Below are positions 1 through 64,000 of a DNA stretch of 64,000 nucleotides, piece after piece. A model generated the notes under the pieces. The model did not search any database, was not told the origin of the DNA, and saw only the letters and a program-made list of their open reading frames with translations. A program made the position numbers and the translations under genes. This DNA is from an uncultured Flavobacteriales bacterium (GTDB lineage: Bacteria; Bacteroidota; Bacteroidia; Flavobacteriales_D; Crocinitomicaceae): the NCBI GenBank assembly GCA_903860985.1, contig CAIOSO010000068.1, positions 1 through 64,000 of the forward strand, written 5' to 3'. Positions within the stretch are counted from its first letter, which is position 1; every line of letters starts with the position of its first letter.

Positions 1-1557
1 ATTGGACTTTCCTATTTCGAAGAACGTGGATTTCGTAAAGACATCATCGAACGTTTTCAACTCGGATATTGCCTCAACAAAGGAGATGATTTCACGAAAA
101 AAGCACTCGAAAAGGGCTATAAGTTAGATTACCTCGAAAAAGTTGGACTCGTTAAAACCAAGGATGATCGTTCCTTCGATTTCTTCCGTGGACGTGTGAT
201 TTTTCCTATTCATAGTATTTCTGGTCGTGTTTTAGGCTTCGGAGGACGTACCTTGCTTGCGGATAAAAAAATCGCAAAGTATTTCAATTCACCAGAAAGT
301 ATCATCTACAACAAAAGTGAAATCCTTTATGGATTGTACTTTGCTAAAGGTGATGTCGTCAAATACGACGAGTGTTTGCTATGTGAAGGATATACGGATG
401 TTATAAGTATGCATCAAGCGGGAATGCAACACGTGGTTTCTTCTTCTGGTACCTCGTTGACGAAAGAACAAGTAAAGTTGGTGAAGCGTTACACGAAAAA
501 TTTGACGATTTTGTATGATGGCGATGCAGCCGGAATCAAAGCGAGTTTTCGTGGAATCGATTTGATTTTAGAGGAGGGCATGAATGTGAAAGTTGTGCTT
601 TTTCCAGATGGCGAGGATCCAGATTCTTTTTCAAAGTCCCGAAGTTCAAGTGAACTTGAAGAATATATCAAATCCCACAAACAAGATTTCATCACCTTTA
701 AGGCTTCGATTTTGTTGTCTGATGGCGTGAATGACCCCATTCGCAAATCAGAATTAATCAAAGAAATTGTTCATTCGGTTTCCTTAATTCCCGATCAAAT
801 TACGCGTAGTGTTTACATTCAGGAAATAGCTCGCCAATTTGAGATTTCTGAATCCATTGTCAACAGTGAATTGATGCGCTTGCGGAAATCCAGCATGGCT
901 AAGCAATTGCAAGAACCGCTAATAAAGGAGCTAGATCTACCGAAGGAAAGTTCCAATTTGTTGCAGGATGATCGATTTATTCAAAGTCAAGAAGCAGATC
1001 AAACATCCGTGGATATTAAGCACGAGGATGAAATCATCCGCATGATGATTAAATACGGAACGCGTGAGGTCCTGATCAAAGAAATTGGAAACGAGGATAA
1101 ATCAACAAGTGTCATCGAACTCATTATTCAAGAAATTGAAAGTGATGATTTGCGCATTGAACAACCGCTTTACCGTGAAATCTATGGATTGTTCATGGAC
1201 GGAATAAAGGATAACACCCTCCTTTCTGCCTCGTATTTGAAACGAATGGAAAATCAGGAGATTGTGGCATTCGTGAGTGATTTGGAAAGCGATGACAGAG
1301 AATTAAGCCACAATTGGGTCGGAAAATATAATATACACACGAAATCAGAGGAAGATAATTTATACGAATCTGTGATGAATGCGATTTATCACTTCAAACT
1401 CATCAAAGTGGAGCAGCATATCCAAGGATTACAGCGTGAATTGAAAGAGAAAAACCCACAAGGAGAAGATTTAATTCTATTGCTCTCCGAACAAATGGTG
1501 TATGCAAAAGTGAGAAAAGAGTTTTCGGAAAAATTAGGGAGGATCATTACCAGATAG
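1..1557 (+). CDS. dnaG: DNA primase DnaG (5' truncated)
   Basis: The reading frame is open from the first base, so the N-terminal zinc-binding domain lies outside the window; 518 residues remain. The enzyme makes the RNA primers for chromosome replication. The TOPRIM catalytic core is visible: EGYTDV with its glutamate near fragment residue 129 and the acidic DGDAAG near 173-178. A long, weakly conserved helical C-terminal part follows, where DnaB helicase normally binds. The stop (TAG, 1555-1557) is one base from the next start, so the two genes are probably cotranscribed. Nothing suggests a defective gene. Confidence 0.95.
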   Translation: MGLSYFEERGFRKDIIERFQLGYCLNKGDDFTKKALEKGYKLDYLEKVGLVKTKDDRSFDFFRGRVIFPIHSISGRVLGFGGRTLLADKKIAKYFNSPESIIYNKSEILYGLYFAKGDVVKYDECLLCEGYTDVISMHQAGMQHVVSSSGTSLTKEQVKLVKRYTKNLTILYDGDAAGIKASFRGIDLILEEGMNVKVVLFPDGEDPDSFSKSRSSSELEEYIKSHKQDFITFKASILLSDGVNDPIRKSELIKEIVHSVSLIPDQITRSVYIQEIARQFEISESIVNSELMRLRKSSMAKQLQEPLIKELDLPKESSNLLQDDRFIQSQEADQTSVDIKHEDEIIRMMIKYGTREVLIKEIGNEDKSTSVIELIIQEIESDDLRIEQPLYREIYGLFMDGIKDNTLLSASYLKRMENQEIVAFVSDLESDDRELSHNWVGKYNIHTKSEEDNLYESVMNAIYHFKLIKVEQHIQGLQRELKEKNPQGEDLILLLSEQMVYAKVRKEFSEKLGRIITR

Positions 1558-1558
1558 T

Positions 1559-2668
1559 ATGTTGAGCACGACACTTTTTCATATCGGTCCTTATAAAATA
1601 TGCTTTTGGAACTTGGTGTTTTTAACACTCATTTTTTTAATTGCCGCTATCTTACGTCGAATCGTTCACCGACTGCTCAAACGTTACGTGAAAACGACTC
1701 ATATCAACCTAGAAGGCAGGCAATTGGCTTGGTTGAAGTTATTAAGTCAAAGTGTGTATTTACTCGCAATTTATGTCGCAGTATTGAGTTTCAAGTTCAA
1801 TAACCATCACGTTACCTTCAACAAGTTTTTGACCTACAAATTCATCGATTTAGGGTCCATCAAAATTGATTTCAAGGATTTGTTGATCATCGTATCGGTA
1901 TTCTTTGGCGCAAGGATGCTGATTAACCTGAGTAAATTATACATCGGTCGCAAATTCAAACGAAACACCAATTACGATGCGGCATCCGAATATGTATACA
2001 TTCAGATTGCGAAATATGTCATCTATGTATTTTCCATTCTTTTTTGCTTTCAGCTACTCAACATTGACTTGGTAATCATTCTCACTAGTTCGGTTGGATT
2101 GTTAGTTGGAATTGGACTCGGTTTACAAGATGTGTTCAAGGACATGATAGGCGGAGTAGTTTTATTAGTAGAAGGTAATTTGCGGGTAGGAGACATTGTT
2201 GAAATTCATGGTACATCTAAAAGTTCACAGAAATCAACGGATGCCATCGTTGCAAAAATCCTGAGAATTAGTGTTCGAACAACGCAAATTCAAACCCGTG
2301 AAGGAAATGTACTCATCATTCCAAATACACGATTAACACAAGAACAAATTGAAAATTGGAGTCACGGTTCTGAATTGACGAGGTTTAAAATTAATGTAAC
2401 CGTAGATTTTGGAGCCGACACAGAATTAATTAAACGTTTGTTAATTCAAGCAGCCATGGCGCATCCGAAAGTCAAAAAAAGCCATCCGGTTTTTGTGAGT
2501 TTAGCAGATTTTGGTGAAAATGGTTTAGGATTGGAATTAATATTTTGGGCAGACCATAGTTGGGACATCGATATTTATAAGTCGGAAATTCGTTTTGAAA
2601 TCGACCGCTTGTTTAGGGAATATGCTATTCAAATCCCATATCCACATCGCACCATTAATCAGATTTAA
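1559..2668 (+). CDS. MscS-family mechanosensitive ion channel
   Basis: A 369-residue membrane protein. Hydrophobic segments lie at about residues 16-35, 60-80, 105-125 and 150-165, followed by the pore helix and MscS signature at about 175-215 (glycine-rich LLVGIGLGLQDVFKD, then GGVVLLVEG and GDIVEI). The rest is the cytoplasmic beta and alpha/beta domain. Such channels open under membrane tension and release solutes during hypo-osmotic shock. The N-terminal membrane part is longer than in the minimal MscS. It starts one base after dnaG stops and ends directly against convergent pdxJ, with no terminator visible between them. Confidence 0.9.
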   Translation: MLSTTLFHIGPYKICFWNLVFLTLIFLIAAILRRIVHRLLKRYVKTTHINLEGRQLAWLKLLSQSVYLLAIYVAVLSFKFNNHHVTFNKFLTYKFIDLGSIKIDFKDLLIIVSVFFGARMLINLSKLYIGRKFKRNTNYDAASEYVYIQIAKYVIYVFSILFCFQLLNIDLVIILTSSVGLLVGIGLGLQDVFKDMIGGVVLLVEGNLRVGDIVEIHGTSKSSQKSTDAIVAKILRISVRTTQIQTREGNVLIIPNTRLTQEQIENWSHGSELTRFKINVTVDFGADTELIKRLLIQAAMAHPKVKKSHPVFVSLADFGENGLGLELIFWADHSWDIDIYKSEIRFEIDRLFREYAIQIPYPHRTINQI

Positions 2669-3385
2669 TTAGTCACGCAACAAGTGTAAATAGCGCTGGA
2701 TGGTGTTTTCTATTCCAAGGTACAAGGCATCGGAGATTAAGGCATGTCCGATGGAAACTTCATCCAATTGACAAACTTCCGTTTTGAAATAACGTAGATT
2801 ATCCTGGTTCAAATCATGTCCAGCATTGATGCCCAAACCTATAGAAACGGCAAACTCAATCGCTTCAAGATAAGCGCTTAGTGCTTTTACAGGATCCTTT
2901 CCAAAAAAGTCAGCATAAGGACCCGTATATAACTCGATTCGGTCTGCACCAGCTTTTTTCGCTAGCTCAATCCAATGTTTATTTGGTTCGATGAATAAGG
3001 AAGTGCGAACACCGCGAGATGAAATTTCTTGTAAGGTTTCACTCAAAAAATCTTGGTGCTTATCCGTATCCCAACCCGCATTTGAGGTAAGTACATCCGG
3101 TCCGTCAGGAACTAATGTCGCCTGTGTAGGTCGTATGTCGGAAATAAGCGTCAAATAACGGCTATCTGGATATCCTTCTATGTTGTATTCTGTCTGAACA
3201 ACTTTCGCGATGTCATAGGTGTCTTTTGTTGTGATGTGTCGTTCATCTGGACGAGGATGCACCGTAATTCCTTGCGCACCAAATCGCTCACAGTCCATGG
3301 CAAATTGTACCACATTGGGCATTTCTCCACCTCGGGCATTTCGAAGCGTAGCAATTTTGTTGATGTTCACACTCAGTCTTGTCAT
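2669..3385 (-). CDS. pdxJ: Pyridoxine 5'-phosphate synthase
   Basis: PdxJ condenses 1-deoxyxylulose 5-phosphate with 3-amino-2-oxopropyl phosphate to give pyridoxine 5'-phosphate, the last ring-forming step of the DXP-dependent vitamin B6 pathway. The 238-residue protein starts [19 protein letters not shown] and carries the family motifs [13 protein letters not shown] and [12 protein letters not shown] use the ATG at 3383-3385: the frame stays open to a TTG at 3406, but that codon lies inside a promoter box (3404-3411). The CBS-protein gene is divergent and shares the short upstream region. Confidence 0.95.
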
Positions 3386-3403
3386 GGCACAAAATTTGAC
3401 ACA

Positions 3404-3411
3404 CAAAAGTA
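3404..3411 (-). promoter_or_regulatory. Bacteroidota -7 box upstream of pdxJ
   Basis: TACTTTTG on the minus strand matches the TAnnTTTG consensus exactly and lies 18 bases before the pdxJ ATG. I see no clear -33 TTTG at the expected spacing. Confidence 0.45.
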
Positions 3412-3448
3412 AGAACTCTGAAAGGATTTTACTACTTTGGCGACGCGT

Positions 3449-4111
3449 ATGAGAGCAATTGATTTAATAACAGACGAAATCCCTCCCTTAATCCACACAG
3501 ATTCAGGGGAAAAGGCATTGAGTTGGATGGAGGAATTTAAGGTTTCTCACCTTCCCGTGCTTAAAAACGGCAACTTTGTTGGGGTAGTTTCGGAATCAGA
3601 TATTCTCGATCACCTCAATTTGAATGAAAATTTAGATCGATTATTCCAGCATTTACCACGTCCATTTATTTACGGTCATGCCCATATGTATGATGTCATA
3701 GCCAAAATGGCAGAATTTAAGTTAAGTGTCGTTCCCATTTTAGATCAACAAGAAAATTACCTAGGATGTTGCAGTGTATACCAAGTAATGACACTTTTGG
3801 CTAATACAGGAAGCATTAAAGAAAGCGGGGGAATCATTGTTTTGGAAATGAATTCAAGCGATTACCAACTCTCTCAAATTGCACAAATCGTTGAAAGTAA
3901 TAACGCTCGAATTTTAAGTGTTTTTATGACCTCTCAGCAAGACTCCATGAAAATAGATGTGACAATCAAAGTGAATAGTTACGATTTGAGTAGCATCATT
4001 CGCACCTTTGAACGCTATGATTATACGGTGAAAGCTTCTTTCCAAAATGGACAGGAAGATGAAGACATGCAATGGAGATATGACACATTACTTCAATACT
4101 TAAAATTGTAA
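3449..4111 (+). CDS. CBS-domain protein with ACT-like C-terminus
   Basis: A soluble protein of 220 residues. Two CBS motifs fill about residues 1-130 ([20 protein letters not shown] and [15 protein letters not shown]). A segment at about 135-205 ([23 protein letters not shown] onward) resembles an ACT-type regulatory fold. Such pairs usually bind adenosyl nucleotides or amino acids and sense energy or nutrient state; the ligand here is unknown. I start at the ATG at 3449, not the TTG at 3437. nadK begins two bases after the stop, so cotranscription is likely, and this CBS-nadK order is common in Flavobacteriia. Confidence 0.85.
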
Positions 4112-4113
4112 CC

Positions 4114-4992
4114 ATGAGAGTAGCAATCTACGGTAGAAAAATAAATAAACAAACGAGTGCGTTTTTCGTCGAAGTGCTTAAGCACATTGCAGATTTTGGA
4201 TGGAAAGCTGTTTTAGAGGAGGAACTAAAAGATCAACTCATAACGAAAGCCGGAATTGCAACAAGCTACGAAACATTCAACAATCACAAAGATTTTCACG
4301 CTGGAATTGATCTACTGATTAGTCTTGGCGGAGATGGAACCTTTTTAAAAGCGGTTTCTTATATTCGCGATTCTGAGGTGCCTATCATGGGAATCAATAC
4401 AGGCAGACTTGGATTTTTGTCCAATATTTCTAAGGATCATATTTACGATAAACTAGCACAGGTTAGGGATAAACAATTCGATTTTCAAAAGCGATCTTTA
4501 TTGCGTGTTTCTACGATGGAAGATGTTTTTGGTGAAGATAATTTCGCCTTGAATGAATTGACTTTACAGAAAAAAGATACCTCTTCGATGGTCACTGTTC
4601 ATGCCTATTTGGATAAAAAATTCTTAAATTCTTACTGGGCTGATGGATTGATTGTTGCCACGCCAACAGGATCTACAGCTTATAGCCTTAGTTGCGGTGG
4701 ACCCATTATAACTCCTGGTTGCCAAGTACATATATTGACACCCATTGCTCCGCACAACTTGAATGTTCGTCCGGTAGTTGTACCTGATCACATGCCAATC
4801 ACCTTGAGTGTTGAAGGAAGAGATCGAAGTTACCTACTTAGCTTAGATGGCGTTTCGAAGCACATCAAACAAGGTGAAGATGTTGTGGTGACGAAGGCGG
4901 AATTTATGATAAATGTTATTAAATTTGAGGACAATAATTTCCTCGATACCATTCGAAACAAAATGCTTTGGGGAATAGATACCCGTAATTAA
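4114..4992 (+). CDS. nadK: NAD kinase
   Basis: Phosphorylates NAD to NADP in the cytoplasm using ATP. The 292-residue protein has the expected motifs: GGDGT at 72-76, GINTGRLGFLS near 93-103, NE at 147-148, and the glycine-rich DGLIVATPTGSTAYSLSCGG near 178-196. It follows the CBS gene by two bases and precedes an FKBP gene by 11 bases. In many Flavobacteriia the genes after nadK are a DUF6089 gene, uppS and bamA; here they are replaced by two secreted prolyl isomerases. Confidence 0.96.
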   Translation: MRVAIYGRKINKQTSAFFVEVLKHIADFGWKAVLEEELKDQLITKAGIATSYETFNNHKDFHAGIDLLISLGGDGTFLKAVSYIRDSEVPIMGINTGRLGFLSNISKDHIYDKLAQVRDKQFDFQKRSLLRVSTMEDVFGEDNFALNELTLQKKDTSSMVTVHAYLDKKFLNSYWADGLIVATPTGSTAYSLSCGGPIITPGCQVHILTPIAPHNLNVRPVVVPDHMPITLSVEGRDRSYLLSLDGVSKHIKQGEDVVVTKAEFMINVIKFEDNNFLDTIRNKMLWGIDTRN

Positions 4993-5003
4993 AAATAAAT
5001 AAA

Positions 5004-5675
5004 ATGATGAAAAAAACACTAGCAATCACCGCATTAATGTTTAGCGTGAATGCAAATGCACAATTAACAAAAGTAGATTCTGTAAGCTATTTGGTTGGAA
5101 TGAATATCGGAGCAAGTATCGTAAAGGATTTTAGTGAGGCGAATGTTAATATGCTGATCAAAGGACTTCAAGATGCGATGACGAAACAAGCGCCCATGTG
5201 TTCGGATCCTGGAAATGCGATGTTGAATGGTTATTTTCAGCAAAAACAACAGGCAACTCAGGCTCAGGAGGAAATGAACAATATGGCATACAAGCAAGTA
5301 GGCGAAGAGTTTTTAGCGAAAAACGCGAAAAGAAAAGGAGTGACCGTTACTGCTTCTGGGTTGCAATACGAAGTCTTAACAGAAGGAAAAGGAGAGCGCC
5401 CTACCGCAACGTCAAAAGTAAAAGTGCATTACCATGGAACAACGCCAGAAGGTGTGGTGTTTGATAGTTCAGTTGATCGCGGAGAGCCAATTTCATTTGG
5501 TTTGGACCAAGTGATTAAGGGATGGACAGAAGGTGTTCAATTGATGAAAGTTGGAGCTAAATACCGTTTTTATATCCCTCAGGAATTAGCATATGGACCA
5601 AGTTCACCTTCTCCAACGATTAAAGCTTACATGCCATTGGTATTTGAAGTAGAGTTAATTGAAATTGAAAAATAA
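5004..5675 (+). CDS. Secreted FKBP-type peptidyl-prolyl isomerase
   Basis: A 223-residue protein with a signal peptide (MMKKTLAITALMFSVNANAQ, cleavage probably after Ala-Asn-Ala or AQ). An N-terminal FKBP_N-type helical segment covers about residues 22-105, as in Mip/FkpA proteins where it forms a dimer. The FKBP domain follows at about 110-222 (VKVHYHGTTPEGVVFDSS, then GWTEGVQLMKVG and YGPSSPSPTI). It probably speeds proline isomerisation during folding of exported proteins. Either of the first two adjacent ATGs could be the start. The next gene begins one base after the stop and is also a prolyl isomerase. Confidence 0.92.
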   Translation: MMKKTLAITALMFSVNANAQLTKVDSVSYLVGMNIGASIVKDFSEANVNMLIKGLQDAMTKQAPMCSDPGNAMLNGYFQQKQQATQAQEEMNNMAYKQVGEEFLAKNAKRKGVTVTASGLQYEVLTEGKGERPTATSKVKVHYHGTTPEGVVFDSSVDRGEPISFGLDQVIKGWTEGVQLMKVGAKYRFYIPQELAYGPSSPSPTIKAYMPLVFEVELIEIEK

Positions 5676-5676
5676 G

Positions 5677-6789
5677 ATGAGAAAAGTAATTTTAAGTATA
5701 AGTTATGTAGCCTCAACCATTTTAACGGTCTTTGGTCAAGTTCCGGTAGATCCAGCAGATGGAATGTATGCTGTTTTTAATACGACGAAAGGGACAATCG
5801 TTTGTCAACTTGAATACAAGTTAACACCCATGACTGTTGCGAACTTCGTTGGATTAGCGGAAGGAAAAAACTTCAAGGTCGATAACGTATCGATTGCTAA
5901 ACCTTATTTCGATGGCTTGACTTTTCACCGCGTCATTAAGGATTTCATGATTCAAGGTGGTTGTCCACTTGGAAACGGCACGGGAGATCCCGGGTATAAA
6001 TTCGGCGATGAGTTCAATGAGAATTTAAAGCACGTGGGCCCTGGGATTTTATCTATGGCCAATTCTGGTCCAGGAACTAATGGAAGTCAGTTCTTCATCA
6101 CGCACAAAGAAACACCTTGGTTAGATGGTAAGCACACTGTATTTGGTCACGTTGTATCTGGTCAGAATGTGGTAGACTCGATTCAACAAGGAGATATCAT
6201 GACATCTGTTCAAATCAGACGCATTGGCAAAGATGCGATCGAATGGAATGCGCAGGAAAATTTTGATAGAATATACATGGCAAAGCAGATTGCGATGAAC
6301 CAGCAGAAAGAAGCTTTTGCGAAAATCGAAGCGATGACCGAAGATGAATACAAGCAGTTCATGTTCGCTGAAGTGAAAAAGGTTCACAAGAAAGCCAAAA
6401 TGACTGAAAGTGGATTGGTATATGTTATTGAAGAAAAAGGATCAAAGGACCGTGTTGTGAAGGGTTCTCAAGTATCCTTACATTATACGGGAACCTTCCG
6501 TGCAGATGGAAAGAAATTTGATTCTTCCAGAGACCGAAATCAAACACTTGATTTTAATTACATCGATCAGAAAATGATTCCGGGATTCGAAGAAGGAATC
6601 GCGATGGTAGGGAAAGGTGGAAAAATCACCATATACATTCCTTATTTCAAGGCATATGGAAAAAATGGTCGTCCAGGAGCAATTCCTCCGTACTCAGATT
6701 TAGTGTTCGAAATCGAAATGGTCAATATTCTTGCGCCAGCGGCACATGATGAACACGATGGGCATGATCACGATGGACACCAACATTAA
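5677..6789 (+). CDS. Cyclophilin-FKBP fusion prolyl isomerase
   Basis: A 370-residue exported protein carrying two unrelated prolyl-isomerase folds. After a signal peptide (residues 1-20, ending VFG-Q) comes a cyclophilin domain at about 30-185 with the catalytic arginine in FHRV (R85), the MIQGG motif and W148 in TPWLDGKH. A charged helical linker spans about 190-243, and the FKBP domain covers about 246-352 (VSLHYTGTF, FDSSRDR, PGFEEGIAMVGKGG). The tail holds six histidines in the last 14 residues and may bind metal. I use the ATG at 5677, one base after the upstream FKBP stop. The stop overlaps the convergent neighbour's. Confidence 0.92.
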   Translation: MRKVILSISYVASTILTVFGQVPVDPADGMYAVFNTTKGTIVCQLEYKLTPMTVANFVGLAEGKNFKVDNVSIAKPYFDGLTFHRVIKDFMIQGGCPLGNGTGDPGYKFGDEFNENLKHVGPGILSMANSGPGTNGSQFFITHKETPWLDGKHTVFGHVVSGQNVVDSIQQGDIMTSVQIRRIGKDAIEWNAQENFDRIYMAKQIAMNQQKEAFAKIEAMTEDEYKQFMFAEVKKVHKKAKMTESGLVYVIEEKGSKDRVVKGSQVSLHYTGTFRADGKKFDSSRDRNQTLDFNYIDQKMIPGFEEGIAMVGKGGKITIYIPYFKAYGKNGRPGAIPPYSDLVFEIEMVNILAPAAHDEHDGHDHDGHQH

Positions 6790-7688
6790 TCGATCATTAA
6801 TCTTTTTACTTCACTCCGGCGACAATCGCTAGATTCGAGTTGAAGGAAGTATAAACCTTTTGAAAGTCCTGAGTAATTCAGGACTTTTTTATTGTCTAAA
6901 AGTACTGCAGATACAATTCCACCAGTTAAATCGCTTAAAATCGCTTTTTGGATGCTTGTCGGACAATCTAATTGAATCAATCCAGTTGATGGATTAGGAC
7001 CAAAGACAAAGTCAAATGAGTTGAGTTCTTCTAAGCCCGAGCCTAAATCAGCGAATGAAAAAGTTAGGTCTGAAATCATCCAGCCTTCTTTTGCACTATT
7101 AACGGTGTCGCTGATGAACCGAAATCGATAGTACATAGTGTCCGTTGGGAAATCTTTTATTGGAAATAACCAGATCCATTCGATTTCAGTGTAGCGATTG
7201 CTAAACGTACCTGAAAATCCTTTTTCACCTGTAAATAAGGTATCTGCGCTCGTGTAAAGTTCATGACTCAAGAAGAGCATGTTCGTCTGGTCCTCAATCA
7301 CATTTGTCCAAGTTATCCCGTAATCACGCGATACCTCGATGATGCCACCATCTTGTAGACTGTCTGAGTGCATGGAATGATGGAATCCCAAAATCAAACT
7401 CAAGGGATACTGATTCCATGCAGGCCAATGTAATTCAAAGGAAGCATTCGTCCCATTCGGATAGGTGTATACGCTGTCGGTAATCAGGACCTTGCCGGGA
7501 TGAGTCAAAGTGGTCTTTTGCGATTGCCCATATTCCCAAAGATTATTGGACGGATCAGGAATGAAGACATACATACAGGTATCGGAAAAATCACATTCTG
7601 CCAAGGGTACGATTCCAAGAAATGGATCAATTTGAGCGCCCACATTGAAAATAGCAAAAAAGATGCATACAAAAATGGAGGTTTTCAT
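6786..7688 (-). CDS. T9SS type A sorting-domain protein, function unknown
   Basis: A 300-residue exported protein. It has a signal peptide (residues 1-18, ending NVGAQ) and a C-terminal type A sorting domain of about 75 residues, recognisable by FGPNPSTGLIQLD near the start, a central LSDLTGG strand and the end SGLSKGLYFLQLES. The middle is beta-rich with many Trp and Tyr residues and no motif I recognise; it may be an adhesin or ligand-binding jelly roll. The sorting domain predicts export across the outer membrane and surface attachment. Its stop overlaps that of the convergent isomerase gene. Confidence 0.8.
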   Translation of the reverse strand: MKTSIFVCIFFAIFNVGAQIDPFLGIVPLAECDFSDTCMYVFIPDPSNNLWEYGQSQKTTLTHPGKVLITDSVYTYPNGTNASFELHWPAWNQYPLSLILGFHHSMHSDSLQDGGIIEVSRDYGITWTNVIEDQTNMLFLSHELYTSADTLFTGEKGFSGTFSNRYTEIEWIWLFPIKDFPTDTMYYRFRFISDTVNSAKEGWMISDLTFSFADLGSGLEELNSFDFVFGPNPSTGLIQLDCPTSIQKAILSDLTGGIVSAVLLDNKKVLNYSGLSKGLYFLQLESSDCRRSEVKRLMID

Positions 7689-7693
7689 GGGTC

Positions 7694-8350
7694 TTAATTT
7701 AAAAAGACATAGGTAATAATATTCGCTCCCATTTGCAAAGCTTGCTTTCTTTTTTCAGCTGTATCGTTATGAACCTGAGGATCTTCCCATCCATCACTTA
7801 AATCAGTTTCGTAGGTATAAAGACAAACGAGTCGACCGTCAATGACGATACCGAATGCTTGTGGTTTTTTGCCATCATGTTCGTGGATTTTCGGCAAGGC
7901 ATTTAGCTTATATTTTTGATTGTAAATAGGGTGATTACTAGGTAGTTCGATAAGTTCATTTGAAGGAAAGATTTTCTTCAATTCGACTCGGATAAATTCA
8001 TCCATTCCATAGTTATCATCGATGTGTAAGAATCCACCCGCTAGTAAGTAATTTCTCAAATTTTCACTTTCCGCTTTAGAGAACACAACGTTACCATGTC
8101 CCGTCATGTGAATAAATGGATATCGAAAAAGATCTTTGCTTCCAACATCGACATAAGGTACATCATTTGAAATCGTGGTGCTCAGGTTTTGGTTGCAGAA
8201 TTGGATGAGGTTCGGAAGCGCTGTTGGATTGGCATAATAGTCACCTCCACCGTTGTATTTTAAAACAGCTAATTGGAAACTTGCTTGACTCCATCCAAAG
8301 GCAGGAAAGAGAAAAAGCACAAGAATAAGTTTGAAAACCGACGAAATCAT
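7694..8350 (-). CDS. DUF4159 domain protein
   Basis: A 218-residue protein with an N-terminal signal peptide (about 21 residues). It matches my memory of DUF4159: an opening FQLAVLKYNGGGDYYANPT, then FIHMTGHGNVVFS, GGFLHIDDNYGMDEFI and the late GRLVCLYTYETDLSDGWEDP. This family has a glutamine-amidotransferase-like fold and is often encoded with von Willebrand or MoxR-type proteins, but its biochemical role is unknown. The start overlaps the stop of the upstream transporter by four bases, so it belongs to the minus-strand run headed by ribD. Confidence 0.82.
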   Translation of the reverse strand: MISSVFKLILVLFLFPAFGWSQASFQLAVLKYNGGGDYYANPTALPNLIQFCNQNLSTTISNDVPYVDVGSKDLFRYPFIHMTGHGNVVFSKAESENLRNYLLAGGFLHIDDNYGMDEFIRVELKKIFPSNELIELPSNHPIYNQKYKLNALPKIHEHDGKKPQAFGIVIDGRLVCLYTYETDLSDGWEDPQVHNDTAEKRKQALQMGANIITYVFLN

Positions 8351-9210
8351 ACAGAAAGATAGATAAACAAAATGGAAATCAATGATGAAATGAACCCAAT
8401 AATTTTAATTTTATTCCATTTCTCTTTGAAAAATAAGCGTCCAATAATCGATGCAATCATCACAATACTTACATTAATGACAGCCAAAATACTACTATTG
8501 CTCCAGGTAAAGACATGGTATGCTCTCATGAGGAAGTAAATCGAAAAATAATTGGGAATCCCTAGAAGGATTCCTGCAATTACGTTTCTCCAAGAGGGTG
8601 AAAGTTTGCCTTGAATGATTAGAATAGCGGTAATAAGTACGCCAATGAATCCAGCAAGTCCAAAGGCAAATGCTGTGAAAAAAGCTGTTTGATTAGGTAG
8701 TAAGACCGAATGTTGAATGTAATTCAAAAGGAAATCTAAGATTCCACTGCCAACGAAAAGGACGAACAACATCCAAGTTGAAGATACCACATTGGTTTTA
8801 ACATCTGTTTGAATACTCATGGCAATGACCCCAAAAATAGCTAATAAAATCCCACCGATTTTTAGCAGTTGTATGTCCTCTGAATAAAAAAGCATCATTC
8901 CAAGAACGGAAAGTGCCATGCTCATTTTGACAGCAACCGAGGTGCTTGAAAGTCCATTTTTTTGAGCACTAAGCCCCATGATTAAAAACAAGCCAATAAA
9001 GAGAATGGCTGCACTTAGTGTATAGCCAAACCAGTTTCCTGAAACGGAGATTAAGTCGTTCCATTTAATTGGAAAAAAGATAAAACCACAAAAAAATGCG
9101 ACGAAATAATTGACCACAATCGCCTGAAATGTGTCAATGTGGAATTTTGGAAATAATTTAAATAGCACAAAAATGAAACTCGAAAAAACAATGGCAAAAA
9201 TTAACTCCAT
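8347..9210 (-). CDS. EamA/DMT-family transporter
   Basis: A 287-residue, very hydrophobic protein with about ten predicted membrane segments in two repeats, the usual architecture of drug/metabolite transporters in the inner membrane. Small-residue motifs such as GGILLAIFGVIAM at the end of the first half are typical. The substrate cannot be read from the sequence. It overlaps ribD by one base and the DUF4159 gene by four, so translation is probably coupled; a link to riboflavin is possible but is only inference. Confidence 0.82.
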   Translation of the reverse strand: MELIFAIVFSSFIFVLFKLFPKFHIDTFQAIVVNYFVAFFCGFIFFPIKWNDLISVSGNWFGYTLSAAILFIGLFLIMGLSAQKNGLSSTSVAVKMSMALSVLGMMLFYSEDIQLLKIGGILLAIFGVIAMSIQTDVKTNVVSSTWMLFVLFVGSGILDFLLNYIQHSVLLPNQTAFFTAFAFGLAGFIGVLITAILIIQGKLSPSWRNVIAGILLGIPNYFSIYFLMRAYHVFTWSNSSILAVINVSIVMIASIIGRLFFKEKWNKIKIIGFISSLISILFIYLSV

Positions 9211-10241
9211 TATCTTCGTTTAAAGTAATACACCGTATCCGTACCAAAGGTATGAGAATGTGCAGGAATGCGATTTAATAGTGGGGCTTTCACTCCTTCT
9301 TGAAAATAAACATCTCCAACAATCACATAGGCTTCGTCCCAAACGTTATCGATGATAAAATACTGAAGGGTTCGACTGCCGCCCTCTACCATAATGGAGG
9401 TGACGTTCCGTTTGTACAGTTCTTCTAAAATGACTTTGGTGGATGTTTCTTTAATTTTGACCCACTCAATGTTGTCTTTTTTCTCATCTTTTATCCGATT
9501 AAAAATAATCGTTGGTGCATCACCTGAATGTAGATTGATGTTTTCTTTCACTTGTAATTGACTATCAATGAGGATTCGGATGGGATTTCTGCCTTTGAAC
9601 TCGCGAACAGTAAGCGTTGGATTGTCATTCATGGCCGTATGTTTCCCGACCAAAATTCCATGTTCTTGACTTCGCCATTTGTGCACAAGTGCCTTTGACT
9701 CTTGACAGGAGATCCAATTAATTCCTTTTTCGTCCTTGGAGCGAATACGGTCTAGGTAACCATCTTTTGTTTGAGCCCATTTCAATATTACGTATGGTCT
9801 CCCTTTTTCATGGAAATTAAAAAAGCGTTTGTTTAACAGCCGGCATTCCGTTTCTAAAATTCCCTCTTGAACTTGGATTCCTGCACGCAGTAGTTTTTCA
9901 ATTCCTCGTCCTGAAACAAGTTTATTGCTATCCCTGCATCCGATAAAAATCTCGGCAACCTTGGAGGAAATGAGTAAATCTGAACATGGGGGTGTTTTAC
10001 CATGATGTGAACAAGGTTCAAGGTTTACATATACCGTTGATCCAGCCAATAGACTTTTGTCTTTGATGGATGCGATGGCATTTACTTCTGCATGCGCCTC
10101 ACCAAAACGCTCATGGTAACCTTCTCCGATGATTTCTCCATCCTTCACGATGACACAACCAACCATTGGATTAGGAGCCACCCAACTTGATCCAAGTTGA
10201 GCGAGGTCTAAACAACGTTGCATGTACTCTTCGTGCTTCAT
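9210..10241 (-). CDS. ribD: Riboflavin biosynthesis deaminase/reductase
   Basis: A bifunctional enzyme for the second and third steps of riboflavin synthesis: deamination of the pyrimidine, then reduction of the ribosyl side chain. The 343-residue protein has the cytidine-deaminase zinc site (H50-A-E52, C77 and C86 in PCSHHGKTPPC) and a C-terminal reductase domain from about 145 on (YVILKWAQTKDG, then VEGGSRTL near 285). Length and order are normal. I saw no FMN riboswitch upstream. A TAACTTCG box, one mismatch from the -7 consensus, ends four bases before the ATG. Confidence 0.95.
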   Translation of the reverse strand: MKHEEYMQRCLDLAQLGSSWVAPNPMVGCVIVKDGEIIGEGYHERFGEAHAEVNAIASIKDKSLLAGSTVYVNLEPCSHHGKTPPCSDLLISSKVAEIFIGCRDSNKLVSGRGIEKLLRAGIQVQEGILETECRLLNKRFFNFHEKGRPYVILKWAQTKDGYLDRIRSKDEKGINWISCQESKALVHKWRSQEHGILVGKHTAMNDNPTLTVREFKGRNPIRILIDSQLQVKENINLHSGDAPTIIFNRIKDEKKDNIEWVKIKETSTKVILEELYKRNVTSIMVEGGSRTLQYFIIDNVWDEAYVIVGDVYFQEGVKAPLLNRIPAHSHTFGTDTVYYFKRR

Positions 10242-10371
10242 ACAGCGAAGTTAAGCATTCCTTCGCGTGATTGAATCCTATTGAACACGGATTTTATCAG
10301 TTGATATAACATCTATTTAATCGAAATGAACGATATTAAAGCGATATCGAGTCTTTTGTGCGAAGTATTTT

Positions 10372-10379
10372 TATTTTTG
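10372..10379 (+). promoter_or_regulatory. Possible -7 box for the MscS gene
   Basis: TATTTTTG fits TAnnTTTG and lies 22 bases before the ATG at 10402. A TTTG at 10355-10358 is only 13 bases upstream, which is too close for a standard -33 element. Confidence 0.3.
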
Positions 10380-10401
10380 TTGAAAATTCTGACCTTAGCT
10401 T

Positions 10402-11205
10402 ATGATCGATGTAATTGAAAATCTCTTTGGGATGGAGCCTCATCACTTGAATGCGGTTCTGTTTTCACTCTTAACGAATATTGTACTTGCGGTTTTTATT
10501 ACCATAGCTGGATTTTGGCTCACTGGAATCTTGACAAGATTTATTACGCGCATGCTCAAAAAGAGCGAAACGGATGCTGGCTTGGTTTCCTTTCTGGCTA
10601 GTTTCTTATCCATGGCGTTGAAAATAATGGTTGTGGTGAGTGCCATTACGCAATTAGGGATTCCAATGACTTCGTTTTTAACCTTGATTGGTGCCGCTGG
10701 AATCGCCGTTGGTATGGCTATTTCGGGAACCTTATCCAATTTCGCTGGTGGAATCATGATTTTGGTTTTGAAGCCATTTAAACTTGGAGATGAAATTAAG
10801 GCCTTGGGTGAACAGGGAGAGGTAAGTGAAATTCAGATCTTCAACACCTATTTGACAACTCCTGATAACAAGGTGGTTGTTTTTCCGAACGGACCTCTTG
10901 CGAATGGAAACATTGTCAACTTCACCAAAGAAAAAACGCGACGTGTGGAATGGACATTCCTGCTATCTCATGAGGCCTCATTTGAAGAAGCGAAGCAAAT
11001 CATTGCCCAATGCTTATCCGAGGATAGTCGAATTCTAAGTAAAACACCAACGATGATTGGACTGGAGCAGATCACGGAACAAGGCATGCACTTGAAGGTG
11101 AGGGCTTGGGTAAAAACTCCAGACTTTAACAATGTATTCTTTGACATCAATGCGGCAGCCCTTCAGGCATTTGTAAAAGCAAGTATACCGTTCGCCAAAT
11201 CTTAA
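10402..11205 (+). CDS. Small-conductance mechanosensitive channel (MscS/YggB type)
   Basis: A 267-residue MscS protein close in size to E. coli MscS (286). It has three membrane segments (about 17-42, 64-84 and 88-115), a glycine/alanine-rich pore helix (IGAAGIAVGMAISGTLSNFAGG), then GDEIKALGEQGEV and the C-terminal cytoplasmic vestibule. It acts as a tension-gated safety valve in the inner membrane. This is the second MscS protein in the window and is shorter than the one at 1559-2668. The thioesterase gene starts three bases after its stop. Confidence 0.93.
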   Translation: MIDVIENLFGMEPHHLNAVLFSLLTNIVLAVFITIAGFWLTGILTRFITRMLKKSETDAGLVSFLASFLSMALKIMVVVSAITQLGIPMTSFLTLIGAAGIAVGMAISGTLSNFAGGIMILVLKPFKLGDEIKALGEQGEVSEIQIFNTYLTTPDNKVVVFPNGPLANGNIVNFTKEKTRRVEWTFLLSHEASFEEAKQIIAQCLSEDSRILSKTPTMIGLEQITEQGMHLKVRAWVKTPDFNNVFFDINAAALQAFVKASIPFAKS

Positions 11206-11208
11206 GAA

Positions 11209-11625
11209 ATGGATATCATTCAAGCATATATTGATAAGAACCGTTTCGGTGAATGGCTCGGCATGTCCTTTGAGGTCTTAGAACCTGGAATCGTTGCATA
11301 CCGCCTCGATATTCAAGAAAAACACTTGGCAACACCTATGCATGCTCATGGTGGATGCATCGCGAGTTTGTTAGATGCTACCCTCGGTGTTGGGGCCCTA
11401 TCGCTCGTTGCTGATGAACAAAAAGTTGTTTCTACCGTTGACCTATCGATTCAGTTTTTGTCGGGAGTTAAATGTACGGATCAATTAATTTCCTATTCAA
11501 AGTGCTTGAAAAAAGGAAAAAAACTTATTTTTATGCAAGCAGATGTGCTGAACCAAAACAAGGAGCTAGTCGCTCATGCGAATGGCACTTTTGTTTGTGT
11601 TGAGGCAGCAGCTGCCGGATATTAA
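11209..11625 (+). CDS. PaaI-like hotdog-fold thioesterase
   Basis: A 138-residue protein of the PaaI/YbgC hotdog thioesterase superfamily. The diagnostic central helix, MHAHGGCIASLLDATLGVGA, has the conserved His-Gly-Gly followed by an acidic residue, and later strands (VVSTVDLSIQFLSG and the final ANGTFVCV) fit the fold. Members hydrolyse small acyl-CoA or aromatic-CoA thioesters; the substrate here is unknown. It sits between an MscS channel and a DUF1295 membrane protein, three and 22 bases from each, so all three may share a transcript. Confidence 0.85.
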   Translation: MDIIQAYIDKNRFGEWLGMSFEVLEPGIVAYRLDIQEKHLATPMHAHGGCIASLLDATLGVGALSLVADEQKVVSTVDLSIQFLSGVKCTDQLISYSKCLKKGKKLIFMQADVLNQNKELVAHANGTFVCVEAAAAGY

Positions 11626-11647
11626 TCAGATAATAAATTATCGACCC

Positions 11648-12577
11648 ATGCTAATTACTATTTTACTATTGATTTTTACGGTAATTGTTGTTCCGTACGT
11701 ATGCATTTCTTTTGGACTAAATCCAAACGATGTTCAAGATGCCATTCTATATCAAATGACGATATCCGTAGGAATTGTCATTGCCTATTGTTTTCTAGTT
11801 GGTGAAGTTTCTAAAAATAATTCTCAAGTGGATAAAATATGGAGCATCATACCAATTTATTATGTTTGGCACATGACCGCCATGGGTGGAATGGATCCTC
11901 GTATGGTACTCATGTCCATACTCGTAACAATCTGGGGAGTAAGATTAACCTACAATTTTGCTAGAAGAGGGGCTTATCAGTGGAAATTTTGGGCAGGAGA
12001 AGAAGATTACCGTTGGGAAGCATTGCGTAGTCGTCCAGGATTTAACAACAAATTTGTTTGGATGATTTTCAATTTATTTTTTATTAGCGGTTATCAAAGC
12101 GTATTAATCTTCTTATTTACCTTACCGATTCTTACGTCTTTGGGAGATGGCGTGAATCCAGCCTTGAATTGGGTAGATTATTTATTGGCTTTTATTTACG
12201 TTGCTTGTGTGGTCATCGAATTCATTGCGGATCAGCAACAATATGACTTCCAACAAGAGAAACATCGTCGTTTAAAGGCCGGTGAAGACTTAGGCGAATA
12301 CAGTAAAGGATTTGTTTCAAGTGGACTTTGGTCGCTTGTTCGTCACCCGAATTACCTCATGGAACAAACGATTTGGGTAGTCTTTTACCTTTATAGTGTT
12401 CATGCAACTGGAGATTGGATCAATTGGTCCATTGGAGGATGTGTCTTGCTCATTATTCTATTCAAAGGAAGTTCTGATTTTTCGGAGGAATTATCAGCTG
12501 GAAAATATCCTGCTTACAAAGACTATCAGGCAACAACGCCACGTTTTATTCCTTTTACTAAAAGAAAATCAAACTAA
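11648..12577 (+). CDS. DUF1295 / steroid 5-alpha-reductase-like membrane protein
   Basis: A 309-residue integral membrane protein with about seven hydrophobic segments. The DUF1295 signature is clear: KIWSIIPIYYVW, WGVRLTYNFARRG, then ADQQQYDFQQEK and the C-terminal SGLWSLVRHPNYLMEQ, which corresponds to the NADPH-binding end of the steroid 5-alpha-reductase/ICMT superfamily. Its reaction is unknown; lipid reduction is a guess from the superfamily. I start at the ATG at 11648 because it begins a clean signal-anchor; the frame is open further upstream into the thioesterase gene. Its 3' end overlaps a small minus-strand ORF. Confidence 0.85.
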   Translation: MLITILLLIFTVIVVPYVCISFGLNPNDVQDAILYQMTISVGIVIAYCFLVGEVSKNNSQVDKIWSIIPIYYVWHMTAMGGMDPRMVLMSILVTIWGVRLTYNFARRGAYQWKFWAGEEDYRWEALRSRPGFNNKFVWMIFNLFFISGYQSVLIFLFTLPILTSLGDGVNPALNWVDYLLAFIYVACVVIEFIADQQQYDFQQEKHRRLKAGEDLGEYSKGFVSSGLWSLVRHPNYLMEQTIWVVFYLYSVHATGDWINWSIGGCVLLIILFKGSSDFSEELSAGKYPAYKDYQATTPRFIPFTKRKSN

Positions 12578-12730
12578 GTATTTAAGGATGAGGAACGCGA
12601 GGGCAAAAAAGGCCATGACACTCAAGTACCATTGTCCAAATCCCTTATGTCCATTCTGGCGATTGTATAAATAAGTGATTGTTCCAATGGAAACACCAAT
12701 CATCAAAGAATAAAGCAGGACTTTAGTCAA
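12569..12730 (-). CDS. Possible small two-helix membrane protein
   Basis: A 53-codon frame opening with TTG at 12730, or 44 codons from an ATG at 12703. It encodes two hydrophobic stretches (about residues 2-22 and 35-53) separated by a short polar, basic loop containing YNRQNGHKGFG. It begins inside the end of the DUF1569 gene and ends inside the convergent DUF1295 gene. The amphipathic pattern looks like real protein and it fills an otherwise empty 145-base gap. I recognise no family. It could be fortuitous. Confidence 0.42.
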   Translation of the reverse strand: MTKVLLYSLMIGVSIGTITYLYNRQNGHKGFGQWYLSVMAFFALAFLILKYLV

Positions 12731-13178
12731 TTAATCCGAACTGCTTAAAGTGATGAGCAAAATGTTTCCTGTGCATTTGATTCCATTTATCGAAATCTAA
12801 TTCCCCATAATAGGGGTGAAGTGCCGTAAAAGTTGGGTTCTCCTCGAATTGTTCAGAGAATTGTACGAAAGCGTTAGCAAATTCATCTAAAGCCAACTCC
12901 ATGTCCTCATTGCGCAAAACTGCATCAGCGGGAGCAAAGGCAACTTGGATGTTTTGAGCCATCGGTTTATCCGAGGCCAAGAATTGCTGCATTTTTTCGA
13001 TGCGGTCCTCAGGAACTGCTAATGTAAAATCTCCTTGTCCACAAGACATGTATAAGGCATCACATAAATGTTCTACCATACGTTGCGCTGACATACCACC
13101 CCAAGCTGGAGAAGTACTAGCATCGAGTGTCTCCAATTTTAACAGGAGGTACGGTAAATCGAATTCAAATGTTTGCAT
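12723..13178 (-). CDS. DUF1569 (DinB-superfamily) protein
   Basis: A 151-residue soluble protein. The start of the four-helix DinB-like fold is seen as GGMSAQRMVEHLCDAL (His37), and the end carries the DUF1569 hallmark HPYYGELDFDKWNQMH followed by KHFAHHFKQFG, with several candidate metal-binding histidines. DinB-like proteins often are metal-dependent thiol transferases or hydrolases, but no activity is established for this subgroup. It ends in the small membrane ORF and lies one base downstream of the lipid kinase gene, so it is probably cotranscribed with it. Confidence 0.8.
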   Translation of the reverse strand: MQTFEFDLPYLLLKLETLDASTSPAWGGMSAQRMVEHLCDALYMSCGQGDFTLAVPEDRIEKMQQFLASDKPMAQNIQVAFAPADAVLRNEDMELALDEFANAFVQFSEQFEENPTFTALHPYYGELDFDKWNQMHRKHFAHHFKQFGLID

Positions 13179-13179
13179 C

Positions 13180-14070
13180 TTATTTTTTTCCTACGAGAAT
13201 GTGTAGGCTTTTGGGTACGACTTGTACGTTTAATTCTTTTCGCACGACAACAGGCTCTCCATCGTAATGTGCAATTCCTTGCGTTAAGGATATTTTTGCT
13301 TTTTCAAATGAAATCACTTCTGTATGTCGAGACAAATCTGAACGTTTCATGAAAAACTGGTATAAAATTCTTGGGATTCCCCAAGCGGAGAAAGGTTTTA
13401 ATATGAACAATTCAATTTTTCCATCCGTCGCATCAGATTTCGGCGAAACCACGAATCCGTTTCCGAATTCTGACGTATTTGCAATCGTACACAAAACGAC
13501 AGGCATCTTCTTTATTTGTCCGTTTGTGTCTATGGAAATATTCATTGGATTGTACTTGAAGAACTCTTTAAATACGTGTTTAATGTAGGTTAAAAATCCA
13601 CGGTTTTTATCTTCGTCGAATTTTTGTGCAATCACCGCATCTAAACCATAACCGCCAACACCTAAAAAAGGCTTGTCGTTCACGAGAACCGTATCCATTT
13701 GAATATCGTTCAATTCATTAATGCATTGAATGGCTTTTCGTACGTTTCTCGGAATGAGCATGTGTCGTGCCAGTCCGTTGCCAGAGCCGATTGGTAAAAC
13801 CGCCAAACGCGTTTGAGAACCAATTAAGGTTGTTCCAACTTCGTGAACGGAACCATCTCCACCAACAGCGCAAACCACATCAATATGCTGTTTAACAGCG
13901 TCAAGGGCGAGCTCAGTGGCGTGTCCTTTACGCGTTGTGTAATGAATTTCATAATCAAAAATACCGTGATTTAGGTGTGTATGAATCAAGCCTGGAATGT
14001 CGTTTTTGCGACGCACGCCAGAAATGGGATTCACAATAAACCAAATGGTCTTTTTCATCTTTTTATTCAT
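13180..14070 (-). CDS. Diacylglycerol kinase-family lipid kinase
   Basis: A protein of about 296 residues in the DagK/YegS family, cytosolic enzymes that phosphorylate diacylglycerol or related lipids. The catalytic domain begins IWFIVNPISG and contains the nucleotide-binding GGDGSVHEV and the LPIGSGNGLARHM loop; the C-terminal half is the beta-sandwich domain ending with the typical YDGEPV motif. Three in-frame ATGs are possible (14097, 14070, 14058); I use the middle one, and the shortest also leaves the fold intact. The DUF1569 gene follows after one base. Confidence 0.9.
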   Translation of the reverse strand: MNKKMKKTIWFIVNPISGVRRKNDIPGLIHTHLNHGIFDYEIHYTTRKGHATELALDAVKQHIDVVCAVGGDGSVHEVGTTLIGSQTRLAVLPIGSGNGLARHMLIPRNVRKAIQCINELNDIQMDTVLVNDKPFLGVGGYGLDAVIAQKFDEDKNRGFLTYIKHVFKEFFKYNPMNISIDTNGQIKKMPVVLCTIANTSEFGNGFVVSPKSDATDGKIELFILKPFSAWGIPRILYQFFMKRSDLSRHTEVISFEKAKISLTQGIAHYDGEPVVVRKELNVQVVPKSLHILVGKK

Positions 14071-14175
14071 GTTAACGCGTATACTCGGTACACGCATAAT
14101 TTCAAATATCGTTATTTTTTTAGAAACTTCCTAAAATTTCTCGCTTTCCATTCTCAAAAATAGTGCCATTAAGTG

Positions 14176-14183
14176 TAAATTTG
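14176..14183 (+). promoter_or_regulatory. -7 box upstream of the unknown 231-residue gene
   Basis: TAAATTTG fits TAnnTTTG and ends 17 bases before the ATG at 14201. The -33 region holds only TTTC at a roughly suitable distance. Confidence 0.35.
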
Positions 14184-14200
14184 AGGAAAACAACAGAAAA

Positions 14201-14896
14201 ATGGCAAAAGATCCAATTGAACAGAATCGTGCTCAAATAGTTGACCTACTGATGCACAAATCAGCATTAAAACAGGATATCGCAGACGATAGTGAAAAAG
14301 TGTTTGAGCGCATGAAAACAATCATCAAAGCGGAAATTACTGAGTTGAAAAAATCAGTTACAGATCCTCGCGTTCGTCTAAGTTTTCAGGATAAAGGAAA
14401 GTTTGAAATTCACGCATATGTTGGCAGTGATGTGTTGGTGTTTAATCTTCATCAAAACGTTTTTCGATTACCGGACCACAATCCACTTTGGGGGACTGCC
14501 TATTTCAAAAAAAACCAAAATAACGGCTATTTTTCAACGATACATATTTTCAATTTCCTAGCCGAATCCTTGTTGCAGAATCGCATGGAGGATGCGGGTT
14601 ATTTGATCGGAAGACTCTTTTTAAATCATGAAAATCATTTCTTAATTGAAGGAAAAGGGACACTTGGATTCATGTTTCGCGACCCGCAAAATATGGTCTT
14701 GAGCGATGAAGCAATTCACTTGATTGTACAGTTGTCTTTCGCTCATGCACTGGAATTCGACTTATATATTCCTCCTTTCGAATACTTGAGTGAAATCTCC
14801 GTTGCCCAAATCCAAATGATGGGTGAAAGCCTGAAATTACAGACGGCTAAACGCTTAGGATTTAAAATGAAACACGAGGATACAGAAAATTATTAA
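14201..14896 (+). CDS. Unknown protein, 231 residues
   Basis: I do not recognise this family. The protein is soluble, with no signal peptide or membrane segment. Residues 1-50 are helical and charged (LKQDIADDSEKVFERMKTI), residues 60-120 look like a beta-rich domain (FEIHAYVGSDVLVFNLHQNVF), and the rest is mixed, with an aromatic LYIPPFEYLSEISVAQIQMM near the end. It is preceded by its own -7 box and followed by the tRNA-Glu promoter, so it is probably monocistronic. Codon use looks like that of its neighbours. A Bacteroidota-restricted housekeeping protein is a plausible guess. Confidence 0.75.
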   Translation: MAKDPIEQNRAQIVDLLMHKSALKQDIADDSEKVFERMKTIIKAEITELKKSVTDPRVRLSFQDKGKFEIHAYVGSDVLVFNLHQNVFRLPDHNPLWGTAYFKKNQNNGYFSTIHIFNFLAESLLQNRMEDAGYLIGRLFLNHENHFLIEGKGTLGFMFRDPQNMVLSDEAIHLIVQLSFAHALEFDLYIPPFEYLSEISVAQIQMMGESLKLQTAKRLGFKMKHEDTENY

Positions 14897-14913
14897 AAAA
14901 ATCGATTTCAGCC

Positions 14914-14944
14914 TTTGCGCTTCAAGAATTTCTGACTACATTTG
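14914..14944 (+). promoter_or_regulatory. Consensus promoter of the tRNA-Glu genes
   Basis: A perfect Bacteroidota vegetative promoter: TTTG at 14914-14917, a 19-base spacer, then TACATTTG at 14937-14944. The first tRNA begins 31 bases after the -7 box. This is the best match to the consensus that I found in the window, as expected for a stable-RNA gene. Confidence 0.8.
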
Positions 14945-14975
14945 CAATCCCAAAAATTAGGATAATCTAGTTTAT

Positions 14976-15050
14976 GGCCCATTCGTCTAGTGGTTAGGAC
15001 GCCAGGTTTTCATCCTGGTAACAGGAGTTCGATTCTCCTATGGGCTACCA
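14976..15050 (+). tRNA. tRNA-Glu (anticodon TTC), copy 1
   Basis: A complete cloverleaf. The seven-pair acceptor stem is GGCCCAT with ATGGGCT (a G-U wobble at the first pair), and the T-arm contains GTTCGATTC. The anticodon stem CCAGG/CCTGG encloses the loop TTTTCAT, giving anticodon TTC for glutamate. The discriminator A at 15047 is followed by an encoded CCA (15048-15050). Confidence 0.97.
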
Positions 15051-15057
15051 AGTTTTT

Positions 15058-15129
15058 GGCCCATTCGTCTAGTGGTTAGGACGCCAGGTTTTCATCCTGG
15101 TAACAGGAGTTCGATTCTCCTATGGGCTA
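15058..15129 (+). tRNA. tRNA-Glu (anticodon TTC), copy 2
   Basis: Identical to copy 1 over all 72 bases, separated from it by seven bases. Unlike copy 1, the bases after the discriminator are CGA, not CCA, so CCA must be added by the nucleotidyltransferase, whose gene is at 20044-21480. No promoter is visible between the copies, so both should come from one precursor. Confidence 0.97.
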
Positions 15130-15180
15130 CGAAGGATTTTTATTATAGAATTTAGAACGTTTTTAATTAACAATAAAGTT

Positions 15181-15432
15181 ATGGCAAACCATAAATCAGC
15201 TATCAAACGTATTCGTTCAAACGATACGAAACGTGTATTGAACAAGTACCAACACAAAACAACGCGTAACGCTTTACGTAAATTACGTGAGTCGAAAGAC
15301 CGTAATGAAGCGCTTATCATGTTGCCAACGGTTGTTACCATGTTAGACAAATTAGCAAAAAGAAACATTATTCATAAGAACAAAGCTGCAAACTTGAAAT
15401 CAGGATTGCAAGTTCTTGTGAACGCAATGTAA
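15181..15432 (+). CDS. rpsT: 30S ribosomal protein S20
   Basis: An 83-residue, strongly basic, helical protein that binds 16S rRNA early in small-subunit assembly. The opening MANHKSAIKRIRSNDTKR and the ending IIHKNKAANLKSGL are classic S20. The start lies 51 bases after the second tRNA-Glu; I see neither a terminator nor a promoter in that gap, so it is probably expressed from the tRNA promoter. A strong terminator follows. No Shine-Dalgarno sequence is visible, which is normal for this phylum. Confidence 0.97.
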   Translation: MANHKSAIKRIRSNDTKRVLNKYQHKTTRNALRKLRESKDRNEALIMLPTVVTMLDKLAKRNIIHKNKAANLKSGLQVLVNAM

Positions 15433-15453
15433 TTGCAGAAATATCCAATTGTT

Positions 15454-15477
15454 AAGGGGCCTCGAGCCCCTTTTTTT
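15454..15477 (+). terminator. Intrinsic terminator after rpsT
   Basis: A seven-pair stem AAGGGGC/GCCCCTT with the loop CTCGA, followed by a T run. It ends the tRNA-Glu/rpsT unit just before the porin start at 15481. Confidence 0.85.
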
Positions 15478-15480
15478 GTT

Positions 15481-17232
15481 ATGTTTGCTTTTATGATGAA
15501 AGGTGCAATGTTCGGTTTGTTCTTATTGATTTCAATGGTTTCCATTGGACAGACAGCCTTCAACCAACAGGTAGATACGGTGAAAAGCGTACACCGAAGC
15601 GGTGGACTCCTAGATACTTTATCTTATAGCACGCAATCTTTTCAATCTACTTTTTTTGTTTCCCCGAATGCAGTACTTTTTTCCCCCTTTCAAGTATATG
15701 CAGTAAACGGTAGTGTACTTCATTCATTAAAGATGAAGGAAAATGCGCTCTTGTTTTCTGCAATTCCTCACTTAGGATTCTTCTATGCATTTGGTGCTCA
15801 AGGTGCCCAACGATTAAAAGTAGATTTTCAAGAAGTATTTAAACATGGAATGCTATTAAACATCAACTTCGATAAAACGAAGGGAAATGGCTTTTTAAGA
15901 AACGACGATTTTTCGGTTCAACAGTTTAATGGACATCTGCTTCGAACAGGAAATCGGTATTCTTTTGATTTAAATGTTGGAAACGAAGCCGTAAGTCGTT
16001 CGTGGTCCAATGGATTACTTAGTCCAATTGTTATTCCAGGTATCGATTTGGACTTACAATCCGTTCAAAAAGAAACTGCGCATTCGACACAATCTTTGTC
16101 CTTCATTCGTGGACAACATCGATTTGATTTTATCAAGGATTCTACCTTAGGATTTGGATTACTACTCAGGCATGAATTTAATGAATCAAAAAGGTATTTT
16201 GAAGAGTACGGTGATTTAACATCACTTTATCAAAATGTGTATTGGAATGCAGACACTACTCAAGATCACTTTCGTGAGCGTTCTTTTTCTAATGACCTTG
16301 GAATCTTTTTAGAAAGTCATGCGCTTCAAATGCAAAGTACATTGAGTTACCGCATGAGGAATTGGTACGACAATGTGTCTTCTCATGATACCACGGAGAT
16401 TTGGTGGAAAAATGACCTTTCTTATCGTTCTGCTAAATTCCAGTTTGAACATCGCGATGCCATTAATTTATTTGGAGCGGCAAATGGGATGACATCCGTT
16501 TCTAAGGTAATACTTCCATTATCGTTTATGCAACTTCAAATGGGACATCAACTGAGTGCTACTTTACCAGAGCTGATGCAGCGAAATTACCTTAGTAATA
16601 ATGTGTCATACCAATTGAATGCTCTTGAAAAACAATGGAACCAGTCTTTGAGTCTATCGGCGATAAAAAAGATGGGTGAATTTCAAATCGAAGCAGCCTA
16701 TCGTTTATTGCAATTTAGAAAAGTGTATGTATTTGACAATCTTGCAGTAACATGGAAAAATGATCAACTGGCGAGCAACGGCTTAGGACAAGGGATTCAA
16801 ACATCGCTTAGTTGGACACGTAAAGGATTTCAAATTAAACCCGGATATACTTGGACACATTTTTCAACGGACTTAAATTTTCAACCGAAGCACCAGGCTT
16901 CGCTTCATATGCAATGGAAAGGCGGGGTATTTAAAGCCAAAAAATTACGTATGTTGTTTGCCGCGGATGCTTCTTACTTGAGTTCCTACCAGCAACGTTC
17001 CTTTATTCCCCAAATGGGTGTTTTAAACCTTGTAGAAACATCTTTGTCAACTCAAGATGGATTTGTTAACTTGGCATTTACAACAGCCTTAGAAGTGGAG
17101 ACATTTCGTTTTTTTGTTCGAGTAGATAATTTGGGGTCATTTTGGGTAGATCCGAATACATCCTTTGTAACAAATTATGTTTTTCCTAGCATGCAAATCA
17201 AAATTGGCTTGACTTGGGATTTTTGGAACTAA
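15481..17232 (+). CDS. Putative outer-membrane porin (Porin_10-like)
   Basis: A protein of about 583 residues with a signal peptide (MFGLFLLISMVSIGQ within the first 31 residues). The rest alternates short amphipathic beta strands with polar turns and ends WDFWN, an aromatic terminal strand typical of outer-membrane barrels. Early motifs such as LGFFYAFGAQGAQRLKVDFQ fit the Bacteroidota putative-porin family. Likely a passive diffusion channel with unknown selectivity. The start lies four bases after the rpsT T run; ATGs at 15481, 15493 and 15496 are all possible. A bidirectional terminator follows. Confidence 0.8.
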   Translation: MFAFMMKGAMFGLFLLISMVSIGQTAFNQQVDTVKSVHRSGGLLDTLSYSTQSFQSTFFVSPNAVLFSPFQVYAVNGSVLHSLKMKENALLFSAIPHLGFFYAFGAQGAQRLKVDFQEVFKHGMLLNINFDKTKGNGFLRNDDFSVQQFNGHLLRTGNRYSFDLNVGNEAVSRSWSNGLLSPIVIPGIDLDLQSVQKETAHSTQSLSFIRGQHRFDFIKDSTLGFGLLLRHEFNESKRYFEEYGDLTSLYQNVYWNADTTQDHFRERSFSNDLGIFLESHALQMQSTLSYRMRNWYDNVSSHDTTEIWWKNDLSYRSAKFQFEHRDAINLFGAANGMTSVSKVILPLSFMQLQMGHQLSATLPELMQRNYLSNNVSYQLNALEKQWNQSLSLSAIKKMGEFQIEAAYRLLQFRKVYVFDNLAVTWKNDQLASNGLGQGIQTSLSWTRKGFQIKPGYTWTHFSTDLNFQPKHQASLHMQWKGGVFKAKKLRMLFAADASYLSSYQQRSFIPQMGVLNLVETSLSTQDGFVNLAFTTALEVETFRFFVRVDNLGSFWVDPNTSFVTNYVFPSMQIKIGLTWDFWN

Positions 17233-17277
17233 GAGATTCTTGCTTTCAAAAAACACCATACATTCAAACGTATAAAT

Positions 17278-17305
17278 CAAAAAAAAAGCGCCAATAGGCG
17301 CTTTT
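17278..17305. terminator. Bidirectional terminator between the porin gene and sucD
   Basis: The stem AAAAGCGCC/GGCGCTTTT has an AATA loop and an A run on one side with T's on the other. It can stop the porin transcript from the left and the sucD transcript from the right. Confidence 0.8.
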
Positions 17306-17327
17306 CATATTTTAGGTATGGTGGAAA

Positions 17328-18203
17328 TTATTTATTCCCCATTACTTCTGCCATTTTTGAACCAATTTGAGCGGGAGAATCCACCACGTGAATTCCACAT
17401 TCACGCATGATGCGTTTTTTCGCTTCTGCCGTATCATCGTTTCCACCAACAATAGCTCCTGCGTGTCCCATTGTTCTTCCTTTCGGAGCGGTTTCACCAG
17501 CGATGAATCCAACAACCGGTTTCGTTCCATGTTCCTTAATCCATTTCGCAGCGATTGCTTCTAGGTTTCCACCAATTTCTCCAATCATAACGATTCCTTC
17601 TGTTTCCGGGTCATTCATTAACAGCTCAACAGCCTCACGTGTCGTTGTTCCAATGATTGGATCTCCACCGATTCCGATTGCCGTAGTGATTCCCATTCCA
17701 GCTTTTGCGACTTGATCTGCTGCCTCGTATGTCAAGGTACCAGATTTTGAAACGATACCAATTTTACCTTGTTTAAACACAAAGCCTGGCATGATGCCCA
17801 CTTTTGCTTCACCAGCTGTTATGACACCTGGACAGTTTGGTCCAATTAAACGCGTATCGAATCCTTGGATATATTCTTTCGCTTTGATCATGTCGTTCAC
17901 AGGAATTCCTTCCGTAATACAAACAATGACTTTGATTCCAGCTTCTGCAGCCTCCATAATTGCATCTGCAGCAAATGCAGGTGGAACGAAGATAATGGAA
18001 GTATCCGCTTGTGTGGTGTTAACAGCATCAGCTACTGTGTTAAATACTGGACGTTCCAAATGGGTGTTTCCACCTTTTCCTGGTGTTACTCCACCAACAA
18101 CATTTGTTCCGTACTCGATCATCTGACTTGCATGGAATGTACCTTCACTACCGGTAAATCCTTGAACGATGACTCTGGAATTTTTATTTACTAAAACACT
18201 CAT
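17328..18203 (-). CDS. sucD: Succinate-CoA ligase, alpha subunit
   Basis: The 291-residue alpha subunit of the TCA-cycle enzyme interconverting succinyl-CoA and succinate with substrate-level phosphorylation. The N-terminal CoA-binding fold begins [15 protein letters not shown], and the phosphorylated histidine is His247 in [18 protein letters not shown] near 121-127 and [10 protein letters not shown] near 151-160 are also typical. The beta subunit gene (sucC) is not adjacent, and sucD has its own promoter and terminator, so the two subunits are encoded separately. Confidence 0.97.
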
Positions 18204-18228
18204 AAGGCTACTTCTATTTTTGCGTGCT

Positions 18229-18258
18229 CAAAATTAAACAATGTGGCGATAATGACAA
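18229..18258 (-). promoter_or_regulatory. sucD promoter
   Basis: On the minus strand, TTG (18256-18258), a 19-base spacer and TAATTTTG (18229-18236) match the Bacteroidota consensus. The -7 box ends 25 bases before the sucD ATG. Confidence 0.65.
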
Positions 18259-18270
18259 GTAAAAGAGCAT

Positions 18271-18723
18271 TTATTTCAAATCATCTACACTCAATTCGAA
18301 ATACAAAGCGGCGTTTGCAGGAATTTTTCCCATTCCACCAGCACCATATCCTAATTGAGGGGGCACAATCAATCTTATTTTCACTCCTTTTTTTTGTCCA
18401 AGTAAAGCTTCTTTCCACCCATCAATGACACCGCGCATGGGCAAATAAATTGGTTTTTTTTGTTCGTCGAATTTTTCACCGGACAGTAAGGTGCCAACAT
18501 AGCATACTCCGATGCTGTCTGTCAAATGTATTTCTCTTCCTGTTCCTTCTTGGATGATTTCTGTATATAGTCCACTTTCAGATTTCGTTAGATGATAGGA
18601 CTTCCCTTTGATGAATGTCTCCATGCGCTGATCGAACGCGCTCAATTGTTCATCTGAATACCCGCAAGCACAAAAAATCAGCAAGAGCAAAATTGGGGAA
18701 AAGTAAATCGTTTTCATTTTCAA
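18271..18723 (-). CDS. FKBP-type prolyl isomerase lipoprotein
   Basis: A 150-residue protein with a lipoprotein signal peptide: a hydrophobic run ILLLLIFCAC followed by Gly-Tyr-Ser, with the second cysteine the likely lipidated residue. After a short helical linker comes one FKBP domain (about 50-149), seen in VCYVGTLLSGEKFDE, GVIDGWKEALLGQKKG and LGYGAGGMGKIPANA. It should be anchored in a membrane facing the periplasm and assist folding there. It is the third FKBP-containing protein in the window. The methyltransferase gene ends ten bases upstream. Confidence 0.9.
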   Translation of the reverse strand: MKMKTIYFSPILLLLIFCACGYSDEQLSAFDQRMETFIKGKSYHLTKSESGLYTEIIQEGTGREIHLTDSIGVCYVGTLLSGEKFDEQKKPIYLPMRGVIDGWKEALLGQKKGVKIRLIVPPQLGYGAGGMGKIPANAALYFELSVDDLK

Positions 18724-18733
18724 TAGATCTCTC

Positions 18734-19447
18734 TTAGCTCTTGGTTAGTTGAGCAAGAAAATGAGCGTCTAAGTCAAAGACGCGTTGACATTTGAATCCA
18801 GCTTGACTGGCGATGTCATGCAATGTGTCATAATCCACGTACAACCACGGAAATTCTGGGCCACTGATTTTTTTGTAATGCATTTGGAAGTTGAAATTCC
18901 CATAATATTCTGAATTCAAATCCATCCAATAGGATCCATCTTCGTCTTCATATAAATATTTGACATCGGATGAATCACAGATGATTTGTCCTCCCGGATT
19001 TAGTTTTTCCCCCGCGTTTTTCAGGAACTTCAACAAGTTCGATTTCTTTTTGGCAATACCGATTCCGTTCATCAATAAAAGAATCGTATCGAATTTTGCT
19101 GATGGATTGTATGATTCAAAATCGATTTGCTTCGCTGAAATCCCTTGTCCTTTCATATATTCTACCGCACCTTCTGAGGTATCAATCGCAAAAACGGTAT
19201 GTCCACGTTGAATCAGTTCATTCGCATGAACGCCTGCTCCTGCGCCTGCATCAAGTACTTGACCTTTGCATAGTTTTATTGCTAATTGCTCCAACTCCGG
19301 CATGTCTTTGTACGTGCGGAAAAGGACTTCAATAGGAATGATGTCGTCATCGCACAGGTCAGATGACACAATGATGTCGAATGGTTTTTTTGTTTTGTGA
19401 AAGTCCAATATGGCTTGGCCAATAGGGTCTTGTGGAAGTGTTTTCAT
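18734..19447 (-). CDS. Class I SAM-dependent methyltransferase
   Basis: A 237-residue cytoplasmic protein. SAM-binding motif I is VLDAGAGAGVHANELI (about 65-80), the acidic end of the next strand is FAIDTSEGAVEYM, and motif IV is FDTILLLMNGIGIA. The C-terminal part contains a substrate-binding cap with many Tyr and Trp residues. The acceptor molecule is unknown. It starts one base after the stop of the pRiA4b ORF-3-like gene and precedes the FKBP lipoprotein gene, so these three probably form one transcript. Confidence 0.85.
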   Translation of the reverse strand: MKTLPQDPIGQAILDFHKTKKPFDIIVSSDLCDDDIIPIEVLFRTYKDMPELEQLAIKLCKGQVLDAGAGAGVHANELIQRGHTVFAIDTSEGAVEYMKGQGISAKQIDFESYNPSAKFDTILLLMNGIGIAKKKSNLLKFLKNAGEKLNPGGQIICDSSDVKYLYEDEDGSYWMDLNSEYYGNFNFQMHYKKISGPEFPWLYVDYDTLHDIASQAGFKCQRVFDLDAHFLAQLTKS

Positions 19448-19448
19448 A

Positions 19449-20009
19449 CTAATATTCGTACTCGTTGTAGCCGCTTAAATCTTCGTCAGAATAATCATCA
19501 TCAAATTCATCAAAACCTAGATCATCCTCCTCATCTTCCGATGACAACTGATCACTTTCTTGAAATAAATCTTCCTCTAGGGCTTCTCTTGATTCTTCTT
19601 TGGGCGTGTTCCCAATAGCAAGTAGCATTTCTGGAGTAGAAGGTTCATTGCGATCGTAACCGATTAATTCAACGAGGAAAATCCACATCTTCATGAAGTC
19701 GTATACTAAAATGAAGCGTTGATCTGGTTCTTCTAAGAAATCCTTTATTACTGCATTTTTCATGACAGAAGCAGGGGAATCAATGGAGTCATCGTCATAG
19801 GACATGTCCAAGAAACTAATTTCATGACCCTTATCCCAATCTTCGTTAGAAACATAAAAACTAGCCATTTGATCACCTTTGAAGTTAAACGACTTCATGA
19901 TCGCATGGTAGAAAGATTCAAAGTCGCTGGCATCGCTAATCAAGATGTCTCTAAAAACCTCTTCATTTTTGTCTGAATCCAATAATACTCTGAATTTTAA
20001 ACCTGGCAT
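19449..20009 (-). CDS. pRiA4b ORF-3-like protein with acidic tail
   Basis: A 186-residue protein whose first 130 residues resemble the plasmid pRiA4b ORF-3 family (FRVLLDSDKNEEVFRDILISDAS, FYHAIMKSFNF, FILVYDFMKMWIFLVELIG). Database names for this family sometimes say IS1096 passenger or TnpR; nothing here indicates a transposon. Residues after about 140 are extremely acidic and low in complexity, ending EYEY. The function is unknown. It sits 34 bases after the CCA-adding enzyme gene and one base before a methyltransferase gene. Confidence 0.78.
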   Translation of the reverse strand: MPGLKFRVLLDSDKNEEVFRDILISDASDFESFYHAIMKSFNFKGDQMASFYVSNEDWDKGHEISFLDMSYDDDSIDSPASVMKNAVIKDFLEEPDQRFILVYDFMKMWIFLVELIGYDRNEPSTPEMLLAIGNTPKEESREALEEDLFQESDQLSSEDEEDDLGFDEFDDDYSDEDLSGYNEYEY

Positions 20010-20043
20010 TTTTATTGATTTTATGCTTTAGGTAAAGTTAGTA

Positions 20044-21480
20044 TTATTTCTCCAAATCAGGATTGATTGCTACCGTTAATCCTAATTCTTTTCCAAGTTT
20101 CAACATTTCTTCTATCGCTTGCGTGTATGAATTTTCAATTGTTCCTTCTAGGATTGCCTCTTTAATGTGTGCTTTTATGGCACCGATTTCAGAGCAAGGT
20201 CCAATTTGAAAGGTTTTCATAATTAATTCGCCACTTACAGGAGGTTGAAAATTACGAATGCGGTCTTTTTCTTCTACCCATTTTAATTTTTCGGACACAA
20301 GTTCAAAGTTCTTCTTGTAGCGTTTTACTTTAAACTCATTTTTAGAGGTAATATCGGCGTTACATAGCAACATTAAATCTTCCACGTCATCACCTGCTTC
20401 GTGTAGCAAACGACGGACCGCTGAATCCGTAACGGATCCTTTGACTAATGAAATAGGACGTAGGTGAAGCCTAACCAGTTTTTGAACATATTTCATTTTG
20501 AAATCTAGCGGCAAGCGAAGTCGGGTAAAAATCCGTGGTACCATTTTGGCACCTAGTTCCTCATGTCCATGAAAGGTCCATCCAACCTCCACATCAAAGC
20601 GTTTCGTTGGTGGTTTGGCAATATCATGTAAAATTGCTGCCCAACGCAGCCATAAGGAATCGCTGTTTTGTGCTAGATTGTCTAACACTTCTAAGGTATG
20701 GTAGAAATTGTCTTTATGGGCTTTCCCACTTCTTGTCTCTATGCCATGCAAGGCGATCATCTCAGGAAAAAACTGTTTCAATAAATCTGTTGAATTCAAA
20801 AGTTTAAATCCACGAGAAGGGGTATCCGTTAAGATGATTTTATTGAGTTCTTCTGTAATGCGTTCTTGTGAAATAATGGCTAAGCGATCGGCTTGTTTTT
20901 TCATCGCTTCCAAACATACGCGTTCAATCTGAAAATCAAATCGTGTTGCAAAACGAATCGCTCTTAACATGCGCAGTGGATCATCGCTAAACGTAAGTTC
21001 TGGTTCAAGCGGAGTTCGAATGATTCCTTTTTCAATATCCTTTACACCACCAAATGGGTCGATAAGTTCTCCGAAGGAATCAATAGTTAATTTAAGTGCT
21101 AACGTATTGATGGTGAAATCCCGTCGGTTTTGATCGTCTTGTAGACTGCCTTTTTCCGTCACAGGTTTGCGGGAATCGTGCGTGTAGGATTCCTTACGTG
21201 CACCTACAAATTCAACATCAAGGTCTTTATAGCGAAAGTGTGCGGTTCCGAAATTCTTGAAAACGCTGACTTTTTTAACATGTAGAATTTTCGCGATTGC
21301 TTCGGCAAATTGTGGGCCATCTCCTAGAACCAGAATGTCTATGTCCTTTGACGGACGTTCCATAATCAGGTCGCGAACGAATCCACCGATGACATAAGCA
21401 TCGAGGTCGTGTTCGGTTGCATACTGTGATACAACTTTAAAAACAGGGTGTTTTAATTTATCTGCGTAGTTCGATGACAT
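20044..21480 (-). CDS. cca: CCA tRNA nucleotidyltransferase with HD domain
   Basis: A 478-residue class II nucleotidyltransferase that adds or repairs the 3' CCA of tRNAs. The catalytic head has GGFVRD (32-37) and DIDIL with its carboxylates (46-50), then RRDFTINTLAL and the CCA-binding neck; the C-terminal part has an HD domain (RWAAILHDIAKP). I start at the ATG at 21480: a TTG nine bases further upstream belongs to the promoter box. It matters here because tRNA-Glu copy 2 lacks an encoded CCA. Confidence 0.93.
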   Translation of the reverse strand: MSSNYADKLKHPVFKVVSQYATEHDLDAYVIGGFVRDLIMERPSKDIDILVLGDGPQFAEAIAKILHVKKVSVFKNFGTAHFRYKDLDVEFVGARKESYTHDSRKPVTEKGSLQDDQNRRDFTINTLALKLTIDSFGELIDPFGGVKDIEKGIIRTPLEPELTFSDDPLRMLRAIRFATRFDFQIERVCLEAMKKQADRLAIISQERITEELNKIILTDTPSRGFKLLNSTDLLKQFFPEMIALHGIETRSGKAHKDNFYHTLEVLDNLAQNSDSLWLRWAAILHDIAKPPTKRFDVEVGWTFHGHEELGAKMVPRIFTRLRLPLDFKMKYVQKLVRLHLRPISLVKGSVTDSAVRRLLHEAGDDVEDLMLLCNADITSKNEFKVKRYKKNFELVSEKLKWVEEKDRIRNFQPPVSGELIMKTFQIGPCSEIGAIKAHIKEAILEGTIENSYTQAIEEMLKLGKELGLTVAINPDLEK

Positions 21481-21486
21481 GGGGGG

Positions 21487-21494
21487 CAAAGGTA
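21487..21494 (-). promoter_or_regulatory. -7 box abutting the CCA-enzyme start
   Basis: TACCTTTG on the minus strand ends six bases before the ATG at 21480. Transcription would begin at or within a few bases of the start codon. Confidence 0.5.
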
Positions 21495-21522
21495 CAACGA
21501 AAGAACTGAATAGCGTTAATTG

Positions 21523-22131
21523 CTACACGAAATCCTCATCGTCTTCCTCTTCGAAATCATCGTCCTCTTCACCTTTTTTGAAGGCAAATAAGTCTTCATC
21601 CTCATCGAAATCGTCGTCGTCGTTAAAAAAACGGGGTGCTTTACCACTTTTTTTGTAGGCATCCATTTTAGGTTTCTTAGAACGGTTATCCGAATCTGAT
21701 TCACCTGGTTTACGGTCCTTGTTGACTTTCTTTCTTGGCTCTATTTTCAAAGAGTCTATGGACGGCGTAATGATTGGAGTGTCAGAAGAACCTGAAGGCA
21801 CGCCTGGTCTACGGTCATCACTTCGAGGAGTTGATGAACGTTGGAAATCATTTCCTGGGCGTGGATTGTTGTTTGGACGAGTGTCCCCACGTTGCTCGGC
21901 TTCTTTCACGGCAATGTCTCGACCATTGATCATGTGCCCATTTAAGGCGTTGATGGCGTTCTCAGCCTCCTCACGATCAGTCATCTCAACAAAGGCAAAG
22001 CCTCTTGATTTACCTGTTTCTCTGTCAGTAGCGACATTCACTTTGATTACGCTACCATGTTGTTCAAACAATTGTCTTAATTGCTCATTGGTCACTCCAA
22101 AATCTAATTTGGCAACAAAAATACTGGTCAT
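21523..22131 (-). CDS. RRM-type RNA-binding protein with acidic tail
   Basis: A 202-residue protein. One RNA-recognition motif occupies residues 1-80, with RNP2 IFVAKL (4-9) and RNP1 KSRGFAFV (41-48), including both aromatic residues that stack on RNA. A proline/arginine-rich linker (about 82-150) follows, then a strongly acidic tail rich in Asp, Glu and Phe. Short RRM proteins in bacteria are often cold-inducible and may chaperone mRNA; the long disordered extension is additional. The upstream 349-base intergenic region holds hairpins that could form its leader. Confidence 0.9.
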   Translation of the reverse strand: MTSIFVAKLDFGVTNEQLRQLFEQHGSVIKVNVATDRETGKSRGFAFVEMTDREEAENAINALNGHMINGRDIAVKEAEQRGDTRPNNNPRPGNDFQRSSTPRSDDRRPGVPSGSSDTPIITPSIDSLKIEPRKKVNKDRKPGESDSDNRSKKPKMDAYKKSGKAPRFFNDDDDFDEDEDLFAFKKGEEDDDFEEEDDEDFV

Positions 22132-22480
22132 AAATTTTTAAAAAGCAACGGTTTTACTTGTGTTTACTAGGATTTAACAGTTCGAAATTAGGATAAATAT
22201 TTAAAAATACCTCATAGTTTTCCAAAAAAGATGTGAATCTTTTCATTATCGAGCAAATTCTTTTGAAATCGATCGAATAATTCAGGGGTATTTAAGTCAT
22301 TTTTATCGAAAATGACAATTAAATTCTATTTCACATTCATCCACGTTTCTGGCTTAACTATCAGTAAAATAGATAGATAGATTTAAGGGTGAGGTTTGAG
22401 TTGAAAAATTATTTGAATTCAAGCCACAAAAATTTTAAGAATTATCAACGTTTCCCTAATTTTGACCCTCTTAACAAGAT
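22132..22480. promoter_or_regulatory. 349-base divergent intergenic region with two hairpins
   Basis: The only gene-free stretch above 300 bases. It lies between the divergent RRM and SiaC-like genes. It holds a perfect 8-pair inverted repeat (GTCATTTT at 22296-22303 with AAAATGAC at 22309-22316, loop TATCG), a 7-pair inverted repeat (AAAAGAT with ATCTTTT, 22226-22243, loop GTGA), and a short ATAG repeat at about 22369-22383. A -7 box TAATTTTG at 22457-22464 points toward the SiaC-like gene. I see no ORF or recognisable RNA gene. Confidence 0.5.
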
Positions 22481-22870
22481 ATGGACCATTTAGTTATCGC
22501 TCAAACAGAACAAACGCCATTAATTTCTTTTCTTTCAAATGGATTGATGGAAATTAACGGAAAATCGATAGACGAAGAATCTCAAGATTTTTGGCATCCA
22601 GTTATTTCATGGGTGAAAACGTACAGTTTGAAACCGTCCACAAAGACCTGTTTGAATCTGTTTATAGAATCTTTTGATTCCAGTTCTTCTACAGCGCTCA
22701 TCGAATTACTTTACCTATTGAAAGACTTAATCAAGGAAGGAAATGAGGTACATGTACATTGGAATTATGAAGAGAATGATTTGGAGATGCTAGCATTAGG
22801 TAAGGACATGGAACAACTGACACAAATGGGATTTGAATTTGATGTCCTTAAACCTTTTCCACTATCATAA
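22481..22870 (+). CDS. SiaC-like regulatory phosphoprotein (DUF1987)
   Basis: A 129-residue protein of the DUF1987/SiaC family. In Pseudomonas aeruginosa SiaC is phosphorylated by SiaB and dephosphorylated by SiaA, and it controls a diguanylate cyclase. Here the opening strand carries NGLMEINGKSIDEESQDFW and the central part FIESFDSSSSTALIELLYLL; the serine-rich turn at 67-71 is where I expect the phosphoacceptor. No SiaA- or SiaB-like gene is in the window. It starts 16 bases after a -7 box. The small gene at 22906 follows. Confidence 0.8.
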   Translation: MDHLVIAQTEQTPLISFLSNGLMEINGKSIDEESQDFWHPVISWVKTYSLKPSTKTCLNLFIESFDSSSSTALIELLYLLKDLIKEGNEVHVHWNYEENDLEMLALGKDMEQLTQMGFEFDVLKPFPLS

Positions 22871-22894
22871 TACGTACGTCAGCATGAAAATTGC

Positions 22895-22902
22895 TATTTT
22901 TG
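22895..22902 (+). promoter_or_regulatory. -7 box three bases before a small gene
   Basis: TATTTTTG fits TAnnTTTG and ends three bases before the ATG at 22906. No -33 TTTG is visible at 19 bases, so its strength is uncertain. Confidence 0.4.
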
Positions 22903-22905
22903 TAC

Positions 22906-23148
22906 ATGCGTTTAATCAAACAAATTCCACACGAGCGATTTTTAATTCAACTTCATTCGTACAACGGAAAATTCATCTTATCGATTTCATTAGATCAATA
23001 TGAACAGTCGTTCAAGGTTTCCGAAACGGATTTTCCGCAAATCGATCAAATTGAATCGCTCATTCAAGACTCCTTTTTAACTAAATGTATTCACCGCTTC
23101 GTAGAAATGAGAAGTGATTGGATGGAAATAATTCAACAAAAACCTTAA
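22906..23148 (+). CDS. Small unknown protein, 80 residues
   Basis: I do not recognise this protein. It begins MRLIKQIPHERFLIQLHSYNGKFI; the first half looks like an antiparallel beta sheet and the second half helical (DQIESLIQDSFLTKCIHRFVEM). There is no signal peptide. The frame extends upstream to another ATG at 22891, but that start would include the -7 box. It ends one base before the OmpH-like lipoprotein gene, so the two are probably cotranscribed. Confidence 0.72.
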   Translation: MRLIKQIPHERFLIQLHSYNGKFILSISLDQYEQSFKVSETDFPQIDQIESLIQDSFLTKCIHRFVEMRSDWMEIIQQKP

Positions 23149-23149
23149 C

Positions 23150-23749
23150 ATGAAATCATCTTTATTTTTTGCTGCAAGTATAGTTGGAATGCTATTTTTC
23201 ACCTCCTGTGGTGATCAACCAACCACAAAAAAGGATACCACTCCAAAAGTAGAAGCACGTTCCTTGGGTGGATTAAAAATCGCTTATTATTCCAATGATA
23301 GCATCAAAGCGAATTTCGCCTTTTTTGTAAAAGAAGAGGGAATCGTCAAAAGGAAACAGAAAGCGTTCGAATCGGAAGTTGAACGTCGAACCAAAGCATA
23401 TGAAGCCTTTATCACGAAAAAAGACGCAGAGGCACGTGGTGGGCTATTATCTCAAAATGAGATTGCTCAAGTTCAACAGAGGGCTCAGGAAATGCAGAAT
23501 CAAATTATGCAATACCAGCAAACCGAAGGAGCAAAAATTGAGGAGCAAGCAATGAAGTCCTTGGAAGCCGTCAACAAAAAAATTGAAGCGATGGGAAAGA
23601 AATATTGTGAAAAACATCACATTGATTTATTATTGATGCATGGCGATGGTGGACAAATAAATTTCATTCATCCAACTATGGATGTGACGACAGAATTCGT
23701 CAACTTCTTAAATGAGAACCAAGCACAAATCGAAAAGGAACTAAACTAA
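23150..23749 (+). CDS. OmpH/Skp-like periplasmic chaperone lipoprotein
   Basis: A 199-residue protein with a lipoprotein signal (IVGMLFFTSC, lipidated cysteine at 20). The mature part follows the OmpH/Skp plan: a short strand (LKIAYYSNDSI), two long charged helices forming a coiled-coil arm (about 55-150, many Glu, Gln and Lys), and a closing strand and helix. Skp holds outer-membrane proteins unfolded in the periplasm. Skp in E. coli is soluble, so membrane anchoring here is a notable difference. The DUF4924 gene starts one base later. Confidence 0.87.
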   Translation: MKSSLFFAASIVGMLFFTSCGDQPTTKKDTTPKVEARSLGGLKIAYYSNDSIKANFAFFVKEEGIVKRKQKAFESEVERRTKAYEAFITKKDAEARGGLLSQNEIAQVQQRAQEMQNQIMQYQQTEGAKIEEQAMKSLEAVNKKIEAMGKKYCEKHHIDLLLMHGDGGQINFIHPTMDVTTEFVNFLNENQAQIEKELN

Positions 23750-23750
23750 G

Positions 23751-24302
23751 ATGCGTCCAACAGAATCAAAAAAAACAGAAAATGTTGCTGAGTACATTTT
23801 GTATTTGTTCCAAATTGAAGATTTAGTTCGTTCCCTGAATTTGGATATGGAATTAATCAAGTCTCAAGTATTGGAGCCGGCTATTCGCGATGAATTTCAA
23901 TTAAACGAGCAAATTTCTTGGTATCAAAATATGGTTCGTGAAATGCATGCGAAGGGACTAGAAAAAGAGGGGCACATTGATGAAGTTCAAGAAATATTGG
24001 TCGAATTAACATACTTACACAATAGTTTATTGACCATCATGAACGATGCAAAATACAAATCATTGTGTGAAAATGCACACGACGCATTGGAGGAATTTAA
24101 GCAAAAGTCCAATATGGTCCAACGACAAGATGTCGAATTGTTAATGCATGCCATGTTCATGAAATTACAATTGAAAATGCGTCAAAAGGAAATCAGTGCA
24201 GAGACGGAAGCGGCATTTGACCTCATGCGTATTCAACTTGCCTACTTAGCTCGTGAATACCAGCGTATGAAATCAGGGGATTGGGATTACCTGAATAATT
24301 AA
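23751..24302 (+). CDS. DUF4924 family protein
   Basis: A 183-residue, mostly helical, acidic cytoplasmic protein. NVAEYILYLFQIEDLVRSLN at the start and the ending AYLAREYQRMKSGDW are typical of DUF4924, a family I know only from Bacteroidota and whose function is unknown. It follows the OmpH-like gene by one base, probably in the same transcript. Its end overlaps the convergent HsdR_N-domain gene by four bases. Confidence 0.82.
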   Translation: MRPTESKKTENVAEYILYLFQIEDLVRSLNLDMELIKSQVLEPAIRDEFQLNEQISWYQNMVREMHAKGLEKEGHIDEVQEILVELTYLHNSLLTIMNDAKYKSLCENAHDALEEFKQKSNMVQRQDVELLMHAMFMKLQLKMRQKEISAETEAAFDLMRIQLAYLAREYQRMKSGDWDYLNN

Positions 24303-24751
24303 GTGTTAACGGGAATCTGTTCCAGCTCGATTAATTGCTGATTTTCTGAATCAACTTCGAAATAGGCGTGTGTTAGTCCGTTGGTCAAAACAATAAATTT
24401 ACCTTGCATTTCTTTGTGATACGTCAACGCTTGGTACAAAGTGTCTCTTGAAATTTTGATTTGAGGCGCTTTACATTCTACCAAAATATAGGGTTGGAAA
24501 TCCGCATCGTAAACTACAATATCCCAGCGCTTGGTTAATCCTGCATATTGAATGGATTTTTCAATGGCAATCCGAGAAATTGGAAAGCTAAGTTGATTCG
24601 AAAGAAACGCAACAAAATGTTGACGCACCCATTCCTCTGGAGTTAAACGTATTTTTTTTCGTCGTATTAAACAGTGAACGAATACCTCCCCATCTTTTCG
24701 ACTTAACTGCAAATTTGTTTGGGGTAAATTGAGCGGGATAATTGGATTCAT
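24299..24751 (-). CDS. HsdR_N-domain (restriction-fold) standalone protein
   Basis: A 150-residue protein that matches only the N-terminal domain of type I restriction subunit R (HSDR_N_2 type). A PD-(D/E)xK-like core is visible: RWDIVVYDADFQPYILVECKAP, where the aspartate and the Glu-x-Lys would bind metal, followed by a helix (DTLYQALTYHKEM) and a strand (KFIVLTNGLTHAYFEV). No helicase domain, specificity or methyltransferase gene lies nearby, so it is not a restriction system. It is the last gene of the nine-gene operon, overlapping ald by one base. Confidence 0.82.
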   Translation of the reverse strand: MNPIIPLNLPQTNLQLSRKDGEVFVHCLIRRKKIRLTPEEWVRQHFVAFLSNQLSFPISRIAIEKSIQYAGLTKRWDIVVYDADFQPYILVECKAPQIKISRDTLYQALTYHKEMQGKFIVLTNGLTHAYFEVDSENQQLIELEQIPVNT

Positions 24752-25971
24752 TACATCCCCGGTAGTAGCAAGTGAATGTCTTTGTATTTTAAATCAAATA
24801 CTTTTCCAAGCACCTCATTCGTTAATATTCCCTTGTACATATATACGCCATTTCGGAAACCACTATGTGTTCGAATTAAATCATTCACACCACCTTTTTC
24901 CCCCATTTCGAGGATCATCGGTGAAAAAGTATTCGACAAGGCAAAAGAAGCCGTTCTAGAAACACGGGAAGCAATGTTTGGCACACAATAGTGAACAACA
25001 CCATGTTTGATGAATGTCGGATCAATGTGATTCGTTACACGAGAAGTTTCAAAACACCCTCCTTGATCAATGCTCACATCGACCAATACAGAACCGGTTT
25101 TCATGCTTTCGATCATCTCTTCACTCACCACACAAGGTGTTCGTCCGACAGGTGAACGAAGGGCTCCAATCACGACATCTGCTCGACGTATTGCTTTTGC
25201 CAATACTTTCGGTTGAATAATCGATGTATACACGCGTAAACTCAAGTCGTTTTGCAAACGACGAAGTCGTGTTAGGGAATTATCAAACACTTTGACAGAT
25301 GCACCAAGTCCAAGTGCTGCACGCGTGGCAAATTCACCCACTGTTCCTGCTCCAATCACCACAACTTCGGTAGGCTGAACTCCGGCAATGCCGCCAAGCA
25401 TCATTCCCTTTCCTTGTGAGAAAGATGAAAGTAATTCTCCAGCAACTAAAATAGAAGTTGTTCCGGCAATCTCTCCCATGGTGCGAACAATGGAAAAAAC
25501 ACCTTCTTCATCTTGAATATAGTCCCAAGCAATCGCCGTGACTTTTTTTGCTGTTAATTTTTGAAGAATTTCCTTGGGTTGTGTCGAAATTTGTAAGGCC
25601 GAAATGAAGGTTTGATTCCCCACCATCAATTCAACTTCTTCCTCAGAAGGCGGTGCAACTTTTAATATAATATCGCAGCTATAAATAGATTTACGATCGT
25701 AAACGATTTGCGCACCGGCTTCACTGTATTCATTATCGGTGAAGTTTGATCCTTCTCCTGCTTTCGTTTCCATTAAAACTTGATGTCCATTTGAAACGAG
25801 CAATGTCACTGCCTCGGGCACTAATGCGACGCGACGTTCTTGAAAAGAAGTTTCCTTAGGAATGCCAATAAATAAATTCCCTTTTTTCTTGCGCACTTCT
25901 AGCATTTCTTCTTTGGGAAGTAGGCTACCTTTTTGGATCAGTGATTTTAGTAATACAGGATCAGTTATCAT
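24751..25971 (-). CDS. ald: Alanine dehydrogenase
   Basis: A 406-residue NAD-dependent enzyme interconverting alanine with pyruvate and ammonia. The N-terminal domain has GIPKETSFQERRVALVPEAV, and the NAD-binding Rossmann motif is VIGAGTVGEFATRAALGLGA. Its C-terminal part has DVSIDQGGCFETS. A long first segment before the family core (about 30 residues) is typical for Bacteroidota. It could instead be an NAD(P) transhydrogenase alpha-like protein, but the length and lack of membrane helices favour alanine dehydrogenase. The start lies within the end of tsaE. Confidence 0.9.
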   Translation of the reverse strand: MITDPVLLKSLIQKGSLLPKEEMLEVRKKKGNLFIGIPKETSFQERRVALVPEAVTLLVSNGHQVLMETKAGEGSNFTDNEYSEAGAQIVYDRKSIYSCDIILKVAPPSEEEVELMVGNQTFISALQISTQPKEILQKLTAKKVTAIAWDYIQDEEGVFSIVRTMGEIAGTTSILVAGELLSSFSQGKGMMLGGIAGVQPTEVVVIGAGTVGEFATRAALGLGASVKVFDNSLTRLRRLQNDLSLRVYTSIIQPKVLAKAIRRADVVIGALRSPVGRTPCVVSEEMIESMKTGSVLVDVSIDQGGCFETSRVTNHIDPTFIKHGVVHYCVPNIASRVSRTASFALSNTFSPMILEMGEKGGVNDLIRTHSGFRNGVYMYKGILTNEVLGKVFDLKYKDIHLLLPGM

Positions 25972-26404
25972 AATTCAGGACGATTTCTCTTAGTTCACCT
26001 TCAGGTTCACGACGAATATACAGCCAATTCGCGTGTTCCGGAAGTATTTTTTCAATTTTATCTGGCCACTCCACAAAGAAGTAGGCATTTTCTTCAAATA
26101 ACTCATCTAAACCGAGTTGATCAAGATCGCGCTCATTTTCAATGCGATAGCAATCCAAGTGGTATATTTTCGTTCCTGTATAATTTTCATACGCGTGAAC
26201 AATGGCGTAGGTAGGAGATCCATCCGGATTTTGAATACCTAAAGCACGAAGTAGGTGTTGAACAAATGTTGTTTTCCCTGCACCCATTTCGCCTTGAATG
26301 GCAATAAAACTCGGTGTTGAAATGAGATGAATCAGTTCATCTGCGACGCTACATAGTGATTCCAGCGTTTGGTTTTCCCAACGTTTAGTTTGGCCTTTTT
26401 GCAT
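25961..26404 (-). CDS. tsaE: tRNA threonylcarbamoyladenosine ATPase TsaE
   Basis: A 147-residue P-loop ATPase that works with TsaB and TsaD to make the t6A modification at position 37 of ANN-decoding tRNAs. The Walker A motif is GEMGAGKT (38-45), and a switch-type segment contains DGSPTYAIVHAYE. EWPDKIEKILPEHA toward the end is diagnostic of the family. It overlaps lpxH upstream by 20 bases and ald downstream by 11, which indicates translational coupling. tsaB and tsaD are not in the window. Confidence 0.94.
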   Translation of the reverse strand: MQKGQTKRWENQTLESLCSVADELIHLISTPSFIAIQGEMGAGKTTFVQHLLRALGIQNPDGSPTYAIVHAYENYTGTKIYHLDCYRIENERDLDQLGLDELFEENAYFFVEWPDKIEKILPEHANWLYIRREPEGELREIVLNYDN

Positions 26405-27173
26405 CGAAGGATTCTATTTTTCCATTTTTCCATGCGCACAGTTCCAGTTGAATTCCATCAAAGCGAGCAAATGTTTGCGCATGTAACCACTCACCTGTAT
26501 TGATGTAAACAGCACCGTCAATGGCTAATTCAAGGGGCAGGTGTCTATGACCGAAAATATAAAAGTCCTGTGGATAGGATTTTTGATGTGACAGCGCAAA
26601 ATGATAAAGCCATTCTTTCTCCTTACCGGAATAGATCATGTCTTTGGCCATTCCACTTTTTCTACTACTTCTAGAAAAATAATTCGCCAAAGAAAGCCCT
26701 AAATTTGGATGAATACGTGCAAAAGCCCATTGACATATGGGATTCCGGAAAACCCGTTTGATGAATTTATATCGGTAGTCACCAGGGCCTAATCCATCTC
26801 CATGAGCAACAAAAAACCGTTTGCCGTTTTTTTCGAAGCAAAATTCATCTGAATGCAATTGGACACCAAGTTCTTCTTGAAAGTAATGAAACATCCACAT
26901 ATCATGGTTTCCTTTGAAGAAGTGAATAGGAATTCCTTGTTCAACAAGGGAAGCAATTTTAGCTTGAAGTCGAACGAAACCCTTTGGAATAACCGTTTTA
27001 TATTCAAACCAAAAATCGAAGATGTCACCAATTAAAAATACTTCATCAGCATCTTTTTGAATGCAGTCTAACCATTCGATGAGGTCTTTTTCCCGCTGAC
27101 GACTTGTTGCTAAATCCGGAGAGCCCAGATGAAAGTCTGAGGCGAAATAAGTGTATTTAGCGTTTTTAGTCAT
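26385..27173 (-). CDS. lpxH: UDP-2,3-diacylglucosamine hydrolase
   Basis: A 262-residue calcineurin-like phosphoesterase that cleaves UDP-2,3-diacylglucosamine to lipid X, the fourth step of lipid A synthesis. Metal ligands are visible in order: D13 and H15 in ASDFHLGS, D50 in IGDIFDFW, N89-H90-D91 in KGNHDMW, then AHGDGLG and the closing IFGHRHLP. It overlaps its upstream neighbour by one base. Together with lpxK at the head of the operon it links this transcript to envelope synthesis. Confidence 0.92.
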   Translation of the reverse strand: MTKNAKYTYFASDFHLGSPDLATSRQREKDLIEWLDCIQKDADEVFLIGDIFDFWFEYKTVIPKGFVRLQAKIASLVEQGIPIHFFKGNHDMWMFHYFQEELGVQLHSDEFCFEKNGKRFFVAHGDGLGPGDYRYKFIKRVFRNPICQWAFARIHPNLGLSLANYFSRSSRKSGMAKDMIYSGKEKEWLYHFALSHQKSYPQDFYIFGHRHLPLELAIDGAVYINTGEWLHAQTFARFDGIQLELCAWKNGKIESFDAKRPN

Positions 27174-28285
27174 TAATGTCCAAATATGCGTTTTAATTCC
27201 TCTTCCAATGCTGGTCCTCGCAGATTTGTTTTAATGATACGGCCTTCTCTGTCAATAAGTACCGTAAATGGAACACTTGAAACTTTATAAATTTGCGCAA
27301 CCTTGCTATTCCAACCTCCTAAATCACTGATATGATTCGGCCAAGATAAATGATCTTGTTCGATGGCATTGATCCATTTTTGCGCATCTGTATCTAGTGA
27401 AACACTCACAATGGTAAATCCATCATTCTTGTATTTTTCATACGTTTGAACAACATTCGGATTTTCCCTACGGCAAGGTCCACACCACGAAGCCCAGAAA
27501 TCTATTAGGACAATCTGTCCGCGTAAATCAGAGAGTTTCATGGATTTCTTTTGGTCTGTTTTTAATTCTGAAAAATCTGGAGCTATTTTACCAGGTGCTA
27601 AAAAATTGGCGTCGTCGATTTTCTTTTTAATTAGATTGAAGTTAGAATAAAAGGTTTGAACCGTAGGGCTTTCTGGAAACACGGAGTACAATTGATTCAA
27701 TACATTTTCGTAGGACTTCATATCTTGTTCAGCGTTCATGTTTGCTAAAGCAAGAATTAATACGGGTGAATTTGCATTTGCGCCAATAAATCCTTGAAGT
27801 TCGCTATTGAATTTTTGAAATTCTTGAGTCATGTAGTCGTTAATGACTTGCTCCCTTGAAGGATCGGTTTTGATTGCCGTTAAAGCGGAATCGCTTTTCG
27901 CATTCCATTTTTCAGAAAGGTGAGAAAAGTCGTTCATGGCTTTGGACTCATCGGATCCAACGAAATTGCAAAAATCTTTCAATTTTGAACCGTCTCCGTA
28001 TACTTTGATATCGCTGTTGTTTTTTAAGATGACGTGAATATTCTCTGAGCCAACTCGTAGGTAATAGTAATCTGGATTGGGTAATTCAAGGGTAAGTTTA
28101 AAATTCCCTTTTTTATCCATAGCAGCAGATCCGTAGTCTTTATAGACATTCCCGTAGTTTTGAGAAATTCGTACCAAATCTACGTTGGCATTAAAAATCA
28201 TGCCCGAAACGGTTACCTTAATGGCATTTTGACCAAATAATCCAGAGGAAAAAAAGGCTAAAAGTATAATTCCTAGGTTTTTCAT
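27173..28285 (-). CDS. TlpA-like thioredoxin-fold protein with DUF4369-type domain (copy 2)
   Basis: A 370-residue periplasmic protein with a signal peptide (residues 1-19, ending LFGQ). Residues 22-110 form a beta-rich DUF4369-like domain, residues 115-225 are helical, and the thioredoxin domain follows from about 235 with the redox motif WCGPC (C268, C271). SSVPFTVLIDREG supplies the cis-proline. Likely a thiol-disulphide oxidoreductase. It shares the whole architecture with the next gene upstream, so the pair is a tandem duplication. Confidence 0.88.
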   Translation of the reverse strand: MKNLGIILLAFFSSGLFGQNAIKVTVSGMIFNANVDLVRISQNYGNVYKDYGSAAMDKKGNFKLTLELPNPDYYYLRVGSENIHVILKNNSDIKVYGDGSKLKDFCNFVGSDESKAMNDFSHLSEKWNAKSDSALTAIKTDPSREQVINDYMTQEFQKFNSELQGFIGANANSPVLILALANMNAEQDMKSYENVLNQLYSVFPESPTVQTFYSNFNLIKKKIDDANFLAPGKIAPDFSELKTDQKKSMKLSDLRGQIVLIDFWASWCGPCRRENPNVVQTYEKYKNDGFTIVSVSLDTDAQKWINAIEQDHLSWPNHISDLGGWNSKVAQIYKVSSVPFTVLIDREGRIIKTNLRGPALEEELKRIFGH

Positions 28286-29478
28286 TTTAAAAGTTCGTTT
28301 AAGGTTTCTTCTAATTTTTCACCGCGAAGGTTTTTTCCAATGATCTTTCCTTCTTTGTTTAATAGAACGGTATATGGAATTCCTTCTATTCCAAAGTTTG
28401 CTGCAACCGAGGATTTCCATCCCTTCAAATCACTCACATGGTTTGTCCATGAAAGTTTATCTTTCACAATCGCCTCTTCCCATTTTACAGCATCTTCATC
28501 CAAGGAAACGGAATAAATAGTAAATCCTTTATCCTTAAATTTCTCATACATTTTCACAACGTTCGGATTCTCTGCCCGACAAGGTCCACACCAAGAAGCC
28601 CAGAAATCAACAAGAACTACTTTTCCTTTGAGGTCGGATAATTTCAAGATTTTACCTGACGAATTCGGTAAGGCAATTTCTGGAGCTGGAATAGTACCAT
28701 TTACAGAAGAAGCGAATTCAAAATAGGCATTTTCAATTTGTGAATATTGATTTTGGAAGGTTTCTGCTGCTGGTTGACCAGGATATTTTTCTTCGAAGGC
28801 TTCGGTTACTTTTTTCAGAGCTTCCAAATTCGTCGCATCCCAATCATCAAAACTAACGCTTGGCAACAAGTCCATGGAGAGTATGATGTTGTAAGCATTG
28901 CTTGGTTCTTTCAACATTTGTGTTCTGGAAAAAGATTCCATTTTACTTTTGGCATGAAGAAAAAGTTTAGAAACTTCTTCCTTACTGCGGTTTTCTTCGT
29001 TTACTTGCAAGCGAGCTTGTGTTTGCTGAAACGCGTCGAATTCACCTAAATAGCGGTTCATGGTTTTGCTCCAACTAGTCCCACCGGCATTCGGTTTGGA
29101 AACGAAGGAACTCACAGATGTATTGATGGTCAGATGATCTCCAGGAATTAAGGTAATTGGAATTAAACTATTTTTCTCATCACTCAACCTGAGGAAATAA
29201 TAACCTAAACCTGGAATGTTACCAGTAATATTAAAACTTCCATCATCGTTAATTTGTCCTTCCGCAACGGGAATGGTTCCCTTATCACTTGGTGCTTCCA
29301 CAAATAGTGTCATTCCTGAAACACCTGAAATGTTTCCAGAAATCTCGAAATTATTTTCGAGTCCACCAGTTGCAGCAATGTCTTGCTGACGTTTGTTGAA
29401 CAAAATAATCCCTCCAACAAGTGAAACAATCAGAGCAACGATGATCGCCGATTTATATTTTTTCATCCAATCTTTCAT
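28282..29478 (-). CDS. TlpA-like thioredoxin-fold protein (copy 1)
   Basis: A 398-residue protein with an uncleaved-looking N-terminal membrane anchor (about 9-28, after KKYK), unlike its downstream paralogue, which has a cleavable signal. A DUF4369-like domain (about 43-130), a helical middle, and a TlpA thioredoxin domain from about 265 with WCGPC (C297, C300) follow. The shared ends, LSDLKGKVVLVDFWASWCGP and RGEKLEETLNELL, show close kinship with copy 2. It overlaps gatB and copy 2 by four bases each. Confidence 0.88.
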   Translation of the reverse strand: MKDWMKKYKSAIIVALIVSLVGGIILFNKRQQDIAATGGLENNFEISGNISGVSGMTLFVEAPSDKGTIPVAEGQINDDGSFNITGNIPGLGYYFLRLSDEKNSLIPITLIPGDHLTINTSVSSFVSKPNAGGTSWSKTMNRYLGEFDAFQQTQARLQVNEENRSKEEVSKLFLHAKSKMESFSRTQMLKEPSNAYNIILSMDLLPSVSFDDWDATNLEALKKVTEAFEEKYPGQPAAETFQNQYSQIENAYFEFASSVNGTIPAPEIALPNSSGKILKLSDLKGKVVLVDFWASWCGPCRAENPNVVKMYEKFKDKGFTIYSVSLDEDAVKWEEAIVKDKLSWTNHVSDLKGWKSSVAANFGIEGIPYTVLLNKEGKIIGKNLRGEKLEETLNELLK

Positions 29479-30929
29479 GCGTCTAGCATTTGACGTAATA
29501 ATCCGTTAGCCAATTTTGGATCCGCTTTTCCTTGCGACACTTTCATTAATTGTCCCATAAAGAATCCAGTCAATTGTTTTTCTCCTCCTCTGTATCGAGC
29601 AACTTCGTCTGGATGTAATTCAAACACTTTCAAGATGAATCCTTTCAAGGCATCTTCATCGGAGTTTTGAATCAAATTTAATCGTTCGGCCACCTGTAAT
29701 GGAGTTTCTTGTGTGGAGAATAAAGCCGGAAAGATGTTTTGTGAAGCAACGGAGCTAGAAACTTTCCCTTCTTCTACAAGGTGAATTAATTCGGCAATCA
29801 CCAAAGGTTTCAATGGGAATTTATCCATCTCAATTCCATATTCATTCAAATAGGATTTGATTTCTCCCATCAACCAATTGGCAGCGGATTTATAATTTTT
29901 GGTGTGTATTAAGATAGATTCATAATAAAGGGCAATTCCTTTATTGTCCGTAATGTTGTAAGCATCGTATTCCGATAATCCGAATTCTTTCGTGTAGCGT
30001 TGAAACAATGCACGCGGCAAAGCAGGCATTTCTTGAGCAACATGTTCAATCTGCTCTTTTGTAATGCTAATTGGCGGAAGATCAGGTTCAGGGAAATAAC
30101 GGTAGTCATTCGCTGCTTCTTTGGAGCGCATGGAAATCGTAATTCCTTTCAATGCATCAAATGCTCTTGTTTCTTGCGATAATGACCCACCTTCTTCCAA
30201 TACTTCAATTTGACGAAGAATTTCAAATTCAATCGCACGTTGAACGTTTCGAATGGAGTTCATGTTTTTCACTTCCACTTTCGTGCCAAATTCGGATACA
30301 CCGACCAGTCTTACCGAAACATTCGCATCACAGCGCAAGGAACCTTCTTCCATGTTTCCATCACAGATATCCAGGTAACGAACAAGTTTACGCACTTCCG
30401 TCAAGTAATGATAAGCTTCCATGGAGGAGCGCATGTCTGGCTCAGAAACGATTTCGAGTAGGGGAGTCCCTGCACGGTTCAAATCCACAAGTGTGTCGTA
30501 AACATCAACGTCGTGAATGCTTTTTCCCGCATCTTCTTCCATGTGAATACGCGTCAATCCGATGGATTTCTCTGTCCCATCATCCGTTCGAATCACAATA
30601 CTCCCACCAGTACAAATCGGAGTGGTATCTTGAGTGATTTGATATCCTTTCGGTAAATCTGGATAGAAATAATTCTTTCGTGCAAAATGCTGTGCTGGTG
30701 CGATATGTGCATCGCAAGCAAGTCCCAATTTAATAGCGAATTCAATGGTCTTCTTATTCATCACAGGCAAAGTACCGGGATGCCCAAGTGTTACCACGCT
30801 AATATTTGAATTTGGAGCAGATCCATATTCGTTGACGTCGTTTGAATACGCTTTTGTTTTCGTCAACATTTGCGCATGGACTTCAAGTCCAATAACAACT
30901 TCGTATTTATCGCGAATGGATGCTTCCAT
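29475..30929 (-). CDS. gatB: Asp-tRNA(Asn)/Glu-tRNA(Gln) amidotransferase subunit B
   Basis: A 484-residue subunit of GatCAB, which converts misacylated Glu-tRNA(Gln) or Asp-tRNA(Asn) to the amide form. It opens with YEVVIGLEVHAQMLTKTKAYS and contains YFYPDLPKGYQITQ and GSLRCDANVS, all classic GatB. The C-terminal YqeY-like domain ends FFMGQLMKVSQGKADPKLAN. Length is normal. Subunits A and C are not in the window. It is one base from the purine nucleoside phosphorylase gene upstream. Confidence 0.96.
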   Translation of the reverse strand: MEASIRDKYEVVIGLEVHAQMLTKTKAYSNDVNEYGSAPNSNISVVTLGHPGTLPVMNKKTIEFAIKLGLACDAHIAPAQHFARKNYFYPDLPKGYQITQDTTPICTGGSIVIRTDDGTEKSIGLTRIHMEEDAGKSIHDVDVYDTLVDLNRAGTPLLEIVSEPDMRSSMEAYHYLTEVRKLVRYLDICDGNMEEGSLRCDANVSVRLVGVSEFGTKVEVKNMNSIRNVQRAIEFEILRQIEVLEEGGSLSQETRAFDALKGITISMRSKEAANDYRYFPEPDLPPISITKEQIEHVAQEMPALPRALFQRYTKEFGLSEYDAYNITDNKGIALYYESILIHTKNYKSAANWLMGEIKSYLNEYGIEMDKFPLKPLVIAELIHLVEEGKVSSSVASQNIFPALFSTQETPLQVAERLNLIQNSDEDALKGFILKVFELHPDEVARYRGGEKQLTGFFMGQLMKVSQGKADPKLANGLLRQMLDA

Positions 30930-30930
30930 A

Positions 30931-31743
30931 TTATATGCGTGAAATTAGTTCTTTCATGATTTGCGTCATTTTCGGCTCTTGTCTACTTGCCACTTCAATC
31001 ACGTCTTGAACGCTCACTTTTTTGATTTTCCCTGGGACACCTAAATCCGTGATAATGGAAATAGCAAAACATGGAATACTCATATGTCGAGCAACGATCA
31101 CTTCTGGAACGGTTGACATTCCAACAGCATCTGCACCAATAACGCGAACATATTTGTATTCTGAAGGCGTTTCCAACGTTGGACCAGTCAGTCCTGCGTA
31201 ACATCCAACAGATACCTTGATAGACAATTCTTCTGCAATCGTTTTTGCCATTTCAATCATGGATTCATCGTAGGGATCACTCATATCCGGGAAACGTGGA
31301 CCTAATTCATCGATGTTTTTTCCAATCAATGGATTTCCGGGGAATAAATTGATGTGATCATTCATGATCATGATTTCACCTACTGCGAAATCTGGATTCA
31401 CACCTCCGGAAGCATTACTAACGAATAAACGCTCGATGCCCAATAATTTCATGACACGAACCGGAAAGGTAACTTGCTGTAAAGTATAGCCTTCATAGTA
31501 ATGAAAACGTCCTTGCATCGCTACTACATTTTTCCCGCCTAAACGTCCAAAAATGAGTTTACCGGAATGACTTTCAACGGTTGAAACAGGGAAATTTGGA
31601 ATGATTTCGTACGGGATTTCATCGATAATTTCGATTTCCTTCACGAGTCCTCCTAATCCAGTACCTAAAATGATACCAATGGTTGGTTGGACACTTGTTT
31701 TGGCTTGAATAAATGCCGCTGTTTCTTTAATGGTTTCTAACAT
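30931..31743 (-). CDS. Purine-nucleoside phosphorylase
   Basis: A 270-residue trimeric-type (PNP family) enzyme that splits guanosine and inosine to base and ribose 1-phosphate. Seen motifs are GIILGTGLGGL at the phosphate site, MQGRFHYYEGYTLQQVTFP, FVSNASGGVNPDF, the guanine-binding LTGPTLETPSEYK and DAVGMSTVPEVIVARH. Length is usual. It overlaps lpxK by 17 bases, so its translation is probably coupled to it. The gene name (punA or deoD) varies between annotations, so I leave it empty. Confidence 0.94.
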   Translation of the reverse strand: MLETIKETAAFIQAKTSVQPTIGIILGTGLGGLVKEIEIIDEIPYEIIPNFPVSTVESHSGKLIFGRLGGKNVVAMQGRFHYYEGYTLQQVTFPVRVMKLLGIERLFVSNASGGVNPDFAVGEIMIMNDHINLFPGNPLIGKNIDELGPRFPDMSDPYDESMIEMAKTIAEELSIKVSVGCYAGLTGPTLETPSEYKYVRVIGADAVGMSTVPEVIVARHMSIPCFAISIITDLGVPGKIKKVSVQDVIEVASRQEPKMTQIMKELISRI

Positions 31744-32743
31744 AATCTTTTAACATCGAATTAAACGCTTCTTCTTCCTCAAATTTTACGCTGATCGGAA
31801 GAACATACCAAGGATAGGTGCAAAGGTCGCTTTCCGAGAGTAGTTCCTTGATTTTTACCAAGTCCTTTTCGGTAGTCACGATGGCCATTTCCTTGTTTGC
31901 AAAGGTATCAAATTTTCTGTGAATTTCTTGGATGTCCGCCCGTGTAAACGCATGGTGATCTGTAAATTTCATTTCTTCCACCTCATGAGTTTGCTTCAAG
32001 TGATTCTTTAAATGTGTTGTCGATGAAATTCCAGTCACTAAAAAGATTGCATTCATGCTACTTTGTTGTTCTCCAATGGCTTGAAAATCATCGTAAACAA
32101 TCCGAGAGAAGAACACGGGTTTTTGGAAGATTTCATAGCGTTTTCTGTGCGTATCCATTTCCTCTATCGTCAGATTCGGACATTTGGTCAGAACGATTGC
32201 ATCTGCGCGTTTAGCACCCGAAATGGATTCCCTTAGGTTTCCAGAGGGTAGATGAAAATCATCTAAAAATTGGTCGTGATATGGAGTGAGCAACAGTTGG
32301 AACCCAGGAATTACGTAGCGATGTTGAAAGGCGTCATCTAGTATGATAAGCGCCGAAGGATTCAAAGCTTTCATATTCACCACTGCTTCTTTTCTTTTTT
32401 CGCCGACAAATACTTCGGTTTTTGAAGCAAATTTCTGGAAATAAGCTAGCGGTTCGTCTCCAACGGTTTGCGCATTGTCTAAAGAATGAACTTGACGAAA
32501 TCCTTTTGAACTTCTTCCGTATCCGCGACTTAAAAGTTGAATGGAAATATCCGCTTGTAAGAGCTTCGTTAAATAAACAACCATGGGTGTTTTTCCAGTT
32601 CCTCCAACGGATAGATTACCCACGGAAATGGATTTTCCAGGAATAATGGTAGACTTTAGTAAGCCAACATCGAACAGGAGATTCCGTGTATAAGTGATGA
32701 GCCAATATAAAATCGTAATTGGAAGTAGTCCGATTTTTCTCAT
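31727..32743 (-). CDS. lpxK: Tetraacyldisaccharide 4'-kinase
   Basis: A 338-residue inner-membrane-associated kinase that adds the 4' phosphate to the lipid A disaccharide. An N-terminal hydrophobic helix (about 4-20) is followed by the P-loop region VGNLSVGGTGKTP (41-53), then LSRGYGRSSKGF, ILDDAFQHR and the late VTTEKDLVKI. I start at the ATG at 32743; the TTG six bases upstream lies in the promoter box. This is the first gene of a nine-gene, mostly overlapping operon that ends at 24299. Confidence 0.93.
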   Translation of the reverse strand: MRKIGLLPITILYWLITYTRNLLFDVGLLKSTIIPGKSISVGNLSVGGTGKTPMVVYLTKLLQADISIQLLSRGYGRSSKGFRQVHSLDNAQTVGDEPLAYFQKFASKTEVFVGEKRKEAVVNMKALNPSALIILDDAFQHRYVIPGFQLLLTPYHDQFLDDFHLPSGNLRESISGAKRADAIVLTKCPNLTIEEMDTHRKRYEIFQKPVFFSRIVYDDFQAIGEQQSSMNAIFLVTGISSTTHLKNHLKQTHEVEEMKFTDHHAFTRADIQEIHRKFDTFANKEMAIVTTEKDLVKIKELLSESDLCTYPWYVLPISVKFEEEEAFNSMLKDYVRNH

Positions 32744-32746
32744 CCT

Positions 32747-32754
32747 CAAAGATA
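32747..32754 (-). promoter_or_regulatory. -7 box abutting the lpxK start
   Basis: TATCTTTG on the minus strand ends three bases before the lpxK ATG at 32743. It probably drives the nine-gene operon. The -33 region is not conserved. Confidence 0.5.
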
Positions 32755-32758
32755 CGCT

Positions 32759-33433
32759 TTATTGATTGTGATAGTCCGAAAATGCTTGTTCGTCGTCGAA
32801 ATAAAAAATTCGAATTAACGCGGTATCATTCAAAAAGTCAATTTTACCGATTTCCACACGATTGATGGATAAACCAGTTCGTTTCTCCAAATCCGCCTTC
32901 ATCTCGTCGTATTTTTCCGGTGTTATTAAATCGATTCGCTCGTAGTTGATGGTTTTGCGCGTTTCGTGCTTCATCAACCAAAGGTTCTCCAAAATGAAGG
33001 TCAGTAAAACCACCGACACGTTGATGACAGCAACTTCTGAAACACTCAATTCATTGGATGCTAAGGCATTGACTACGCTGATGCCGATTATCATGAACAG
33101 ATAAGTCATTTCTTTGATTTCAATCGCATCCGTTCGATAGCGGATGATTCCAAAAATGGCAAATAAACCGAGTCCCATTCCAGTGTCAATGTCCATTTGC
33201 ATCAATCCAAAACACAAGAAAAAGGTAATGGTTCCAATTAAATAATAGGTAAATAAGTAATCCTTTCTTTGGGTCTTCGGATAATACAAAAAGCGAATTA
33301 ATATGGTTAGAAACAATAAGTTGATTCCTAAACGAACGAGTAACACATAGAAGTCATCACTGAACCATGTTAGTGCAGAACTGCTCAGTGCAGCTTTTTT
33401 CAAGGGGAGAAGGAAGGAATTAAATAGCATCAT
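32759..33433 (-). CDS. DUF4956 membrane protein
   Basis: A 224-residue inner-membrane protein with about four membrane helices (roughly 30-48, 62-80, 83-102 and 107-150) and a C-terminal cytosolic part of about 75 residues. The segment GLFAIFGIIRYRTDAIEIKEMTYL between helices is the DUF4956 signature. The family occurs next to VTC-domain proteins, as here, where its start overlaps the VTC gene by 14 bases. It may be a membrane partner for polyphosphate handling, but no function is proven. Confidence 0.85.
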   Translation of the reverse strand: MMLFNSFLLPLKKAALSSSALTWFSDDFYVLLVRLGINLLFLTILIRFLYYPKTQRKDYLFTYYLIGTITFFLCFGLMQMDIDTGMGLGLFAIFGIIRYRTDAIEIKEMTYLFMIIGISVVNALASNELSVSEVAVINVSVVLLTFILENLWLMKHETRKTINYERIDLITPEKYDEMKADLEKRTGLSINRVEIGKIDFLNDTALIRIFYFDDEQAFSDYHNQ

Positions 33434-34178
33434 GATTTATTTTTTTTAAATAAAGTAATTTTTTTTTGAAACGGTTGAATTTTAATTTTTCCTCGCCATA
33501 GATCTCAACGGAACCTAAGCAGAATTTACTTAATCGATATGGACGGAGTTGACGGTTCTTCATTAATTGGTAAAACGAAGAATTTCGATCTAAATCCTCT
33601 TGTTTTAACTCGGCAATTACCAATTGGTTAAACGTTTTTTTTACCCCATCTTTTTCAAACAGTATGTTGAAGTCAAATGTAATTCGTTCGATAGCTGTTT
33701 TGGACACCAAGGTAATGCGCTGAAACGAATTCCAAATCGTTGGAACTAAGTTTTTATCTGCACTTAGTTCTTTTTGCACAAAAGCTAAATCACTTTCGGG
33801 CAGCACTTCATTGAATTGATCAGTAGCAATCCGTTTTTTGTCAGTTCGTCCTTTAAACTTGTGTTTTACCTCCAAAAAGAACAGATTGGACTCAACATAT
33901 TTTCGAATACGGACCTTAAATCGATTTCCTTTGCCATTGTGGTGATCTTTGAAAAAAGAAAAGCGATCATCATCGAAATACAGACTTTCGTAATGTGGGG
34001 CATTTGTCCCTTCAATGGTTAAAATTCGGTAGTGATTCGCTAATAAAGGAAGGAGCAATGTTAGCTCGCTCATTGGAAATGCAAATTTTGTATCTATGCG
34101 GTTCATCAACTTCACACCGTCCATTTCTTGTAAAGTGATTGGCTCAAAAGCGTTAAGTAATGCGTTAATTTCGTTCAT
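33420..34178 (-). CDS. VTC-domain (polyphosphate polymerase-like) protein
   Basis: A 252-residue protein with the VTC catalytic tunnel domain, which in yeast Vtc4 makes polyphosphate from ATP. Seen are LMNRIDTKFAFP near 24-36, YFDDDRFSFFKDHH, the basic strand FKVRIRKY (about 87-94), and FLEVKHKFKGRTDKKRI (101-117) with the glutamate and basic residues of the tunnel. There is no membrane segment; the DUF4956 partner probably supplies it. Whether it makes polyphosphate is inference from the fold. The nearest upstream gene is divergent purT. Confidence 0.87.
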   Translation of the reverse strand: MNEINALLNAFEPITLQEMDGVKLMNRIDTKFAFPMSELTLLLPLLANHYRILTIEGTNAPHYESLYFDDDRFSFFKDHHNGKGNRFKVRIRKYVESNLFFLEVKHKFKGRTDKKRIATDQFNEVLPESDLAFVQKELSADKNLVPTIWNSFQRITLVSKTAIERITFDFNILFEKDGVKKTFNQLVIAELKQEDLDRNSSFYQLMKNRQLRPYRLSKFCLGSVEIYGEEKLKFNRFKKKLLYLKKINHDAI

Positions 34179-34258
34179 AGATGTTAAGTCAAAGTTAACA
34201 AAATTTGTGTCCCTTCTCCATTCTTGGACAACTATTTGTCGTAATACTTGTATGTGCG

Positions 34259-34289
34259 TTGAATAGTTTTTCTCGTTTCATTACTTTTG
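34259..34289 (+). promoter_or_regulatory. purT promoter
   Basis: TTG at 34259-34261, a 20-base spacer and TACTTTTG at 34282-34289, ending four bases before the purT ATG. The transcript would be leaderless or nearly so. Confidence 0.55.
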
Positions 34290-34293
34290 TTCT

Positions 34294-35454
34294 ATGAATA
34301 AAAAGATCCTCTTATTAGGTTCAGGTGAACTTGGAAAAGAATTTGTCATCGCCTGTCAGCGTTATGGTCAACACGTGATTGCGGTAGATAGTTATGCTGG
34401 CGCTCCTGCCATGCAAGTAGCAGATGCGTTTGAAGTCATCAACATGTTAGATGGCGATGAATTAGATCGAATCGTCGCAAAGCATCAACCTGATTTAATT
34501 GTGCCTGAAATTGAAGCGATACGAACCGAGCGTTTTTACATCTACGAAAATCAAGGAATACAAGTCATCCCAAGTGCCAAAGCAGCAAATTTCACGATGA
34601 ACCGCAAAGCTATTCGCGATTTAGCAGCAAAGGACCTCGGCGTGAGAACGGCAACCTATCGCTATGCAACGAGTTACGAGGAATTAGTTGCTGGTGTTGA
34701 CGTTTGTGGTATCCCCTGTGTTGTAAAACCTTTAATGTCTAGTTCTGGAAAAGGTCAATCGGTTATTAAGTCAAGCGACGATATTCAAAAAGCATGGGTT
34801 TATGCCATGGAAGGATCTCGCGGTGACTTGAAAGAAGTAATCGTAGAAGGATTCATTGATTTCGATTATGAAATCACGCTGTTAACGGTGACGCAAAAAG
34901 ATGGTCCTACGTTGTTTTGTCCACCAATCGGACACCGTCAAGAACGTGGTGATTACCAAGAAAGTTGGCAACCGATGCCCATGCTAGCCGAACACCTTGC
35001 TGAAGCGCAAGAAATGGCTACGAAAGTAACCGCGGAACTTGGCGGAGCTGGAATTTGGGGTGTGGAATTTTTCATCACCAAAGATGGCGCGTATTTTTCT
35101 GAATTATCACCGCGTCCACACGATACGGGAATGGTGACTCTTGGGGGGACACAAAATCTTTCGGAATTTGAATTGCATGCACGTGCGATTTTAGGATTAC
35201 CTATTCCAAAAATTGATCATATTCAAAATGGAGCGAGTGCGGTTATCTTAGCTTCAGAATCTTCTGATCAAGCCCCACAATTTGTTGGACTAGAAAATGC
35301 GTTGTCCCTTGAAAATACGGAAGTACGCATCTTTGGTAAACCGACAACAAGACCTTATCGACGAATGGCTGTGGCCCTCGCTTTTGGCACAGAATCTGTT
35401 GAAGACTTAGTCGAAAAAGCGAAATTAACCGCTGCTAAAATCCAAGTAAAATGA
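34294..35454 (+). CDS. purT: Formate-dependent GAR transformylase
   Basis: A 386-residue ATP-grasp enzyme that makes formyl-GAR from GAR, formate and ATP in purine synthesis. It opens [17 protein letters not shown], and contains [15 protein letters not shown], the acidic [18 protein letters not shown] and [21 protein letters not shown], which carry the nucleotide and metal ligands. Length is normal. It overlaps the M61 peptidase gene by four bases although their functions look unrelated. Confidence 0.96.
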
Positions 35455-37214
35455 AACATTTCTTCCTCCTTTTAATATGCATTCCATTAAGTTCTTTTGG
35501 AATGTCTATTTCGTATGAACTTCGAATGCCCAAACCGCAAAATCACTATTTCGAGGTACAAATGAATATTGCCGATAACGATGATAAACAAATCGAAGTA
35601 AAAATGCCCGTTTGGACTCCAGGTTCATATTTGGTACGTGAGTTCTCGAAAAACGTCAATTTAGTGAAGGCATTCACCAAGGATGGCAAAGCGCTAAAAG
35701 TTTCCAAAAAATCCAAAAATGCATGGTTGATTGATGCCGGAAACGAAAAGAATATTCAAGTGAAATATGAGGTGTATTCGTTTGAAGTTTCTGTGCGCAC
35801 ACCATTTTTAGATCTAAGTCATGGATTTGTTAGCGGATCGGGTGTGTTCATGTATACAGAAAAAACGAAAAATCAAGCGGGATTGGTGACGGTTTTTCCG
35901 CATGAGTCATTTAAACGAATTTCCACTTCCTTGCCTGTCGATAATGGATATAAAGGATCTGGACAACGCTTTACCTTTGAAAACTATGACCAATTGGTGG
36001 ATTGTCCGATGGAAATTGGAAACCAAGAAATCTTTGAATTTTCTGCGGCGGGTGTCTTGCACACGGTAGCCATGTACGGTGATGCCAACTACAACGTCGA
36101 GCAACTCAAAAAAGACATGCCGAAAATCGTAGAGGCGGAAACAGCTGTAATCGGCAAAAACCCAAATAAAATATATACGTTTATTGTCCACAATGTGGTT
36201 GATGGACAAGGTGGGTTAGAACACATGAATTCGACTGTTTTGAGCGTTAACCGTTGGACCTACGCCGGAAAACAATATGTGGATTTCTTGAACCTTGTGG
36301 CACATGAATATTTCCATTTATGGAATGTGAAACGCATTCGTCCGGTGGAATTAGGCCCCTTTAATTACGACACCGAAAATTATACAAGTTTGCTTTGGGT
36401 CATGGAAGGATTCACTTCCTACTACGATGAATTGATTCTTCGTCGCACCGGATTTTATACGGAGGAAGAGTTTCTTGCGAAATTGCAATCGTCTATAAAT
36501 TACGTGGAAGGAACTCCCGGATCTCGCGTTCAACCGCTTGCCCATGCAAGTTTTGACGCTTGGGTAAAGGCTTATCGTCCAAATGAAAATAGTTCAAATA
36601 CCTCTATGACCTATTATTCTCGAGGGTCGGTGCTGGCTTCCGTTATCGATGCAACAATCATCGCTGAGACCGATGGCAAAAAATGCTTGGATCATTTTCT
36701 ACAACAACTATACGTGACTTATTACGAAGGACTAAAACGCGGATTTTCGGAAGTAGAGTTCAAGGCGGAATTGTCCAAATTCGTTGGTAAAAACATGGAC
36801 GATTTCTTTGCGAAATATGTGGATGGTACGGAAATCATCCCGTACAAAGATTTTTATGGTCCGGTGGGATTAAGCGTTCAAGATGTTACGACCAATAATC
36901 CATCCTTCGGTGCGAATGTGCGCGAAGAAGGAGGGAAAGTGATGGTGAAGTCGGTTCGTTATGGATCTAGCGCCGAAGAAGCGGGAATCAGCGTTGGTGA
37001 TGAAATCATCGGTTGCAATGGATACCGAGTGGATCAATCGATGTTTGAAGGAATGATGAACGGAATGAGTAATTTTGAATCCTGTGAAATTTTGGTGGCC
37101 AGAGAAGAGAAATTATTTTCCGTGAAAGCGACAATCAAACCATACAAAAAGCCCCAATTTTTATTGACAAAATCTTCTTCGAATGAAAAACGCCTACATT
37201 ATTGGCTTCGTTAA
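35451..37214 (+). CDS. M61 glycyl aminopeptidase-like metallopeptidase with PDZ domain
   Basis: A 587-residue exported protein (signal peptide about residues 1-17). An N-terminal beta domain with [18 protein letters not shown] is typical of M61. The zinc site is HEYFH (285-289) followed by LWNVKRIRP, and the third ligand glutamate lies in the [11 protein letters not shown] segment downstream. A PDZ domain covers about 490-560 ([18 protein letters not shown]). M61 enzymes remove N-terminal residues or degrade peptides. Its last 32 bases overlap the next gene. Confidence 0.92.
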
Positions 37215-38487
37215 AATTCTGATTATTTGTTCATCTATTGCCTTTGGACAAGCCAAGTACAAGAACATTCAAATTCCGGCGGTAAGTGCGGGATACCCAT
37301 TCAATGAATGCGAGCCGTCGATTGCAATCAATCCAAAAAACACCAATCAAATCGCTGCGGGATCCGTATTGAAAGGATACCATTATTCAGTAGATGGCGG
37401 TTTGACCTGGAAAAGCAAAAAGATGGAAAGTCCCTATGGCGTTTATGGTGATCCAGTGCTGATGTTTGACCAACTTGGACGTATCTATTATTTTCATTTG
37501 ACAGATTACAAAAAAGGAACTCACTTGGATCGTATTTTGTGTCAAACTTCGGAGACGATTTCCGGGAAATTTACTTCAGGAACATTTCCGGCTCCCAATG
37601 GAACAAAGGTTCAGGACAAACATTGGGTAGTGATTGACCCGAAGACGAATGTACTTTACATGACTTGGACACAATTCGACGCGTATGATTCCGCGGATCC
37701 AAAAGACACCTCGATTATCGTTTTTTCGAAATCACTTGATCGTGGAAAATCATGGACAACTCCGAAGCGTATTTCCAAATTTGGTGGTGACTGCCTGGAC
37801 GGTGATAATACCGTGGAAGGTGCCGTTCCCGCTTTGGGATTGAATGGGGAAATCTATGTTACGTGGACAGGCCCGAAAGGATTGATGTTTCAAAGATCCA
37901 AAGATGGCGGAAATACGTGGTTAGCAGAAGAAAAGCATTTGGCGAAACATATTGGTGGTTGGGATCTTGATATCCCTGGATTTTACCGCGCTAATGGATT
38001 GCCATTTTTGATGTCTGATATGAGTTCTGGTGCAAATCGCGGGAGCTTGTACTTGAACTGGTGTGACCAACGAAACGGAGCTGAAAACACCGATGTTTGG
38101 TTGCTGAAATCAACGGATGGTGGAGAATCTTGGTCGGAACCAATAAAGGTCAATCAAGACCAAACCAAAACACATCAATTTTTAACGACGATGAGCATCG
38201 ATCAGTCCAATGGAAACCTACACTTTGTCTATTACGACCGTCGAAAATATAAGGATAAGTCCACAGATGTCATATGGGCAACAAGCGCCGATGGAGGAAC
38301 GAGTTTCAAGGAAGAAACCATTTCTCAAAAGCCGTTTACGCCGAATAACAAAGTATTCTTTGGAGACTATTTGGGAATTGCTTCAGTCAACGGACATATT
38401 CGTCCAATCTGGCCACGCATGGATGAAGGAAAAATTACCCTTTGGACTGCTCTTATTGATCAAACAAACGAGTCCAAACAAAAATGA
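37183..38487 (+). CDS. Sialidase-like (BNR/Asp-box repeat) secreted protein
   Basis: A 434-residue protein with a signal peptide (about 1-22, ending AFGQ). At least five Asp-box repeats mark a beta-propeller: SVDGGLTW (about 69-76), SLDRGKSW, SKDGGNTW, STDGGESW and SADGGTSF. The sialidase superfamily hydrolyses sialic-acid or related glycosides, but I cannot place the catalytic Arg triad with confidence, so it might only bind glycans. No sorting domain is seen at the C terminus. It starts inside the end of the M61 gene. Confidence 0.83.
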   Translation: MKNAYIIGFVKILIICSSIAFGQAKYKNIQIPAVSAGYPFNECEPSIAINPKNTNQIAAGSVLKGYHYSVDGGLTWKSKKMESPYGVYGDPVLMFDQLGRIYYFHLTDYKKGTHLDRILCQTSETISGKFTSGTFPAPNGTKVQDKHWVVIDPKTNVLYMTWTQFDAYDSADPKDTSIIVFSKSLDRGKSWTTPKRISKFGGDCLDGDNTVEGAVPALGLNGEIYVTWTGPKGLMFQRSKDGGNTWLAEEKHLAKHIGGWDLDIPGFYRANGLPFLMSDMSSGANRGSLYLNWCDQRNGAENTDVWLLKSTDGGESWSEPIKVNQDQTKTHQFLTTMSIDQSNGNLHFVYYDRRKYKDKSTDVIWATSADGGTSFKEETISQKPFTPNNKVFFGDYLGIASVNGHIRPIWPRMDEGKITLWTALIDQTNESKQK

Positions 38488-39155
38488 GTATTGTCATTCA
38501 TGATTCTTGGAAAAAAGTGTTGGAAAGTGAATTTCAGCAACCCTATTTCACCCAACTTACGGAGCAAGTTCGCTTAGCATACATTGAACAGAAAGGCAGT
38601 GTTTTCCCGAAAGGATCTCAGATTTTTCGTGCTTTTGATTTGTGTCCATTCGATCAATTGAAAGTCGTGATATTAGGACAAGATCCTTATCCAACAAAAG
38701 GGCACGCTCATGGACTCTGTTTTTCAGTGGAACCAGAAGTAAAGCCATTTCCAAAGAGTTTATTGAATATTTTCAAAGAAATACACTTGGATTTAGGTCT
38801 ACCAATGCCTGAAAATGGCAACCTTGCTCGTTGGGCTGAACAAGGAGTGTTATTATTAAATTCATCCTTGACTGTGGAAGAAGGAAAACCCGATTCACAC
38901 AAAGGATTTGGCTGGGAGAAGTTCACGGATGCCGTAATTCAAACAATTAATGAACAAAAAACAGGCGTTGTTTTCATTTTATGGGGGGCAAAAGCGATTT
39001 CAAAGGAAACATTTATTGATCATTCGAAACACCTCATTTTGAAGTCGGTACATCCATCTCCATTGTCGGCACACCGTGGTTTTTTTGGCTCCAAGCATTT
39101 CAGTAAAACCAATGAATTTTTACGGATGATGGAACAAACGGAAATTCAATGGTAA
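38484..39155 (+). CDS. ung: Uracil-DNA glycosylase
   Basis: A 223-residue family 1 UDG that removes uracil from DNA to start base-excision repair. The catalytic loop GQDPYP has D67, followed by GHAHGLCFSV; LLLNSSLTV holds the uracil-binding Asn, and HPSPLSAHRGF has the catalytic H190 and the DNA-intercalation loop. Length is standard. It overlaps the sialidase-like gene by four bases. Confidence 0.97.
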   Translation: MSIVIHDSWKKVLESEFQQPYFTQLTEQVRLAYIEQKGSVFPKGSQIFRAFDLCPFDQLKVVILGQDPYPTKGHAHGLCFSVEPEVKPFPKSLLNIFKEIHLDLGLPMPENGNLARWAEQGVLLLNSSLTVEEGKPDSHKGFGWEKFTDAVIQTINEQKTGVVFILWGAKAISKETFIDHSKHLILKSVHPSPLSAHRGFFGSKHFSKTNEFLRMMEQTEIQW

Positions 39156-39159
39156 TACC

Positions 39160-39167
39160 TAACTTTG
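39160..39167 (+). promoter_or_regulatory. -7 box abutting the hemE start
   Basis: TAACTTTG lies between ung and hemE and ends six bases before the hemE ATG at 39174. No -33 TTTG is seen upstream. Confidence 0.42.
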
Positions 39168-39173
39168 CAGGCA

Positions 39174-40205
39174 ATGAACTTACAGAAAGATTTATTTTTA
39201 AGAGCAGCGAGAGGAGAGCAAATCGAACGCTATCCCGTTTGGTTAATGCGCCAAGCTGGAAGGATTTTACCAGAATACAGAGCCGTTAGAGCGAAGCTTT
39301 CAGGATTCAAAGAATTGGTGGAGACACCTGAATTTGCTTCAGAGGTAACGATACAACCCGTTGACTTACTCGGAGTCGATGCCGCAATTATCTTCTCGGA
39401 TATTTTGGTGGTTCCAGAAGCAATGGGACTAACCTATGAAATGATTGAGCAGAAAGGACCATGGTTTGAAAAAACCATTCGTTCTCGTGAGCAGTTGTCG
39501 TTCATCGATCGCAACATTGACGTGCAGGATCGGTTGTCCTATGTGATGGAAGCCATTCGCATCACGAAACGCGACCTAGCCGGACGCGTTCCGTTAATTG
39601 GATTTGCTGGTGCACCTTGGACCATCCTTTGTTACATGGTGGAAGGAAAAGGTTCTAAAACGTTTTCAGAGTCCCGCAAAATGCTTTATACGCAACCTGA
39701 TTTAGCGCACGAACTGCTACAAGAAATCACCAATGTAACGATTGCTTATTTGAAAGCGCAAATCGAAGCAGGTGCAGATGCCCTTCAATTATTCGATTCA
39801 TGGGCTGGAATCTTAGGTGATGATCAATACGAAGAATTTGGAATCAAGTACATTCGTCAAATTACTGAAGCGATTTCCAACGTTCCGTTTACCGTATTTT
39901 CAAAAGGAGCGATTAGTTCTTTGCCAAGTTTAGCTGCGCTTCCATGTACTACCCTTGGCTTAGATTGGAACATGTCAGTCGATGTGGCACGAACTTTGGT
40001 TCAGGAAACAAAGACATTACAAGGCAATTTAGATCCTTGTGTGTTGTATGGCTCGAACGATTTAATTGAAAAGGAAACAAGAAAATTGTTAAAATCATTT
40101 AAAAGTCAAAGACATATTGTAAATTTGGGTCACGGGGTGTATCCCGATATTGACCCAGAAAAAGTAAAAGTTTTTATAAATACAGTGAAAAGTTATGAAA
40201 TTTAA
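39174..40205 (+). CDS. hemE: Uroporphyrinogen decarboxylase
   Basis: A 343-residue cytoplasmic enzyme that removes four carboxyl groups from uroporphyrinogen III to give coproporphyrinogen III in heme synthesis. Signature motifs are [16 protein letters not shown] near the N terminus, [33 protein letters not shown], and the late [10 protein letters not shown] and [10 protein letters not shown] start at the ATG at 39174; the TTG at 39165 is part of the upstream promoter box. It overlaps the following OmpA gene by 11 bases. Confidence 0.96.
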
Positions 40206-41442
40206 CCCAAGAACTTTTGGATGCGTTGCCCTTTCATTTGCGGCGATGATGTCTGTTTCAACGAGCTTTGCTCAGAAAAGTAAAAAAACAAATGAGAAGG
40301 AAATTCTCAACATGACCTTTGAAAATGTGAAAGGTGAAGATGTAACAGAATTGAACAACATTGATATTGTTGGGAAAGGTGTAATATCGCCAACCGAATT
40401 AAAAGCAGACATTTTTCACAAGGGAGGAACAGGAGATGTGGCCATTCCAACGAATGTTTATGGAAAAGAAGATCCAACTACTGAAAACGGCGGAGAAGTT
40501 TATGCTGGAATCGTTGCCTATAAACCAGGGAAAACAGCAGGCGAACGTTCTTATGTAACCATTCAATTGTTGAAAAACGATTCTCCAGTAACATTGAAAA
40601 AAGGACTTACTTACTGTGTTGAGTATTCTTTGTCATTAGCAGAGTCCTCAAAATTTGCATGTAATAATTTATCCGCTTATTTCTCAAAGGATAATCCTGG
40701 GACAGGCGAGCCGGGTGCGATTTATGTTGCAACGGACCATGTGTTGAAAGGACAAATGAATAAAGTCCATAATGGTTTCTTTGGATGGGAGAAGGTATGT
40801 AATACATACACAGCAAAAGGAGATGAGAAATACATTACGATTGGAAATTTTGACCGTAACGAAACAACAAGATTTGAAGCGGTGAAAAAACCGAAAGAAA
40901 GTGAAGCAGATCCAATTGCGCACGCATATTACTACATTGACAATGTCATTATTCGTTTGGTGGACAATGTTTCTGAATGTGCTTGTTACAACGCAAGACC
41001 ACCGAAAATCGAAGATGCATTCTCTACGTTGATTTACGACAAAGCACCTGAGATTACGGATAAAATGACGGTTGACAAGAAAATTGAAGCACATTCCATT
41101 TATTTCCGTCAAGGAAAAGCGTCATTAACGGAGAATGCGAAGGAAAACATGAACTTCGTGATCGAACAAATGAATGCGAATCCAGCAATGAAAATAGAAA
41201 TCTCCGGGAACAATGACGAGCTTGAAGTAAAAGCAAGTAAGGAAAACGAAGAATACCTCGATTTAGATAGAAAACGTGTAGCAATTGCTGTGAAGTATTT
41301 CGTAGCGCAAGGAATCGCAGAAGACCGCATCATTAAAACCTTCAAAGGAACATCTTCTCCAAGTATGGAAATCGTAGAGGACGATGAACCGGATGTGAAA
41401 GACGCTAAATGTCGTCGAGTAGAGTTTAGAGTGAAAATGTAA
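40195..41442 (+). CDS. OmpA-family outer-membrane protein
   Basis: A 415-residue protein with a signal peptide (about 1-27, ending STSFAQ). Residues 30-270 form a beta-rich domain with no family I recognise ([15 protein letters not shown], then [11 protein letters not shown]). The last 120 residues are OmpA-C-like ([20 protein letters not shown]), binding peptidoglycan; the usual loop is changed to [13 protein letters not shown], but an aspartate and a later arginine (DLDRKRV) remain. It overlaps hemE by 11 bases, and a terminator follows its stop. Confidence 0.82.
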
Positions 41443-41459
41443 TACTTTTAAGATACATG

Positions 41460-41486
41460 AAAAGCCATCGCAAGATGGCTTTTTTT
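41460..41486. terminator. Bidirectional terminator between the OmpA gene and maf
   Basis: The nine-pair stem AAAGCCATC/GATGGCTTT with a GCAA tetraloop has a T run on one side and A's on the other. It stops both the OmpA transcript and the convergent maf transcript; its last two bases overlap the maf stop. Confidence 0.88.
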
Positions 41487-42048
41487 ATGCCTTAAAATCT
41501 TGCAAAGCGAGGTAAAGTTCTTGGGTTGGAAGTCCCATCACATTTGTGTACGAGCCTTCTATTTTCTCCACACCAATGAAGCCGATCCAATCTTGAATAC
41601 CATAAGAGCCAGCTTTGTCAAGTGGCTGATAGTTGGTGACGTAATGAGCTATTTCATTGGAAGTTAATTCACGAAAATAAACAGACGTTTTCACGGAAAA
41701 TGATGTAGATGTTCCGTTGTAAGAAAGAATAACCCCTGTGTATACATCGTGTTTCTTTCCTGATAGTTTGTGAAGTAAGCGCATGGCATCTTCTTCATCC
41801 GCCGGCTTTCCGATTACCTCATTTGCTAAATAGACAATGGTATCCGCGCAAATCAGTAAATCGCCGGGAAGTATTTCTCCTTTCAGTGCATTCATCTTCT
41901 GCTGCGCAATGGAAAGAACGATTTGTTCAGGTGAATCAGTGGGATTAAAATCCTCCGTGCAATCTGCTTTTAAGATACTGAATTCAAATCCCATTTTTGA
42001 CAATAATTCACTGCGTCTGGGTGAAGCAGAACCTAAAACGATTTTCAT
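41485..42048 (-). CDS. maf: Maf family nucleotide pyrophosphatase
   Basis: A 187-residue protein that hydrolyses nucleoside triphosphates such as dTTP or UTP, and modified forms, to monophosphates. It opens LGSASPRRSELLSKMG and has ICADTIVYLANEVIGKPAD with the metal-binding aspartate, then LSGKKHDVYTGV and YGIQDWIGFIGVEKIEGSYTNVMGLP. It overlaps the prenyltransferase upstream by four bases and is the last gene of the queE run. Confidence 0.94.
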   Translation of the reverse strand: MKIVLGSASPRRSELLSKMGFEFSILKADCTEDFNPTDSPEQIVLSIAQQKMNALKGEILPGDLLICADTIVYLANEVIGKPADEEDAMRLLHKLSGKKHDVYTGVILSYNGTSTSFSVKTSVYFRELTSNEIAHYVTNYQPLDKAGSYGIQDWIGFIGVEKIEGSYTNVMGLPTQELYLALQDFKA

Positions 42049-42974
42049 ATACTATTCGAAAATAAACAGATTAAACCAAATAACATGGACCATTTCATCA
42101 AGTGATTAATCCAAACTAACGTTGATTCTTTTTTTACCATATACAACAAAGCGCTACTGAAGTTCACCGCACCGGATAGAAGCAGTAAGATAAGCGTGGG
42201 TTTGTTCAAATGGATCCAGTCAAAGACATAATAACTTAGCACAAATAAAACTAAGGGAATTTGAATCAAAATGATGGTCAAATAGGCTGCTTTTTCCTTC
42301 CCAATTATTATGGGCAAGGATTTCACATGCGTGACTAAATCACCTTGAATGTCATGAATGTCCTTATTGATTTCTCGAGCAAAATTTTGAATGAATGCAC
42401 AAACAGCCAAGAAATAAACAAAGGAATAATCTAAATACGTTGACCATGATTCCTCACGGAAAGGAGAAAAAGGCATTCTACTCTCATTTAACACTTTGAA
42501 AAACCACACAGAAAGAAGTGGAACAAGTGCTGTCAAAAAAGCAATAATTAAGTTACTTATGAGAAGTTTCTTTTTTAGTTGAACACTGTAAAACCAAAGT
42601 AAATTAATCGATAGTAAATGGACAAACACAAATAATAACGTTTCATATTTCACCGATAAATAAATAGCTATGATAAATGCAAGTAAATTAAATGTCCAAT
42701 GCCACAAAATGGCCCACCTCGGTTTCATGAACTTGGAGATGATGACTTTTTCTGGTTTGTTGATTCGGTCCGCCTTGACATCAAAGTAATCGTTGATGAC
42801 ATTTCCTGCTGCAGCAATAATCAAGGTTGAAAAGATGAGTAGGAAATAGTCGAAATAATGAAAATCGACTTTTTGATAATCATTACTTTTGATTAAAAAG
42901 TAAGCTACACCAATCATCGTCAGCAATATAACGAGCAGGTTTTTTGCTCGAATGAGTTTTAAAAAGTACTTCAT
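42045..42974 (-). CDS. UbiA-family prenyltransferase
   Basis: A 309-residue inner-membrane protein with about eight membrane helices. The first aspartate-rich motif, NVINDYFDVKADRINKP, binds the prenyl diphosphate with magnesium; a second such motif is NKDIHDIQGD. Bacteroidota homologues are often called geranylgeranylglycerol-phosphate geranylgeranyltransferase, but the substrates are uncertain and a quinone or lipid product is possible. It overlaps maf and the PorE-like gene by four bases each. Confidence 0.88.
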   Translation of the reverse strand: MKYFLKLIRAKNLLVILLTMIGVAYFLIKSNDYQKVDFHYFDYFLLIFSTLIIAAAGNVINDYFDVKADRINKPEKVIISKFMKPRWAILWHWTFNLLAFIIAIYLSVKYETLLFVFVHLLSINLLWFYSVQLKKKLLISNLIIAFLTALVPLLSVWFFKVLNESRMPFSPFREESWSTYLDYSFVYFLAVCAFIQNFAREINKDIHDIQGDLVTHVKSLPIIIGKEKAAYLTIILIQIPLVLFVLSYYVFDWIHLNKPTLILLLLSGAVNFSSALLYMVKKESTLVWINHLMKWSMLFGLICLFSNSI

Positions 42975-44986
42975 GGTTTCAAGGTGTAAGTCGTTCGACG
43001 ATTTTTCTGATGTGCTTTTTCTTTTTCTTTCACATCGCTAATAGCACTGATTACCCCATCGGTCATGATCGGGGATGAAGAACCATATCCTTTATAACTC
43101 AACTGAGTTTCAGGGATGCCTTTGGACAATAGGAAATCTTTCACGGCTTTTGCACGATTGGTCGATAGAAGTAAATTATCTTGTGCATTACCGCGTGAAT
43201 CGGTGTGACCACCAATTTCAATTTTCAAGTTTGGATGCGCTTTCAAGTAATTTGCAAAAGAACTTAATTCAACAATCGATTCTGGACGTAATTTGGCTTC
43301 ATTTAAATCAAAGAACACATTGGAAAGAATGTTTTCGGAGGAAGAATTTTCAGGATTCAAAGGGATTTGTAAATGATAACTTTGTTCATTTTCCTTCAAG
43401 GTCATATTGAAATTCAAGGAATAGGGGAGGTAACCCGGATAATTTACTTCTATGGCATAATCTGTATTCACGGGTAATGCCACCATAAAGGTACCGTCTG
43501 CAGCATCCGCTTTGGATTGAATGACCATTTGTCCGGTCGACAGGTTTGTCAATTGGAAACTTGCTCCAAGTGACTTTTTTGTTTTAGCATCAAAAACGAA
43601 TCCATCAAAGTACAATGTTTTAATCGGTTGATCTTCCTTTGGAAGATTGAAGGAATAAATGTCCATTAAGCCATATCCACCGGGACGATCAGACGCAAAA
43701 TAGGCAATGTCTCCTTCTGGGGAAACCATGAGCGAATTCTCATCCGAAAGTGTGTTGATAGGAAAACCTAAATTCTGTGGAAGTCCCCAGTTTCCCTTCG
43801 TATCCATTCGGGAAACGTATAAATCGGAGCCACCCATTCCCACATGTCCTCTTGACGCAAAATACAAGGTTTTCCCATCAGGATGTATCAATACGGATTC
43901 TTCGTTTTGATTGGAATTGATATGTGGAGGCAGCGGTTCAGCAATACTCCACGTTCCATCATTTAACAGATGAGAAACGTAGATGTCTGAGTCTCTTTTA
44001 CCATCTCTACTGCGCAGACCGCGAATAAAATAAAGTGTTTTTCCATCAGCAGAAAGCGAAGGTTGGGTCTCCCAATGTGTAGAATTGACTTTTCCAGGAA
44101 GATTGATCGGATTACTCCATGATTTTCCGTTTTGTTCGGTGATGAATAAATCACAACTTCCTTTTCCTTGTCTGTTGGCGCCGTAATCCACACCACTTTC
44201 ATCCGTACACGCGACAAAGATCAACTTTTTTCCATCTGGTGAAATGGTAGGAGCTCCTTCGTTGTAGGGTGTGTTGACATTTTTAGGCATTGGATAAGAG
44301 CGACTCCACACCTCATCTATGTGATGTGAGACGTAAAAGTCTTCTTGTTCACGTTTGTTTTCTCCTTGAAATTCCACTAATCTTCGCGTGAAAAGCATGG
44401 TATTACCATCCACTGTTATTGTAGGATAATATTCGGAGAAATTTGTATTAATAGAAGGACCAATATTCTTTGGTTCAAAAGGTTTCGGGTTTTTCATCGC
44501 CTGAATAGCGAAATTGGCACAATCTTGCATGCGACGAACAGCGCCTATATTTTCTTCCTTCGCATTTGGGTTTTTCAAATAAGTCGAGCAGCTTTTAAGC
44601 GCCCCGTCATAATCTGCAATAGCCATTTGACACGTAGCTAAATGATAGGTACTAGAACCACTGATGCTGTGGTTTGCGTCAATTTCTATTGCGCGCTTGT
44701 AATGATAAATGGCTTGTTTATAATTTCTAAGCAATTCGTTGAACTCTGCGTCCAAAATGTGTGCCTCCCAAAAATTGGAGTCCTTTTCCAGTGCTTTCCC
44801 TAATAATTCAATACCACTTTTAAAGTCGTAGGCTCCAGTCATGGGATTCATTCCTTCTTTAGGCGCTTTCTCAGCCAATTCGAAGTAATGAATTGCCTTT
44901 TTATTGGAACTTGAATAGGGAAATTGCGCCGTTGAACAACCGTAAAAAAAGAGGGTGAAAAAGGAAAATAGTAGTGCGCTTCTCAT
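42971..44986 (-). CDS. PorE-like OmpA lipoprotein (TPR, PD40 propeller, OmpA)
   Basis: A 671-residue lipoprotein (signal ending FFYGC-S). The order is TPR-like helical repeats (about 28-150), a PD40/WD40-like propeller (about 165-450: YPTITVDGNTMLFTRR, APTISPDGKKLIFVA, QPSLSADGKTLYFIRG and similar), a carboxypeptidase-regulatory-like domain (about 455-540), and OmpA-C (from about 550, GGHTDSRGN). This architecture and length match PorE of Porphyromonas gingivalis, which anchors the T9SS to peptidoglycan. Related proteins exist in other roles, so this is likely but not certain. Confidence 0.85.
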   Translation of the reverse strand: MRSALLFSFFTLFFYGCSTAQFPYSSSNKKAIHYFELAEKAPKEGMNPMTGAYDFKSGIELLGKALEKDSNFWEAHILDAEFNELLRNYKQAIYHYKRAIEIDANHSISGSSTYHLATCQMAIADYDGALKSCSTYLKNPNAKEENIGAVRRMQDCANFAIQAMKNPKPFEPKNIGPSINTNFSEYYPTITVDGNTMLFTRRLVEFQGENKREQEDFYVSHHIDEVWSRSYPMPKNVNTPYNEGAPTISPDGKKLIFVACTDESGVDYGANRQGKGSCDLFITEQNGKSWSNPINLPGKVNSTHWETQPSLSADGKTLYFIRGLRSRDGKRDSDIYVSHLLNDGTWSIAEPLPPHINSNQNEESVLIHPDGKTLYFASRGHVGMGGSDLYVSRMDTKGNWGLPQNLGFPINTLSDENSLMVSPEGDIAYFASDRPGGYGLMDIYSFNLPKEDQPIKTLYFDGFVFDAKTKKSLGASFQLTNLSTGQMVIQSKADAADGTFMVALPVNTDYAIEVNYPGYLPYSLNFNMTLKENEQSYHLQIPLNPENSSSENILSNVFFDLNEAKLRPESIVELSSFANYLKAHPNLKIEIGGHTDSRGNAQDNLLLSTNRAKAVKDFLLSKGIPETQLSYKGYGSSSPIMTDGVISAISDVKEKEKAHQKNRRTTYTLKP

Positions 44987-45610
44987 TTAAGGAATATTCA
45001 TGTATTTGTGAGTCTGTAACGATATCTTCCATTTTTGGTTACCCTTGACGTATGCAATAATCAGCGGAAGGATTTTTTCGTGTTTATCCCATTCAGGTTG
45101 TAAAAATAAGTGACAGTTTGGATTTACGTTTTTCGCATGTTCCTCCGCCCACGCAAAATCAGAAAGATGGTTGATGACAATTTTTAATTCACTCGCTTTT
45201 TCATAGGCTTCTTCGATGGGCTTCATGAATTTTTTTGGAGAAAAACAATACCAATCAATCGGCGCATCCAATGCATGTACTCCAGCCGTTTCTATTGCTA
45301 CTTCTAGTTGGTTTTCGTGTAAACGATTTACCAAGTCCAATAAGGAATGCATGGTTGGTTCTCCGCCAGTAATGACAACAAATTTCGCTTGGACATCCAA
45401 GACTTCCTGAACGATGGCATCAATGGACATCAATTGATCGGGCGTGCTCGTCCAACTTTCTTTTACATCGCACCAAACACAGCCAACGTCACATCCAGCC
45501 GTACGAATAAAATAGGCTGCACGTCCCGTATGAAATCCTTCGCCTTGAATGGTAAAGAAGTGCTCCATAATTGGAAGTTGTGCTTGGACATTTGCTTGTT
45601 GTTCGAACAT
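44987..45610 (-). CDS. queE: 7-carboxy-7-deazaguanine synthase
   Basis: A 207-residue radical-SAM enzyme that makes 7-carboxy-7-deazaguanine, a queuosine precursor. GEGFHTGRAAYFIRTAGC precedes the cluster cysteines C40, C44 and C47 in CDVGCVWC, and VVITGGEPTMHS is the SAM-binding strand. The protein is a short-form QueE. Other queuosine genes are not in the window. It is the first gene of a four-gene run with the PorE-like, UbiA and maf genes, one base apart or overlapping. Confidence 0.93.
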   Translation of the reverse strand: MFEQQANVQAQLPIMEHFFTIQGEGFHTGRAAYFIRTAGCDVGCVWCDVKESWTSTPDQLMSIDAIVQEVLDVQAKFVVITGGEPTMHSLLDLVNRLHENQLEVAIETAGVHALDAPIDWYCFSPKKFMKPIEEAYEKASELKIVINHLSDFAWAEEHAKNVNPNCHLFLQPEWDKHEKILPLIIAYVKGNQKWKISLQTHKYMNIP

Positions 45611-45614
45611 GTGA

Positions 45615-45622
45615 CAAAGTTA
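45615..45622 (-). promoter_or_regulatory. -7 box abutting the queE start
   Basis: TAACTTTG on the minus strand ends four bases before the queE ATG at 45610. A CTG, one base off TTG, lies 20 bases upstream. Confidence 0.48.
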
Positions 45623-45669
45623 AACAATTCTACGTGTAAATTCAGGTGGTTTTTCACGCCCATTTTTAG

Positions 45670-45677
45670 TATATTTG
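45670..45677 (+). promoter_or_regulatory. -7 box for the PCMD/T9SS gene
   Basis: TATATTTG fits TAnnTTTG and ends 21 bases before the ATG at 45699. Confidence 0.45.
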
Positions 45678-45698
45678 TTTAAACCTAAAACTACCATT

Positions 45699-46628
45699 AT
45701 GAAATTAAGCATTACATTAAGTACTCTTTTTGTGTCCTATTTCTCTTTTTCCCAACAAATTGCAAATAGCAATATGGAATCTTGGGACAATCTCGGTCAA
45801 ACTACCGAAGAACCAAGTAATTGGAATGGTTTTAAAAGTGGAACGGGCGGACTTGTATCCTTCGGATCACAGCAAGTGATTCAATCTACATCCATTCGTG
45901 CAAATGCTACAGGAATGTACTGCGCAAGGATTTGGTCAAAAAGTACCTTAGGAATTGTCGCAAATGGAACCTTGACTTTAGGTCAAATTAACATGGGAAG
46001 TACAACTGCTTCTAGCCCTTTAAACTTTAACTATTCAAAAACCGCAGACACCCTTTTCTCTGAACCAATTTCAGCTGTTCCTGATTCCGTGGTTTTTTGG
46101 GCGAAATATACAGCCGGTACAGGTCAACAAGCACGTATGCACGCCATCATTCACGACAGCACAGATGTTCATGATCCGATTGATGCCGCTTCGCAGCCAC
46201 ATGTAGTCGCAACTGCGGCCTTGAATTATTCCCCAACTGGAGGGAGTTGGATGCGTTTTTCAGTACCGTTTAATGCGGTAGTTCAAGTTGGATTAATGCC
46301 AATTCCTCATTTTATTTTACTCACTTTCGCGACCAATAAAAATCCAGGTGGTGGCGCCGCAAATGATGAGGTGCTTTTGGATGATATTGAATTGATTTAC
46401 AATGCAAGTTCTATTGGTGAATTGCAATCAATTGTTCAACTGTATTATTCGAGCGTAAATGGATTGATGTCGAAAGACCTTTCCATGGACACAGAACTTT
46501 CCATCTATAGTATTTCTGGACAACTGGTGAAAAAAGGAAACGTAGGACAACTTACGGGTAAATCGTTACCTTCAGGACAGTACCTTATTTATTTCCAAGG
46601 AAAAAGTCAAAAATTGTTCATTCCGTAA
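45699..46628 (+). CDS. PCMD-like protein with T9SS sorting domain
   Basis: A 309-residue exported protein. The signal peptide spans about residues 1-20 (ending YFSFSQQ). A beta-sandwich follows (ANSNMESWDNLGQTTEEPSN, then FWAKYTAGTGQQARMHAII and DEVLLDDIELIYN), which resembles the putative carbohydrate-metabolism domain PCMD. The last 70 residues form a T9SS sorting domain (LSIYSISGQLVKKG, LPSGQYLIYFQG). I start at the ATG at 45699, where the signal peptide begins. A TonB-dependent receptor follows 9 bases later, suggesting joint surface binding and uptake. Confidence 0.8.
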   Translation: MKLSITLSTLFVSYFSFSQQIANSNMESWDNLGQTTEEPSNWNGFKSGTGGLVSFGSQQVIQSTSIRANATGMYCARIWSKSTLGIVANGTLTLGQINMGSTTASSPLNFNYSKTADTLFSEPISAVPDSVVFWAKYTAGTGQQARMHAIIHDSTDVHDPIDAASQPHVVATAALNYSPTGGSWMRFSVPFNAVVQVGLMPIPHFILLTFATNKNPGGGAANDEVLLDDIELIYNASSIGELQSIVQLYYSSVNGLMSKDLSMDTELSIYSISGQLVKKGNVGQLTGKSLPSGQYLIYFQGKSQKLFIP

Positions 46629-46637
46629 TTACAACGA

Positions 46638-49049
46638 ATGAAGTTTTTTGTTTCTATTTGTTGTTGTCTATTTTCTTTACCCATCTTCGCTCAAAACCTC
46701 AAATTTTCAGGTTTTGTATATAGTCAGGAGAAAAAAGTAATTCAAGGCGCGAAGGTAAGCGTCGTTGGACAACGTCTGGGCGTTTTGTCAAAGTCCGATG
46801 GGTCTTTTGAACTCCTCGTTAGTTCCGGTAAAATAGTATTTAAATGTGTGTCGGATGGCATGCTAGTGGACACCTTTCTAATCGAAAACCTACAAGGGGA
46901 TTTGCGACATGATTTTTATTTGATAGATCGCGTTCAGAGTGTGGAACAGGTCAAAGTGATGGTGGGTAAGTTCGACAAACCAATCGAAGAACAAACGGTC
47001 TCCATGTTGGTGCTTAAGCCAGAGCTTATTGAAAACAAAAATACCCGAAGCATTGAAACAGCATTGGATCAAACACCAGGATTAAATATTTTGGATGGTG
47101 AGCCACAAATTCGTGGAGGAAGTGGCTTTACCTTTGGAGTTGGGTCGAAAGTTGCGGTGATTGTCGATGACATGCCCATGCTTTCAGGAGATGCTGGTCG
47201 ACCAGAATGGGGATTCATTCCAGTTGAAAATATTAGTCAGGTGGAAGTGACGAAAGGCGCCGCATCTGTTTTGTCAGGTAGCTCCGCTTTGTCCGGCTCT
47301 ATTCACATTCGCACAGCTTATCCAAAAGCAAAACCTTTGACAAAAGTACAATTGTACTCAGGCGCATACTCGAGTCCTTCTGATCCATCGATGAAATGGA
47401 ATGATCAATATCCGGGGATTCATGGCTTGACCTTTTTGCATACACGACGCATCGGTCGCTTGGACTTCGTTCTCGGAGGAAATTTGAATTTGGACCATGG
47501 CTACATTGGTCCGCCAAAAACGGATTCCCTTGTTGCCACTATTTTTCCAGATACGCTAACAAATTTCTCCGAAAGAGATTTGGTCTCCAAACGCGCACGA
47601 ATCAACTTTAATCTACGTTATCGCTCGGAAAAAATCAAAGGCTTGTATTATGGAGTCAATGGAAACTTCATGAAGATGCATACATCGATGCCTTTGGCTT
47701 GGCTGAATGATTCTTCCGGACTCTATCGTGCCTATCCAGGAGCTATCTTTTTGCAGGATCAGTTTATATTTAATGTGGACCCTTTTGTTCATTTCCTGAC
47801 TGAAAATAAAGGACGTCATTATTTGCGTTCGCGGCTACTGAAAGTGGACAATCAAATGTCAGCGAATCAATCCAATAAAGCGATGACCTATTACGGTGAT
47901 TACATGTATCAACGTAAATTGACCAATTGGAAACAGATAGAAATGATTTCGGGAATAACGGGGACATTAACCAATTCACAAGCAAATATTTACGCTGGAT
48001 CTGGATCGCCAAATAATCAAATGATGAATATTTCAGTGTATTCACAGTTGGAAAGTAAGTGGAATGATCGCTTGAACCTTTCCGCAGGTGGACGCTTAGA
48101 ATACTTTCAGTTGAATGATACCATTACAGCCAGTAAACCAATTTTCAGAGCTGGGACAACCTACCGCATTCATAAGGCAACGTTTCTGCGGGCATCCTAT
48201 GGCCAAGGTTATCGCTTTCCAACCATTACGGAGCGATTCATCAAAACAGGTGTTGGAAATTTTGGTGTATTCCCCAATCCAAATTTAAAACCAGAAAGTA
48301 GTTGGAATGCGGAAATAGGTATTAAGCAAGGAATCAAACTAGGAAATGTACTGGGATATTTAGATTTTGCTGGATTCTGGCAGGAATACCAAAATACCAT
48401 CGAATATATGTTTGGCATTTGGCACGAACTGACTTCTGTTCAATCCATGGGATCAAGTGCTGGATTTATGTTTTTAAATACTGGAAATTCACGGGTAACA
48501 GGAATTGATGTTTCCTATGCGGGAAAGGCGCAAACATCTAAAAATAGCGAATTGAGTTTTTTATTGGGGTATAATTACATTGTGCCCATCACACTGAGTC
48601 CGAATTACGTGTATGCCACGGACTCCTTGAACCGTGTTTTCAGCTACCAATCAACATCTTTGGATCCAAGTAAAGGCATTTTGAAATACCGCTTTTTACA
48701 TAATGTCAAATTGGATGTGGAGCACACCTGGAATAAGAAAATATCCTTGGGCGTAAGTGCCAAGTATTTTTCAAAAATCGTCAATATGGATGCCATTATT
48801 AAGGACTTTGAACAAGTTACAGTGGACAATGAATTGCTTCAAGATTTAAGGTACATGGATTATTTTCAATCACACCGATTTGGAAACTGGATATTTGATG
48901 CACGTTTTTCCTTCAATTTTTCGGAACAGCACAAGTTAGCGTTGATTGGCAGCAATATTTTCAATCGCACGTATTCTTTGCGCCCACTGAAAATTGAAGC
49001 ACCCAGAACGGTGATGATTCAATATACCTATCGTTTGGAAGGGAAGTAA
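46638..49049 (+). CDS. TonB-dependent outer-membrane receptor
   Basis: An 803-residue outer-membrane transporter energised by TonB/ExbBD. After a signal peptide (about 1-18) there is a carboxypeptidase-regulatory-like domain (about 22-100), then the plug (ETALDQTPGLNILDGEPQIR, VDDMPML, VEVTKGAASVLSGSSALSG) and a 22-strand-type barrel from about 235 to the C-terminal aromatic strand MIQYTYRLEG. The ligand is unknown. It pairs with the PCMD surface protein upstream, and no SusD-like lipoprotein gene is seen. It ends directly against convergent cinA. Confidence 0.93.
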   Translation: MKFFVSICCCLFSLPIFAQNLKFSGFVYSQEKKVIQGAKVSVVGQRLGVLSKSDGSFELLVSSGKIVFKCVSDGMLVDTFLIENLQGDLRHDFYLIDRVQSVEQVKVMVGKFDKPIEEQTVSMLVLKPELIENKNTRSIETALDQTPGLNILDGEPQIRGGSGFTFGVGSKVAVIVDDMPMLSGDAGRPEWGFIPVENISQVEVTKGAASVLSGSSALSGSIHIRTAYPKAKPLTKVQLYSGAYSSPSDPSMKWNDQYPGIHGLTFLHTRRIGRLDFVLGGNLNLDHGYIGPPKTDSLVATIFPDTLTNFSERDLVSKRARINFNLRYRSEKIKGLYYGVNGNFMKMHTSMPLAWLNDSSGLYRAYPGAIFLQDQFIFNVDPFVHFLTENKGRHYLRSRLLKVDNQMSANQSNKAMTYYGDYMYQRKLTNWKQIEMISGITGTLTNSQANIYAGSGSPNNQMMNISVYSQLESKWNDRLNLSAGGRLEYFQLNDTITASKPIFRAGTTYRIHKATFLRASYGQGYRFPTITERFIKTGVGNFGVFPNPNLKPESSWNAEIGIKQGIKLGNVLGYLDFAGFWQEYQNTIEYMFGIWHELTSVQSMGSSAGFMFLNTGNSRVTGIDVSYAGKAQTSKNSELSFLLGYNYIVPITLSPNYVYATDSLNRVFSYQSTSLDPSKGILKYRFLHNVKLDVEHTWNKKISLGVSAKYFSKIVNMDAIIKDFEQVTVDNELLQDLRYMDYFQSHRFGNWIFDARFSFNFSEQHKLALIGSNIFNRTYSLRPLKIEAPRTVMIQYTYRLEGK

Positions 49050-50288
49050 TTAAAGCTTGTTTAATTCAAATCGCAACCAGTTCAAGGCACTAAGCACAGC
49101 CATTTGGATGTTTCGTTCTCTGTTGTCTCCAAATTGAAATTTTTTCGCAGTTGTTTTGCCAGCTATACACAAGCCAATCCAGACTAGTCCAACGGGGTTT
49201 GATTCGGTTCCACCGGTGGGTCCAGCAATGCCTGTTGTTGAAATACATACGTCAACGCCTAATTTCTTAGCACCATTTTCAGCCATTTCCATGGCTACTT
49301 TTTCACTGACAACTCCTTCCGTAAGTATGGCATCAATGGAAACATCACACAGACGATGTTTCAGGTCTGTGGAATAAGTTAAAAGGGAGCCGAGATAATA
49401 ATCAGATGCACCAGAAATGCTTGTAATGTGTTGCGCCAACAGTCCACTTGTGCAACTCTCAACGGTGCCAATCGTTTTGTTTTGCTGCTTTAGTTGTTTG
49501 CCGATAACAAGTGGAAGTGAATCATTTTCATAGCCATACACTGCTTCAGGCAGCCGCTCTTCTAATTCCTTGAAAAACGCCATGATTTCTGCTTGATCTT
49601 CTTTTCCTTCAAAGGACGTTATACGCAATTTCACCAGTCCAGGAGATGGCAGATAAGCCAAGCTAAAGCCTCTTTCACGTATGCGGTCTTCCCAATCACT
49701 GATTTGTTCCGCAAGAAAGGACTCTCCTATCCCTTGGGTTAATGCCGTATAATGATACATGGCTTTTAGTTGAAAGCGCTGCACCAATCTCGGAAGAAGT
49801 TCCTCCGTTACAATTCCTTTCATTTCGTAAGGAACGCCCGGTAATGACACACAATAACGACCATTTTTTTCGAACATCATTCCAGCGGCTGTTCCATAGT
49901 TGTTGGAAAGGATTTCGCAAGCGACAGGGAGTGCAGCTTGTTGGATATTTGTTTCTAGCATCGGTCTGTTTCTCGATGTAAAATAAGCTTCAATTTTCTG
50001 TAAAGTTGGCGTATGAATTTCCAAAGAGGTTTGAAAATACTCACACAAGGTATGTTTGGTGATGTCATCCTTTGTTGGACCTAATCCACCAGTAATGATG
50101 ACACAATTTGTTTCCGGATAACACTGGTCTAATGCTTCGATGATGCGCGCCTTATCATCTGCGACGACAATCGAGCGTGTTACCCTAGCTCCAATGCGCG
50201 ATAATTCTTGTCCGAGCCACGACGCATTCGTATTGATCGTTTGCCCAATGAGTAACTCATCTCCGATGGCTAGAATCTCAATGTTCAT
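49050..50288 (-). CDS. cinA: CinA-family NMN deamidase/ADP-ribose pyrophosphatase-like protein
   Basis: A 412-residue two-domain protein. The N-terminal domain has a molybdopterin-binding-like fold (ILAIGDELLIGQTINTNASW, VIITGGLGPTKDD), and the C-terminal CinA domain (about 260-410) has TVESCTSGLLAQHITSISGAS and STTGIAGPTGGTESNPVG. Homologues hydrolyse NMN to nicotinic acid mononucleotide or cleave ADP-ribose, recycling pyridine nucleotides. It overlaps rlmD by four bases and ends the lpx operon. Confidence 0.92.
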   Translation of the reverse strand: MNIEILAIGDELLIGQTINTNASWLGQELSRIGARVTRSIVVADDKARIIEALDQCYPETNCVIITGGLGPTKDDITKHTLCEYFQTSLEIHTPTLQKIEAYFTSRNRPMLETNIQQAALPVACEILSNNYGTAAGMMFEKNGRYCVSLPGVPYEMKGIVTEELLPRLVQRFQLKAMYHYTALTQGIGESFLAEQISDWEDRIRERGFSLAYLPSPGLVKLRITSFEGKEDQAEIMAFFKELEERLPEAVYGYENDSLPLVIGKQLKQQNKTIGTVESCTSGLLAQHITSISGASDYYLGSLLTYSTDLKHRLCDVSIDAILTEGVVSEKVAMEMAENGAKKLGVDVCISTTGIAGPTGGTESNPVGLVWIGLCIAGKTTAKKFQFGDNRERNIQMAVLSALNWLRFELNKL

Positions 50289-51712
50289 TTGCGAACGAAT
50301 TTTGCGATTGATTCGATGTGACCTGTATGTGGAAATTGATCTACGAGCGCATATTTTTCCAAGGTGTAACCGGCTTCACTTAGCGTATTGGCATCCCGCG
50401 CTTGTGTAGAAGGATTACAAGAAATGTATACGATGTTTTCTGCTCCAAGTTCAATGACTTTTTGCAAGGTTTTAGGTGCAATTCCTGCTCTCGGTGGATC
50501 CAAGACAATACAAGAAATGTTCCCTTGATAATTTGGGTATTCTTTTAGAAATTTACCGACATCTGCGGCATAAAAATCAATGCTGTGAATGCCATTTTTC
50601 TTTGCGTTTTTCTTTGCGTCTTCGATGGCTTTTTCAATGATATCCACCCCAACGATTTTCACGTTTGGATTCCTTTTCGCCAAAAGTTGTCCAATGGTTC
50701 CTGTGCCACAAAATAAATCCATTACGACCTTCTCTTGAGGGATATTTTCTTCGAAAACGTAATCTAAGGCCTTTGCGTAAAGTAAATCAGCACAAGCGGG
50801 ATTTGTTTGAAAAAAACTTTCCATGGAAATCTGAAAAGTGAGTCCAGACAACACCTCTTCAATCACTTCTTCCCCAAAAATGAGTTTCGAAGTACCATTT
50901 TCAATTTTTGCACGATCGGCTACATTGTCATTTTCCGTATGCCATAATCCAGCAATGCGTCCAGGCAGTAGGTTTTGTAAATATTCCGCAAAATGAGCAG
51001 CATTAAATTGCTTTTTCTCATCCGTTGAAGTTACTAAATTGATGAGTATTTGATTGGTATAAAAGGATTTTCTGACCACAAGGTGTCGAAAAAAACCGGT
51101 TTTTTTTGGTGGATGCCAAGCAGGAAGGTTCGTTGCTTTTAAGTACAGGCGAATTTCGCGAAGTTTCGTTTCCCATTCTTCATCAAACATACCGGATGCC
51201 TTGTTCAAGCTCTCCACTTTCCACCAAGTTCCTCTGCGTTTGAATCCTAAAGCAAAAGCATCATCTAATTCTTCATTTGTTTCTAAATCGTGCTCTATGG
51301 ACGAGAAACTGTATTCCATTTTATTTCGATAGAAATAGTGATTTGGTGAAGAGATGAATCCATCAAAATGCTCACGCACGGTTTTAATGCCGCTGAGCCG
51401 CTCGAAATTCGTTAGGGTTGATTCTTGCTTAACTTCTTCTTGTTTTGCTACTGGAACGTGGATGTATGGTCCGCCTGATATTTCCTGAAAACGTTGTTCT
51501 GTTTCAAATTCAGATCGTGTTACGACTTCCAATAATTTCGCTTCTGCGTAATTTTTTCTTTTGGTTTCAATGCGTACACGAACAGTTTGACCAGGGAATG
51601 TATTGTCAACGAAAACGACAAAATGTCCATGTTCCGTCTCTAATTTTGCAATCCCACGTCCACCAAACGCATAGTCCGTAATGTGCACGGAAATTTCATC
51701 ACCTCTTTTCAT
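50285..51712 (-). CDS. rlmD: 23S rRNA (uracil-C5)-methyltransferase
   Basis: A 475-residue TrmA/RlmD-family methyltransferase that makes 5-methyluridine in rRNA; the exact position cannot be read here. A TRAM domain occupies residues 1-55 (VHITDYAFGGRGIAK). The SAM site is VMDLFCGTGTIGQLLAK, the substrate motif is CIVLDPPRAGIAPKTL, and the catalytic cysteine is in VYISCNPSTQARD. It starts directly after lpxA and is followed by cinA. tRNA-specific TrmA activity is an alternative. Confidence 0.92.
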   Translation of the reverse strand: MKRGDEISVHITDYAFGGRGIAKLETEHGHFVVFVDNTFPGQTVRVRIETKRKNYAEAKLLEVVTRSEFETEQRFQEISGGPYIHVPVAKQEEVKQESTLTNFERLSGIKTVREHFDGFISSPNHYFYRNKMEYSFSSIEHDLETNEELDDAFALGFKRRGTWWKVESLNKASGMFDEEWETKLREIRLYLKATNLPAWHPPKKTGFFRHLVVRKSFYTNQILINLVTSTDEKKQFNAAHFAEYLQNLLPGRIAGLWHTENDNVADRAKIENGTSKLIFGEEVIEEVLSGLTFQISMESFFQTNPACADLLYAKALDYVFEENIPQEKVVMDLFCGTGTIGQLLAKRNPNVKIVGVDIIEKAIEDAKKNAKKNGIHSIDFYAADVGKFLKEYPNYQGNISCIVLDPPRAGIAPKTLQKVIELGAENIVYISCNPSTQARDANTLSEAGYTLEKYALVDQFPHTGHIESIAKFVRK

Positions 51713-52489
51713 TTAAATCATCCCTCGAATTACTCCTTTATCGGAACCTTGAATGAAACCAATGATTTCATCGCGCAATGGAGTTTTATCCATGGATTGA
51801 AGAACGGCTTCCACTCCTTTTGAAAGGTTGCTGTTTTGTACATAAATCGTCCGGTAAATGTCTTCAATTTCACGCACCTGCTCATCTGAGAATCCTCTTC
51901 TGCGCAAGCCAACGGAATTTACTCCTGCAAATGTGAGGGGCTCTCTAGCCGCTTTAATATAGGGCGGAACATCTTTGCGAATCAAAGAAGCTCCTCCAAT
52001 GAATGCATGTTTTCCAATGTGTGCGAATTGTTGTGCGGCTACTTTTCCTTCTAGGATCGCATAGTCATCAATGATGACATGTCCAGAAAGTCCGGTATAG
52101 CTGGCTAAAATCACGTTATTTCCAATTTGGCAGTCATGTGCTACGTGGACGTAGGTCATCAGTAAGCAATTGTCGCCAACAGCAGTTTTCATTTTATCGC
52201 TCGTTCCTCGGTGAATGGTTACGCATTCGCGAATGATGGTATGGTTTCCAATTTCAACAGTCGTGTATTCATTGTCGAACTTCAAATCTTGAGGTACTAC
52301 ACCTAGGACAGCTCCTGGAAACACTTCACAATCTTCTCCAATTCTGGTTCCTGGATACAACGCAACATTTGAATGAATTCTAGTTCCGTTACCGATAATG
52401 ACATCTTCATGAATGACAGCGAATGGATCAATTCGGACGTTCTGTCCAATTTGGGCATCTTTCGAAACCGAAGCGAGTGATGAAATCAT
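51713..52489 (-). CDS. lpxA: UDP-GlcNAc acyltransferase
   Basis: A 258-residue left-handed beta-helix enzyme that transfers a 3-hydroxyacyl chain from acyl carrier protein to UDP-GlcNAc, the first step of lipid A synthesis. Hexapeptide repeats run through residues 1-190, and the catalytic histidine is H118 in HVAHDCQIGN. A helical C-terminal domain follows (GLRRRGFSDEQVREIEDIYR). It abuts lpxC-fabZ upstream and rlmD downstream. Length and motifs are normal. Confidence 0.96.
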   Translation of the reverse strand: MISSLASVSKDAQIGQNVRIDPFAVIHEDVIIGNGTRIHSNVALYPGTRIGEDCEVFPGAVLGVVPQDLKFDNEYTTVEIGNHTIIRECVTIHRGTSDKMKTAVGDNCLLMTYVHVAHDCQIGNNVILASYTGLSGHVIIDDYAILEGKVAAQQFAHIGKHAFIGGASLIRKDVPPYIKAAREPLTFAGVNSVGLRRRGFSDEQVREIEDIYRTIYVQNSNLSKGVEAVLQSMDKTPLRDEIIGFIQGSDKGVIRGMI

Positions 52490-53890
52490 TTATTCTTTGT
52501 CTTTAATAATTTGTGCGAGCATGCTTGCTTCCGAAACAATTTTTCCGTTCACATAAGCTTTTCCACTCATCTCCACTAATCCACGTCGAATCGGTGAATT
52601 TAAAACCAATTCAAATACAACCGTGTCGCCTGGCATTACTTTTTGCTTGAATCGAACGTTGTCAATTTTCATGAAATAAGTAGAGTATAAATGAGGCTCT
52701 TCTACTTTTGTTAGGGCGAAAATACCACCAACTTGTGCCATTGCCTCAATTTGAAGCACACCCGGGAACACCGGATTACCTGGGAAATGTCCAGTAAATT
52801 GCGGCTCATTCATGGTGATGTTTTTTACACCGACAATGGAGTTTTCATTCACTTCAATGATTTTGTCCACCATTAAAAATGGGTAACGGTGTGGAAGAAT
52901 ACGCTCAATATCATTGATGTCATAGACAGATTCTTTCGATAAATCGAAGTATCTCCCCTGATTTTGTTGTTTTTTAATTTGTTCTTTTAACACTTTTGCA
53001 AAACGCACATTCCCGGAATGTCCAGGACGAGCAGCTAAAATATGTGCCTTAATTGGTTTTCCTACCAACGCTAAATCACCTACGATGTCCAAAAGTTTGT
53101 GACGCGCAGGCTCATTTTCATATTGAAGTTTCGTGCTATTTAGCACCCCGATTCCATCAATGGAAATTTGAAGTTTATCTTTCCCAAGTAATTTGGCTAG
53201 TCGGTCTAGTTCTTCTTGTTCAACATCTGGACGATCAACCAAAACGATGGCATTATCTAAATCACCACCTTTTATTAAGTTGTTGCTTGCAAGGTATTCC
53301 AGTTCTTTTAAGAAAACAAAGGTTCTACATTTTGCGATTTCAGTCTTGAAATCCGAGATTTTATACATGCTAGCATGCTGAGTACCTAACACAGGGGAAT
53401 TGTAGTCGACCATAACGGTTATGCGGTAATTGGTGTCCGGCACCGCGAGAAATTCAATTCCTTTTTCTAAGTCCTCCCAAGGAATATTCTCGTTCAACTC
53501 AAAATATTCTCGTTCAGCTGCTTGATCTTCAAATCCAACACGTTCAATTTCCTTCACAAAAAGGAGGGCGCTTCCATCCATGATCGGAATTTCAGGACCA
53601 TTAATCTTAATCAGTGCATTGTCTACTTGACACGCGTATAATGCGGCAAGGACATGCTCGGTTGTATATACCCGCGCGCCATTTTGTTCAAGAGTCGTTC
53701 CACGATCTGTCGCAACGACGTAATCCACATCCGCTTTGATGACCGGTTGATTTTCTAAATCAACGCGTTGAAATTTGTATCCATGATTATCTGTAGCAGG
53801 ACATATTTCCATAGTTACAGCTTCTCCCGTATGAAGTCCAACTCCATTAAAAACAATGGATTCTTTTAGCGTACGTTGTTTTTCAATCAT
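52490..53890 (-). CDS. lpxC-fabZ: Fused LpxC deacetylase / FabZ dehydratase
   Basis: A 466-residue fusion found throughout Bacteroidota. The LpxC half (about 1-310) is the zinc deacetylase committing to lipid A: GVGLHTGE near the start, zinc ligand H79 in TEHVLAALYA and the HKLLDIVGDLAL motif. The FabZ half (about 315-460) dehydrates 3-hydroxyacyl-ACP: ILPHRYPFLMVDKI and the catalytic FTGHFPGNPVFPG. Joining them balances lipid A and fatty-acid flow for the same acyl-ACP. It overlaps lpxD by eight bases. Confidence 0.96.
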   Translation of the reverse strand: MIEKQRTLKESIVFNGVGLHTGEAVTMEICPATDNHGYKFQRVDLENQPVIKADVDYVVATDRGTTLEQNGARVYTTEHVLAALYACQVDNALIKINGPEIPIMDGSALLFVKEIERVGFEDQAAEREYFELNENIPWEDLEKGIEFLAVPDTNYRITVMVDYNSPVLGTQHASMYKISDFKTEIAKCRTFVFLKELEYLASNNLIKGGDLDNAIVLVDRPDVEQEELDRLAKLLGKDKLQISIDGIGVLNSTKLQYENEPARHKLLDIVGDLALVGKPIKAHILAARPGHSGNVRFAKVLKEQIKKQQNQGRYFDLSKESVYDINDIERILPHRYPFLMVDKIIEVNENSIVGVKNITMNEPQFTGHFPGNPVFPGVLQIEAMAQVGGIFALTKVEEPHLYSTYFMKIDNVRFKQKVMPGDTVVFELVLNSPIRRGLVEMSGKAYVNGKIVSEASMLAQIIKDKE

Positions 53891-54935
53891 GTGTATTGTT
53901 TTTTGAGAGTTCTTTTAATTGTCTTTCAAACTCATAGATTTTCGTTAGGATAAACGGCAATTTCCGGAATCCCATAAAGGAGCGTTTGAAATCATTGTGA
54001 TGAATAGCGGGTGAACCCATGAGGGTATCTGCTTTTTTGACAGTTGCTGAAATCCCTGACTGTGCAACGATTTTCGTTCCATCGGCGATATGTAGGTGTC
54101 CAGCAATCCCTGTTTGACCACCAATCATCACATACTTTCCAATTTTTGCTGACCCAGCAATTCCTACTTGAGCTGCCATAGCCGTATGTTCATCGACATC
54201 CACGTTGTGAGCAATTTGACAAAGGTTATCAATTTTCACTCCTTTGCGAATGTAAGTTGACCCCATGGTGGCACGGTCAATCGTACTGTTCGCTCCAATT
54301 TCCACATCATCCTCTATCACCACATTGCCAATTTGAGGGATCTTTTGATATACTCGGTTCTCATCGGGTGCAAAACCGAATCCATCTGAACCTATTACAG
54401 CGCCAGAGTGGATAATCACCTTGCTGCCAACCTGGCAATCAGCATATATACTGACATTCGAATAAATGATGGTATTATCTCCAATTTGAACATTGTCGCC
54501 TAAAACAACATGTGGATATATTTGTACATTATTTCCCAATCGAACATTTTTTCCAATATAGGCAAAAGCTCCGATATATGGATCGCTGCCAATGGTCGCT
54601 GTTTCATGAATGAAACTGGGTTGTTCAATCGTTGGTTCTTTTTGGTTCATGCTGTTATATAATTCCAGCAATTTAGCAAAGCAAGCGTAGGCATCTTCCA
54701 CTCGGATGAGTGTCAATGAGGAAGGAAGGCTTTTCGCAGCTTGAAACGTTTGATTGACAATGCAAATACTCGAGCCTGTCGTGTAAATGTATTCTTCGTA
54801 TTTAGGATTGGAAAGAAAACTCAATGTCCCATTGGAACCTTCTTCAATTTTCGCTAGTGCATTGACACTAGCTGATGGATTTCCATCAACTACTCCTTGT
54901 AAAAGGCCTGCGATTTGTTCGGCTGTAAATTCCAT
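53883..54935 (-). CDS. lpxD: UDP-3-O-acylglucosamine N-acyltransferase
   Basis: A 350-residue enzyme that adds the second acyl chain to the lipid A precursor. A uridine-binding N-terminal domain (about 1-100) precedes a left-handed beta helix, with the catalytic histidine in QIAHNVDVDEHTAMA, and a C-terminal helix ends at the stop (FILTKIYEFERQLKELS). It is the first gene of the run lpxD, lpxC-fabZ, lpxA, rlmD, cinA, all adjacent or overlapping. Confidence 0.95.
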   Translation of the reverse strand: MEFTAEQIAGLLQGVVDGNPSASVNALAKIEEGSNGTLSFLSNPKYEEYIYTTGSSICIVNQTFQAAKSLPSSLTLIRVEDAYACFAKLLELYNSMNQKEPTIEQPSFIHETATIGSDPYIGAFAYIGKNVRLGNNVQIYPHVVLGDNVQIGDNTIIYSNVSIYADCQVGSKVIIHSGAVIGSDGFGFAPDENRVYQKIPQIGNVVIEDDVEIGANSTIDRATMGSTYIRKGVKIDNLCQIAHNVDVDEHTAMAAQVGIAGSAKIGKYVMIGGQTGIAGHLHIADGTKIVAQSGISATVKKADTLMGSPAIHHNDFKRSFMGFRKLPFILTKIYEFERQLKELSKNNTHD

Positions 54936-54939
54936 TAAT

Positions 54940-54947
54940 CAAAGTTA
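54940..54947 (-). promoter_or_regulatory. -7 box abutting the lpxD start
   Basis: TAACTTTG on the minus strand ends four bases before the lpxD ATG at 54935. It should drive the five-gene lipid A operon. Confidence 0.5.
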
Positions 54948-55012
54948 CTAAAAGGTAGAACGGCGAAACGATGATAAAAGTCAATTTATTAACAATGAAA
55001 AGTCCAATTTTG

Positions 55013-55723
55013 TTAGAAATCCAAAGGAGAAGTACTCAAATCATAGACTTTTATTTTGTCCTTGAACCAAATGCATTTCACGTAAACCACTTCTGTTGCA
55101 GATTTTGATGTTTTAAACTGCAGGCATTGAATCGGTTTCGGGTGCTGTAAAAGGAATGATTCGCCAAAGTTGAATTGTGCATTTTTTCTCAATATGCTAT
55201 TTAATTGCTTATCGTTTTTAATCCCTATAGACTTCATTTTTTCTATGAGCGCACTAGAGGAATCCATGTAAAATAAAAACTCATTTTTTGGAAAAAACAG
55301 GATTTTACCAGGTAGTTCTGCTTTTGAATGAGAGGGTGAGATATTCACTGCTTTTTTACGCGAAAAAATGATTTCGGTCATGAAGCTTTCGTCTCCCATG
55401 GTCATGAAGCAATGTTCTTTTTTTCCTTTTGATGTTTCGTAATCAATTCGGTAGACTTTGTCCAAACCTTGTTTTTTACTTTTTCCGAAATCAACAGATC
55501 CCTCTTGAATGGTATTCAAAAAACGATCTTCTGTAAACCCTTGTTCCTTTAGTTCAGATAGGGCAGCTTGATTGACAACAATCAATCGATTGAATAAATT
55601 GTCCTTCACTCGATTGGAAGGAAACCAACTGCATCCTTTGTTATCGAATAGTGCCATTACCATAATGGTTCCGATACCAAAGCCTAATCCGTAATATTTT
55701 AATCTTCTAAAAAAATCTTTCAT
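55013..55723 (-). CDS. DUF4258-like membrane-anchored protein with internal repeat
   Basis: A 236-residue protein of unknown function. Residues 10-27 (YYGLGFGIGTIMVMALF) form one membrane helix, followed by a Cys-containing NKGCSWFPSNRVKDN segment that resembles flavobacterial DUF4258-family proteins I recall. Two similar units of about 75 residues follow: AALSELKEQGFTEDRFLNTI with VDFGKSKKQ, and SALIEKMKSIGIKNDKQLNSI with FNFGESFLL. The repeats suggest an internal duplication. It starts eight bases after the trxA terminator. Confidence 0.68.
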   Translation of the reverse strand: MKDFFRRLKYYGLGFGIGTIMVMALFDNKGCSWFPSNRVKDNLFNRLIVVNQAALSELKEQGFTEDRFLNTIQEGSVDFGKSKKQGLDKVYRIDYETSKGKKEHCFMTMGDESFMTEIIFSRKKAVNISPSHSKAELPGKILFFPKNEFLFYMDSSSALIEKMKSIGIKNDKQLNSILRKNAQFNFGESFLLQHPKPIQCLQFKTSKSATEVVYVKCIWFKDKIKVYDLSTSPLDF

Positions 55724-55730
55724 GGCATAA

Positions 55731-55752
55731 AAAAAGGGAGCGAGCTCCCTTT
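55731..55752 (-). terminator. Intrinsic terminator after trxA
   Basis: The inverted repeat AAAGGGAGC/GCTCCCTTT with a two-base centre is followed on the minus strand by a T run. It separates trxA from the gene at 55013-55723. Confidence 0.82.
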
Positions 55753-55756
55753 GAAA

Positions 55757-56074
55757 TTACATTAATGAATTCAGTTTCTCTTCAAGAACTGATTTTGGCA
55801 CTGCGCCGACAGATTTGTCAACTACTTCGCCATTTTTAATGAACAATACGGTTGGAATGCTTCGAACTCCAAATTGAGCAGAAACACCTGAATTTAAATC
55901 CACGTTTACTTTTCCAATAAGCGCTTTTCCTTCGTATTCATTTGCCATTTCTTCGATAACTGGACCAATCATGCGGCAAGGGCCACACCATTCAGCCCAA
56001 AAATCAACAACAACTGGTTTATCTGACTTCATGACTAATTCGTCAAAGTTCGCATCTGTGATTTCTAATGCCAT
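55757..56074 (-). CDS. trxA: Thioredoxin
   Basis: A 105-residue cytoplasmic thioredoxin with the redox site WCGPC (C30, C33), the buried Asp in VVDFWAEW, the cis-proline in RSIPTVLFI and the glycine ending the last strand. It keeps protein thiols reduced and serves ribonucleotide reductase. It has its own terminator downstream, and 104 bases separate it from the uvrA stop. No perfect -7 box was seen upstream (TAATTTTA is close). Confidence 0.96.
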
Positions 56075-56178
56075 TTTATTTTGTTTTAAGTATTAAATTC
56101 TCTTTTCGGGCGTAAAATTAAGTCAATTTCTTTAATCAAAGGTTACGGAAATCGCATTTATACATCAAAATCGCTGAT

Positions 56179-59001
56179 TTAAGTCAATTCGAGTGCTAAA
56201 TACTTAGCGGTATGCGATTTTCCTTGGGCTTTTTTTATCATTTGTTCAGGTGTACCTGTAAACAATATTTCTCCGCCTCTGAATCCGCCTTCTGGACCTA
56301 AATCGATGATGTGATCAGCAATTTTGATGATGTCCATGTTGTGTTCGATGACTAACACAGTATTTCCTTCCTCCACTAATCGCTGCAGGACATCTAGCAA
56401 CATGCGAATGTCCTCAAAATGTAATCCAGTGGAGGGCTCATCTAATATATAAATGGTTTTACCCGTTGCTTTTTTCGCGAGTTCGGTTGCTAATTTTACA
56501 CGTTGTGCTTCTCCGCCAGACAAGGTGGTAGATGACTGTCCGAGCTTAATGTATCCTAGTCCAACGAGTTGCAAGGTGTGCAATATGCGGTAGATTTTCG
56601 GGTGGTTTTCAAAGAAGGGTACAGCTTCTTCGATGGTCATGTTCAAGACATCGGATATGCTTTTCCCTTTGTACCTAACTTCCAATGTTTCTGGATTGTA
56701 GCGTTTGCCGTTGCAGGTTTCACATTCGACATAGACATCTGGTAAGAAGTTCATTTCGATTAACTTTAATCCACCTCCATTGCAGGTCTCACATTTCCCC
56801 CCTGCCACGTTAAATGAAAATCTACCGGCCTTGTATCCCCGAATCTGCGATTCTGGTAAGGCGGCGAAAAGACTGCGGATTTCATCAAAGACTTTTGTAT
56901 ACGTGACTGGATTTGAACGTGGAGTTCTTCCAATCGGACTCTGATCGATTTCAATGACTTTGTCCAAATGTTCTAGCCCATCAATGGACTTATAGCTCAA
57001 TGGTTTGCGAATGTCTTGATGGAAATGATTCATCAAAAGCGGATAAAGCGTCTGATTGATTAATGACGATTTTCCACTTCCTGAAACTCCTGTGACACAC
57101 GTAAATGTTCCGAGTGGAATAGAGAAATTCACATTTTTTAGGTTGTGTCCGTTCGCTCCTTTTAGTGTGAGCTGCTGTCCATTTCCTTTGCGACGATTTT
57201 TTGGTACTTCAATTTTTCGTGATCCATTTAAGTACTGTGCCGTTAACGAATTGCTTGTCAGAACAGAATTTAAATCTCCCGCGCTGACAATATTCCCGCC
57301 GAAAGAACCCGCTCCAGGACCAATGTCTACAATGAAATCTGCCGCTTCAATCATTTCTTTGTCGTGCTCCACCACTAACACCGAATTTCCGACATCGCGC
57401 AAGCGTTGCAAAGATTGGATCAATTTGGAGTTATCTCGTTGATGAAGTCCAATCGATGGTTCATCCAAAACATATAGGACATTGATTAACTCGGTTCCAA
57501 TTTGAGTCGCTAATCGAATACGTTGAGCTTCTCCTCCTGATAAACTTTTTGAACTTCTATGCAAAGTCAAATAATCTAAACCAACTTCTAATATAAAGCG
57601 AATGCGCGTGCGAATTTCCTTGAGGATTTCAGCGCCAATTTGTTTTTGATCTGCGCTTAAGTGCTGCTCAATATCTTGTGCCCATTGGTTTAATTGTTCA
57701 AAATCCATGAAAGCGATGTCCCCAATGGTTTGATCATTCAATTTAAACTGCAAGGCTTCTTGACGAATTCGGGCGCCATGACATTCGGCACACACTTTTT
57801 TATTCATGAATCCTTGTGCCCAACGTTGAATGCTTGCGGTACTGTCTTCGGAATGTCTGGTCATGAAATTCGCAATTCCTTCGAATCGATCTTCGTTGGA
57901 TCTAGTATTCATTTCCATGTCCTCATTTCCATAAAGAAATAACTGAATGAGTTCTTCATCTAAATCAGAAATCGGGGTGTTGATGGAATAGCCTTGCTTG
58001 ATGAGAATAGCTTCCATTTTCTCAAAGATCCACACACGTTTGTATTCTCCCAATGGAGCAAACCCACCTTTGCGAATGGATAAACTTGGATTTGGAATGA
58101 TTTTTTCAATGTCGATTTCACTCACTTCTCCAAGTCCTTTGCAACTCGGACAAGCGCCATATGGGGAGTTGAAGGAAAAGAGACTAGGTTCAGGTTCCGG
58201 ATAGCTAATGCCACTTGTTGGACACATCAAAGAACGACTGTAATGTTTGATTTTTTCTGATTCAAGGTCCATGACCATCATGGCGGATTCACCCATTTTC
58301 ATCGCGACTAAGACAGAGTCATAAATGCGTTTATCATCGACTTGTCCGATGAGCATGCGGTCAACGACCACCTCAATATCATGAATTTTATAACGGTCCA
58401 ATTTCATTCCCTTCACGATGTCCTTGATTTCTCCATCCACACGCACCTTGGTATATCCATTTCGAAGAATTTGCTCGAAAAGTTCTCGATAGTGTCCTTT
58501 TCTCCCTTTGATTTTGGGAGCTAAAAAGGCCACCTTTCTCCCCTTAAAATCTTGGGAAAGGCGCTCACAGATGGCTTCGTCGGAATATTTCACCATCGGT
58601 TCATTCGTCACATACGAATAAGCAATTCCAATTCGGGCAAATAGAAGCCGGAAGAAATCGTAGAGTTCAGTAATGGTGCCAACGGTTGATCTCGGTGAAC
58701 GAGAAACCGTCTTTTGTTCAATGGAAATAACTGGACTCAGTCCATCTATTTTATCGACATCCGGACGTTCAAGTCCGCCAATGAACTGTTTTACATAACT
58801 TGAAAATGTATCGATGTAACGACGTTGTCCTTCAGCAAATATCGTATCAAAAGCCAAGCTCGACTTTCCGCTCCCGCTTAGTCCTGTAAAAACGATGAGT
58901 TTGTTTCTTGGGATTTGAAGATTAATGTCCTTCAAATTGTGTTCGCGAGCGCCATAAATATCGATGGTTTCCTGCGAACCTTGGTTGGAGCTTTTGGACA
59001 T
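56179..59001 (-). CDS. uvrA: Excinuclease ABC subunit A
   Basis: A 940-residue DNA-damage sensor of nucleotide-excision repair, made of two ABC ATPase modules. The first Walker A is GLSGSGKS (40-47) and the second is GVSGSGKS near 640. Both halves carry a zinc module, with CPSCKGLGEV in the first and CETCNGGG/CETCNGKRY in the second. ABC signatures are SLSGGEAQRIRLA and TLSGGEAQRVKLA. Length is normal. It begins five bases after the rfbC stop, so both are probably on one transcript. Confidence 0.97.
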   Translation of the reverse strand: MSKSSNQGSQETIDIYGAREHNLKDINLQIPRNKLIVFTGLSGSGKSSLAFDTIFAEGQRRYIDTFSSYVKQFIGGLERPDVDKIDGLSPVISIEQKTVSRSPRSTVGTITELYDFFRLLFARIGIAYSYVTNEPMVKYSDEAICERLSQDFKGRKVAFLAPKIKGRKGHYRELFEQILRNGYTKVRVDGEIKDIVKGMKLDRYKIHDIEVVVDRMLIGQVDDKRIYDSVLVAMKMGESAMMVMDLESEKIKHYSRSLMCPTSGISYPEPEPSLFSFNSPYGACPSCKGLGEVSEIDIEKIIPNPSLSIRKGGFAPLGEYKRVWIFEKMEAILIKQGYSINTPISDLDEELIQLFLYGNEDMEMNTRSNEDRFEGIANFMTRHSEDSTASIQRWAQGFMNKKVCAECHGARIRQEALQFKLNDQTIGDIAFMDFEQLNQWAQDIEQHLSADQKQIGAEILKEIRTRIRFILEVGLDYLTLHRSSKSLSGGEAQRIRLATQIGTELINVLYVLDEPSIGLHQRDNSKLIQSLQRLRDVGNSVLVVEHDKEMIEAADFIVDIGPGAGSFGGNIVSAGDLNSVLTSNSLTAQYLNGSRKIEVPKNRRKGNGQQLTLKGANGHNLKNVNFSIPLGTFTCVTGVSGSGKSSLINQTLYPLLMNHFHQDIRKPLSYKSIDGLEHLDKVIEIDQSPIGRTPRSNPVTYTKVFDEIRSLFAALPESQIRGYKAGRFSFNVAGGKCETCNGGGLKLIEMNFLPDVYVECETCNGKRYNPETLEVRYKGKSISDVLNMTIEEAVPFFENHPKIYRILHTLQLVGLGYIKLGQSSTTLSGGEAQRVKLATELAKKATGKTIYILDEPSTGLHFEDIRMLLDVLQRLVEEGNTVLVIEHNMDIIKIADHIIDLGPEGGFRGGEILFTGTPEQMIKKAQGKSHTAKYLALELT

Positions 59002-59006
59002 GGGGT

Positions 59007-59549
59007 TTAGAATGGACTGATAAAATCTTTAAACAAGGTTCCTTCTTGGTCTTTCGGTGAAATAAGCGGTTGATCGATTTCCCAATCAATTCCTAAGTCA
59101 AGATCGTTCCATAAAACACATCCTTCATGTTCTTTGCTGTAGATATTGGTGCACTTGTAGGAAAAAATGGTATCGTCCTCTAAGCTGACAAATCCATGAG
59201 CAAATCCAGGTGGAATCCATAGTTGATTGCGGTCAGTTGAATTCAGGATAACTTTGAAGTGTTTTCCATAGCTTGGAGCGTTCTTTCTGATATCCACTGC
59301 AACATCCAACACACTACCTGTAATTACCTGAACCAGTTTTCCTTGATCGAACGGAGGGGCTTGAAAATGCAAGCCACGGAGCACTCCTTTTTTTGATTTC
59401 GAAAGGTTGTCTTGAACGAAGTCTAAGTTAGGAATAATGGAAGCGTATTTAGCTTGATTAAAGGATTCAAGAAAAAAGCCTCGGTCATCACCAAATACAG
59501 CGGGATAAATGGAAATGAGTCCTTCTGGAAATTCGTGTATTGTTTTCAC
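59007..59549 (-). CDS. rfbC: dTDP-4-dehydrorhamnose 3,5-epimerase
   Basis: A 180-residue cupin enzyme of dTDP-L-rhamnose synthesis, which feeds surface polysaccharides. The catalytic base is H61 in LRGLHFQAPP, and the tyrosine acid lies in FSYKCTNIY; WIPPGFAHGFVSL is the family hallmark. The other rml genes (rfbA, rfbB, rfbD) are not in the window. It is divergent from dacB, and the two share a 106-base region. Confidence 0.95.
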   Translation of the reverse strand: MKTIHEFPEGLISIYPAVFGDDRGFFLESFNQAKYASIIPNLDFVQDNLSKSKKGVLRGLHFQAPPFDQGKLVQVITGSVLDVAVDIRKNAPSYGKHFKVILNSTDRNQLWIPPGFAHGFVSLEDDTIFSYKCTNIYSKEHEGCVLWNDLDLGIDWEIDQPLISPKDQEGTLFKDFISPF

Positions 59550-59615
59550 TTTTTATTCGTTTTTATTGAATACCCGCAATATTACAAGTTTTTCACGATA
59601 TCCATGTAATGGCAA

Positions 59616-59623
59616 TATTTTTG
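59616..59623 (+). promoter_or_regulatory. -7 box upstream of dacB
   Basis: TATTTTTG fits TAnnTTTG and ends 32 bases before the ATG at 59656. TTTC at 59591-59594 lies 21 bases upstream, a weak -33 candidate. Confidence 0.4.
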
Positions 59624-59655
59624 CATCTTTGTTTTCTTAACTTTTTAACATCTTT

Positions 59656-61101
59656 ATGCGCTTTTTGTTCTGCTTGTTTCTAGTACAAATTTCTTGGTCT
59701 CAATTGTCCGTTCAACAAAGTGTGAATGCGTTTGTGCAAGATGGAGTGAACACGCATGCAAAAATGTCTTTCGAAGCAATTGATTTGGAAAGCGGAGAAG
59801 TGATTGCTGCTTATCATAAAAATGAGGCCATCCCTGGAGCTTCGACAACTAAATTATTCTCCACAGCGTCGGCATTAGAATTGTTGGGAGAAAACTACCG
59901 GATGAAAACCACTATTTATTGCGATGGATTCATTGATAAAGACAGTGTCCTGCATGGAAATATTTGGATTCGTGGTGGAGGAGATGTAAGTCTTGGCAGT
60001 AAGTTTTTTTCGTTTGAAAACCAAGAATTACAGTTCTTAGTTGCCTGGACGGATTCATTAAAGTCAAAAGGAATAAAGTTTATCGAAGGAGCGGTAATTG
60101 CAGATGCGTCTGATTTTGGATACGAGGGAACACCAGAAACGTGGCATTTTGGGGATGTAGGGAATTACTATGGAGCATTTGCCGGTGGAATTAATTTTTA
60201 CGACAATACCGTAAAATTGAAATTTAATACGGGAAATAGTGGGACGAAGGCTCAGTTTATCGGGATGTTTCCTGAAGTACCTGGATTTCATTTGGACAAT
60301 CAGGTGCTCGCAGCAAATGTGAGCAGCGATGAAACAATTGTTTATGGTGATGCATTTGAATTGAATCGAAGCATCAAAGGAACCTTGCCGAGTCATGCAA
60401 CTAATTTCATTGTCAAAGGAAGCATGCCAGATCCTGAAAATCAATTGGCCATTGAATGGGTGAAAGTGCTATTGCTTCAGGGCATTCAAGTGGAAGATGG
60501 TGCGAAAGGTTATCGTTTACATCAGAAAGAATTGCATGCTAATTTGTATGATAACAAGACTATACTTTTCCAAGTTGAAGGAGAAACCGTTAAAGATATT
60601 GCGAACTGGACGAATTTAAAAAGTGTGAATTTATTTGCTGATGGACTTGTTAATGCGCTTGCCTACCAGGAAACAGGAAAGGGTAATTTATCAGCTGGTT
60701 TACGAATCATTCACACGTTTTGGAAGGATAAAATTAACCTTGATGGATTTCTTATTCACGATGGATGTGGTTTGTCGCGTTCAAATTTGATTTCCGCTGA
60801 TCATTTTTGTGCATTATTGCGATATATGTCCAGCTCCCAACATTTTGAAACGTTCAAAGCAACCTTGCCAATTGCAGGAAAAACGGGTACCGCTAAATCC
60901 TTGTGCAAAGGTGAAGTGGGGGAAGGAAGAGTTTTTGCAAAAAGTGGATCGATGCAAGGTGTTAAATCTTATGCTGGATACATTGATTCAAGTTCGGGAA
61001 AGAAAATAGCTTTTGCCATAATCGTGAACGATTTTTCGTGTTCGGGAAATCAATTAACGGTTCGAATGGAAAAGATTTTTAATGCGTTGGCGCAGTATTA
61101 G
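59656..61101 (+). CDS. dacB: D-alanyl-D-alanine carboxypeptidase/endopeptidase (PBP4 type)
   Basis: A 481-residue penicillin-binding protein of peptidase family S13, which trims or cuts peptidoglycan cross-links in the periplasm. It has a signal peptide (about 1-16) and the three active-site motifs: SxxK as S63-T-T-K66, the S-x-N region in GCGLSRSNLIS, and KTG in AGKTGTAKSLC. The long domain between motifs one and two is typical for PBP4. Its last four bases overlap convergent ddl, another cell-wall gene. Confidence 0.94.
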   Translation: MRFLFCLFLVQISWSQLSVQQSVNAFVQDGVNTHAKMSFEAIDLESGEVIAAYHKNEAIPGASTTKLFSTASALELLGENYRMKTTIYCDGFIDKDSVLHGNIWIRGGGDVSLGSKFFSFENQELQFLVAWTDSLKSKGIKFIEGAVIADASDFGYEGTPETWHFGDVGNYYGAFAGGINFYDNTVKLKFNTGNSGTKAQFIGMFPEVPGFHLDNQVLAANVSSDETIVYGDAFELNRSIKGTLPSHATNFIVKGSMPDPENQLAIEWVKVLLLQGIQVEDGAKGYRLHQKELHANLYDNKTILFQVEGETVKDIANWTNLKSVNLFADGLVNALAYQETGKGNLSAGLRIIHTFWKDKINLDGFLIHDGCGLSRSNLISADHFCALLRYMSSSQHFETFKATLPIAGKTGTAKSLCKGEVGEGRVFAKSGSMQGVKSYAGYIDSSSGKKIAFAIIVNDFSCSGNQLTVRMEKIFNALAQY

Positions 61102-62066
61102 TCTTTCAGTTCAAATTCAACAATCGACTCCCAAAAGGATGCTAAGCTGATTCCTTCGCACGCAAGCATTTGCGGAACAATACTAGCAGATGAGAAACCA
61201 GGTGTCGTATTCACTTCAATCACAAAAGGTTCATCACCTACAATCATAAAGTCAATACGTGAAATCGAACGCAATTGAAGTAATTGATAGATTTTTTTTG
61301 CGCGATCTTGCACTTTTTTCACAAGTTCTTCCGAAATGCGAGCGGGAGTAATTTCTTGAGATTTCCCATTGTATTTTGCGTCGTAGTCGAAAAACTCATT
61401 TTCAGATGCGATTTCTGTTAATGGCAATGCATGTATTCCATCATTCGTTTGATACACCCCACAGGTGACTTCTGTTCCGTCCAAAAATGACTCCAACACA
61501 ACTGTTTTTCCTTCTTGAAATGCGCTCATTAACGCAGGTACTAATTCGGAAGCATCTTTGACCTTGGAAATTCCATAGCTTGAACCAGAATCAGATGGTT
61601 TAACAAATAGGGGTAGTCCTAATGAATCGACGATTTCTTCATGCGACTTTTCCTTGATGTCGGTTAAAAAAATGGATTTGGCTACTGGAATTTCGAATGC
61701 GCGCAAGAATTGATTGCAATACCATTTGTCAAAGGACAAAGAAGAGGCGAGGGGTCCGGAGTTGATATACGGAATGTTATGTAAATCCAAAAATGCTTGA
61801 ATCTTTCCGTTTTCTCCTGGATTTCCGTGAATATAAACAAGTCCAGCATCGATTTGGTGCGACTTTCCGCCATGAATAAATCCGCAAGTGGATAAATCGA
61901 AAGGAATTTTTTCACCTTGAAATTCGACCAGCCATTGATTCGTGGAAACGATGATTTTTACGACTTCAAAATTTTTAGGGAAGTTTGCTTCGATGGTCCT
62001 AGCGCTCAGCATGGAAATTGCATATTCCGAAGAAAATCCACCACAAAATAAGCCGATTCGTTTCAT
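61098..62066 (-). CDS. ddl: D-alanine--D-alanine ligase
   Basis: A 322-residue ATP-grasp ligase that makes D-Ala-D-Ala for peptidoglycan. It opens KRIGLFCGGFSSEYAISMLS, then has YIHGNPGENGKIQAFLD, LPLFVKPSDSGSSYGISKV, and the metal-binding RIDFMIVGDEPFVIEVNTTPGF. A tyrosine/phenylalanine choice that sets vancomycin sensitivity cannot be judged reliably here. A TACCTTCG box at 62084-62091, one mismatch from the -7 consensus, lies 17 bases before the ATG. It converges on dacB. Confidence 0.95.
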   Translation of the reverse strand: MKRIGLFCGGFSSEYAISMLSARTIEANFPKNFEVVKIIVSTNQWLVEFQGEKIPFDLSTCGFIHGGKSHQIDAGLVYIHGNPGENGKIQAFLDLHNIPYINSGPLASSLSFDKWYCNQFLRAFEIPVAKSIFLTDIKEKSHEEIVDSLGLPLFVKPSDSGSSYGISKVKDASELVPALMSAFQEGKTVVLESFLDGTEVTCGVYQTNDGIHALPLTEIASENEFFDYDAKYNGKSQEITPARISEELVKKVQDRAKKIYQLLQLRSISRIDFMIVGDEPFVIEVNTTPGFSSASIVPQMLACEGISLASFWESIVEFELKD

Positions 62067-62186
62067 TTGTTTTGTTTTATCAACGAAGGTAAGATTTACT
62101 TAATCATGTAAAATCAAATCATAAAAAAAGTTATTCTACCTAGTATTGTTAAAACAGAATTTTGAAAATTCGTACCTTCGCGATCT

Positions 62187-63509
62187 ATGCGTTTCTTATA
62201 CTTTGTTTTTAACATTTTCTTGGGTTATTCACTCCGTATGTATTTTCGTAAAATACGCTTAGTGAATGCAACTCAAAGCCGATTCAGTAGTACTATTTTC
62301 GTGAGTAACCATCCTTCGGCATTTATGGATCCACTGATTATTTCCGTTCTGCGAAAACCTATTATTTTCTTCATGACAAGGTCGGATGTATTTACCAAGT
62401 TTTCAAAGCCATTTTTGCGCAGTGCGCACATGATTCCAATTTACCGTCAACATGATGGAGGGAATTCGAATGAAAAAAACATTGAGTCCTTTCGAAAAGC
62501 TACAGAAATATTGGAAGGAAAACGAAGTTTGTTGATTTTTGGAGAAGGAATGACCGATGATGTGTTTGAACGAAGATTGAAGCCGCTGAAAAAAGGAGCT
62601 TTACGCATTGGATTTACTACATTAGAAGCGACAGGTTGGAATAAAGAGATCCGTTTGGTTGCTATTGGTTGTAATTATACCAATCCAAATGTTATGAGAA
62701 GTGATCTTTTGATTGCGGAATCCACTCCAATAATTTTGAACGACTACAAAGAGCAATATTTAGAAAATCCTTCAAAAACCATAAACGAATTAAATCGGAA
62801 ATTAGAGTCAGCACTTATTGGCGTAATTACCCATATTACATCCGAAAATGATTTTTCCTTTCATGAGCAAGTAATGATGTTGACCCGGAAAGGAATGAAT
62901 CCAACTTGTTTTGATGATCGCTATTCCTTGCAACAACGATGGGCTTATTCAAAAGATCTGGCTCATTTTTTAAATCAATACGAAGGGGTCTTGCCTTCTG
63001 AAATTGGGGAGTTGAAATCTGAACTATCCCTTTATTTTCAGCGCTTAGCATCGAATGGACTAACGGAAAAAGAACTTTATGAATACCATGAGCGTCATAC
63101 TTTGATGCTTTTCTTGAAGGTTGTATTATTATCACCTTTTGCTTTTTTAGGAATGCTTCATGCTTTTATTCCTTACTTTTTTGTCAAGCGATTTGTAGAG
63201 AAAAACTTTAAACGTCAGGTGTTTTGGAACTCCACTAAAATGGTCATTACTATGCTTGCCATGCAGATATTAAATTTGCCGCTGTTGTTTATCCTTCCGG
63301 ACTTATTAGGTGTAGATTTTTGGATTGTTTTTGCTTATTACACATCCATTGGCTTACTTGGATTGGCATGGTATCAATGCCGTAAGATGATTCAACAACT
63401 TACAGCTGCTAAGGATTCATCAAAATCTCGAATCGTTACGGAGATGTGGTCAGAGCGCCAGGCCTTATTAAAAAGAATTCAGGAGTTAATTCCTGTGAAC
63501 ATTTCATAA
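62187..63509 (+). CDS. PlsC/GPAT-type glycerolipid acyltransferase
   Basis: A 440-residue membrane-associated acyltransferase. The catalytic block is FVSNHPSAFMDPLI (39-51), where H42 and D48 are separated by five residues rather than the usual four, as in yeast Gpt2-type glycerol-3-phosphate acyltransferases. FGEGMTDDV near 108-116 binds the phosphate. Hydrophobic segments at about 310-400 anchor the C-terminal half. It may make lysophosphatidate or phosphatidate; other acceptors are possible. A TACCTTCG box ends six bases before the ATG. Confidence 0.85.
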   Translation: MRFLYFVFNIFLGYSLRMYFRKIRLVNATQSRFSSTIFVSNHPSAFMDPLIISVLRKPIIFFMTRSDVFTKFSKPFLRSAHMIPIYRQHDGGNSNEKNIESFRKATEILEGKRSLLIFGEGMTDDVFERRLKPLKKGALRIGFTTLEATGWNKEIRLVAIGCNYTNPNVMRSDLLIAESTPIILNDYKEQYLENPSKTINELNRKLESALIGVITHITSENDFSFHEQVMMLTRKGMNPTCFDDRYSLQQRWAYSKDLAHFLNQYEGVLPSEIGELKSELSLYFQRLASNGLTEKELYEYHERHTLMLFLKVVLLSPFAFLGMLHAFIPYFFVKRFVEKNFKRQVFWNSTKMVITMLAMQILNLPLLFILPDLLGVDFWIVFAYYTSIGLLGLAWYQCRKMIQQLTAAKDSSKSRIVTEMWSERQALLKRIQELIPVNIS

Positions 63510-63530
63510 TTCAACTTGTTATTGAAACGC

Positions 63531-64000
63531 ATGGAAAATCAAACCGACCAAACTAATATTCGCATAAAAAAACCCAAATGGCTGCGTGTAAAATTACCGA
63601 CAGGTGAGAACTACCGTACTGTTCGAGGATTAGTGGACGAACATAAACTTCATACTATTTGCGAAAGTGGCAGTTGTCCAAACATGGGGGAATGTTGGGG
63701 AGAAGGTACAGCAACGTTTATGATTCTCGGGAACATTTGCACCAGATCATGCGGATTCTGTGCTGTTCAAACGGGAAAACCGGAAGAGGTGGATGAGTTT
63801 GAGCCAGGAAGAGTGGCGAACAGCGTGAAAATTATGGGAGTCAAACATGCGGTTGTTACCTCGGTTGACCGCGACGATTTAAAAGATGGCGGTGCTGAAA
63901 TCTGGGCACAAACCGTTCGTGCGATTCGACAACAATCCCCAGGAACTACGCTGGAAACATTAATTCCCGATTTCGCTGGGAAATGGGAAAACTTACAAGT
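63531..64000 (+). CDS. lipA: Lipoyl synthase (3' truncated)
   Basis: The first 156 codons of a radical-SAM enzyme that inserts two sulphur atoms into octanoyl groups to make lipoate for pyruvate and 2-oxoglutarate dehydrogenases. Both iron-sulphur sites are visible: the auxiliary cluster C44, C49, C55 ([12 protein letters not shown]) and the radical-SAM C70, C74, C77 (CTRSCGFC). [14 protein letters not shown] follows. The start is the ATG at 63531, 21 bases after the acyltransferase stop. The window edge cuts the gene off. Confidence 0.96.

Follow-up and report, generated by a model that had tools for sequence, protein, structure and literature searches.

The described systems closest to the locus reported here are the yeast VTC complex and a set of Gram-positive gene clusters. 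The yeast complex consists of the catalytic Vtc4 with Vtc3 or Vtc2 and Vtc1. According to PMC9911596, synthesis by its cytosolic enzyme is coupled to passage through a basic membrane channel, and Vtc4 is inactivated with R264A/R266A/E426N. In hydrolytic TTM proteins, four glutamates occupy positions at which Vtc4 is described as basic (excerpt of PMC4641920).

In streptococci and clostridia, genes for CotH, a poly-phosphate polymerase, DUF4956 and DUF4832 lie beside the pel genes, and CotH was suggested to regulate Pel there (excerpt of PMC7112168). The VTC genes of Clostridium perfringens NELoc-2 are located beside CotH (excerpts of PMC2879425 and PMC11677781), and a gene table of Bacteroides thetaiotaomicron lists a DUF4956-DUF2490 pair, BT3498-BT3499 (excerpt of PMC10434189). 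The VTC-DUF4956-CotH pairing is thus already in print (PMC7112168), as is VTC-CotH (PMC2879425). These Gram-positive pel-side and NELoc-2 systems resemble the one described below in having CotH, VTC and DUF4956 side by side, but the excerpts mention neither a lipoprotein nor DUF2490 nor a polyphosphate export model.

Public records name the bacterial VTC proteins 'polyphosphate polymerase domain-containing', and no published activity test of a bacterial VTC was found in the open-licence literature. The same literature yielded no report of the five-gene set, of its split in the present genome or of the CotH co-occurrence.

The window, the whole stretch of 64,000 nucleotides analysed, lies on contig C68 of a draft genome of 2.44 Mb in 191 contigs. 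Judged by DUF4956, its nearest named relatives are MAGs of Cryomorphaceae, Crocinitomicaceae and other Flavobacteriales. The locus contains the following features.

31727..32749, minus strand: lpxK, 9 bases after the DUF4956 gene on the same strand
32759..33433, minus strand: DUF4956 gene, 224 aa, ATG start; Pfam DUF4956; proposed inner-membrane outlet
33420..33433, minus strand: overlap of the VTC and DUF4956 genes, 14 bases
33420..34178, minus strand: VTC-domain gene, 252 aa, ATG start; Pfam VTC; proposed polyphosphate polymerase related to Vtc4
34294..35454, plus strand: PurT-like ATP-grasp gene, divergent and upstream of the pair, bounding the unit

A VTC-DUF4956 pair with a 14-base overlap had been claimed from the sequence alone, and both the open reading frame coordinates and the Pfam matches bear it out. 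The VTC protein matches PF09359 with E 2.6e-27 and 96.4 bits against a curated cut-off of 23, and the other protein matches PF16316 (DUF4956) with E 1.5e-56 and 191.2 bits against 30.6. NCBIfam has no family for either protein, and a single-sequence PDB search gave weak unrelated matches only, the best at E 0.12. The lpxK gene is probably co-transcribed with the pair, but we do not count it as a component of the system. The same order of PurT-like gene, VTC, DUF4956 and lpxK occurs in the same-genus genome G041.

A PDB search with a profile of 24 VTC proteins found yeast Vtc4 (3g3q, E 8.3e-21) and other Vtc chains; no CYTH enzyme was among its matches, which included one chance-level chain. 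We then mapped 15 tunnel positions of Vtc4 by counting along the alignment to PDB chain 8i6v_E. The window residues R27, D29, K31, R90, R92, E103, K105, K114, R154, R165, D169, E190, K192, S217 and K218 correspond to Vtc4 R196, T198, K200, R264, R266, E279, K281, K294, R361, R373, D377, E426, K428, S457 and K458, respectively.

The Vtc4 residue is identical at 14 of the 15 positions in all 66 window-type close relatives and at 11 of the 15 in all 24 varied VTC rows. In the varied set, R27 and R165 are each kept in 23/24 and S217 in 22/24, and D29 is E or D. The basic tunnel of Vtc4 and its metal-binding glutamate (K200, R264, R266, K281, R361, E426, K458 and others) are hence retained as the sequence-only reading had stated, in the close relatives and, to the extent given, in the varied set. 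The equivalent of the catalytic K458, K218, is invariant.

The site as read from the sequence is not identical to that of Vtc4, differing at T198, H283 and K455. The T198 equivalent D29 is acidic throughout the 66 window-type rows, with D in 61 and E in 5. In the window type, the H283 equivalent is K or R without exception, and a single P occurs among the varied rows. K455 has no conservation among the bacterial VTC rows. In the mapping that we infer, the equivalents of the hydrolytic acidic patch are R27, D29, K114 and K192, with K114 the presumed counterpart of AtTTM3 E90. Three of these four are basic and D29 is acidic, kept as D/E in 66/66 and 24/24, while Vtc4 itself has T at this second position. 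The CYTH/TTM enzymes (ygiF, AtTTM3 and CyaB) share the tunnel fold with the window VTC but differ from it at three of the four patch positions.

The structure model of the VTC protein (pLDDT 95.7) fits Vtc3 with Z 18.2 (3.5 A over 215 residues), Vtc2 with Z 17.8 (3.3 A over 209 residues) and Vtc4 (3g3r) with Z 17.6 (3.2 A over 213 residues). The non-catalytic Vtc2 and Vtc3 thus fit as well as Vtc4 does. The model also fits ygiF with Z 15.9 (3.0 A over 196 residues) and other hydrolases and cyclases with Z 13-15. The fold by itself leaves the reaction undecided, and the residues lean towards a polymerase. On balance, the window VTC probably makes polyphosphate.

The AlphaFold2 model of the DUF4956 protein has a mean pLDDT of 84.0. 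Five helices are predicted at residues 26-50, 60-79, 85-100, 106-124 and 131-152, of which the third has only 16 residues, and a soluble beta-alpha-beta-beta part lies C-terminal to them. The sequence-only reading, with four membrane helices, came close to this count; it missed the short third helix as well as the soluble end. Residues R98 and R100 are invariant in 28 varied proteins and in 62 window-type proteins.

The earlier expectation of a membrane partner like the yeast VTC subunits does not hold in recognisable form. Pfam gives the partner DUF4956 only, with no match to Vtc1-type or other yeast VTC membrane parts. The VTC protein has no SPX domain: VTC is its only Pfam family above cut-off, and it is preceded by about 26 residues. 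We rejected DUF4956 as a counterpart of the yeast VTC membrane parts, as there is no sequence match and Foldseek returned nothing at E 0.001 or better. No convincing fold was found for the model in the PDB; VIA-align ranked AtALMT1 first with Z 6.7 (5.3 A over 115 residues), a value within the noise that this tool gives for helical models. Overall, the bacterial pair is like the yeast complex in its tunnel fold, its 14/15 tunnel positions and a cytosolic enzyme coupled to a membrane part (excerpt of PMC9911596). It is unlike the yeast complex in lacking SPX and any match to the yeast membrane parts, in having enzyme and membrane part as separate proteins, in the acidic residue at T198, and in its envelope and CotH partners.

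The mixed DUF4956 profiles match MgtC. Against 30 MgtC proteins of the same phylum, the mixed profile scored 96.4% with E 1.2e-9 over 194 columns spanning the helices and the soluble end, and 93.5% with E 2.4e-7 when the window protein was put first, versus 0.7 and 1.3% for the reversed-MgtC controls. MgtC PF02308 is weakly matched by 14 of the 28 varied DUF4956 proteins (best E 4.1e-5), and the DUF4956 loci found by the MgtC model are few and below its curated cut-off. The window-type profile alone scored 0.41%, so the relation has to be carried over to the window protein with caution. The window protein itself has no MgtC match up to E 10, only DUF4956, and no MgtC was found in the 30 relatives. 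We therefore dropped MgtC as a direct assignment, since only the mixed profiles match. A distant relation between the DUF4956 and MgtC families is possible from these profile alignments; the likeness was not met in the open-licence literature, in searches that were aimed at other subjects than MgtC.

The arrangement of the pair was followed in 80 loci from named genomes, the best 80 of 546 by likeness to the window-type DUF4956 and so not a random sample; both L146 and L147, which have identical coordinates throughout and are probably near-duplicates, are counted. After near-identical, short and over-long reading frames were left out, 61 DUF4956 and 65 VTC sequences were kept from them. VTC is directly upstream of DUF4956 in 76 of these best 80 loci; the distance between the two genes ranges from -88 to +47 bases and is most commonly -11. 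Two of the other four end near a contig edge.

Several single loci deserve a remark. In L152, L154 and L165, a DUF4956 gene without VTC has one and the same convergent neighbour, which looks like a response regulator of the LytTR type; L165 begins near a contig edge. The VTC match of L168 (2556-3316) is split over two overlapping reading frames of 95 and 179 aa, and the gene may be broken or mis-assembled. The loci L163, L118 and L169 are titled Euryarchaeota archaeon or Chryseobacterium gleum and resemble Flavobacteriales, so the labels may be wrong.

A neighbourhood map of 40 loci and the window, 30 of the loci with a VTC gene, gave the same picture: DUF4956 follows VTC immediately on the same strand in 27/30. 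The VTC proteins fall into two types, a long type and the window type. An HlyD-like gene adjoins the pair in 15 of the 30 mapped VTC loci, before VTC in 12 and after DUF4956 in 3. It is often the long type that comes with this adaptor, which Pfam calls HlyD_3 for one representative of each position. In genome G062, the gene between DUF4956 and VTC is OEP by Pfam.

DUF4956 occurs without VTC in 16 of 148 genomes, of which 11 were mapped, and an HlyD-like gene comes after DUF4956 in 8 of the 11. DUF4956 may have a VTC-free export role. In seven genomes (L094-L100, e.g. L094:8009-10926), DUF4956 without VTC is followed by an HlyD-like gene and then by a TolC-looking gene, which had no Pfam match in the one case scanned. 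Elsewhere (L091:8207-8767 and L092:8063-8620), such a DUF4956 gene is convergent with a gene of 625-631 aa; the latter belongs to one cluster and reads like a phosphoenolpyruvate-synthase relative.

The window-type pairs have other companions. Several loci have a DUF2490 gene at the pair, named so by Pfam in 3/3 scanned, and DUF2490 is probably an outer-membrane protein. It is beside the pair in 35/80 loci, never more than 512 bases off, and lies downstream in 29 of them and upstream in 6; the other 45 lack it there, and no further DUF2490 matches were found elsewhere in the 80 loci. These loci were scanned for five families only, namely CotH, counted here with a purpose-built profile, a small lipoprotein, VTC, DUF4956 and DUF2490. 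The lipoprotein profile was built on three sequences. The protein is called a small lipoprotein by our reading of its signal and cysteine, and no Pfam family was above cut-off for the lipoproteins of L141, L225, L231 and L222.

CotH is within 4 kb on the same strand in 17/80 loci, leaving 63 without, and the lipoprotein in 16/80. All five genes stand within 4 kb on one strand in 7/80 (L141, L146, L147, L148, L149, L166 and L175). VTC, DUF4956, DUF2490 and CotH are consecutive in the flavobacteria Mariniflexile fucanivorans (L140) and Flavivirga jejuensis (L145). As a rough chance yardstick, five CotH genes per 2.4 Mb genome would fall in about 2.6% of such stretches; among the 55 loci that extend 5 kb or more to either side, 15 are observed to have CotH.

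Eight regions were picked for closer comparison: four with the lipoprotein and VTC on one contig, three with a strong lipoprotein match, and that of G041. CotH, lipoprotein, VTC, DUF4956 and DUF2490 stand in a row in the same-order genomes G168 and G173, and lipoprotein, VTC, DUF4956 and DUF2490 do so in G174. The same-genus G161 (L231) has DUF4956, VTC, DUF2490 and the lipoprotein on one strand with CotH divergent, all five being neighbours. In G149, G160 and G163, CotH and the lipoprotein are on a different contig from VTC.

The window's own genome holds all five genes, which are not adjacent: the pair is on C68 and the other three are together on C112 and on C145. On C112 (L222), CotH (10107-7909), the lipoprotein (7907-7149) and DUF2490 (7149-6457) form a tight run on one strand. 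On C145 (L225), the lipoprotein and DUF2490 are divergent from another CotH, and the G161 arrangement is this one with the VTC-DUF4956 pair attached. The C145 DUF2490 is above the Pfam cut-off and the C112 one is below it (25.8 vs 29.8 bits). The genome has five CotH and three DUF2490 matches, and its best DUF2490, on C52, has no CotH or lipoprotein near. The window's pair looks like the detached core of the five-gene set. The sequence-only reading of a two-gene module is hence too simple, since relatives hold the pair in a set with CotH, the lipoprotein and DUF2490, and the pair very probably forms one system with these three.

A type IX sorting domain is present both on the CotH of C112 (Por_Secre_tail, E 6.4e-10) and on that of C145 (CHU_C, E 7.1e-14), so the two proteins should end up at the cell surface. 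Such domains are on 13 of the 17 CotH proteins scanned, the exceptions being L088, L134, L140 and L223. L223 (1301-7396 on C184, also of the window's genome) has a 473 aa CotH flanked on each side by a large gene that looks related to alpha-amylase. CotH was counted by Pfam or our own profile because the c3 cluster mixes CotH with an alpha-amylase sharing side domains with it.

The families were counted across 148 genomes from the phylum, with Pfam for CotH in whole genomes. VTC was found in 29, DUF4956 in 45, PPK1 in 135, CotH in 60 and MgtC in 61. All 29 VTC genomes have DUF4956, and the co-occurrence of the two families, put forward earlier as a check, is therefore complete on the VTC side. 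CotH is likewise in all 29 VTC genomes versus 31 of the 119 others, and in 42 of the 45 DUF4956 genomes. Fisher tests of VTC and CotH, which ignore kinship, gave p 2.2e-14 by genome, 8.3e-8 by genus and 5.2e-5 by family. Nine families have members both with and without VTC; in these, CotH is in 19/19 VTC genomes and 25/47 others. VTC is associated with neither PPK1 (p 0.51) nor MgtC (p 0.85) by genome.

Among 14 named controls, VTC and DUF4956 are in the same three, Corynebacterium glutamicum, Methanosarcina acetivorans and Bacteroides ihuae. CotH is in the former two and also in Bacillus subtilis; Bacteroides ihuae has VTC and no CotH match. Of the 30 nearest relatives, 25 have VTC and 25 have a lipoprotein match, often a weak one, and these are not the same 25.

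That no Ppk gene is nearby, as noted earlier, is true for the locus but misleading for the genome, which has ppk1 on contig C61. This is its only PPK1 match (E 1.8e-49), and PPK2 has no match in the genome. PPK1 is present in 27 of the 29 VTC genomes. PPK2 was looked for in 12 VTC genomes, and G078 alone among them has neither PPK1 nor PPK2. VTC as a replacement for a missing Ppk was rejected because its presence is independent of PPK1. PPK1 would share the proposed product with the VTC protein but belongs to another family (PF02503 vs PF09359), and its gene is on another contig.

The pair extends beyond the phylum. Searches of a plasmid collection gave 22 matches to the VTC queries, and eight records were opened, one of them unannotated. 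Window-type relatives are on plasmid records of Deinococcus, Aminobacter, Shinella, Nitratireductor, Nonomuraea and Streptomyces, and long-type ones on those of Firmicutes and Nonomuraea. DUF4956 adjoins VTC in 7/7 annotated records opened, and it comes before VTC in the three alphaproteobacterial ones (L182-L183 and L186, from Aminobacter, Shinella and Nitratireductor).

In Deinococcus taeanensis, Pseudobutyrivibrio and Planococcus, CotH adjoins the pair. The CotH-VTC-DUF4956 genes are inside a glycosyltransferase cluster in Pseudobutyrivibrio, and a glycosyltransferase follows downstream in Planococcus. Other records have phosphate-related neighbours. Downstream of the pair, Aminobacter and Shinella have a phytase-like gene, and Nitratireductor has a phosphate transporter with a phytase-like gene behind it. 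In Deinococcus QL22, the genes near the pair include an acid phosphatase and an ABC transporter for phosphonate or phosphate. As examples and not as a count, these four records speak for a phosphate product; no CotH is in their stretch.

By analogy with yeast, we propose that VTC makes the chain and DUF4956 takes it out. The VTC protein, as a Vtc4-like tunnel enzyme in the cytosol, would join phosphates from ATP into polyphosphate, and DUF4956 in the inner membrane would pass the growing chain out of the cytosol. The lipoprotein and DUF2490, probably in the outer membrane, would carry or hold polyphosphate in the envelope, a role that HlyD-like adaptors may fill in another branch. A CotH-type kinase secreted to the cell surface would then work with the product outside. 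Of this model, the gene pair, the conserved tunnel, the synteny of the five genes, the link to CotH across genomes and the type IX domains on 13 of the 17 CotH proteins are observed; we infer the synthesis, the passage through DUF4956, the surface use and the outer-membrane place of DUF2490 and the lipoprotein.

The direction of transport is taken from the envelope partners and the surface kinase, and whether polyphosphate leaves the cytosol appears evenly poised. That an envelope-spanning system has its cytosolic and inner-membrane core in this pair, with the whole chain of steps up to export, is offered tentatively, with the doubt slightly the heavier. The further step is unlikely: exported polyphosphate might be the phosphoryl donor for the surface CotH kinases or be itself attached to proteins. 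ATP should be scarce at the cell surface where the CotH-type kinases live. A polyphosphate donor would explain both the CotH in all 29 VTC genomes and the full set spanning cytosol, inner membrane, envelope and surface. It is our own proposal; searches of the open-licence literature met no paper stating that CotH takes phosphate from exported polyphosphate.

Other readings share parts of this evidence. The VTC protein might be another tunnel enzyme, such as a tripolyphosphatase, an NTPase or a maker of a nucleotide signal, with DUF4956 as a mere anchor and the CotH link reflecting control of surface phosphorylation. The fit to hydrolases and cyclases, with ygiF at Z 15.9 and others at 13-15, the acidic D/E at one patch position in 66/66 and 24/24 and the loss of Vtc4 K455 would suit such an enzyme. 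The basic residues at three of the four patch positions as in Vtc4, the invariant K458 equivalent and a PDB profile search that finds Vtc proteins but no CYTH enzyme all point to the polymerase instead, and we consider another tunnel enzyme unlikely.

Accepting the polymerase, the pair could make polyphosphate for intracellular storage or stress, giving the cell a route additional to ppk1 in which nothing is exported and the neighbours are incidental. The conserved coupling to a membrane protein, the envelope and surface neighbours and the independence of VTC from PPK1 (p 0.51) speak against it, even though the pair is alone with lpxK in the window and the same-genus G041, and a phosphate transporter or phosphatase adjoins it in some records. 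As the proteins encoded around the pair belong to the envelope and the surface, export seems the likelier of the two, and we regard storage as quite improbable. Alternatively, the set might phosphorylate or build a surface glycan or protein coat, VTC giving the glycan an activated phosphate intermediate rather than free polyphosphate. The Gram-positive loci with CotH, the polymerase and DUF4956 beside pel genes (excerpt of PMC7112168), the Pseudobutyrivibrio cluster and the downstream glycosyltransferase of Planococcus are in line with this, but no glycosyltransferase is beside the pair in the window, a weak counterargument as the 80 loci were scanned for the five families only. A glycan role is, in our judgement, more doubtful still.

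If the export model is true, bacteria have a dedicated polyphosphate exporter and the secreted CotH kinases gain a plausible phosphate source. The model also offers a shared and testable role for DUF4956, DUF2490 and the small lipoprotein family.

Two minor observations were made elsewhere in the window. One is a pair of adjacent tRNA-Glu genes at 14976-15130 that share their anticodon. The other, at 27173-29478, consists of two neighbouring genes that overlap and encode 370 and 398 aa; they have alike thioredoxin-like ends and belong to one cluster, which looks like a tandem duplicate.
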